From the NCBI RefSeq assembly GCF_021728535.1, contig NZ_JAKKDU010000014.1:1-33552 (forward strand): 33,552 bases of DNA, read 5' to 3'. This DNA comes from Wocania arenilitoris (GTDB taxonomy: Bacteria; Bacteroidota; Bacteroidia; Flavobacteriales; Flavobacteriaceae). This document shows positions 1-33,552 of this stretch, in pieces (the stretch's first letter is position 1; each line of letters opens with the position of its first letter). Both the position numbers and the translations under genes were made by a program. The notes beneath the pieces are model-generated. The model made no database searches, was not told where the DNA came from, and worked only from the letters and a program-made list of their open reading frames with translations.

Positions 1-163
1 ATATCAAGCAACGCTACAAAAATCAAAGATTTGAATCCATGGAAGATTTAAAAAAGTGGTTGCATGGAACGGTCAACAAAATGAGTGCCGAAACTATTAA
101 ATCAATTACAGCAAATCATCATAATATAGATGCCTTTATGGCGACATCATAAAGTTAAATTGG
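1..163 (+). mobile_element. 3' end of an IS630-like insertion sequence (partial)
   Basis: This is the tail of an insertion sequence that enters from outside the window. It holds the last 49 codons of a transposase and, three bases after the stop, the right-end repeat TTAAATTGG at 155-163 followed by TA. Its reverse complement, CCAATTTAA preceded by TA, occurs at 33215-33225 just ahead of a second transposase start. A short GTCG match sits at the same distance inside each end. TA target duplication is typical of the IS630/Tc1 group. Element identity and boundaries are inferred from these two partial copies. Confidence 0.72.
3..152 (+). CDS. IS630-like transposase, C-terminal fragment
   Basis: This is an open frame entering from the window edge and ending with TAA at 150-152, giving 49 residues. 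The fragment contains FESMEDLKKWL and ETIKSIT, which resemble the alpha-helical tail following the last catalytic acidic residue of IS630-type DDE transposases in Bacteroidota. No catalytic residue lies inside the window, so function rests on similarity by eye and on the terminal repeat just downstream that matches the element at the other end of the window. Whether the full copy is intact cannot be judged. Confidence 0.6.
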   Translation: MKQRYKNQRFESMEDLKKWLHGTVNKMSAETIKSITANHHNIDAFMATS

Positions 164-313
164 TATTACTCTAAAAGTTTCTCTCATAACATAAAAGAAG
201 CTATAAATTATAAGTGAAGAAGCTAAACCCAATACAATTTCTAAAACCACTCGCTCAAGAGAAATATTCTTAAACCTTACAGAAGAATCATAAAAACGTC
301 GGTTTAGTTTCAT
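155..313 (-). pseudogene. 5' fragment of a membrane-protein gene cut by the IS
   Basis: A minus-strand frame starts with ATG at 313 and reads 52 codons. The product begins MKLNRRFYDSSVRF, is basic at the N-terminus, and has one clear hydrophobic segment at about residues 22-41 (VVLEIVLGLASSLIIYSFFY) followed by a charged stretch. Its last two or three codons and its stop lie in the terminal repeat of the insertion sequence. The native reading frame therefore runs into the element and is lost. I infer a broken gene for a larger inner-membrane protein. A genuine 52-residue protein is possible. The family is not recognised. Confidence 0.5.
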
Positions 314-385
314 AAAAAAAGTATATACTAATATGCATTTGTTAGATATAAAATGTTACATTATTTTATTTCTTCAAATAATTAT

Positions 386-412
386 GAGATGTTGAAACGA
401 GTTCAGGATGAC
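386..412. repeat. 27-nt imperfect palindrome, dispersed-repeat type
   Basis: Directly after the mpl stop lies an imperfect inverted repeat whose core reads TGAAACGAGTTCA, flanked by GATG-type arms. Short intergenic palindromes with this kind of sequence (a CATCCTGAAC...GTTTCA core) are, from memory, scattered in many copies through flavobacterial genomes. Only one copy is in this window, so its repeat status is not shown here. Its position suggests it may also act as a weak transcript end for mpl. Confidence 0.45.
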
Positions 413-416
413 AAAC

Positions 417-1772
417 TTATCTAATTAATTCCTTAACCTCTCCAAAATCCAATCCACCATAGTTACCAGAGCTCATTAAAAGCAATGCTTTATTATCAAA
501 GTTTTGTGAGAATAAAAAGGCTTTAAAATCGTCTGGATTGGTATAAATAATTAAATCGTCGCGTTGGAATGCATTGGCAATTTGTTCATGAGAAATGGCA
601 TCTAGTTTTTTAATTTCAACGGCATGTGGTGAATAGAAAACCACGGCAACATCGGCAGCATTTAAAGCTCCTTTATATTCTTTTAAAAACTCAACATTTA
701 AGCTACTATAAGTGTGTAATTCTAAACAAGCAACTACGGTTCTGTTAGCATATTGCTCTTTTACGGCATTGGTAGTAGCTTTAACTTTACTTGGTGAGTG
801 TGCAAAATCTTTAAAGGCTACACTATTATTACTTTCAGCTATTTTTTCAAGTCGTTTACTGGCACCTTTAAATGTTGAAATGGCTTCGTAAAAATCGTCC
901 TCATCAATACCCATGTGTTGGCATATCCATTTAGCTCCTGCTAAATTATTAAGATTGTGTTTTCCAAAAACTTCGATGGGTAAATCGCCCTCTGAAGTTT
1001 CTAATAAAGTTTGTCCGTTTTCAACTGTATATTCTGGAGTTTTATATGGTAACTTTCTAATGGTGTTTTTCGATGCTTCAACAATACGCTTCACTTCAGT
1101 ATCTTCTTCATTGTAATTAATGCTTCCGCCACTAACTATAGAATTAACAAATATGCTGAACTGTTCTAAGTAGTTTTCATAGGTAGGAAACACATTAATA
1201 TGATCCCACGCAATACCACTTAACAAAGCAATATTGGGTTTGTATAAATGAAATTTTGGTCGTCTATCTATTGGCGAACTTAAATACTCATCGCCTTCTA
1301 AAACTATAAAATCGTTGTCTTCTGTAAGTTTTACCATGACATCGAAACCTTCTAACTGTGCACCAACCATATAATCAACATCTCTATCATGATAATGCAT
1401 TACGTGCAATATCATGGATGTTATAGTTGTTTTTCCGTGGCTTCCGCCAATTACAACACGGGTTTTATGTTTAGACTGCTCGTATAAAAACTCTGGATAG
1501 CTATATATTTTTAAACCTAATTCTTGAGCTTTTAACAACTCTGGATTATTGGCTTTGGCATGCATGCCTAAAACAATGGCATCTAAATTAGGGGTGATTT
1601 TTTCTGTAAACCAACCAAAGGTGCTGGGTAGTAATCCTTTAGTTTTTAATCTTGATTTTGAAGGCTCGAAAATAACATCATCGCTTCCTGTTACGTTATA
1701 ACCTTTATTGTGCAAAGCTATGGCTAAATTGTGCATTGCAGAACCGCCAATAGCTATAAAATGTACATTCAT
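417..1772 (-). CDS. mpl: UDP-N-acetylmuramate:L-alanyl-gamma-D-glutamyl-meso-diaminopimelate ligase
   Basis: This Mur ligase reattaches the recycled tripeptide L-Ala-gamma-D-Glu-meso-DAP to UDP-MurNAc in the cytoplasm, using ATP. The N-terminal Rossmann part starts VHFIAIGGSAMHNLA. The ATP loop GGSHGKTT is at residues 109-116, the Mg-binding acidic motif EGDEY at 159-163, WDHINVFPTY at 189-198, GKHNLNNLAGA at 270-280 and FKGASKRLE at 301-309. GGSHGKTT, WDHI and FKGASKRLE favour Mpl over MurC. The length of 451 residues is normal. It lies 33 nt after the TolC-type gene on the same strand, so it may be co-transcribed, but its role is unrelated to export. Confidence 0.93.
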   Translation of the reverse strand: MNVHFIAIGGSAMHNLAIALHNKGYNVTGSDDVIFEPSKSRLKTKGLLPSTFGWFTEKITPNLDAIVLGMHAKANNPELLKAQELGLKIYSYPEFLYEQSKHKTRVVIGGSHGKTTITSMILHVMHYHDRDVDYMVGAQLEGFDVMVKLTEDNDFIVLEGDEYLSSPIDRRPKFHLYKPNIALLSGIAWDHINVFPTYENYLEQFSIFVNSIVSGGSINYNEEDTEVKRIVEASKNTIRKLPYKTPEYTVENGQTLLETSEGDLPIEVFGKHNLNNLAGAKWICQHMGIDEDDFYEAISTFKGASKRLEKIAESNNSVAFKDFAHSPSKVKATTNAVKEQYANRTVVACLELHTYSSLNVEFLKEYKGALNAADVAVVFYSPHAVEIKKLDAISHEQIANAFQRDDLIIYTNPDDFKAFLFSQNFDNKALLLMSSGNYGGLDFGEVKELIR

Positions 1773-1805
1773 ATTATTTTTTAATAAGTATTGTAAAAAT
1801 AATAT

Positions 1806-3209
1806 TTAAAATTCAGGAATTACGGCAAGACTATTAAAAAGTTTTGCCTTTGTACTAAAGAATTTATATTGTACTTCTATAGCCTTTAATTGCCCGTCAA
1901 TTAGTTTAGACTCTCTAGAATTAACTAAAAATAATGAGCTTTCTCCAAGCGTAAATTTACGCTCTTCTGCCTCTAACATTTTAGAATAATCAGTTACCAT
2001 TTGACTTACTAACTCATTTTGTGACACATAAGAATCAAGTTCTTGCCGCAAAGCATTTATTTTGTTTTGAAGATTAACTCTAGTGGCATCAATTTCGAAC
2101 TCGGTATCTTGTGTTTTAATTTTTGCTAGTCTTAAATCGCCTCTTTCTTTTCTTAAAAAAAGAGGAAAAACAATGTTTAGACCACCTTTGTATTGTGCTG
2201 TATTAAATGATTTTGCTATATCTGGGTTTTCTGTTAAAAAGTTATATTCAACATCAACTTTAGGTAAAAGTTTATTGGTTTTTAGTCTTCTGTCTAATTC
2301 TAAACTTTGAAGTTTATAGTCTAATGAAATCATTTTTGGATGTGTAGCAACAGTCAACTCATCTTCTTCTAATTGGTTAATATTGAATGTAGCATCAATA
2401 ATTGGATTTGAATTTACATCTGGAACTACATTAGATTGTAATTCTACTGGCACATTGTTTTCTAACCATAAAAATGTAGAAAGCTCAAAGGCTGCTTTCA
2501 TGAATTTAACTTTAGATTGCTCTAAGCTTAATTTACGTTGATTAATAGCAATGCGTGCTTCTACAACATCAATTTTAGCTCTTTCGCCAACCTCGGCACC
2601 GCGTTCTATACCTCTAAACCTTAACTCTGCATTAACCAAGAAATTTTCAAATAATTTTAACTCATTGTAAGCTTGTAGCCATTTAAAATAACTCATTGAG
2701 GCGTCATAAAGGATGTTGTTTACAAAAATATCTCTATCTGCTTTTGCTTGTTCTCTAAATAATCTGGCTTGCTTTAACGAGGCCATACGGTCGTTTATTA
2801 ATAAGCCTTGGACAACAGGTACTTTTACACCTGCAGAGAATAAACCATCTTGTGGAACAAAACTTTCAGGATTTAAAAAATTGCCAGTGTTTTCTTCAAA
2901 TGAAGCTTTAAGCTCTATACCAAACCACGTTGGAATTTTAAACATGCCATTAAGCTTGTCAAAATATTCAGTCCCTTTGAATTTCTTTCGATCATAATCA
3001 ACCTCAAATTTTGGGTCAAAGGCACCACGAGATTTCATTAATTTTGCTTGACTTTCATCAATAACTAATTGCGCTTGTTTTACAATAGGATGAAATTTTT
3101 TAACATAACCTAAATACTCATCAAAGCGTAAAACATCTGATGGATTTTCAGTTTGAGAAAATGCCAATAAGCTGAAACCTATAAGTAATATGGTAAGTTT
3201 TCGTTTCAT
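1806..3209 (-). CDS. TolC-family outer-membrane efflux protein
   Basis: This 467-residue protein has a Sec signal (MKRKLTILLIGFSLLAFS, cleavage near residue 18). Two long alpha-helical halves rich in alternating polar and hydrophobic residues and coiled-coil segments (for example RIAINQRKLSLEQSKVKF) are typical of the outer-membrane efflux protein family. It would form the trimeric channel across the outer membrane for the adjacent HlyD-type adaptor and ABC exporter. Its ATG follows the adaptor stop codon with no spacer, which indicates translational coupling. The substrate cannot be told from sequence. Confidence 0.88.
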   Translation of the reverse strand: MKRKLTILLIGFSLLAFSQTENPSDVLRFDEYLGYVKKFHPIVKQAQLVIDESQAKLMKSRGAFDPKFEVDYDRKKFKGTEYFDKLNGMFKIPTWFGIELKASFEENTGNFLNPESFVPQDGLFSAGVKVPVVQGLLINDRMASLKQARLFREQAKADRDIFVNNILYDASMSYFKWLQAYNELKLFENFLVNAELRFRGIERGAEVGERAKIDVVEARIAINQRKLSLEQSKVKFMKAAFELSTFLWLENNVPVELQSNVVPDVNSNPIIDATFNINQLEEDELTVATHPKMISLDYKLQSLELDRRLKTNKLLPKVDVEYNFLTENPDIAKSFNTAQYKGGLNIVFPLFLRKERGDLRLAKIKTQDTEFEIDATRVNLQNKINALRQELDSYVSQNELVSQMVTDYSKMLEAEERKFTLGESSLFLVNSRESKLIDGQLKAIEVQYKFFSTKAKLFNSLAVIPEF

Positions 3210-4568
3210 TTAATGACCTTTTTTAGTTTTAGTTTTTTTTGTGTCTTCTGGTTGATAATAGTTTGGAGGGAAACTGTTTAGCTGTCGCCAAAGCTCGAAC
3301 CAAATAGGGACATCATCTAGTAATGCCATTGTAAATGCTCCTGAACCTGCACGAACATCTTTTGGCCAAGGATGCTCATCTTTGTCTGGAGCTAAAAGCA
3401 CTCTAAATTTTCCGTTTGGGCTTATAAAACGTTCAACAGCAACTACCTCTGCCCCATAAGTGCCGTAAGATACATTTGGCCATCCGCTAAAAACAATTGC
3501 AGGCCATCCATCAAATTGTACACGTACTTTTTCTCCTTTATGAATTAATGGTAAATCAATAGGCTCAACAAAAGTTTCTACAGCAAGATCGATTTCTGCT
3601 GGTACCAATCCAACTAACTCTTCGCCTTCTTTAAATGTTACGCCAACTCCTCCTTTTAAAGCTTTATTTATATAACCATCATAAGGTGCTGTAATAAAGA
3701 GAAGGCTATTTCTTATTTTATAATTTGAATACTGGTTCTCTAATTTTTGCACTTGGGCCTCAGAATCAAACTGACTTGATTGTGCCGAAAATTTATCACT
3801 TTCAGCTTTAGATATTTTATCAGAATATTCCGCTCTAATTCGAGACAACTCAATCTTAGCATTAATGACTTGATTTCTGCTAGCCAACAATTTTGTTTCT
3901 TGAGAAATGCGTTTAGCTTGAGTTTCTTGTAATTTTACTCTAGCATCTTCTACATTCTTTAGTGCTGCAAAGCCTTCTTTATAGAGTGTGTCGGCACGAT
4001 TATATTTAGTCTGTGCAATTTTTAAATTTGTTATTGCTGCCTCTAGGTTAATACTATCTGCTTCAACCTTAAGTTTTGACTGCAATAGTTTGTTTTGTGC
4101 TTGTTTTAATTTTAGAATGCGCTCATTTTGTAAAGCACTAATTCTAACCCCAGTTGCTTTAACTTTTTGCTTATAAGATTTAACAGAAAAGGCTTTTGCA
4201 TTCCGTTGTTGCGCAGTGCGCTCAACCAAATTAGGGTCGAAGTATTCACTTTTTACTTCAGAGATTTGCATTATAGTATCTCCTTTTCTTACTCTATCTC
4301 CTTCTTTTACAAACCACTTTTCAATACGACCAGGAATTTGTGATTGAATTGTTTGTGGTCTTTGGTCTGGTGTAAGCGTAGTTACATTACCACTACCTGT
4401 AATATTTTGTGTCCATGGTAGAAACAGAATAATAAAAACTATAACTGCAAAACCTGCTAAAAATCGGTTAAAATACTTGTAATAATTTTTGTTTAACACA
4501 TGCTTGCTAGATTTAAATTGAGTTAAATCTACAGTCTTATTTAATGGGTTTTTAGATATATTAAGCAT
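3210..4568 (-). CDS. HlyD-family periplasmic adaptor (membrane fusion protein)
   Basis: This 452-residue protein has a cytoplasmic N-terminal stretch, one transmembrane segment at about residues 37-51, a split lipoyl/biotinyl-like domain (first half about 73-102, with IPGRIEKWFVKEGDRVRKGDTI), a long coiled-coil hairpin from about 115 to 290, and a beta-barrel region after about 310. This is the layout of HlyD/AcrA adaptors, which link an inner-membrane transporter to a TolC channel. It sits 11 nt downstream of the ABC gene and abuts the TolC-type gene. The cytoplasmic leader and single TM fit type I secretion or ABC export systems better than RND adaptors, which are usually lipoproteins. Confidence 0.9.
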   Translation of the reverse strand: MLNISKNPLNKTVDLTQFKSSKHVLNKNYYKYFNRFLAGFAVIVFIILFLPWTQNITGSGNVTTLTPDQRPQTIQSQIPGRIEKWFVKEGDRVRKGDTIMQISEVKSEYFDPNLVERTAQQRNAKAFSVKSYKQKVKATGVRISALQNERILKLKQAQNKLLQSKLKVEADSINLEAAITNLKIAQTKYNRADTLYKEGFAALKNVEDARVKLQETQAKRISQETKLLASRNQVINAKIELSRIRAEYSDKISKAESDKFSAQSSQFDSEAQVQKLENQYSNYKIRNSLLFITAPYDGYINKALKGGVGVTFKEGEELVGLVPAEIDLAVETFVEPIDLPLIHKGEKVRVQFDGWPAIVFSGWPNVSYGTYGAEVVAVERFISPNGKFRVLLAPDKDEHPWPKDVRAGSGAFTMALLDDVPIWFELWRQLNSFPPNYYQPEDTKKTKTKKGH

Positions 4569-4579
4569 AACTATGTGTT

Positions 4580-6241
4580 TTAAATAATTTTACCATTACT
4601 TAGGTTTATAACATCTGTACATTCATTTGCCCAATCGTTATTAAAGCTAGCAACTATTAGTGCCCATGGGTTTTCTGGAGCAGTTAAATTTTTAATAATT
4701 CTTTTAGCTTCATCTGCCTCGAAATGCTCTAATGGCTCTTCTAGAATTAGTAATTTTGGGTTTTTAAGAATAGCTCTTGCCAAAATAATTTTCTTTGCTA
4801 CTGTAAAGGATATTTGTTTGCCTTCAGGGTAGATAATAGTTTCTAAACCTTTATCGGTCTCTTTTAAAAATGACTTTAAGCCAACCATATCTATAACATT
4901 ATTTATTTTATCATTACTTATTCCGTTGCTACTTAAAGTAAGATTTTCTCTAATGCTACCTTCAAAAGGTGATTCTTCAGCTAATGACAATCCTAAACAA
5001 GAACGATAACTATTAAGTTGTATATTCTGTAAAGAGTCATCATTAACAAATATTTTTCCCTTGGTTGGCTCTATAATACCAGATATAATTCTAAGTAAGC
5101 TAGATTTACCAGAACCACTAGGTCCTTTTACTAAAACTCTACTTTTACTATGTAATGATAAAGATATTTTGTCTAGAACTGGATCAATTCTGTTTGGCAC
5201 CTCATAACTAACTTTTTTTAATTCTATGTTGAATTCTTCTGGCGAATCAATAATAATTCCATTTTGGTTTTCTATATTTTTATCTACAACTTGTCCCATT
5301 TTTTCCAGTGAGGTGAGCACGTCATAAAAAGACTCTAAACCTAAAATTAGTTTTTCAACTGAAGCAATAACTAAAAGAATGATAATTTCTGCAGCCACGA
5401 ACTGACCAATGTTCATTTCTTGATTTAATACCAAAAGACCACCAATAATAAGTAATCCGGCTGTAACAACAACTTTAAAAGCTATCATTTGAATAAATTG
5501 TAGTATTAAAATACTAAAATGACTTTCTCTTGCTACCAAATAACCATCTACTAGTTTGTCGTTTTTTTCTAGTGCAAGCGATGTTTTGCCCGAAACCTTA
5601 AAGCTAGTTATAGCTCTGGCAACTTCTTGAATCCAGTGGGCAACCATGTATTTCTTCTTAGATTCTTTTAAACTGGTTTGCATGCCTTTTTGAATTGTAA
5701 ACTTAAATACTATGTAAATGAGTCCAATTAAAATAAAACCAAAAGCTATAAAAAAAGGATGATAAAAAGACAGTAATATTAATGCAAATATAATTTGTAA
5801 AGCTGCTGCTGGTACATCTATTAATAATTTTGCAAGACCTTTTTGAACGGTTAATACATCAAAAAAACGGTTTGCTAATTCTGGCGGGTAATAGTTACGC
5901 AATTCGTTCATTTTAATTTTAGGAAAACGATACGTAAACTCAAAAGAAGCCCGCATAAAAATACGCTGTTGCACAGTTTCTATAATACGCAACTGCATTA
6001 ACTGTAGTATGCCTACAAAAACAACGCCTAAGGTAACTAAGGTAACCAGTACAATCCAAGATGTGCTTACTTGTGCGCCTTGTATTAAATTTATAATTGC
6101 TTGTATGCCTAATGGCAGGGTTAGACTGATAAGTCCTGAAAATACTGCATAATAGATTACCTGTAACAAATCCTTTTTTTCTAATCTTAGTATGCCAACA
6201 AAACGTTGCCAAGGTGTTAGAAGTGGTTTATTTTGATTCAT
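4580..6241 (-). CDS. ABC transporter, fused permease and degenerate ATPase
   Basis: This 553-residue half-transporter has an ABC exporter membrane domain (about residues 25-310, five to six hydrophobic segments) followed by a nucleotide-binding domain. Walker A is clear (GPSGSGKSS, 373-381), as are the ENL region after the Q-loop and a Walker-B-like LLILEE (497-502). The other motifs are eroded. The signature LSGGQ is replaced around 475-484 by QISFTVAKK, the Q-loop glutamine is missing near 421, and the switch histidine is replaced in VASFN (530-534). There is no N-terminal C39 peptidase domain. It overlaps the tetR gene by 14 nt and leads into hlyD and tolC-type genes. The likely role is the inner-membrane component of a one-step exporter. 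Confidence 0.87.
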   Translation of the reverse strand: MNQNKPLLTPWQRFVGILRLEKKDLLQVIYYAVFSGLISLTLPLGIQAIINLIQGAQVSTSWIVLVTLVTLGVVFVGILQLMQLRIIETVQQRIFMRASFEFTYRFPKIKMNELRNYYPPELANRFFDVLTVQKGLAKLLIDVPAAALQIIFALILLSFYHPFFIAFGFILIGLIYIVFKFTIQKGMQTSLKESKKKYMVAHWIQEVARAITSFKVSGKTSLALEKNDKLVDGYLVARESHFSILILQFIQMIAFKVVVTAGLLIIGGLLVLNQEMNIGQFVAAEIIILLVIASVEKLILGLESFYDVLTSLEKMGQVVDKNIENQNGIIIDSPEEFNIELKKVSYEVPNRIDPVLDKISLSLHSKSRVLVKGPSGSGKSSLLRIISGIIEPTKGKIFVNDDSLQNIQLNSYRSCLGLSLAEESPFEGSIRENLTLSSNGISNDKINNVIDMVGLKSFLKETDKGLETIIYPEGKQISFTVAKKIILARAILKNPKLLILEEPLEHFEADEAKRIIKNLTAPENPWALIVASFNNDWANECTDVINLSNGKII

Positions 6242-6920
6242 CTGTTGTTGTCTTTAAAACGTTTTGGGTTAGGTTAAGAAAAAATTCTGTTGGAGAAACA
6301 TTTTCACCACAATCTGTGATAGTGCTAAAATGTTCTTTTAAAAAATGTTGATATAAAGCACCTTCAATAATTGTACTTGATAGGCTTAATGCGTAATTAT
6401 AATTAGGATTAATATTTAAAATCATATCACGCAAACGGGTTATTAATCTTTTGTAAACAATAAAATACCCTTCTTTGTTTTCTGTATCTACTTCTTTAGT
6501 TAGATAAGATTTTGAGTACTCGTTAATAATTATTCTATTTAAAACCTCCTCATTTATATGTGAAAAATTGCTATCATTTTTAATACTTCTAGTTAATATT
6601 TCAATAGCTTTTTCTAATTTTAATTTAGGCTCAGAAATGTTATGTGTATTAAATACGAGTTCATACTCAATCCAAGCCCAATACCAAGATGCTAAATACA
6701 ATAACAATTTATGTTTGCTCTCAAAATATCTATAAATAGAACTCTCGTTAGAACTTATTTTAATACCAAGTTTTTTAAATGTAAAATTGTCAAAACCAAT
6801 ATCATCTATTAATAATATGCTATACTCAATAATGCGTTTTCCCAACTCGGAGGATTCAGGGTCTTTAATAAATATTTTGTCTGGAACAGCTATTTTTAAA
6901 TTTGAAAGTAAATTTATCAT
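6228..6920 (-). CDS. TetR/AcrR-family transcriptional regulator
   Basis: The product starting at the ATG at 6920 (MINLLSNLK) has 230 residues. An earlier in-frame ATG at 6941 would place the start inside the apparent promoter, so the later one is preferred. A TetR-type helix-turn-helix lies at about residues 45-76, with the typical end SIYRYFESKHKLLLYL. The remainder is an alpha-helical ligand-binding and dimerisation region without recognisable ligand signature. Its 3' end overlaps the ABC gene by 14 nt, so it is the first gene of the export operon. A 17-nt palindrome over its -7 box suggests autorepression of the whole operon. Confidence 0.85.
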   Translation of the reverse strand: MINLLSNLKIAVPDKIFIKDPESSELGKRIIEYSILLIDDIGFDNFTFKKLGIKISSNESSIYRYFESKHKLLLYLASWYWAWIEYELVFNTHNISEPKLKLEKAIEILTRSIKNDSNFSHINEEVLNRIIINEYSKSYLTKEVDTENKEGYFIVYKRLITRLRDMILNINPNYNYALSLSSTIIEGALYQHFLKEHFSTITDCGENVSPTEFFLNLTQNVLKTTTDESK

Positions 6921-6938
6921 AGTTAAATATTTTGATTG

Positions 6939-6961
6939 CAAATATAATAGTAATACTATTA
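6939..6961 (-). promoter_or_regulatory. tetR-operon promoter -7 box and overlapping palindromic operator
   Basis: On the minus strand TATATTTG (6939-6946) matches the Bacteroidota -7 consensus TAnnTTTG and lies 18 nt upstream of the ATG at 6920. A perfect palindrome, TAATAGTA-A-TACTATTA, spans 6945-6961 and overlaps the upstream edge of this box. No -33 TTTG was found at the usual spacing. An operator here would block initiation, which fits a self-regulating TetR protein. Binding is inferred. Confidence 0.5.
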
Positions 6962-7038
6962 ATATTACGCATTTAACAAATATTTATATTATTAATAGTT
7001 TTAATATAATACATAAATAAAAGTTTATGAATTTAAAC

Positions 7039-7992
7039 TCAGAGTATAGAAATATTAACTTTTTCCTCTTGGAATACTTTAATTTTTGGTAAGTTAGTAA
7101 TGGCTTTGTCTATCCATTTTAAAGCCTCTTCTTTATTGTTTTTGTGCTTATAAATTTGGGCTAATCTATAATACGCCCAAGCCAATGGCACACCATCTTT
7201 GGCAGAATGATTTGCTATGTAGGTTTGTAAACATTGTTTGCCCTTTTCTAATTGTGTATTATATTCGGCGGCCACTTTACCTATTTGATAATGCAGGGCA
7301 TTGCGCTGGTGTATTTTTTGTGCAGCTTCTATATTTTGAATCGCTTTTTGAGGTTGTTTTTGATTTTCGTAAAGATTAGTTAGTTTATTAAAACAGTTTA
7401 AAGATCCGCCTAAATCAATAGCCATTTTATAATATTTTTCAGCTAATTCGGGTTTGTTGTCATATTCATGAATATAACCTTTAGCTAAATAACCATCAAC
7501 TTGTGAGAGTGCTTCTAACTCGTTTGCAAATTTTAAAGATGTGTTTTTGCTGCCTCCAATAATTCCTGGTAATTGCATATACAGTTCAACTAAAGCCCAT
7601 CGTGTTTCAATGTGATTTTTATCTAATTCTGCTGCTTTTAAAAAAGCTTTTTTTACATCGCCAATAATACCTAATGCTTTTAATTTATTTACAGAAAGCG
7701 CTTTCATGCCTAAAGCTCCTCCATATTTATAGTGGTAGTTTGCTTTATTTTGTTGTGCTTTTACTAATTTTTTATATTGGACTACGGCATCATCCCATTT
7801 TTTTTGATATGAAAGAGCGTCACCGAGAAACTCTAATGCTCTTAAGTTATTAGGATGATTTTTTAGAAAATCAATTACAGTTTTTTCAGCTTTTATAAAT
7901 TGCTTCTTTTTAAGAAGAGAATCAATAGTATTCAAATCAGATTGACCAAATACAAATATTGGAAAAAGTAGTAGGAGCAAAAATTTATTCAT
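7039..7992 (-). CDS. Secreted or periplasmic TPR-repeat protein
   Basis: This 317-residue protein has an N-terminal Sec signal (MNKFLLLLLFPIFVFGQ). The rest is a run of helix-turn-helix tetratricopeptide units. Examples are an early repeat with ALEFLGDALSYQKKWDDAV, a middle one with AKGYIHEYDNKPELAEKYY, and a late one with AYYRLAQIYKHKNNKEEAL. TPR arrays mediate protein-protein contacts, and no enzymatic domain is visible. It is transcribed divergently from the alpha-2-macroglobulin gene 141 nt away, so shared control is possible but not shown. The partner is unknown. Confidence 0.82.
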   Translation of the reverse strand: MNKFLLLLLFPIFVFGQSDLNTIDSLLKKKQFIKAEKTVIDFLKNHPNNLRALEFLGDALSYQKKWDDAVVQYKKLVKAQQNKANYHYKYGGALGMKALSVNKLKALGIIGDVKKAFLKAAELDKNHIETRWALVELYMQLPGIIGGSKNTSLKFANELEALSQVDGYLAKGYIHEYDNKPELAEKYYKMAIDLGGSLNCFNKLTNLYENQKQPQKAIQNIEAAQKIHQRNALHYQIGKVAAEYNTQLEKGKQCLQTYIANHSAKDGVPLAWAYYRLAQIYKHKNNKEEALKWIDKAITNLPKIKVFQEEKVNISIL

Positions 7993-8011
7993 AGCATTTA
8001 GGTCTAAAAAG

Positions 8012-8037
8012 CAAAGTTAAACTTTCCTTTTAACTTT
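8012..8037 (-). promoter_or_regulatory. TPR-gene -7 box inside a 9-bp inverted repeat
   Basis: TAACTTTG on the minus strand (8012-8019) matches TAnnTTTG and is 20 nt upstream of the TPR start. AAAGTTAAA (8013-8021) and TTTAACTTT (8029-8037) form a perfect 9-bp inverted repeat with a 7-nt spacer. The repeat could be an operator or coincidence in AT-rich DNA. No matching -33 element was found. Confidence 0.35.
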
Positions 8038-8133
8038 AAAAATGGTTAACTTCACTCAACCATCAAGAGCAATTCCTAATTTATTGTTTTTTGGAATAAC
8101 TTTTGAAAGTACATTGGAGACAAATTTAAATTT

Positions 8134-11100
8134 ATGAAGCACACATTTTTTATATTAATGATTATACTTTTTTCAAATTTAACAATAGCTCAAAATCCAG
8201 ATTATAAAACGTTATGGGAGAAAGTTGAAAAATTGGAAGTTGAAGGTTTGCCAAAATCGGCATTAAAAATTGTTGAAGACATTTCAGCCAAAGCTAAAAA
8301 AGACAATAATCGTCCCCAGTTTATAAAAACGATGCTTTTTAAAAGCAAGTTTGCTTTGGTTTTAGAAGAAGATGCACAACTAAACATAATTAATAATTTT
8401 AAAAGTGAAATTGAAAAGAGCTCATTTCCAACAAAAAACATACTAGAAAATATACTAGCTAATTTGTATTGGCAATACTTCAATCAAAACAGATGGCAAT
8501 TTTATAATAGAACCAAAACCGAATCTAAAGTTGATACTGTTGATTTTAGAACTTGGGATTTACAGACCCTTTTTAACGAAATCCATGTGCATTATCAAAA
8601 GTCTTTAAAGAACGGATTAATGCTTCAATTAGAATCATTAACTAATTACAACGCGCTTTTAAACGAGCAAAAAGACTCTAAAATTTACAGACCAACGTTG
8701 TTCGATTTTTTAAGTCATAATGCTTTAGAATTTTATAAAACCGACGAGACACATATTACAAAACCTGCGTATAAATTTGAAATTGATAATTTTGAATTAT
8801 TAGGTGATGCAAAAATATTTTCAAGCTTAAAATTAGCATCAAAAGATTCAATCTCATTACAACTAAACGCATTAAAAATTTATCAAGATTTAATTCGTTT
8901 TCATTTGAATAATAAATCACCTTTAGCATTAACTGATGTTAACATAAATCGCTTAAAATTTGTAAATCAGCATGCTACTTTTAATGATAAACAAAGTATT
9001 TTATTAAATGCCTTAAAAACAGAAAGAGAGCAGTTAAAAACTCACGAAATTTCTGGGTTGTATGATTATGAGATAGCCTCTGTTTACTATCAACAAAGTT
9101 CAGACTATATACCAAAAAGTAAAGAAGAAAACCGCTGGAAATTAAAAGAAGCTATTGCTATTTGCGATGATGTTATTGCTAAATTCCCAAAAAGTAAGGG
9201 TGCTGAAAAATGTAAAATTTTAAAGCAACAAATAGAACAACAATCATTACAAATAACAACAGAAAATTTTCTACCAATTCTTGAGAACGCACGTTTGTTA
9301 GTGCGTTATAAAAACTTAAATAATCTTAAATTTAAGGTTTTTAAAATCTCAAGAAATCAATTAGAAAAATTTAATGAAACGTATAGAAAAGAAGAGCAAC
9401 TAGCATTTATAAAAAAGCTTAAACCTGTAACTCAATGGAATAATACCTTGCGTCATGAAAACGATTATCAAACACATACTACCGAGATTTTATTACCAAA
9501 ATTTAATAATGGTAATTACCTAATTTATGCGTCACCAGAAAATAATGAGGATACCTTTGCTTTTAACACCATTCAAGTTACCAATTTAGCATTAGTTGAA
9601 AGTGATAATACAGACTATAAAACCTTTCAAATTATTAATAGGAACAACGGTAATCCAATTGTTAATGTCAAAGTAGAATCAAGTTATTTTAAGAATAATA
9701 ATCGTAATAGACAAACTGAGGCCTATACCACAGACTCCAACGGGTTTATTAAAATCAAAAAGTCGAAGAAAGTTTACAGAAATATAAATTTAAAAGTAAA
9801 ACATGGTAATGATGTCGCTTATTTTGGAGATTATTATGTTAATAGGTTTTACAAACGAGGTCAAGAAAAAGTAACCTATAAATCTTTTTTATTTACCGAT
9901 AGAAGCATTTACAGACCAGGACAAACTGTTTATTTTAAAGGTATTGCAATAAAAAATAACCCTAATAATAGCAGTGTAAGCAGATTTGAAGTTTTAGAAA
10001 ACGAAGAGGTCTATGCAATTCTGTATAATGTAAACGGAGAAGAGTTAAAAGTATTAAACTTACAAGCAAATGAATTTGGTTCGGTTTCAGGTAAATTCAT
10101 ATTGCCTAATTCTGGTTTAAACGGTCAATATTATATTGAATTGGGTTTAAGGTCTCGTAATAATATGAGAAGTCATACGTATTTCTCCGTTGAAGAATAC
10201 AAGCGCCCAAAATTCGAAACCAAATTTAATCCAATAACCAAAACCTATAAAATTAACGATTCGGTAACTATAAAGGGAAATGCTTTAGCTTACGCAGGGA
10301 GCAATATTACCGATGCCAAAGTGGTTTATCGAGTGCATAGAAAAGTACAATATCCGCACTGGTATTTTTGGTATCGCCCGTGGTTTAATAGCGAACCACA
10401 AGAAATTACACATGGTGAAAGTATAACTAACGATAAAGGTGAATTTGAAATTACATTTAAAGCATTACCAGACCAGAGCGTTGATAAAAGTAGCTTGCCT
10501 ATTTTTAAATACGAAGTCACTGCCGATGTTATCGATTTAAATGGCGAAACACGAAGCGCAACTACGGTAGTAAATGTTGGTTACCATGCTTTAACAGCAA
10601 ATATGTCTATTGCTAATCTTCTAGATAAAACTAAAAAAACGCATGCTATTGAAATTGACACCAAAAACTTAAATGGTGAGTTTGTCCCAGCAAAAGGCGT
10701 TGTAAAAATGTACAAGCTAATATCGCCACAATCTCCTTTGAGAGAGCGACCTTGGGCAGCCCCAGACTATCAAGATATTGCCGAATACGATTTTAAAAAA
10801 TTATTTCCACACGATGCCTATAATAATGAGCAGAACCCTAATAATTGGGAGAAAGGTAAGCTTGTTTTTGTATCGTCTTTTAATACTGAAAACAACACAA
10901 AACTCAATTTAGGCAAAACTAAAAAATGGCAATCTGGAAAATATCTTATCACTTTAGAAACCAAAGATAAATTTGGACAAATTGTAAAAGATGAAATAAG
11001 AACAACGCTTTATAGTGATAAAGATGAAACACTTGCAGACCACCAACTGTTTAGCATTACAAGTGATAAATCTGAATATAATGCTGGAGATACAGCGCTA

Positions 11101-14100
11101 ATAACTTTAGCCTCAGCAGCAAACAACTTAAATGTTACAGTGACTATAAAAAAGCGTAACCAGGATTTAAAAACGCAAATTATTCAATTAAATAACAACA
11201 AAAAAACTATTAGTATTCCTATAACTGATGGAGATATTGGTGGCTTTTCAGTTAATTATAGTTTTGCGGCTTTTAATAGTTTTAAATCGGGTGGTTTAAA
11301 TATAGCGGTGCCATATCCTAAAACCGATTTAGAGATTGAAACCCTAACCTTTAGAGATAAATTACAACCTGGAACTGATGAAACTTGGAGCTTTAAAATT
11401 AAAGGACCAAAAGGCGATAAAGTGAGTGCTGAGTTATTAGCGAGTATGTACGATGCGAGTTTAGACCAATTTAAACCACATACTTGGAATTTTAACCCGA
11501 TTAATAAGCCATTGTATAATTCGTATTATAATAGTAATGCAAGACAGAGTTTTGGTACGCGAAATTTTAGAGTTTACAATGACAGATTTCGTGCATATTA
11601 CCCAGATCAAAATTATGACCAATGGAATTGGTTTGGGTTTAGTTTTAACAATAAGCGTTGGGTTTATAATAGCTATTTAAATAGATTGAAAAGTAAATAT
11701 GAAGATAGAAATACAAGTAGCTATGATAAATCTATTAAAACAGGTTTAGTATCTGGGACGATTTATGACACAAATAGCAACTCCTTACCAGGTGTTAACA
11801 TCATTATAAAAGGGAGTACTAGTGGTACTCAAACAGATTTTGATGGTAAATTTTTAATTAAGGCTGATAAAAATGACATTTTGGTATTTAGCTATGTTGG
11901 ATTTGTCACTCAAGAAATTGAAGTTATAAAGAATAATCTTTTTTCTATCTACCTATCTGAGGATAGTGCTAGCTTAGATGAAGTTGTTGGTTATGGTACT
12001 CAAAAAAGAAAGGCAATAACAGCATCAGCTTTATCTGTTAGCTCAGATCAACTAAATGGAATAGTAGAATTAGAAGAAGTCGAAGATGCTATTTCCCTCT
12101 CTGAAATGAAGATTCGTGGTTCAACTACATTAAATGATAGCAACAAGCCATTATATATTGTAGATGGAGCTATTATAGATGGAGAATTTCAATTAGACGA
12201 TAACGTATTATCCATAAAAATTCTTAAAGACGCATCGGCTACAGCTATTTATGGTGTTAAAGGAGCTAATGGTGTTATTTTAATTACAACTAAAAAAGGG
12301 TTAACTGCACTATCACAAATTAAAGTTAGAAAAAACCTTCAAGAAACAGCCTTTTTCTTTCCGCAGTTAAAAACAGATGAAGACGGTAATGTAAGTTTCA
12401 GTTTTACAACACCAGAAGCTTTAACCCAATGGAAATTACAATTGTTATCACACACTAAAACTTTAGAAAGTGCAACGAAAACCTTAACAACGGTTACGCA
12501 AAAAGAATTGATGGTAATACCAAATGCACCTCGTTTTTTACGCGAAGGCGATAACATAACCATTAGCACTAAAATTGTAAACTTAACCGATAAGCAACTT
12601 TCGGGGCAAGCCGCTTTAATATTAACAGATGCCATTTCTAGAAAAGATATTACCGCAAACTTAATCAGTTCTTCCCCTTCGGGGAAGTTAGATGGGGCTT
12701 TTATAGTAGGCGCCAAAGACAACACCCAAGTATCATGGAATTTATCCATTCCAGATAATGTACAAGCAGTTCAATATAAAGTGATTGCTAAATCTGGAGA
12801 TTTTAGTGATGGCGAACAAAATGCGTTACCAGTTTTAAGTAACCGCATGTTAGTTACCGAAACATTACCGATGTGGATTAGAAGCAATCAGACTAAAACA
12901 TTCACACTTGAAAAACTAAAAATGGTGCCTGAAGCTCTCGAAGGCACAACTTTAAAACACCATAAATTAACTTTAGAAATGACTTCTAATCCAGCGTGGT
13001 ATGCGGTACAAGCTTTACCATATTTAATGGAATATCCTTATGAGTGTAATGAACAAACCTTTTCGCGTTATTACGCCAATGCTTTGGCAAGTCATATCGC
13101 CAATTCTAACCCTAGAATTCAGGAGGTTTTTAATCAATGGAGAAACTCAGATGCATTACTTTCTAACTTGGAAAAGAACGAAGAATTAAAGTCTATTTTA
13201 ATTCAAGAAACACCTTGGTTACGTGATGCACAAAGCGAATCGGAGCAGAAAAAACGAATTGCTTTATTATTCGATTTAAATAAAATGAATAACGAATTGC
13301 AATCTGCAAAACGTAAACTGGAACAAAATCAAATGAATTCTGGCGCATGGTCTTGGTTTAAAGGTGGTCGTGAAAATCGATATATCACGCAACATATAAT
13401 TACTGGTTTTGGTCATCTAAAAAAACTATCAGTCACGTCAGGCTCTGACGAAGAATCTCAAATGATTCAAAAAGCCATTAAGTATTTAGATGCTCAATTT
13501 GTAAAAGAATACAACGACATTAGAAAATACGATTCAAAAGTCGATTTAAAGAAAGATCATTTAAGCTACACACAATTGCATTATTTGTATATGCGAAGCT
13601 TTTATCCGGAGGTAAAAAAATCTGATAAAGTTGAAGAAATTACTAAATATTATCATACGCAGATTCAAAAATACTGGTTAAAACGTTCATTATACGCCAA
13701 GGGATTAATGGCATTGATTGTTGATAGAATGGGAGATAGAAAGACTTCAACTAAAATTTTAAAGTCGTTAAAAGAAAATAGCATAACCTCTGAAGAATTG
13801 GGTATGTATTGGAAAGCTAATACGAATTCTTGGTATTGGTATCAAGTACCTATTGAAACACAAGCCTTATTAATTGAAGCTTTTTCAGAAATTGAAAATA
13901 ACACCGAAACCATCGATAATCTTAAAATTTGGTTACTTAAAAACAAACAAACAAACCGCTGGAAAACTACCAAGGCAACTACCGATGCTGTTTATGCTTT
14001 ATTACTACAAGGTAGTGATTGGTTGAGTGTAACCGGTATGGTTGATGTGGTTTTAGGTGGACAAAAAATAGAACCTTCAAAGCTAGAAGATGTAAAAGTT

Positions 14101-14679
14101 GAAGCGGGGACAGGCTACTTTAAAACCTCATGGAATACATCTGAAATTAAACCAGAAATGGCTGATGTGCAAATTACCAAAAAAGGAAATGGCATTGCTT
14201 GGGGAAGTTTATATTGGCAATATTTTGAAGATTTAGATAAAATCACATCTGCAGAAACACCTTTAAAACTGAAGAAAAAACTATTCTTAAAAACCAATAC
14301 AGATACTGGTGAAGAAATTTCAGAAATCACAAAAAGTACAAAAGTAAAAGTGGGTGATTTAGTTCGTGTTCGTATAGAATTACGTAGTGATAGAGCTATG
14401 GAATTTGTACACATGAAAGATATGCGAGCAGCAGGTTTAGAGCCTGTAAATGTTATTTCTAAATATAAATGGCAAGATGGGTTGGGTTATTACGAAAGTA
14501 CAAAAGATGCGAGTACAAACTTCTTTTTTGATTATTTACCAAAAGGCGTTTACATTTTTGAATACGATTTAAGAGTGAATAATGCAGGCAATATGAGTAA
14601 TGGTATTACCACCATACAAAGTATGTATGCCCCAGAATTTAGTAGCCACAGTAAAGGTACTAGAATTAATATTGAATAA
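8134..14679 (+). CDS. Alpha-2-macroglobulin family protein with embedded SusC-like plug
   Basis: This 2181-residue exported protein has a signal peptide (MKHTFFILMIILFSNLTIA). There is no lipobox cysteine, unlike many bacterial alpha-2-macroglobulins that are lipoproteins. A helical region runs to about 370, followed by macroglobulin-like beta domains, an MG2 motif TDRSIYRPGQ (588-597) and VEEYKRPKFE near 685-694. Residues 1204-1389 are a carboxypeptidase-regulatory-like domain plus a TonB-receptor plug. The A2M core then resumes with ETAFFFPQL (1404-1412). The thioester motif C-N-E-Q is intact at 1638-1641, followed by the helical thioester domain and a C-terminal beta domain. Such proteins trap proteases by covalent capture after cleavage of a bait region. 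The usual neighbour pbpC is absent. A hairpin terminator follows. Confidence 0.93.
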   Translation: MKHTFFILMIILFSNLTIAQNPDYKTLWEKVEKLEVEGLPKSALKIVEDISAKAKKDNNRPQFIKTMLFKSKFALVLEEDAQLNIINNFKSEIEKSSFPTKNILENILANLYWQYFNQNRWQFYNRTKTESKVDTVDFRTWDLQTLFNEIHVHYQKSLKNGLMLQLESLTNYNALLNEQKDSKIYRPTLFDFLSHNALEFYKTDETHITKPAYKFEIDNFELLGDAKIFSSLKLASKDSISLQLNALKIYQDLIRFHLNNKSPLALTDVNINRLKFVNQHATFNDKQSILLNALKTEREQLKTHEISGLYDYEIASVYYQQSSDYIPKSKEENRWKLKEAIAICDDVIAKFPKSKGAEKCKILKQQIEQQSLQITTENFLPILENARLLVRYKNLNNLKFKVFKISRNQLEKFNETYRKEEQLAFIKKLKPVTQWNNTLRHENDYQTHTTEILLPKFNNGNYLIYASPENNEDTFAFNTIQVTNLALVESDNTDYKTFQIINRNNGNPIVNVKVESSYFKNNNRNRQTEAYTTDSNGFIKIKKSKKVYRNINLKVKHGNDVAYFGDYYVNRFYKRGQEKVTYKSFLFTDRSIYRPGQTVYFKGIAIKNNPNNSSVSRFEVLENEEVYAILYNVNGEELKVLNLQANEFGSVSGKFILPNSGLNGQYYIELGLRSRNNMRSHTYFSVEEYKRPKFETKFNPITKTYKINDSVTIKGNALAYAGSNITDAKVVYRVHRKVQYPHWYFWYRPWFNSEPQEITHGESITNDKGEFEITFKALPDQSVDKSSLPIFKYEVTADVIDLNGETRSATTVVNVGYHALTANMSIANLLDKTKKTHAIEIDTKNLNGEFVPAKGVVKMYKLISPQSPLRERPWAAPDYQDIAEYDFKKLFPHDAYNNEQNPNNWEKGKLVFVSSFNTENNTKLNLGKTKKWQSGKYLITLETKDKFGQIVKDEIRTTLYSDKDETLADHQLFSITSDKSEYNAGDTALITLASAANNLNVTVTIKKRNQDLKTQIIQLNNNKKTISIPITDGDIGGFSVNYSFAAFNSFKSGGLNIAVPYPKTDLEIETLTFRDKLQPGTDETWSFKIKGPKGDKVSAELLASMYDASLDQFKPHTWNFNPINKPLYNSYYNSNARQSFGTRNFRVYNDRFRAYYPDQNYDQWNWFGFSFNNKRWVYNSYLNRLKSKYEDRNTSSYDKSIKTGLVSGTIYDTNSNSLPGVNIIIKGSTSGTQTDFDGKFLIKADKNDILVFSYVGFVTQEIEVIKNNLFSIYLSEDSASLDEVVGYGTQKRKAITASALSVSSDQLNGIVELEEVEDAISLSEMKIRGSTTLNDSNKPLYIVDGAIIDGEFQLDDNVLSIKILKDASATAIYGVKGANGVILITTKKGLTALSQIKVRKNLQETAFFFPQLKTDEDGNVSFSFTTPEALTQWKLQLLSHTKTLESATKTLTTVTQKELMVIPNAPRFLREGDNITISTKIVNLTDKQLSGQAALILTDAISRKDITANLISSSPSGKLDGAFIVGAKDNTQVSWNLSIPDNVQAVQYKVIAKSGDFSDGEQNALPVLSNRMLVTETLPMWIRSNQTKTFTLEKLKMVPEALEGTTLKHHKLTLEMTSNPAWYAVQALPYLMEYPYECNEQTFSRYYANALASHIANSNPRIQEVFNQWRNSDALLSNLEKNEELKSILIQETPWLRDAQSESEQKKRIALLFDLNKMNNELQSAKRKLEQNQMNSGAWSWFKGGRENRYITQHIITGFGHLKKLSVTSGSDEESQMIQKAIKYLDAQFVKEYNDIRKYDSKVDLKKDHLSYTQLHYLYMRSFYPEVKKSDKVEEITKYYHTQIQKYWLKRSLYAKGLMALIVDRMGDRKTSTKILKSLKENSITSEELGMYWKANTNSWYWYQVPIETQALLIEAFSEIENNTETIDNLKIWLLKNKQTNRWKTTKATTDAVYALLLQGSDWLSVTGMVDVVLGGQKIEPSKLEDVKVEAGTGYFKTSWNTSEIKPEMADVQITKKGNGIAWGSLYWQYFEDLDKITSAETPLKLKKKLFLKTNTDTGEEISEITKSTKVKVGDLVRVRIELRSDRAMEFVHMKDMRAAGLEPVNVISKYKWQDGLGYYESTKDASTNFFFDYLPKGVYIFEYDLRVNNAGNMSNGITTIQSMYAPEFSSHSKGTRINIE
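11743..12300 (+). other. SusC-like regulatory domain plus TonB plug inserted in the A2M protein
   Basis: In frame within the alpha-2-macroglobulin gene, residues 1204-1281 read as the CarboxypepD_reg-like N-terminal domain of SusC receptors (VSGTIYD, LPGVNIIIKG, TDFDGKF, FSYVGF). Residues 1282-1389 read as a plug domain, with DEVVGYGTQKR, IRGSTTLN, PLYIVDG, LKDASATAIYG and GANGVILITTKKG. The stretch normally reading LQGRVAGVxV is shortened and altered to an acidic segment. No beta-barrel follows, because the frame returns directly to the A2M fold. There is no stop or frameshift at either junction. Confidence 0.88.
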
Positions 14680-14687
14680 AAAAACAT

Positions 14688-14714
14688 AAAAAGAGGCTTT
14701 TAAGTCTCTTTTTT
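14688..14714. terminator. Bidirectional hairpin terminator between convergent genes
   Basis: AAAAAGAG (14688-14695) pairs with CTCTTTTT (14706-14713). The loop can extend the stem by a G-T, a C-G and a T-A pair. T-runs on both strands suit termination of the A2M gene and of the convergent DoxX-like gene, whose stop codon overlaps the right arm. Confidence 0.75.
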
Positions 14715-15996
14715 ATCTATTATATGGATATTCGTTTATCCAATTAAAACCTCTGTTTGTTAAAAGGAAACTATCTTTAGTTAATATTCTTCCACGGGCT
14801 TTTATAGAATCATTTTTAAATACCGTTTCAAAGCTAAACTTATTATCTTCTTTTTTATAATTAATAATAAAAGTATCAGTTGAATCTTGATAGCTTGTTA
14901 ATTTTATTTCACTTTTTAAAGTGTCAATTTCAGATTTAAAATAAAGCTTAGAGTTATCTATTTTATGTATTTGAGCACGCCCTTTTCTTTCTGAAATCAA
15001 GTAACGCCACCTATCATAATTATTTACATCGGTAGAAATTGTATCTCCATTTTTTTCAAAATGAGTAATTTTTAACATACCATATAATTCTGGTTTTGGT
15101 GCTTTTTCGCCGTAAAGTTTTTGAGATTTTGACAAATTAATAAATCCAAAAATTACAACATAAGCTAAAAGTAAACCTTTTAAAATTTTTGATATAATGG
15201 GTAAAGCATTATCACCCAATACAGGTTGCTTTATTATTGACAAACTTGTTGCTTTTCCTGTAAAAAAGAATGCAAAAAGTGTTTTTATGTCTCTTGCCAA
15301 TAAAAACAAGGTCATTAAAACTAAATGCGTTGAAAGTATCTTAACAGGAACATCGTAAAAATAATTAATCGCCATAACGTTTGAAGCTGTCATTAAAGTA
15401 ATAATGGCTCCAGCTGTCATGGTTCTTCTAAAAAGTAACAATACTGCACAAACTTCGGCAATTCCCATAAATAAATTATACCCTTTTGAGAAGCCTAAAA
15501 AGGTCCATGCTAATCCCATTGGCGAGGAGTCTCCGTAAGGTTCAATTAATCTATAAAACGCAGGATAAGGAAATTGTAGTTTAATAATTTTTACTAAACC
15601 GTAGTTAATAAGCATTAAGCCAACATAAAACCTAATGGCAACGGTAATCCAATAATAAAGTTTCTTGTAATTTTCTCGATTACGATCTAAAACCGACCAT
15701 ACGACTGCGCCAAAAATAGCAATAACAAAAATAATAAGAATCGAAACATAATCATAAGTAGTGTCTCCACTTCCATTAGTGAATGTTGTGATTTTTTCGG
15801 AAAGATTAAGAATATTTTCTCCAACCCAAGGAATAAATTTTTGCATTAATTGGGTTGGGTATTTCATAATCACGCCCCAAAGCGGATAAGCACCATTATT
15901 CTTAAAAATTATAAATAATAGGAAATAACTAAAACTAAACCTAAAACATATTTTTTCTAATTGAGACCACTTTGTTTCTACAGATGAATTAGCCAT
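14713..15996 (-). CDS. DoxX-like integral membrane protein of unknown function
   Basis: This 427-residue protein has about seven hydrophobic segments in the first 270 residues, including AIRFYVGLMLINYGLVKII (near 121-139). The last 150 residues are mostly hydrophilic and predicted beta-rich. The membrane part, with its RFYVGxxLIxYGxxKI-type helix followed by a conserved-looking loop and FxGxxE helix (FMGIAEVCAVLLLFRR), resembles the DoxX/DoxD fold. The C-terminal domain (DRWRYLISERKGRAQIHKID and onward) is not recognised and probably lies outside the membrane. Convergent with the A2M gene. No function can be assigned. Confidence 0.7.
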   Translation of the reverse strand: MANSSVETKWSQLEKICFRFSFSYFLLFIIFKNNGAYPLWGVIMKYPTQLMQKFIPWVGENILNLSEKITTFTNGSGDTTYDYVSILIIFVIAIFGAVVWSVLDRNRENYKKLYYWITVAIRFYVGLMLINYGLVKIIKLQFPYPAFYRLIEPYGDSSPMGLAWTFLGFSKGYNLFMGIAEVCAVLLLFRRTMTAGAIITLMTASNVMAINYFYDVPVKILSTHLVLMTLFLLARDIKTLFAFFFTGKATSLSIIKQPVLGDNALPIISKILKGLLLAYVVIFGFINLSKSQKLYGEKAPKPELYGMLKITHFEKNGDTISTDVNNYDRWRYLISERKGRAQIHKIDNSKLYFKSEIDTLKSEIKLTSYQDSTDTFIINYKKEDNKFSFETVFKNDSIKARGRILTKDSFLLTNRGFNWINEYPYNR

Positions 15997-16121
15997 AAGA
16001 AGTAATTTTGATTGATTATTTTTTTAAAAAACTATATTTCAACTTACACTATAAATTAATTAACAGTTCTTTAACGAGGTTGATAATTTTTGGTTAAAAT
16101 AGCACTTTTAGTATTAATTGC

Positions 16122-16129
16122 TATCTTTG
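16122..16129 (+). promoter_or_regulatory. -7 box for the lipoprotein-M64 peptidase pair
   Basis: TATCTTTG matches TAnnTTTG and lies 22 nt upstream of the TTG start at 16152. No -33 TTTG is at the right spacing. It supports the TTG start, because transcription would begin just upstream of it. Confidence 0.4.
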
Positions 16130-16151
16130 TTTTTATCTTAAAAGATTACTT

Positions 16152-16658
16152 TTGATAAAGTTAATACCCCCAAATATTGCTTTACTTACAATGTTATTTG
16201 TCTATACCATAGTAAATTCGTGTGCTTCAAAACAAAAGAGTATTCAAGATGCTACTGCTGAAGAATCAAACCCTAGACTCCTTTTTTTAAATTATAAAAT
16301 GTCTGAAGACGATAATGGAAATAAAACCATTAAGTTTATTAATAAGATAATAACAGAAGGAAAATTAAAACAGAATAGTTATACTAATGAAAGTGTTTAT
16401 GGCGATTTAATATGCAATCAACTTGATAAAAAATCGAATGTATTACAAAGTATTACCATAAAAAATCCGCTTGTAAAAAACTTTGAATTTGTTAATGATT
16501 TAAAACAGTTTGAAAGAAAAAATGTTGAATTAAAAACAGCCGAATTTTCATTAAAACTAAAGTTAGAGCCTTACACTAAATACATTACTATTAATGAAAT
16601 TACCAAGAATAAAACTGAAACTAAACCTCTTGTAAAAACTATAATTAATCAGCTATGA
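16152..16658 (+). CDS. Small lipoprotein, unknown function
   Basis: This 168-residue protein probably starts at TTG. The only later ATG (16191) would leave a very short signal lacking a basic residue, while the TTG start gives MIKLIPPNIALLTMLFVY followed by the lipobox-like VNSC, with the acyl cysteine at residue 24. There is no in-frame ATG between the upstream stop at 16095 and this site. The mature part is hydrophilic with many Lys and Glu and a predicted beta-strand region. No family is recognised. It overlaps the M64 peptidase gene by ATGA, so the two are translationally coupled and probably work together at the cell envelope. Confidence 0.75.
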   Translation: MIKLIPPNIALLTMLFVYTIVNSCASKQKSIQDATAEESNPRLLFLNYKMSEDDNGNKTIKFINKIITEGKLKQNSYTNESVYGDLICNQLDKKSNVLQSITIKNPLVKNFEFVNDLKQFERKNVELKTAEFSLKLKLEPYTKYITINEITKNKTETKPLVKTIINQL

Positions 16659-18046
16659 AGCATTGTTTTATGCACATAATATGCTTATTAAATATAATGT
16701 TTTTTAACGCTCAAACATTTGATTTAGAAGTTATTAAGCAATCTGGTGATGATGATAAGCGAATAAACTTAGTCATTTTAAGCGATGGTTATCAAGCATC
16801 AGAGTTTTCAAAACTTATAACCGATGCTGCAAGTTTTTCGACAGAAATGTTTACACAATCTCCGTTTAAAGAATATACCAACTATTTTAATGTGTATATT
16901 ATAAAAGTCCCGTCCAACGAAAGTGGTACAGATCATCCTGCTACGGCAACCGATGTTACAGAACCTGTTTTTCCTGCCGCAACTAAAGACACTTATTTTA
17001 ATACCTCTTTCGATACTTCTGGTTTTCATAGGTTGTTGTATACTTACAGCTCTTCTTTAGTTTATAATGTATTGGCTAATAATTTTCCAGAATACGACCA
17101 ACCTATTATTTTAGTTAATTCATCTGAATATGGTGGTGCTGGTGGACCATATGCTGTTTCATCAACTGGAGCAAGCGCTAATGAAATTGTTATTCACGAG
17201 TTGGGGCACTCGCTTTTTAATTTGAGAGACGAGTACTATCCAGGAGATGGTCGTCTCTTTGAAGCTATAAATGCCACTCAAGAAACGAATCCAACATTAG
17301 TAAAATGGAAAAACTGGATGGGAATTGATGCCATTGATATTTATCCATACGGAACTTCTGGTGAAGCTGCTACTTGGAATAGACCTCATCAAAGTTGTAA
17401 AATGCGTTATTTAGGTGTAGACTTTTGTGCAGTTTGTACTGAAGGGATAGTTGAAAAAATCCATAGTTTAGTACCTCCAATCGATTCGTATTTACCAATA
17501 TCTAATGCGGTAACTGCAACTGTTTATCCAATTGATTTTCAATTAAATTTAATAAAACCGATTCCCAATACTTTAAAAAGTACATGGACATTAAATGCTT
17601 CAAATTTTGCAAATGACGTCGATGATATTTCAATTATTGACACTGATTTGAATATAGGAACTAATAATTTAGATGTTGTTGTACATGATGACTCGCCTTT
17701 TTTAAAAGTTGATAACCATAATTCGGTTCACGTTTACACGGTTTCTTGGACGATAACAAAATCTGCTTTAGGAATTGATGAAATTATTAGTGAAGAAAAT
17801 GACTTTAATATTAGCCTATTTCCAAACCCTTCAAATAATATTTTAAGCATAAAAGTTGAAAGTGAAAATGCTGTAAACTTAAAAGTAGACATTTTAAGTT
17901 TAGATGGAAAACAGGTAAAATCAACTAAAATTTCTAACTACGAAAGCAATGAAATTCATATTAGTCGATTGAGTAATGGTGTATATTTAGCCAATATTTA
18001 CTCTAATAATATGCTTTTAACAAGTAAGCGTTTTGTGAAGAATTAA
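16655..18046 (+). CDS. M64-family zinc metallopeptidase with T9SS sorting domain
   Basis: This 463-residue secreted protease has a signal peptide (MKHCFMHIICLLNIMFFNAQ). The N-terminal part, with INLVILSDGYQASE at about 37-50, is typical of M64 (IgA protease type) proteins. The zinc site HELGHSLFNLRDEY is at 181-194 (HExxH with downstream DEY). The last roughly 78 residues, starting LFPNPSNN near 388 and ending in a Lys-rich tail, form a type A C-terminal sorting domain, so export across the outer membrane by the type IX system and surface attachment or release are expected. Substrate specificity is unknown, and the IgA protease label is only a family name. Confidence 0.9.
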   Translation: MKHCFMHIICLLNIMFFNAQTFDLEVIKQSGDDDKRINLVILSDGYQASEFSKLITDAASFSTEMFTQSPFKEYTNYFNVYIIKVPSNESGTDHPATATDVTEPVFPAATKDTYFNTSFDTSGFHRLLYTYSSSLVYNVLANNFPEYDQPIILVNSSEYGGAGGPYAVSSTGASANEIVIHELGHSLFNLRDEYYPGDGRLFEAINATQETNPTLVKWKNWMGIDAIDIYPYGTSGEAATWNRPHQSCKMRYLGVDFCAVCTEGIVEKIHSLVPPIDSYLPISNAVTATVYPIDFQLNLIKPIPNTLKSTWTLNASNFANDVDDISIIDTDLNIGTNNLDVVVHDDSPFLKVDNHNSVHVYTVSWTITKSALGIDEIISEENDFNISLFPNPSNNILSIKVESENAVNLKVDILSLDGKQVKSTKISNYESNEIHISRLSNGVYLANIYSNNMLLTSKRFVKN

Positions 18047-18570
18047 TACTTTTGTTTTGGTGGATAGCTAACTAATATTTTATCTAAAATAGCATTAAAA
18101 AGTGCTTCTCTTTTTTCGGGCGTTGCATTTGGGTTGTATGTAGCTTCACTAACAGCTTGCCAAAAAAGACCTTTACCATTTTCGTCAACAAAATCTATAG
18201 TTATTTGTCTATTCACTCCAGATTGACCTAAGGGTATTCCTATTGAAACACCACCACCGGCGTTTCGACCACCACCACCAACACCCACTCCAACAGTATT
18301 TCGTTGTGCCGTTTGAAATTCACTGCTTTTAATGTCAATAAAAAAATCTGGTTCTTTAGCTAAACTAAAACCTCGAGCTTGCATTTTATAATCTAAGGCA
18401 TCTAGAAAACGTTTGGTGTCTAAATCACTCAAACCTGTTTTCATATTGGCATAGTAATTATAGGTTTTGTACTTTGTAAAATCTGTGCTTTTATCAAAAT
18501 CGTAATTAACACGAATTGGTACACAAGAAACGATAACTAATGTTAAGATGGTAATTTTAAGATATTTCAT
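18043..18570 (-). CDS. DUF4136 lipoprotein
   Basis: This 175-residue protein has the lipoprotein signal MKYLKITILTLVIVSC, with acyl Cys at residue 16. The mature protein shows the DUF4136 pattern: VNYDFDKSTDFTKYKTYNY near the start, LDALDYKMQARGF, a Gly-rich segment (VGVGVGGGGRNAGGG), and an ITIDFVD then WQA segment before a C-terminal helix. The function of DUF4136 is not established. Its stop codon shares the TTAA at 18043-18046 with the stop of the convergent M64 gene, so no separate terminator exists between them. Confidence 0.88.
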   Translation of the reverse strand: MKYLKITILTLVIVSCVPIRVNYDFDKSTDFTKYKTYNYYANMKTGLSDLDTKRFLDALDYKMQARGFSLAKEPDFFIDIKSSEFQTAQRNTVGVGVGGGGRNAGGGVSIGIPLGQSGVNRQITIDFVDENGKGLFWQAVSEATYNPNATPEKREALFNAILDKILVSYPPKQKY

Positions 18571-18648
18571 AGCGATAATTTTCCTTAAAATTAATCAAAA
18601 ATTATTCCACATAGTTTAACTAAATAGAGTTTAACAAAAACAATGTGC

Positions 18649-19359
18649 TTAACTATCTTCTTTTTTATCGACAGATTTTGTTAAAGCAGAAGATATAATA
18701 CCTGTTGGAATGGCTACAATACCTAAACCAATCATAAGGATAAAAAAAGTAAACACTTTGCCGCCTACTGTTATTGGGTAAACATCGCCATAACCAACAG
18801 TTGTAAGCGTAATTATTGCCCACCATAAACTATCAAAAATTGAAGAAAAATGTTCGGGTTGTGCTTGGTTTTCAAAATAATAAATTCCTACAGCAGAAAA
18901 ATATATTAAGATAAGAGTGATAAATATGAATAATAGAATTTCTTCTTTTGCCGATTTTATAGCACTTGTAAAATGATTCATCGCTTTGTTATAGCGCACT
19001 AATTTTAAAATTCTGAATAAGCGTAAAAAGCGTAACGCTCTTAACGAACGTAAATCAACTCCAAAGGACAAGTAAAATGGTAGTATTGCAAGAAAATCTA
19101 TAATACCAAAAAAGCTAAAAACAAACTTAGGTTTGCTGTCGGCAACGTAAATTCTTAGCATATACTCTAAAGTAAAAACAATAACACTAAACCATTCAAT
19201 AAACTGAAGAATAACCTTTGTTTGTGGTTTTAAATTGGGAATAGTTTCAATAGAAAATGTTATGACAGATAAAAGAATTAGAGCTTGAATAAAAAAAGCA
19301 AAATACCTGCTTAATTTGTTATCGTTAATTTCTACTATATTTTTAATGTGTTTTTTCAT
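18649..19359 (-). CDS. Voltage-gated-type potassium channel
   Basis: This 236-residue ion transporter has six transmembrane segments and a pore loop. S4 carries Arg or Lys at every third position (R104, R107, R110, R113, R116, K119, R122), which is the voltage-sensor pattern. The selectivity filter TTVGYGD (186-192) predicts K+ selectivity. S6 follows with FFILMIGLGIVAIPTGI. The cytoplasmic tail is very short (about 12 residues, acidic and Lys-rich), so no RCK or cyclic-nucleotide domain is present. It would act as a homotetramer in the inner membrane. It lies 68 nt after obgE on the same strand. Confidence 0.92.
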   Translation of the reverse strand: MKKHIKNIVEINDNKLSRYFAFFIQALILLSVITFSIETIPNLKPQTKVILQFIEWFSVIVFTLEYMLRIYVADSKPKFVFSFFGIIDFLAILPFYLSFGVDLRSLRALRFLRLFRILKLVRYNKAMNHFTSAIKSAKEEILLFIFITLILIYFSAVGIYYFENQAQPEHFSSIFDSLWWAIITLTTVGYGDVYPITVGGKVFTFFILMIGLGIVAIPTGIISSALTKSVDKKEDS

Positions 19360-19427
19360 ACTGAAAACTATATCTCATTATAAATGATTAAGTAGTGAAA
19401 TTAAAAAAATTGCAGCTTCTTTAAAAA

Positions 19428-20426
19428 CTAATCATTTAACATTTTCCAAAGCAAGTCTTTAAGTTCTGTAATGCCTTGTTGTGCTACTGATGATATAAAT
19501 AGATAGGGGATAGGTAATTCGCTATCTAACTCTGTTTTAAGTTCAGCTTTTAATTCAGCATCAAGCATATCGCTTTTAGATATAGCTATAATACGTTCTT
19601 TATCTAGCATTTCTGGGTTGTATCTGCGTAACTCATCTAAAAGAATGTCGTATTGTTTTTTAATATCATCAGCATCAGCAGGAAGTAAAAATAATAAAAT
19701 CGAGTTACGTTCTATATGGCGCAAAAAGTAGTGCCCAAGTCCCTTTCCTTCGGCAGCGCCTTCAATAATTCCAGGAATATCTGCCATTACGAAAGTTTGA
19801 AAATCGCGATACTCCACAATGCCCAAGTTGGGTTTTAAAGTCGTAAACTCGTAATCAGCAATTTTAGGTTTTGCTGAGGTAACAACCGATAATAACGTTG
19901 ATTTTCCTGCATTTGGAAACCCAACCAAACCAACATCAGCTAAAATTTTTAACTCTAAAGTGATGTGTTTTTCTTCTAACGGAAGACCTGGTTGTGCATA
20001 ACGTGGTGTTTGATTTGTAGAAGATTTAAAATGCCAGTTTCCTAATCCGCCTTTTCCACCTTCAACAATTATTTTTTCTTCACCTTGTTCGGTTATTTCA
20101 AAAATAATGTCGTTGGTTTCGGTATCTCTTACTACAGTTCCTAAAGGAACATCAACATAAACATCTTCACCATCGGCACCAGAACTGCGACTTTTGCTAC
20201 CATGTTCACCATGACCTGCTCTTATATGTCTTTTAAATTTTAAATGAAGTAGTGTCCAAAGATTAGAATTACCACGGAGTATAACATGACCACCGCGACC
20301 ACCATCTCCCCCATCTGGACCACCTTTTGTGATGTATTTCTCACGATGTAAATGTGCAGAGCCTTTGCCTCCGTTACCAGAAGACACATACATTTTTACG
20401 TAGTCTACAAAATTTCCTTCAGTCAT
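19428..20426 (-). CDS. obgE: GTPase ObgE/CgtA
   Basis: This 332-residue Obg GTPase is involved in late assembly of the 50S ribosomal subunit and stress control. The N-terminal glycine-rich Obg fold covers about residues 5-160 ([25 protein letters not shown]). The G domain follows with G1 GFPNAGKST (169-177), switch residues [11 protein letters not shown]3 DIPG (217-220) and G4 written as SKSD (283-286). The variable C-terminal OCT domain is absent, as is common outside Firmicutes. It lies downstream of hpt-adk with a 97-nt gap and is probably transcribed in the same direction as part of a nucleotide and translation gene group. Confidence 0.95.
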
Positions 20427-20523
20427 TTAATGTTTATTTGCTAATCTTTGGATTCGTTTATTCGATTCTAAATCATTAAGTTTTTAACTTTTAAATTAAC
20501 AGACAAACAAATTAGTACCTCAA

Positions 20524-21633
20524 CTATAATTTATCAATCACTCCACTTAGGCGTACTGTAATGTCTTCAATACTGCCCACGCCATCAACACCAAAATATT
20601 TGTGTTGTGCAGAATAATAGTCTTTTAAAATAGCTGTTTTATTATAGTATTCTGTAATTCGGTTTCTAATAATAGACTCATCTGCATCGTCTGCTCTTCC
20701 GCTGGTTTCTCCTCTTTTTAATAAACGCTTTACTAAAACCTCGTCATCAACTTCTAAAGCTACCATTGCATTTATTTGAGAATCTTTGGTATCCATTAAT
20801 TTATCTAAAGCTTCGGCTTGTGCATCTGTTCTTGGAAATCCATCAAAAATAAAACCATTAGCATCGGCATTTTTTTCAACTTCAGCTTCCAACATATCTA
20901 TAGTAACTTGGTCTGGTACTAATTCGCCTTTGTCCATGTAAGATTTTGCTAGCATACCTAAAGCGGTTTCATTTTTTATGTTAAATCTAAAAACATCGCC
21001 AGTTGAGATATGCACTAAATTATATTTCTCTTTTAAAAATTCTGCTTGCGTTCCTTTTCCTGCTCCTGGAGGGCCAAATAGTACTAAATTTGTCATGTGT
21101 TGTGTTTCTTTTATTTGATATATTTCTGGTATGTCTCTTCCTAATCCATCATAATCAAGCCCATAGCCCACTATAAATTTATTAGGTATTTCTATACCAA
21201 CATAATGTAGTTTAAAATCTTTTTTATAAGCTTCTGGTTTGTAAAATAATGTCGCAATTTTAAGCGATTTTACATTTTCATTTTTAAAAATGCGGTGTAC
21301 TTCAGCTAGGGTGTTTCCAGAGTCTATAATATCTTCTAAAACAACTACCGTTCGCCCAGATAAATCTTGAGTTAAACCAATTAAACGTTGAATATCCTCA
21401 CTAGATTTAACACCTTCGTAGGATGCTAATTTTATAAATGTAACCTCGCATGGTTTTGGGTACTTTTTTACAAAATCGCTAACTACCATAAACGAACCGT
21501 TTAAAATACCAACAAATACAGGTGTTTCGTCTCCAAGATCGTTAGATATTTGGTTAACTAAACGTGTAATAGCTGCATCAATTTCTTCAGCCGAAATAAA
21601 TGGTTTGAAATATTTATCGTGTAGTTTAATCAC
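20524..21633 (-). CDS. Hypoxanthine phosphoribosyltransferase-adenylate kinase fusion
   Basis: One frame encodes two enzymes. The GTG at 21633 is chosen as start (369 residues, MIKLHDKYF) because a TATCTTTG -7 box lies only 23 nt upstream. A longer frame to 21708 would begin before that promoter. Residues 1-175 are an Hpt-type purine phosphoribosyltransferase with the PRPP loop LEDIIDSGNT (99-108). From Met180 (MTNLVLFGPPGAGKGT) a full adenylate kinase follows, with its P-loop at 187-195, FDGFPRT at 263-269 and a short zinc-free LID near 307-316. The linker is only about five residues. Both enzymes feed adenine and guanine nucleotide pools. From memory this fusion is usual in Flavobacteriia. 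Confidence 0.92.
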   Translation of the reverse strand: MIKLHDKYFKPFISAEEIDAAITRLVNQISNDLGDETPVFVGILNGSFMVVSDFVKKYPKPCEVTFIKLASYEGVKSSEDIQRLIGLTQDLSGRTVVVLEDIIDSGNTLAEVHRIFKNENVKSLKIATLFYKPEAYKKDFKLHYVGIEIPNKFIVGYGLDYDGLGRDIPEIYQIKETQHMTNLVLFGPPGAGKGTQAEFLKEKYNLVHISTGDVFRFNIKNETALGMLAKSYMDKGELVPDQVTIDMLEAEVEKNADANGFIFDGFPRTDAQAEALDKLMDTKDSQINAMVALEVDDEVLVKRLLKRGETSGRADDADESIIRNRITEYYNKTAILKDYYSAQHKYFGVDGVGSIEDITVRLSGVIDKL

Positions 21634-21655
21634 CGTTATTTTATTTTGAAAGATG

Positions 21656-21663
21656 CAAAGATA
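21656..21663 (-). promoter_or_regulatory. -7 box for hpt-adk
   Basis: TATCTTTG on the minus strand matches TAnnTTTG, 23 nt upstream of the GTG at 21633. It fixes the start of the fusion gene. No clear -33 element is present. Confidence 0.45.
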
Positions 21664-21728
21664 ATCAATAGAATACCGATTACCGATTTTTTGATTTACG
21701 ATTTGCAAAGTAATTTGATATTAAAATG

Positions 21729-21736
21729 TATTTTTG
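21729..21736 (+). promoter_or_regulatory. -7 box for purK
   Basis: TATTTTTG matches TAnnTTTG and lies 33 nt upstream of the purK ATG. A TTTG at 21702-21705 sits 23 nt further up, slightly longer than the usual spacing. It is divergent from the hpt-adk promoter, about 66 nt away, so both purine transcripts start in one short intergenic region. Confidence 0.42.
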
Positions 21737-21768
21737 CTTAAAATGAATGCGTTTAGAAATAAAACAAC

Positions 21769-22923
21769 ATGAATTATTTTTCTTCAAATTTTAAACTTGG
21801 TATTCTTGGTGGCGGACAATTAGGAAAAATGTTATTGAATGATACAAGAAAGTTTGATATTTACACTTGCGTTCTTGATGCTAGTAATGAAGCGCCTTGT
21901 AAAATAGCTAGTAATGAATTCCATTTAGGCGATTTATTAGATTATGATGCGGTTTATAATTTCGGAAAACAAGTTGATGTATTAACTATTGAAATTGAAA
22001 ACGTAAATGTTGATGCGCTTGAAGCACTTGAAAAAGAAGGTGTAAAAGTTTACCCATCGGCAAAAACATTACGTACCATTCAAAATAAGGCTACACAAAA
22101 ATTGTTTTATGTAGATAATGATTTGCCAACGGCTCCATTTACAAGGTTTGCATACCTATCTGAAATAGAAGATGCTATAGAAAATGGAGGTATAACCTTA
22201 CCTTTTGTTTGGAAAGCTGCTCAATTTGGTTATGATGGTAACGGTGTAAAAGTTGTTAGAGTATTATCAGATTTAGAGGGATTGCCAAAAGGCGAATGTA
22301 TTGCTGAAAATTTGGTCCCTTTTAAAAATGAATTAGCCGTTATTGTAGCTAGAAATGCATCTGGTGAAATTAAAACATTTCCTGTGGTTGAAATGGAATT
22401 TCATCCAGAAGCTAACCAAGTGGAGTATGTAATTTGTCCAGCAAGAATTGATAATGATGTTGCTAAAAAAGCTACCGAAGTGGCACTAAAAGTATCAAAA
22501 GCCTTTAATCATGTTGGTCTTTTAGCTGTTGAAATGTTTCAAACTGAAAATGATAATATTTTAATAAATGAAGTGGCTCCAAGACCTCATAATTCAGGAC
22601 ATCAAACAATCGAAGCTAATTACACATCTCAATTTGAACAACATCTTAGAGCTATTTTAAATTTACCTTTAGGAAGAACCGATAGTAAAGTTGGTGGCGT
22701 TATGGTAAATTTAGTTGGGGCAGAAGGGCATACCGGTAATGTTGTTTATGAAAATATTGAAACTATAATGAAAATGAATGGAGTTACTCCGCATATTTAC
22801 GGAAAAAAACAAACCAGACCATTCAGGAAAATGGGACACGTAACGATTGTAAATAAAGATTTAAACGAAGCACGTCGTGTTGCAGAAGACGTAAAAAAGG
22901 TAATTAAAGTAATAAGTGATTAA
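21769..22923 (+). CDS. purK: 5-(carboxyamino)imidazole ribonucleotide synthase
   Basis: This enzyme catalyses the ATP- and bicarbonate-dependent conversion of AIR to N5-CAIR in purine synthesis. The 384-residue ATP-grasp protein opens with GILGGGQLGKM (GGGQLGKM 14-21), has the ATP-grasp core with WKAAQFGYDGNG, and the family signature NEVAPRPHNSGH at 267-278. It is followed 76 nt later by purE, which uses its product. It is divergently transcribed from hpt-adk, so de novo synthesis and salvage genes are side by side. Confidence 0.96.
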   Translation: MNYFSSNFKLGILGGGQLGKMLLNDTRKFDIYTCVLDASNEAPCKIASNEFHLGDLLDYDAVYNFGKQVDVLTIEIENVNVDALEALEKEGVKVYPSAKTLRTIQNKATQKLFYVDNDLPTAPFTRFAYLSEIEDAIENGGITLPFVWKAAQFGYDGNGVKVVRVLSDLEGLPKGECIAENLVPFKNELAVIVARNASGEIKTFPVVEMEFHPEANQVEYVICPARIDNDVAKKATEVALKVSKAFNHVGLLAVEMFQTENDNILINEVAPRPHNSGHQTIEANYTSQFEQHLRAILNLPLGRTDSKVGGVMVNLVGAEGHTGNVVYENIETIMKMNGVTPHIYGKKQTRPFRKMGHVTIVNKDLNEARRVAEDVKKVIKVISD

Positions 22924-22942
22924 ATCACAATAACTAAAAACT

Positions 22943-22977
22943 AAAATCCAATAACACAGCAGTTTTTTTTGGATTTT
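22943..22977. repeat. Inverted repeat in the purK-purE gap
   Basis: AAAATCCAA (22943-22951) and TTGGATTTT (22969-22977) are perfect inverted copies with a 17-nt spacer. The right arm follows a T-run and is echoed by nearby TTTGGAATTT words just ahead of purE. It could fold in the purKE mRNA as a weak attenuator or processing site. There is no T-tract after the stem, so a classical terminator is unlikely. Confidence 0.3.
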
Positions 22978-22999
22978 GGAATTTTAAAATTTGGAATTT

Positions 23000-23482
23000 A
23001 TGAGTAAAGTAGGAATAATTATGGGAAGTAAAAGTGATCTTCCTGTTATGCAACAAGCCATTGATATTTTAAAAGGATTTGATATAGACGTTGAAGTAGA
23101 TATCGTTTCGGCTCATCGCACACCAGAAAAATTATTCGATTATGGCAAGCATGCTCATACTAGAGGATTTGCTGTAATAATCGCAGGAGCAGGTGGAGCA
23201 GCTCATTTACCAGGAATGATAGCTTCTTTATCGCCGCTTCCAGTAATTGGTGTTCCTGTTAAAAGTAGTAATTCTATTGATGGTTGGGATTCTGTTTTAT
23301 CTATTCTTCAAATGCCTGGAGGCGTACCTGTTGCAACGGTTGCTTTAAATGGAGCAAAAAACGCAGGCATTCTGGCTGCTCAAATCATTGGAGCTTCAGA
23401 TAAATGCATTTTAGATAAAATTATCGTTTACAAACAAGGATTAGAAAAAATGGTTCATGAATCTGCTAAAGATTTAAAATAA
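23000..23482 (+). CDS. purE: N5-carboxyaminoimidazole ribonucleotide mutase
   Basis: This 160-residue class I PurE moves the carboxyl group of N5-CAIR to give CAIR. GSKSD (9-13), SAHRTP (37-42, catalytic His39) and GAGGAAHLPG (63-72) are the substrate-binding and catalytic motifs. The ATG at 23000 is preferred over an in-frame TTG nine bases earlier, because GSKSD then sits at its normal distance from the N-terminus. It forms an operon with purK. Class I identity follows from the company of purK. Confidence 0.95.
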   Translation: MSKVGIIMGSKSDLPVMQQAIDILKGFDIDVEVDIVSAHRTPEKLFDYGKHAHTRGFAVIIAGAGGAAHLPGMIASLSPLPVIGVPVKSSNSIDGWDSVLSILQMPGGVPVATVALNGAKNAGILAAQIIGASDKCILDKIIVYKQGLEKMVHESAKDLK

Positions 23483-23557
23483 GTTACCTCAAATAGAATT
23501 GAATTAAAATTTATTTTAACTAAAACCTTAAGAACTTAAAGATATAAATGTCACTTT

Positions 23558-23597
23558 TGTGAATAAAAAAACCTCGGATTTATTCGAGGTTTTCACA
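23558..23597. terminator. Strong hairpin after purE, T-tract stronger on the minus strand
   Basis: AAAACCTCG (23568-23576) pairs with CGAGGTTTT (23585-23593) around an 8-nt loop. Outer arms TGTGAA (23558-23563) and TTCACA (23592-23597) can pair as an alternative extension. On the plus strand only four T follow the stem before CAC. Read on the minus strand, seven T follow. It can end the purKE transcript, but it looks better built for minus-strand transcription. Confidence 0.7.
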
Positions 23598-23605
23598 GCT
23601 ATTAA

Positions 23606-23635
23606 CAATAATTCTTATTGAGTTAAAGATAACTC
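23606..23635. other. Two abutting small inverted repeats, possible short RNA
   Basis: CAATAA-TTC-TTATTG (23606-23620) is followed directly by GAGTTA-AAGA-TAACTC (23620-23635), the two sharing base 23620. With the hairpin at 23568-23593 they make three stem-loops in 70 nt. On the minus strand TATGTTTG, a TAnnTTTG match, lies near 23654-23661, and a 14-codon ORF beginning at that ATG ends in this stretch. A short minus-strand transcript of about 80-90 nt is possible. This is speculative. Confidence 0.25.
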
Positions 23636-23720
23636 TTCTGAAAAATCTAGTGCAAACATATTAAAATTTATTAGGTATGCATAATAAAATTTATTTTTTA
23701 ACTTAAGTATAAATTATAGA

Positions 23721-25757
23721 ATGAGTAAAAATATACTAAACAAAACTTTTAATACAGCCTATAATACCGCTCCATTTTCAAAAATTAAAGACGAAGATTT
23801 TCTTCCTGCTTTTAAAACGGCTATAACAAATGCTAAAGCTGAAATTGATACTATTACTAATAATATAGAAACTCCTAGTTTTGAAAATACAATAGAAACT
23901 TTAGAGTTTTCTGGAGAGCAATTAGATAGGATATCCAGTATTTTCTTTAATTTGAATTCTGCCGAAACAAATGATAATATTCAAAAAATAGCACAAGAAG
24001 TTTCGCCATTATTATCAGATTTTAGTAATGATATTACTTTAAACTTAGATTTATTTAAACGCGTAAAATCTGTTTATGATTCAAAAAATCAACTTCATTT
24101 AACTATTGAACAGCAGACCCTTTTAGATAAAAAATATAAAAGTTTTTCCCGTAATGGCGCTAATTTATCTGATGACAAAAAAGACGAGCTTAGAGAAATT
24201 GATAAACAATTAAGTCAATTAAAGCTCAAATTTGGAGAAAACGTATTAGCCGAAACCAACACCTTTGAAATGTTAATTACAGATGAAAAAGAATTGTCTG
24301 GATTACCCGAAGGAGCAAAAGAAGCGGCATCTCAATTAGCAGAATCTAAAAACAAGAAGGGTTGGTTGTTTACACTAGATTATCCAAGCTATATTCCGTT
24401 TATGATGTATGCCGATAATCGAGAATTACGTAAAAAACTAGCCATTGCTTTTGGTGCAAAAGCCTTTAAGGGAGATAATTTAGATAATCAAAATATAGTT
24501 TTAAAGATTGCAAACTTAAGGCAACAACGCGCTAATCTTTTAGGGTACAAAACCCATGCGCATTTTGTTTTAGAGGAACGTATGGCAGAAACTCCCGAAA
24601 ACGTAGAGCAATTTTTAAATAATCTTTTAGAAAAAGCAAAACCAGCAGCAAAAAATGAGTTTAAAAACCTTGAAAGTTTTGCAAAAGATTTAGATGGTAT
24701 AGAGAAGCTTCAAAAATGGGATTCAGCATATTATTCAGAAAAATTAAAACAACAACTGTTTGATTTAGATGACGAAAAACTAAAACCTTATTTTAAACTA
24801 GAGAATGTTATAGATGGTGCTTTTGCAGTTGCTAATAAATTATTCGATTTAAATTTTGAAGAAATTGATAACATTAATAAATATCACAATGATGTTTTGA
24901 CTTATAAAGTAACCGATAGTAATGGCAATTTTATAGCTGTTTTTTATGCCGATTTCTTTCCTAGAAAAGGTAAACGCAACGGTGCGTGGATGACATCCTT
25001 TAAGCCACAATATATAAAAGACGGTGTAAACGAAAGACCACACATTTCCATAGTTTGTAACTTTACTAAACCTACAAAAAGTAAGCCGTCTCTACTAACT
25101 TTTAATGAAGTTACTACATTATTTCATGAGTTTGGTCATGCGTTGCATGGCATGCTTGCAAACACAACATACCCAAGTTTATCGGGTACTAATGTGTATT
25201 GGGATTTTGTAGAATTACCAAGTCAGGTTTTAGAAAATTGGTGTTACGAGAAAGAAGCTTTAGAGTTATTTGCAAAACATTATGAAACTGGAGAAGTGAT
25301 TCCTATGGAATTAGTTGAAAAAATAAAGCAATCAGCTACCTTTCATGAAGGTATGCAAACCTTACGACAAATAAGTTTTGGATTATTAGATATGAGTTGG
25401 CATGGTGCAGACCCGAGCCATATTAAAGATGTTAAAGCGCATGAAGTTAAAGCGTTTGAAAATACAAAACTCTATCCTGATGTGCCTGAAAACTGTATGA
25501 GTACATCGTTTGCACATATTTTTCAAGGCGGATACTCATCTGGCTATTATAGCTATAAATGGGCAGAAGTTTTAGATGCCGATGCTTTCGAATATTTTAA
25601 AGAATCAGGTGTTTTTAATAAAGAAGTCGCTACAAAATTTAAAGAAAACGTACTTTCTCAAGGTGGCACAGAAAACCCAATGACACTTTATAAACGCTTT
25701 CGCGAGAAGGAACCTCAGCCAGAAGCTTTATTGAGACGCGCTGGATTGTTGAAATAA
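23721..25757 (+). CDS. dcp: M3-family peptidyl-dipeptidase (Dcp-like)
   Basis: This 678-residue zinc peptidase of family M3A releases dipeptides from the C-terminus of peptides. The zinc site HEFGH is at 469-473, and Glu498 is the expected third ligand, in SGTNVYWDFVELPSQ, the form seen in Dcp proteins. The C-terminal segment SFAHIFQGGYSSGYYSYKWAE contains the substrate-binding Tyr/Gly loop. No signal peptide is present, so it should be cytoplasmic, acting in the last steps of peptide breakdown. Length matches Dcp (about 680). Oligopeptidase A is the alternative but less likely from the active-site sequence. Confidence 0.9.
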   Translation: MSKNILNKTFNTAYNTAPFSKIKDEDFLPAFKTAITNAKAEIDTITNNIETPSFENTIETLEFSGEQLDRISSIFFNLNSAETNDNIQKIAQEVSPLLSDFSNDITLNLDLFKRVKSVYDSKNQLHLTIEQQTLLDKKYKSFSRNGANLSDDKKDELREIDKQLSQLKLKFGENVLAETNTFEMLITDEKELSGLPEGAKEAASQLAESKNKKGWLFTLDYPSYIPFMMYADNRELRKKLAIAFGAKAFKGDNLDNQNIVLKIANLRQQRANLLGYKTHAHFVLEERMAETPENVEQFLNNLLEKAKPAAKNEFKNLESFAKDLDGIEKLQKWDSAYYSEKLKQQLFDLDDEKLKPYFKLENVIDGAFAVANKLFDLNFEEIDNINKYHNDVLTYKVTDSNGNFIAVFYADFFPRKGKRNGAWMTSFKPQYIKDGVNERPHISIVCNFTKPTKSKPSLLTFNEVTTLFHEFGHALHGMLANTTYPSLSGTNVYWDFVELPSQVLENWCYEKEALELFAKHYETGEVIPMELVEKIKQSATFHEGMQTLRQISFGLLDMSWHGADPSHIKDVKAHEVKAFENTKLYPDVPENCMSTSFAHIFQGGYSSGYYSYKWAEVLDADAFEYFKESGVFNKEVATKFKENVLSQGGTENPMTLYKRFREKEPQPEALLRRAGLLK

Positions 25758-25821
25758 ATTAGGTCGTTTTAAACATAAATTAAAGATTTTCTTAAAATCA
25801 ATTTTTATCTTTTATTTATTC

Positions 25822-25829
25822 TATTTTTG
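25822..25829 (+). promoter_or_regulatory. -7 box for the ECF sigma gene
   Basis: TATTTTTG matches TAnnTTTG, 21 nt upstream of the sigma factor ATG at 25851. No -33 TTTG is found, which leaves room for a different, possibly sigma-specific, upstream element. Confidence 0.4.
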
Positions 25830-25850
25830 ATAGAGCAATAAATTTTAACT

Positions 25851-26405
25851 ATGTCCAAGCATCAAATAAATCCGAATAAGTGGATTGATTTATATTCAGA
25901 TTATTTATTTAACTACACCATTTCGCGTGTTAGTGATAGAGAGATTGCACAAGATTTGGTTCAAGACACCTTTTTGGCTGGTTTAAAATCCATGAAAAAC
26001 TTTAAAGGAGAAGCTAGCGAACGTACTTGGCTAATATCCATTTTAAAACGAAAAATTATTGACCATTATCGTAAAATAAATTCTAAAAAAGGAAAAGCCG
26101 AAGTACGTATTTCTTACAACGACGACTCTGAGACAGAAGGTGATTGGTTAGAAGAACGCGTTGCGGATCCTTACGACAAAACTGCTGAAGATACATTGCA
26201 AAATGCTGAATTAGGCAATGCGATACATAATTGTTTAGGTAAATTACCAGAAAAGCAAGCCGATGTTTTTAAAATGAAAACCATACAAGGTTTTGAAACT
26301 GAAATTATCTGTAATGAATTAAATATTACAGCGTCTAACCTTTGGGTAATTATACATAGAGCACGTACGGCTATGGCAGATTGCCTAAAAGAAAATTGGT
26401 TTTAA
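25851..26405 (+). CDS. ECF-type RNA polymerase sigma factor
   Basis: This 184-residue sigma-70 family protein has only regions 2 and 4. Region 2 is at about residues 12-80, with the core-binding DREIAQDLVQDTFLAGL and the -10 recognition part FKGEASERTWLISILKRKIIDHYRK. Region 4 is at about 125-180, with LPEKQADVFKMKTIQGFETEIICNEL-type content (the helix-turn-helix follows in the next helix). The linker is acidic. It is followed 2 nt later by a small zinc-finger protein, so it fits a sigma/anti-sigma pair. The inducing signal is unknown. Confidence 0.92.
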   Translation: MSKHQINPNKWIDLYSDYLFNYTISRVSDREIAQDLVQDTFLAGLKSMKNFKGEASERTWLISILKRKIIDHYRKINSKKGKAEVRISYNDDSETEGDWLEERVADPYDKTAEDTLQNAELGNAIHNCLGKLPEKQADVFKMKTIQGFETEIICNELNITASNLWVIIHRARTAMADCLKENWF

Positions 26406-26407
26406 TT

Positions 26408-26671
26408 ATGAGTAATAAGATGAAGATTGTGATGCCTTGTGATGAAGCAAATCATGTGTGTAATAAAACACAATACAAAGAGGCTACACTTTGGGAAAAG
26501 ATAAAGCTAAATATTCATTTAATATATTGTAGAGCTTGTAGAAAATATACAAAAAATAACACTAAACTCACAAAAAAAATAAAAGAGTCTAAAGTAGAGT
26601 GTTTAGATAAAAAATGTAAAAAACATATGAAAAAAAATCTCCAAAAAGCCATAAGAGAACATTCTATTTAA
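26408..26671 (+). CDS. Small soluble ZAS-type anti-sigma candidate
   Basis: This 87-residue protein starts at the ATG two bases after the sigma factor stop. An upstream in-frame start inside the sigma gene is possible but not needed. C11 and then H37-x3-C41-x2-C44 match the zinc-binding anti-sigma (ZAS) pattern, with H16 and C18 as extra potential ligands. Two more cysteines lie further on (in VECLDKKCKK). The rest is strongly basic. Unlike many anti-sigma factors there is no transmembrane segment, so it would be cytoplasmic and might sense redox or zinc directly. The assignment rests on motif and position. Confidence 0.72.
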   Translation: MSNKMKIVMPCDEANHVCNKTQYKEATLWEKIKLNIHLIYCRACRKYTKNNTKLTKKIKESKVECLDKKCKKHMKKNLQKAIREHSI

Positions 26672-27501
26672 GCACACAAAAGCAACATCACTACCCATAA
26701 AAAGGGTATGCCTTCAACCCAAAAAGAACTATAATAACTTCTTTGTTCTACCTTCGAAAATATTAAAAACAATGTAGTAATTAGTGTTGTAATTGCGAGT
26801 ACAAGCGCGTTTGAAAAAACAAGTTCATCTTTGAAAAATTCAATAAAAAAGAAAAAAACTAATAGTGAAATACCTATTATTTTAGTTGCTTTTATACCTA
26901 TTTTTTGAGGAATTGTTGAGAGCTTTAAACTATCGTATCTTAAATCTCTAATTTCAAAAGGAAACATTAAAACTATTACAAAAACATAGCGTTGTGCTGC
27001 GGTTAATAAAACATCTGTATTCATGTTGTATTGCTGATTTATTAATGGCAAAAAAACGGTTACTCCGCACCAAACCAGTGCTATTAAATAAATTTTTAAC
27101 CCTCCAATACTCCGTAAATTATGCTGTTTATCTAAAAATAAACGTTTGGGTAAAAAAGGAATAGCATATAAAAATGTAATCATTCCAAAAACAGCAATGT
27201 AAATTAGCGTGTTTTTCTCTAACTGAAAGGCGTAATAGCACATTAAAGCAAAGCAAAAAAACGAAAATATTTGAATAGCTTTTAACCAACTGGCTAAACT
27301 TCTGTGATGAAATTTTGCAACTCCAAAATACTTAACAAAATTATAACCGGTAATGGTGGCATAAAACACAAAATAAAGCACGTTTTCATCATACATCAAG
27401 TTGTACTCAATAAGCGTAATCCATGTTAATGAAAATACAGATAAAGCTACATGAATACTACTATTTATGTAAAAGTTAAAAAGTTGTTTCAAAAGGGTCA
27501 T
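26668..27501 (-). CDS. UbiA-like polytopic membrane protein
   Basis: This 277-residue protein has eight or so hydrophobic segments. Spacing and the loop LRSIGGLKIYLIALVWCGVTV followed by FEIRDLRYDSLKLSTIPQKIG resemble the second half of UbiA prenyltransferases, with the second Asp-rich motif visible as RDLRYD. The first NDxxDxxxD motif is not seen (its place reads GYNFVKYFG), so prenyltransferase activity is doubtful. Its stop codon shares the TTAA at 26668-26671 with the stop of the convergent anti-sigma gene. A TATTTTTG box (27506-27513) lies only 4 nt before the ATG, so the transcript may be nearly leaderless or the start may lie further in. Confidence 0.68.
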   Translation of the reverse strand: MTLLKQLFNFYINSSIHVALSVFSLTWITLIEYNLMYDENVLYFVFYATITGYNFVKYFGVAKFHHRSLASWLKAIQIFSFFCFALMCYYAFQLEKNTLIYIAVFGMITFLYAIPFLPKRLFLDKQHNLRSIGGLKIYLIALVWCGVTVFLPLINQQYNMNTDVLLTAAQRYVFVIVLMFPFEIRDLRYDSLKLSTIPQKIGIKATKIIGISLLVFFFFIEFFKDELVFSNALVLAITTLITTLFLIFSKVEQRSYYSSFWVEGIPFLWVVMLLLCA

Positions 27502-27587
27502 CTCACAAAAATAAACAAACTGTTGATAATGTTTCCAAATGGTTAAAAACTTTCCATTTTATGTATTTATTCGAGAATTTTATTGCG

Positions 27588-27595
27588 TATTTTTG
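27588..27595 (+). promoter_or_regulatory. -7 box for gcvP
   Basis: TATTTTTG matches TAnnTTTG, 26 nt upstream of the gcvP ATG. No glycine riboswitch fold is visible in the short leader. Confidence 0.42.
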
Positions 27596-27621
27596 CGAAT
27601 TATATAAAATAGCTATTTTAA

Positions 27622-30471
27622 ATGAATACAAATGCTTTTGCACTTCGCCATATTGGTCCGCGAGAAGAGGACCAAAACATGATGTTAAAAACAATTGGAG
27701 TTGACTCTTTAGACCAATTAATTTACGAAACAGTTCCTGATGATATTCGTTTAAAAAACGGATTGAATTTAGATGAACCAATGACTGAACATGAGTATTT
27801 GCTTCATATTCACGATTTATCTAAATTAAATAAAGCACGTAAAACATATATTGGGTTAGGGTATCATCCAACGATAATGCCAGCTGTTATTCAGCGAAAT
27901 ATTCTTGAAAACCCGGGGTGGTATACAGCTTACACACCATATCAAGCAGAAATTGCTCAAGGAAGATTAGAAGCGCTTTTAAATTTTCAAACTATGGTTA
28001 TTGATTTAACGGGAATGGAAATTGCAAATGCCTCTTTATTAGATGAAAGTACTGCAGCAGCCGAAGCGATGAGTTTGTTATTTGCAGTTCGTGATCGTGA
28101 CCAAAAAAAAGCAGACATAAATAAGTTTTTTGTTTCTGAAAATATATTACCTCAAACACTATCATTATTACAAACACGATCTACACCAATAGGTATTGAA
28201 CTTGTTGTTGGTAATGAAGAATCTTTCGATTTTTCAGATGAATTTTTCGGTGCTATTTTACAATACCCCGGAAAAGATGGACAAGTAAGCGACATTGAAA
28301 CATTTATTTCTAAAGCGAATAACGCCAATATAAAGGTAGCAGTTGCTGCCGATATTTTAAGTTTAGTAAAACTAGAAGCGCCAGGTAAATTTGGTGCCGA
28401 TGTCGTAGTTGGTACAACACAACGCTTTGGTATACCTATGGGTTATGGGGGGCCGCATGCCGCATTTTTTGCAACAAAAGAAGCTTATAAACGTGATATT
28501 CCTGGTCGAATTATAGGAGTAACAAAAGATGCTAACGGTAACAGAGCCTTACGTATGGCATTGCAAACTCGCGAGCAGCATATAAAACGTGCTAAGGCTA
28601 CATCAAATATTTGTACAGCTCAGGTACTGTTGGCTGTTATGGCTGGAATGTATGCAGTTTACCATGGTCCAAAAGGATTAGAATTTATTGCAAATAAAGT
28701 ACATCATTCTGCTTCAACTTTAGCAAAAGCTTTACAAAAATTAGGCTACACACAATCTAACACGTCGTATTTTGATACCCTTCAAATAAAAACTAAGGCT
28801 AAAAAAATAAAGAAAATTGCGAAAGAAAAAAAGGTGAATTTCTTTTATCCAAATAAAGAAACCGTTACAATTTCTTTAAATGAAACTGCAACTGTTAGAG
28901 ATATAAATTATATCATTTCCATTTTTGCTGAAGCTGCCAATAAAGAGACTTTTGAAGTTTCTGCTATCGAAACAGGTAATAACATTGAGCAATCCGTTAA
29001 ACGAAATTCAAAATTTTTAACTGATACTGTTTTTAATACGTATCATTCTGAAACAGAGTTGATGCGTTACATAAAATTGTTGGAGCGAAAAGATTTATCA
29101 TTAAATCATTCAATGATATCTTTAGGTTCGTGTACTATGAAACTAAATGCTGCATCAGAAATGTTGCCTTTAAGCTGGTTTAAATGGGGTAATATTCATC
29201 CATTCGCACCCTTAAAACAAGCAAAGGGATATTTAACTGTTTTAAAAGAATTAGAAAATCAATTAACCGAAATTACTGGTTTTGCTGCAACCTCATTACA
29301 ACCAAATTCTGGTGCACAAGGTGAGTTTTCAGGACTCATGGTTATTAAAGCATACCACGAATCGCGTGGAGACCATCATAGAAATATTTGCTTGATTCCG
29401 TCTTCCGCACATGGTACAAATCCAGCAAGTGCTGTTATGGCTGGTATGAAAGTAGTGGTTACAAAATCCACCGAAGAGGGTAATATAGATGTAGATGATT
29501 TACGCGAAAAAGCCGAATTACATGCAGCTAATTTATCTGCCTTAATGGTAACGTATCCATCTACCCATGGTGTTTACGAATCAGCTATTAAAGAAGTTAC
29601 GCAAATTATACATGATAATGGCGGGCAAGTTTATATGGATGGTGCGAATATGAATGCTCAAGTTGGATTGACAAATCCAGGAAATATTGGAGCCGATGTT
29701 TGTCATTTAAATTTACATAAAACCTTTGCAATTCCTCATGGTGGAGGAGGCCCAGGCGTTGGCCCAATTTGTGTAGCTAAACAACTTGTGCCTTTTTTAC
29801 CAGGAAATCCTATTGTGAAAACAGGTGGAGACAATGCTATTACTGCAATTTCTGGTGCTCCTTTTGGCTCTTCTTTAGCATGCTTAATATCTTATGGTTA
29901 TGTAAAAATGCTAGGAGCGAAAGGTTTAACACAGTCTACTAAAATAGCCATTTTAAATGCGAATTATGTTAAGTATCGACTACAAGGTAGTTTTGATACT
30001 TTATATTCTGGAGAGCGTGGTCGTGCTGCACACGAAATGATTGTTGATTGTAGAGCTTTTAAAAACCATGGGATAGAAGTTACAGACATTGCAAAACGAT
30101 TAATGGATTACGGTTTTCATGCGCCAACAGTATCATTTCCAGTTGCTGGAACGTTGATGATTGAACCTACTGAAAGTGAAAGTAAAGCAGAAATGGATCG
30201 CTTTTGTGATGCTATGATTTCTATTAAAAAAGAAATCGATCAATCTTCAAAAGATGATGCCAATAATATACTTAAAAACGCACCGCATACTTTAGATATG
30301 ATTACAAATGATGAATGGCATTTTCCGTATACAAGACAAGAGGCTGCTTTTCCTTTGGAGTATGTAAAAGATAATAAATTTTGGCCTAGTGTAAGACGAG
30401 TTGATGACGCTTACGGTGATAGAAATTTAGTTTGTTCTTGCACGCCAATTGAGGCTTATGCTGAAGCGTAA
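27622..30471 (+). CDS. gcvP: Glycine dehydrogenase (decarboxylating), P protein
   Basis: This 949-residue PLP enzyme of the glycine cleavage system removes CO2 from glycine and passes the aminomethyl group to lipoyl-GcvH. N- and C-terminal halves are fused in one chain, as in E. coli. The N-terminal half opens with FALRHIGPREEDQ. The C-terminal half carries the PLP lysine Lys700 in NLHKTFAIPHGGGGPG, preceded by the MVTYPSTHGVYE and YMDGANMNAQVG motifs. The genes for GcvT and GcvH are not in this window. The next gene downstream starts about 100 nt further on, with a hairpin between. Confidence 0.97.
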   Translation: MNTNAFALRHIGPREEDQNMMLKTIGVDSLDQLIYETVPDDIRLKNGLNLDEPMTEHEYLLHIHDLSKLNKARKTYIGLGYHPTIMPAVIQRNILENPGWYTAYTPYQAEIAQGRLEALLNFQTMVIDLTGMEIANASLLDESTAAAEAMSLLFAVRDRDQKKADINKFFVSENILPQTLSLLQTRSTPIGIELVVGNEESFDFSDEFFGAILQYPGKDGQVSDIETFISKANNANIKVAVAADILSLVKLEAPGKFGADVVVGTTQRFGIPMGYGGPHAAFFATKEAYKRDIPGRIIGVTKDANGNRALRMALQTREQHIKRAKATSNICTAQVLLAVMAGMYAVYHGPKGLEFIANKVHHSASTLAKALQKLGYTQSNTSYFDTLQIKTKAKKIKKIAKEKKVNFFYPNKETVTISLNETATVRDINYIISIFAEAANKETFEVSAIETGNNIEQSVKRNSKFLTDTVFNTYHSETELMRYIKLLERKDLSLNHSMISLGSCTMKLNAASEMLPLSWFKWGNIHPFAPLKQAKGYLTVLKELENQLTEITGFAATSLQPNSGAQGEFSGLMVIKAYHESRGDHHRNICLIPSSAHGTNPASAVMAGMKVVVTKSTEEGNIDVDDLREKAELHAANLSALMVTYPSTHGVYESAIKEVTQIIHDNGGQVYMDGANMNAQVGLTNPGNIGADVCHLNLHKTFAIPHGGGGPGVGPICVAKQLVPFLPGNPIVKTGGDNAITAISGAPFGSSLACLISYGYVKMLGAKGLTQSTKIAILNANYVKYRLQGSFDTLYSGERGRAAHEMIVDCRAFKNHGIEVTDIAKRLMDYGFHAPTVSFPVAGTLMIEPTESESKAEMDRFCDAMISIKKEIDQSSKDDANNILKNAPHTLDMITNDEWHFPYTRQEAAFPLEYVKDNKFWPSVRRVDDAYGDRNLVCSCTPIEAYAEA

Positions 30472-30510
30472 TTAAGCTTTTGAACATCGTAAATAAAAAT
30501 TTAACTAAGT

Positions 30511-30570
30511 TTGCCTTTAATTACAAACTATTATCTTGGGTTTTAATTTTTTAATTAAAGGCAATTTTTT
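30511..30570 (+). terminator. gcvP terminator with a promoter-like sequence in its loop
   Basis: TTGCCTTTAATTA (30511-30523) pairs perfectly with TAATTAAAGGCAA (30552-30564), a 13-bp stem followed by six T. The 28-nt loop holds TATCTTGG (30532-30539), one mismatch from TAnnTTTG. The TTTG at 30510-30513, in the left arm, sits 18 nt upstream of it. So the left arm and loop may also be the promoter of the ketoacyl synthase gene at 30576. Confidence 0.6.
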
Positions 30571-30575
30571 ATTAT

Positions 30576-31634
30576 ATGGCTATAAAAATTACAGGTACAG
30601 GAAGTTATATTCCTAATGTTATTGAAAAAAATGAAGATTTTTACCAGCATCAATTTTTAAATAGTGATGGTTCAACCATAAATGCTTCAAACAAAGTTAT
30701 TGTAGAAAAATTTAAAGCCATTACTGGAATTGGTGAACGCAGGTATGCTAAAAAAACCCTAAACACTTCAGATATTGCTTTTTTTGCTGCCGAAAAAGCT
30801 ATAGAAAACGCCAATATTAATCAAGAAGATATAGATTATATAATCGTTGCCCATAATTATGGTGATGTAAAGCATAATACAGAACAAAGTGATACAGTAC
30901 CAAGTATGGCTTCAAGAGTTAAGCATCTTTTAAAAATTGAAAACCCAAGATGTGTGGCATACGATGTGCTTTTTGGATGCCCAGGCTGGATAGAAGGTGT
31001 TATTCAAGCCAATGCATTTATAAAATCTGGAATTGCTAAAACATGTTTAGTTATAGGAGCCGAAACTTTATCACGTGTAATCGATCCACACGATAGAGAC
31101 TCAATGATTTATAGCGATGGTGCAGGTGCCGTTATAGTAAAAAACACAGATAAAGAAGGCGGTATTTTAGCACACGAAACAGCAACTTTTGCTTTAGACG
31201 AAGCTCATTTTATATTTTTTGGAGAAACTAATAACCCAGATATAAATGATAAACGCCGATACATAAAAATGTATGGTAGAAAAATTTATGAATTTGCTAT
31301 AACTAATGTTCCAAAAGCCATGAAATCGTGCTTAGATAAAAGTGGTGTGGATATTATGGACTTAAAAAAAATTCTTATCCATCAAGCTAACGAAAAAATG
31401 GATGAAGCCATTGTTAAACGTTTTTATAAACTTTATAATATGGAAATGCCAGAAGGTATTATGCCCATGACTATTGGAAAGTTGGGCAATTCTAGTGTTG
31501 CAACTGTTCCTACCTTATACGATATGATTTTAAATGATGAAATGGAAAATCAACAAATAAATAAGGGAGATGTTATAATATTTGCTAGCGTTGGTGCTGG
31601 TATGAATATAAATGCTATTATTTACAAACATTAA
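30576..31634 (+). CDS. 3-oxoacyl-ACP synthase III family protein (FabH-like)
   Basis: This 352-residue thiolase-fold condensing enzyme has the expected Cys-His-Asn triad: Cys135 in FGCPGWI, His269 in IHQAN (269-272) and Asn305 in GNSSVATVP. The active-site context GCPGW differs from ACAG of housekeeping FabH. With the neighbouring methyltransferase and glycosyltransferase, this suggests a dedicated starter-condensing enzyme for a specialised lipid or polyketide-like product rather than general fatty acid initiation. It is followed after 2 nt by the methyltransferase gene, so they form an operon. The acyl donor and product are unknown. Confidence 0.88.
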   Translation: MAIKITGTGSYIPNVIEKNEDFYQHQFLNSDGSTINASNKVIVEKFKAITGIGERRYAKKTLNTSDIAFFAAEKAIENANINQEDIDYIIVAHNYGDVKHNTEQSDTVPSMASRVKHLLKIENPRCVAYDVLFGCPGWIEGVIQANAFIKSGIAKTCLVIGAETLSRVIDPHDRDSMIYSDGAGAVIVKNTDKEGGILAHETATFALDEAHFIFFGETNNPDINDKRRYIKMYGRKIYEFAITNVPKAMKSCLDKSGVDIMDLKKILIHQANEKMDEAIVKRFYKLYNMEMPEGIMPMTIGKLGNSSVATVPTLYDMILNDEMENQQINKGDVIIFASVGAGMNINAIIYKH

Positions 31635-31636
31635 AA

Positions 31637-32173
31637 ATGTACGAGAAAAGCTTTCCTAACAAACGCTTTAAGCATACTATTGAATTTTTAAATAAACATG
31701 TTTTACCTTCTGAAACTATTTTAGATTTAGGTGTTGTAAATCCGTTTACCAAAATCATGCAAGATCATGGTTATAAAGTTGAAAATACTAAAGGAGAAGA
31801 TTTAGATATAGATACTTCAACCATTATAAATTCTGAAGTGGAGGTTGTCACAGCTTTCGAGATATTTGAGCATTTACTATCGCCTTTTACGGTATTAAAA
31901 TCTATAAAGGCAGATAAATTAGTAGCAAGCGTTCCTCTTAAATTGTGGTTTTCATCCGCTTATAGAAGTAAAACAGATATGTTAGACAGACATTATCACG
32001 AATTTGAAGATTGGCAATTTGATTGGTTATTAGAAAAAGCTGGATGGAATATTTTAGATAAAGAAAAATGGACAAATCCCACCAAAAAAATTGGGATTCG
32101 CCCTATTTTACGTTGGTTTACACCAAGGTACTATATTGTTTATGCTGAAAGAATAAAAAAATTCAAAACATAA
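31637..32173 (+). CDS. Small class I SAM-dependent methyltransferase-like protein
   Basis: This 178-residue protein has a reduced Rossmann methyltransferase fold. Motif I reads ILDLGVVNPFTK, lacking the usual GxGxG pattern. An acidic segment GEDLDIDTS follows, then VTAFEIFEHLLSPFTVLKSI, the EH-containing motif common in methyltransferases of sugar or quinone type. The C-terminal part ends WFTPRYYIVYAERIKK. Length is short for the family (usually above 200). Motif I is so altered that cofactor binding is uncertain. It lies between a ketoacyl synthase gene and a GT2 gene, with 2-nt and 39-nt spacings. Confidence 0.7.
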   Translation: MYEKSFPNKRFKHTIEFLNKHVLPSETILDLGVVNPFTKIMQDHGYKVENTKGEDLDIDTSTIINSEVEVVTAFEIFEHLLSPFTVLKSIKADKLVASVPLKLWFSSAYRSKTDMLDRHYHEFEDWQFDWLLEKAGWNILDKEKWTNPTKKIGIRPILRWFTPRYYIVYAERIKKFKT

Positions 32174-32186
32174 ATTCCAAAAAGTT

Positions 32187-32194
32187 TAACTTTG
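32187..32194 (+). promoter_or_regulatory. Internal -7 box for the glycosyltransferase
   Basis: TAACTTTG matches TAnnTTTG, 18 nt upstream of the TTG start at 32213, within the short gap after the methyltransferase. AAACTTT words are repeated tandemly over the next 25 nt. It may give the glycosyltransferase its own transcript. Confidence 0.33.
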
Positions 32195-32212
32195 ATTACT
32201 AAACTTTAAACT

Positions 32213-33061
32213 TTGAACTTCTACATAATCATTCCAGCCCATAACGAAGCATCCTCAATAGGGCTTACTCTAGATTCGTTGGTAAATCAAACCCATTTAC
32301 CAAAAAAGGTGGTTGTAATGAATGATAATTCAACTGATAACACACAGGACATTGTTGAAGCTATTGCAGAAAAGCATCCTTGGATTTCATTAATAAACTC
32401 AAAATCTTCAAATCTACATTTGCCAGGTTCTAAAATTATAAATGCCTTTTATAAAGGTTTTGAAACATTAGATGATGACTATGATGTAATCTGTAAATTT
32501 GATGCAGATTTAATTTTTCCAACAAATTATTTAGAACAACTCACTTTCCATTTTAATAACAACGAAAAACTAGGTATGGCTGCTGGGTTTTGTTATATAG
32601 AAAAAAGTGGAGATTGGGTGTTAGAAAACTTAACCAATAAAGACCACATTCGAGGTGCACTAAAAGCTTACAGAAAAACATGTTTTAATCAAATAGGGGA
32701 GCTAAAACCATCAATGGGCTGGGATACTGTAGATGAATTACTCGCGCAATTTTATGGTTGGACGATTTTTACTGATGAAAGCCTAAAAGTAAAACACCTC
32801 AAACCTACAGGAACTGATTATAATAAAGCATCAAAATATTTGCAAGGTGAAGCCATGTATAAAATGCGATATGGTTTTATAATTACGTTTATTTCGGCAT
32901 TAAAGTTGGCTTACAAAAAGAATAGCTTTGGTTTGTTTAAAGATTATTTAGCTGGTTATTTTAAAGCTAAAAAAAAGAAAATAGATTATCTGGTTTCTGA
33001 AAAAGAAGGTGTGTTTATTAGAAGTTTACGTTGGAAGGGTATGCTTAATAAGTTTAAATAA
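32213..33061 (+). CDS. Glycosyltransferase family 2
   Basis: This 282-residue GT-A fold enzyme starts at TTG. A stop codon at 32207-32209 excludes any longer frame, and the fold needs the first strand FYIIIPAHNEASSIG. The NDNSTDNT segment (about 38-45) and the DxD metal and nucleotide-sugar motif in CKFDADLIFP are present. The C-terminal third is basic and may contact the membrane. It has no transmembrane segment. It would transfer a sugar from an NDP-sugar onto an unknown acceptor. Context with a ketoacyl synthase and a methyltransferase hints at a glycolipid, which is inference. Confidence 0.88.
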   Translation: MNFYIIIPAHNEASSIGLTLDSLVNQTHLPKKVVVMNDNSTDNTQDIVEAIAEKHPWISLINSKSSNLHLPGSKIINAFYKGFETLDDDYDVICKFDADLIFPTNYLEQLTFHFNNNEKLGMAAGFCYIEKSGDWVLENLTNKDHIRGALKAYRKTCFNQIGELKPSMGWDTVDELLAQFYGWTIFTDESLKVKHLKPTGTDYNKASKYLQGEAMYKMRYGFIITFISALKLAYKKNSFGLFKDYLAGYFKAKKKKIDYLVSEKEGVFIRSLRWKGMLNKFK

Positions 33062-33173
33062 GTACATCTCTGAAACTTGAGTTTATCTGAAAAATTAACT
33101 AAATTTAGACTTTCTATATTAGACTGGACACAAAATTTAAGAGTGTTTGTTGTTAAACAAATATTTTAGAAAC

Positions 33174-33209
33174 ATGAAAACGAAAAACGTATGGTCTTAT
33201 CCTGCTTAG
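33174..33209 (+). pseudogene. Possible 5' stub of a gene cut by the second IS
   Basis: An ATG opens 11 codons (MKTKNVWSYPA) that end in TAG eight bases before the terminal repeat of the insertion sequence. The W-Y-P start resembles the N-terminus of some POT/MFS transporters, but this is too short to assign. It may be the remnant of a gene interrupted by the element, or chance. Confidence 0.22.
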
Positions 33210-33216
33210 TATTATA

Positions 33217-33552
33217 CCAATTTAAATAGTGAAAGTCGTTATATTTTAGTATCTTTCACTATGGCAAAACCGAAAGAATTTACAATACAAGAATCTGTTT
33301 CTACGCTTGAAACACTTCGCAAACAACAAACTGTTTTTAGAATAGAGAAACGCCTAATTTGGTTAATAGAATTAAAACAAAAACGTTTTAAAACCAGACA
33401 CGAACTTGCTTATTATTTGGGTGTATCAACAAGAGCACAAGAACGCTGGGCGATTAAGTATCAACAAGGTGGCATAGAATTATTATTATCTGATAAACCT
33501 AAAGATATAAAGTCCAGAATTATTACTAAAGAAATTCACCAAGGGTTAGAAA
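33217..33552 (+). mobile_element. 5' end of an IS630-like insertion sequence (partial)
   Basis: The left terminal repeat CCAATTTAA begins at 33217, preceded by the TA expected as target duplication, and is the inverse of the right-end repeat at 155-163. The transposase ATG follows 44 nt inside. The element runs off the window. Same orientation as the copy at 1-163. Confidence 0.75.
33261..33552 (+). CDS. IS630-like transposase, N-terminal part
   Basis: The first 97 residues of a transposase run off the window edge. After about 25 residues there is a helical DNA-binding region, RRLIWLIELKQ-like (here EKRLIWLIELKQKRFKTR), then a helix-turn-helix HELAYYLGVSTRAQERWAIKYQQGG and the sequence LLSDKP, as found at the start of IS630-group winged-helix transposases of Bacteroidota. 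The DDE catalytic domain is not in view. Together with the C-terminal fragment at the left edge it suggests two copies of one element family. Confidence 0.82.
   Translation, partial: MAKPKEFTIQESVSTLETLRKQQTVFRIEKRLIWLIELKQKRFKTRHELAYYLGVSTRAQERWAIKYQQGGIELLLSDKPKDIKSRIITKEIHQGLE

Follow-up and report, generated by a model that had tools for sequence, protein, structure and literature searches.

The window, a stretch of 33,552 nucleotides from Wocania arenilitoris (contig NZ_JAKKDU010000014.1), carries an A2M-family (alpha-2-macroglobulin) gene as a single open reading frame, interrupted by neither a stop nor a frameshift. The Pfam domains of its product follow the order that is usual for the class (MG2, A2M_BRD, A2M/MG7 and bMG10; Table 1), and its sequence identifies it as a type I bacterial A2M. 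Residues 1-20 resemble a signal peptide and no lipobox is seen in the protein, both judged by eye; the protein is probably exported to the cell envelope. Compared with the type I A2Ms of E. coli (YfhM/ECAM) and Salmonella, what sets it apart is its bait, about 186 residues of which form a SusC N-terminal module.

Near the A2M gene lie a Mur-ligase-like gene (417-1772, minus strand) and a gene for a TPR protein (7039-7992, minus strand), whose BLAST matches stand beside A2M in 55 and 50 of the best 80 loci, respectively. An M64 peptidase bearing a sorting tail for type IX secretion (16655-18046, plus strand) is encoded close to A2M, with matches beside 17 of the best 80 loci. Also present are an exporter set of TolC-, HlyD- and ABC-type genes in a row (1806-6241, minus strand) and a phosphoribosyltransferase-adenylate kinase fusion in one frame (20524-21708, minus strand). 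A simple transglycosylase pattern, as in PBP1C, whose gene lies beside the A2M gene in E. coli, was not found in the window or in the best 80 of at least 565 loci.

Table 1. Features of the A2M gene in the window, with residue numbers of the encoded protein.
Feature	Residues	Positions	Strand	Evidence
A2M-family gene	2181 aa	8134..14679	+	single ORF
MG2 domain	584-686	9883..10191	+	PF01835, E 7.4e-18
A2M bait-region domain (A2M_BRD)	974-1091	11053..11406	+	PF07703, E 6.2e-5
Upstream bait linker, predicted mostly disordered	1095-1191	11416..11706	+	pLDDT <50 in 8/10 ten-residue blocks (model residues 401-500)
NTE domain (CarboxypepD_reg-like), predicted folded	1202-1283	11737..11982	+	
SusC/RagA N-terminal module in bait position	1204-1389	11743..12300	+	TIGR04056, E 2.4e-56
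TonB box and acidic segment, predicted disordered	1280-1333	11971..12132	+	pLDDT 25-43
Shortened TonB-box stretch LDEVVGYGTQKR	1281-1292	11974..12009	+	
Half-plug region with SusC signature	1340-1400	12151..12333	+	TIGR04057; pLDDT 60-74
A2M/MG7 domain	1405-1492	12346..12609	+	PF00207, E 3.9e-17
Thioester motif CNEQ	1638-1641	13045..13056	+	
Bacterial MG10 domain (bMG10)	2045-2168	14266..14637	+	PF17973, E 7.4e-33

A SusC-type module ahead of MG7

The original prediction had described the N-terminal part of a SusC, in frame and with no barrel, at residues 1204-1389 of an A2M with an intact CxEQ thioester. Both points are confirmed, the thioester being present as CNEQ. The NCBIfam model for SusC/RagA, TIGR04056, matches residues 1206-1403 through its positions 3-220 (of 981), and residues 1360-1387 match the SusC signature TIGR04057. 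The TIGR04056 score of 191.7 bits stays below the cut-off of 368.25 bits, and the 22-strand barrel is absent. A phmmer search against PDB chains matched SusC homologues and RagA over residues 1206-1401. The insert also has the NTE domain (PF13715), and Pfam places CarbopepD_reg_2 at residues 1206-1285, between the end of the BRD (1091) and the start of MG7 (1405).

The Plug family PF07715 has no Pfam match in the window A2M at E 0.01, and the plug is therefore taken as partial or degenerate. Its TonB box reads LDEVVGYG, whereas relatives commonly carry LDEVVVVGYG, which is two residues longer. For comparison, the accessible part of one account of SusC gives the Ton box of Bt1763 as DEVVVTG, places the SusC Ton box facing the periplasm and equates the NTE with PF13715 (PMC7782687). 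The module shares with SusC/RagA transporters (TIGR04056) the NTE, the TonB-box region and the plug end with the SusC signature; it differs from them in lacking the barrel, in its partial plug and shortened TonB box, and in lying inside another protein.

That the insert occupies the bait position, as had been proposed, is upheld by the Pfam order, by a structure model and by alignment with relatives. The model covers residues 691-1640 at a mean pLDDT of 68.8. The model and its structural matches have the A2M fold, with the bait ahead of MG7. In the bait position the model places a folded NTE, a disordered TonB-box/acidic stretch and a low-confidence half-plug. Complement C3-C5 are among its structural matches. 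Complement C3/C5 carry an anaphylatoxin domain at the place equivalent to the bait, and C3/C4/C5 resemble the window A2M in having an extra domain inserted there; the window protein differs in being bacterial, in the domain concerned and in its donor, an outer-membrane protein.

Pieces of outer-membrane proteins across baits

A protein query matched 38 of 40 relatives, many of the matches being susC-sized ORFs found through the insert alone. With MG7 alone as the query, matches were obtained in 156 of 299 family genomes, and an MG7 profile gave matches in 119 of 395 phylum genomes. Full modules stand at the same site in L002, L003 and L012, and three congeners carry short baits. Because other genomes show this architecture in the same position, a single odd fusion is rejected; the suggestion that similar fusions may exist elsewhere is borne out, and what had been noted as one fusion turns out to be a class of baits.

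We read 179 A2M loci and obtained 177 baits, 171 of them unique (118 from the family and 53 from other families); L016, without MG7, and L077, without the upstream part, gave none. The phylum matches that were read comprised 60 rows above 100 bits (52 from other families and 8 from the window's family). Loci L211-L230 were picked for long ORFs, and 17 of these 20 are reported apart, three having baits already present. The best 80 of at least 565 confirmed loci were named, and module frequency among them may be inflated because the query contained the insert.

Profiles applied to the unique family baits at E<0.01 matched SusC in 83/118, LptD in 14/118 and GldJ in 5/118. Any of the three was found in 95/118, and two profiles in 7. 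Control windows from the same proteins gave four matches for SusC, one for LptD and none for GldJ among 1627. Without the 17 length-chosen baits the numbers are 66 for SusC, 14 for LptD, 5 for GldJ and 78/101 for any. All five GldJ matches fall at profile positions 364-470, with a best control of E 0.098; among the LptD baits the weakest, L069, has E 0.0065, barely ahead of the 0.0073 of the top control window. In other families SusC matched 12/53 baits, and LptD and GldJ 0/53. By eye, four of these twelve (L129, L132, L135 and L144) appear to have a general CarboxypepD-type domain only; L129, L132 and L135 are A2Ms of a distant family whose baits seem to lack a TonB box. A total of 23/118 family and 41/53 outside baits were matched by none of the three profiles.

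An NCBIfam scan, which took 93 of the 118 family baits, gave SusC in 50, GldJ in 1 and BamP in 23 at E 0.01, the BamP matches being taken as NTE similarity. At the same threshold, SusC was found in 8/52 outside baits. Matches to unrelated families were single and weak (NikL, E 0.0005; a radical SAM family, 0.0026; OXA, 0.0098).

To follow single pieces, we used six short SusC profiles made from susC genes only (33 of 51 susC loci, 18 having failed a simple pattern), with 1673 equal-length windows elsewhere in the same A2Ms as controls. At least one SusC piece scored above every control window in 76/101 family, 17/17 length-chosen family and 17/53 other-family baits, and at least two did so in 53, 17 and 6 baits, respectively; one of the 1673 control windows had two pieces over the 99.5% line. 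The order in real SusC is NTE, TonB box, LxGRVAGV, IRIRG, VDG and signature. Among the baits, 27 have the TonB box ahead of LxGRVAGV and 22 have it behind. The stricter whole-module profile found at least two separate SusC segments in 14 baits, 5 of them out of order.

Coverage along SusC is highest at the TonB box, which is reached in 78/95 SusC-matching baits and in 31/48 of those without the NTE. In 17 short baits of one clade, not filtered by detection, mean pairwise identity is 0.70 in the TonB-box block, 0.42 in the LxGRVAGV block and 0.31 in the remainder of the bait, with flanks at 0.85-0.86. Plug parts without a detected TonB box occur in L059, L065, L097 and L221. In a separate observation, no CxEQ was found in the family f5 A2Ms L111-L113 and L115-L117, whose baits still have TonB-box-like or LxGRVAGV-like pieces.

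Turnover and origin of the baits

In the sequences compared, pieces of outer-membrane proteins make up fast-changing collages in the A2M baits of Flavobacteriaceae. Two Winogradskyella A2Ms (L065 and L083) have flanks that are 93.4% and 93.0% identical and baits that differ, a SusC plug in L065 and a TonB box in L083. Two Maribacter A2Ms with flanks at 95-96% carry a TonB-box-like and an LxGRVAGV-like bait at the same spot. Within the window's genus, the window has the SusC module, L005 a piece of LptD, and L004 and L006 SusC motifs whose order is reversed. Mapped on a tree of 171 A2M cores, the NTE label, carried by 47 rows, requires a minimum of 22 changes, a raw count that pools gains with losses.

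Own-genome searches were made for seven baits (L117, L121, L123, L038, L065, L088 and L005). In the L065 genome itself, the bait of L065 matches a SusC-type receptor with 57% identity over 115 aa (E 1.7e-36); in the genome of its sister the figure is 44% (E 2.0e-22). The bait of L117 resembles a TSP3-repeat OmpA of its own genome (63% over 38 aa, E 1.3e-12), and that of L121 a receptor with NTE and plug, of low SusC score (43% over 45 query residues, E 1.4e-6). The L038 bait is similar to many SusC-sized ORFs and, at E 7e-4, to a 572-aa ORF homologous to another genome's GldJ (NCBIfam GldJ, E 9.5e-282). For L088 the match is a 930-aa ORF (54% over 41 aa, E 8.7e-8), with weaker SusC-sized ORFs as well. 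For L005 it is a 929-aa ORF (57% over 43 aa, E 1.1e-8), with no further own-genome match besides the bait itself. Both of these source ORFs, together with a third ORF, are LptD (PF19838, E 1e-170 to 1e-172). The baits of L122 and L123, from another family, look GldJ-like by eye and have GldJ profile values of E 0.77 and 0.014. A GldJ/GldK-like reading of L123 was dropped on that profile value and on its own-genome search, which gave no match.

The part of LptD that the baits match lies directly ahead of the LptD_2 domain or where that domain begins. It probably faces the periplasm, as do the parts of GldJ and OmpA that recur in baits. When the 171 baits were compared with 381 arbitrary open frames beside A2M genes, a sample far smaller than a proteome, 66 baits matched at E<0.01, all on 8 frames, each of which carries SusC/NTE-like sequence, one being a susC; the other 373 frames had no bait match at this threshold.

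When 22 A2M modules were placed on one tree with 33 susC genes, two changes were required for the A2M rows, and a constraint holding the A2M NTE-plug modules in a single clade was not rejected (AU p 0.657). The tree lends no support to separate acquisitions of the module by different members of the family. A recent copy from an own susC was likewise unsupported for the window. Its module reaches at best 47-49% identity to own-genome susC proteins and 50% to those of congeners, so that recent copying is not seen. In DNA, the best own-genome match to the insert, itself aside, is 82% over 74 bp and the next 68% over 240 bp. The long form can be explained by a single old capture in the family that was later eroded and exchanged; additional events are required for the shuffled short forms and for the pieces of LptD, GldJ and OmpA.

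Candidate functions of the baits

From the position, content and turnover of the baits and from the thioester motif, all of which can be read in the sequences, we infer a decoy role. According to this explanation, to which we give about an even chance of being right, the bait of a protease trap serves as a self-mimicking decoy and has been replaced in the window by the N-terminal module of a SusC importer. Flexible segments that face the periplasm in the cell's own outer-membrane proteins would be copied in the bait, so that a protease capable of attacking such proteins would also cut the bait, spring the trap and become bound through the thioester. For the window protein, the cleavage site would lie within residues 1280-1333, the disordered stretch with the TonB box and the acidic segment, which is probably the likeliest cleavable part; the original suggestion of a cleavable segment near residues 1290-1330 agrees with the structure model. 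The NTE and half-plug would be inherited packaging. Recombination with the genes of outer-membrane proteins would supply the turnover, and selection would maintain it.

The accessible part of the report on MagD, a type II A2M of P. aeruginosa, describes it as periplasmic and cut in the bait; MagD with a TEV site in the bait was cut by, and trapped, TEV protease, a design used earlier for the Salmonella A2M (PMC5764988), which indicates that bait sequence can set the target. Unlike the window A2M, MagD has no thioester, and a bait made of envelope-protein pieces is not mentioned for it in that part of the report (PMC5764988). The shuffled order of pieces (27 versus 22) favours a decoy over a fold, since it points to linear content as what matters. 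The earlier suggestion that the plug acts as bait is plausible, and it is strengthened by the short SusC, LptD and GldJ strings of relatives; these are too short or too shuffled for a plug. Further points in favour of a decoy are the excess of profile matches over control windows, the same-genome matches, the restriction of matches among the 381 frames to SusC/NTE-like sequence, the conserved TonB-box block, the different baits between near-identical flanks and the CxEQ found in 103/117 A2Ms with a module. Against a decoy stand the family and outside baits that none of the three profiles matches, the four outside SusC matches that resemble a CarboxypepD-type domain only, the empty own-genome search with L123, the lack of a closer match to the window's module in its own genome and the single capture that was not rejected. 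CxEQ is also found in 47/54 A2Ms without a module; among the 14/117 module-bearing A2Ms in which it was not found, L011 was possibly scored so merely because its locus is cut. Moreover, a folded NTE is unusual for a bait.

The leading alternative, unlikely in our view, is a neutral scar: a permissive bait loop would take any insert, the numerous susC genes would land there most and decay, and the content would matter only in being cleavable. Such a history agrees with the fast turnover (at least 22 changes for an NTE label in 47/171 rows), the 41 Plug matches in the window's genome, the degenerate plug and shortened TonB box, and the single capture that the AU test did not reject (p 0.657). 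It accounts poorly, however, for the contribution of LptD and GldJ, which are single-copy genes, for the matching of SusC/NTE-like frames only among the 381, for a TonB-box block that is conserved where its neighbours are not, and for the reversed piece order.

Because the own-genome sources are outer-membrane-type proteins of the same cell, the pieces might instead attract the cell's own envelope quality-control proteases, in which case A2M would restrain self-proteolysis and not invaders. Self proteases are also recognised by eukaryotic A2Ms, according to the accessible part of the MagD report (PMC5764988). We consider this account improbable, as fast bait turnover would be more in line with an arms race than with a self target that stays constant.

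Recruitment of a TonB- or SusD-like partner, or anchoring at the outer membrane, had been offered in the original prediction and found no support as a general explanation, given LptD and GldJ baits without an evident TonB role and the four baits whose plug parts lack a detected TonB box; for the window protein itself such a role may still apply. The same two observations weigh against direct coupling, in which the TonB box would bind TonB and the trap would be tethered, or mechanically sprung, by the energised TonB system. Although the TonB box is both the most represented SusC piece (78/95) and the best conserved block, that of the window is two residues short, and we regard coupling as quite improbable.

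By analogy with the anaphylatoxin of C3/C5, the NTE-plug module could be a folded unit cut free as a signal, consistent with the modelled NTE between disordered stretches and with complement C3-C5 among the structural matches; the presence of the NTE in only 47/171 baits and the two cuts needed for release make this very improbable. Finally, an assembly artefact joining a susC to the A2M gene, the error raised at the outset, has nothing found in its favour and is so unlikely as to be practically dismissed, since independent genomes have this architecture in the same position and no close own-genome copy of the insert was found.

The decoy explanation can be given a wider form, which we advance tentatively and place somewhat short of an even chance: the bait would be a renewable "self-portrait" of periplasmic peptides from the cell's most important outer-membrane proteins (SusC, LptD, GldJ and OmpA), recombined so as to trap any protease evolved against them. 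In the literature searched, which lies mostly outside subscription journals, no paper joined A2M baits with SusC, TonB, LptD or GldJ. If true, the wider form would amount to an immune principle of the bacterial envelope that works by decoy and whose recognition element evolves fast and is sourced from the genome. The baits would also document a gene region repeatedly assembled from pieces of other genes with a clear common theme. Baits that copy the outer-membrane proteins of the same cell point to what A2M guards, and the question becomes a testable one, namely which protease cuts both the bait and SusC, LptD or GldJ.
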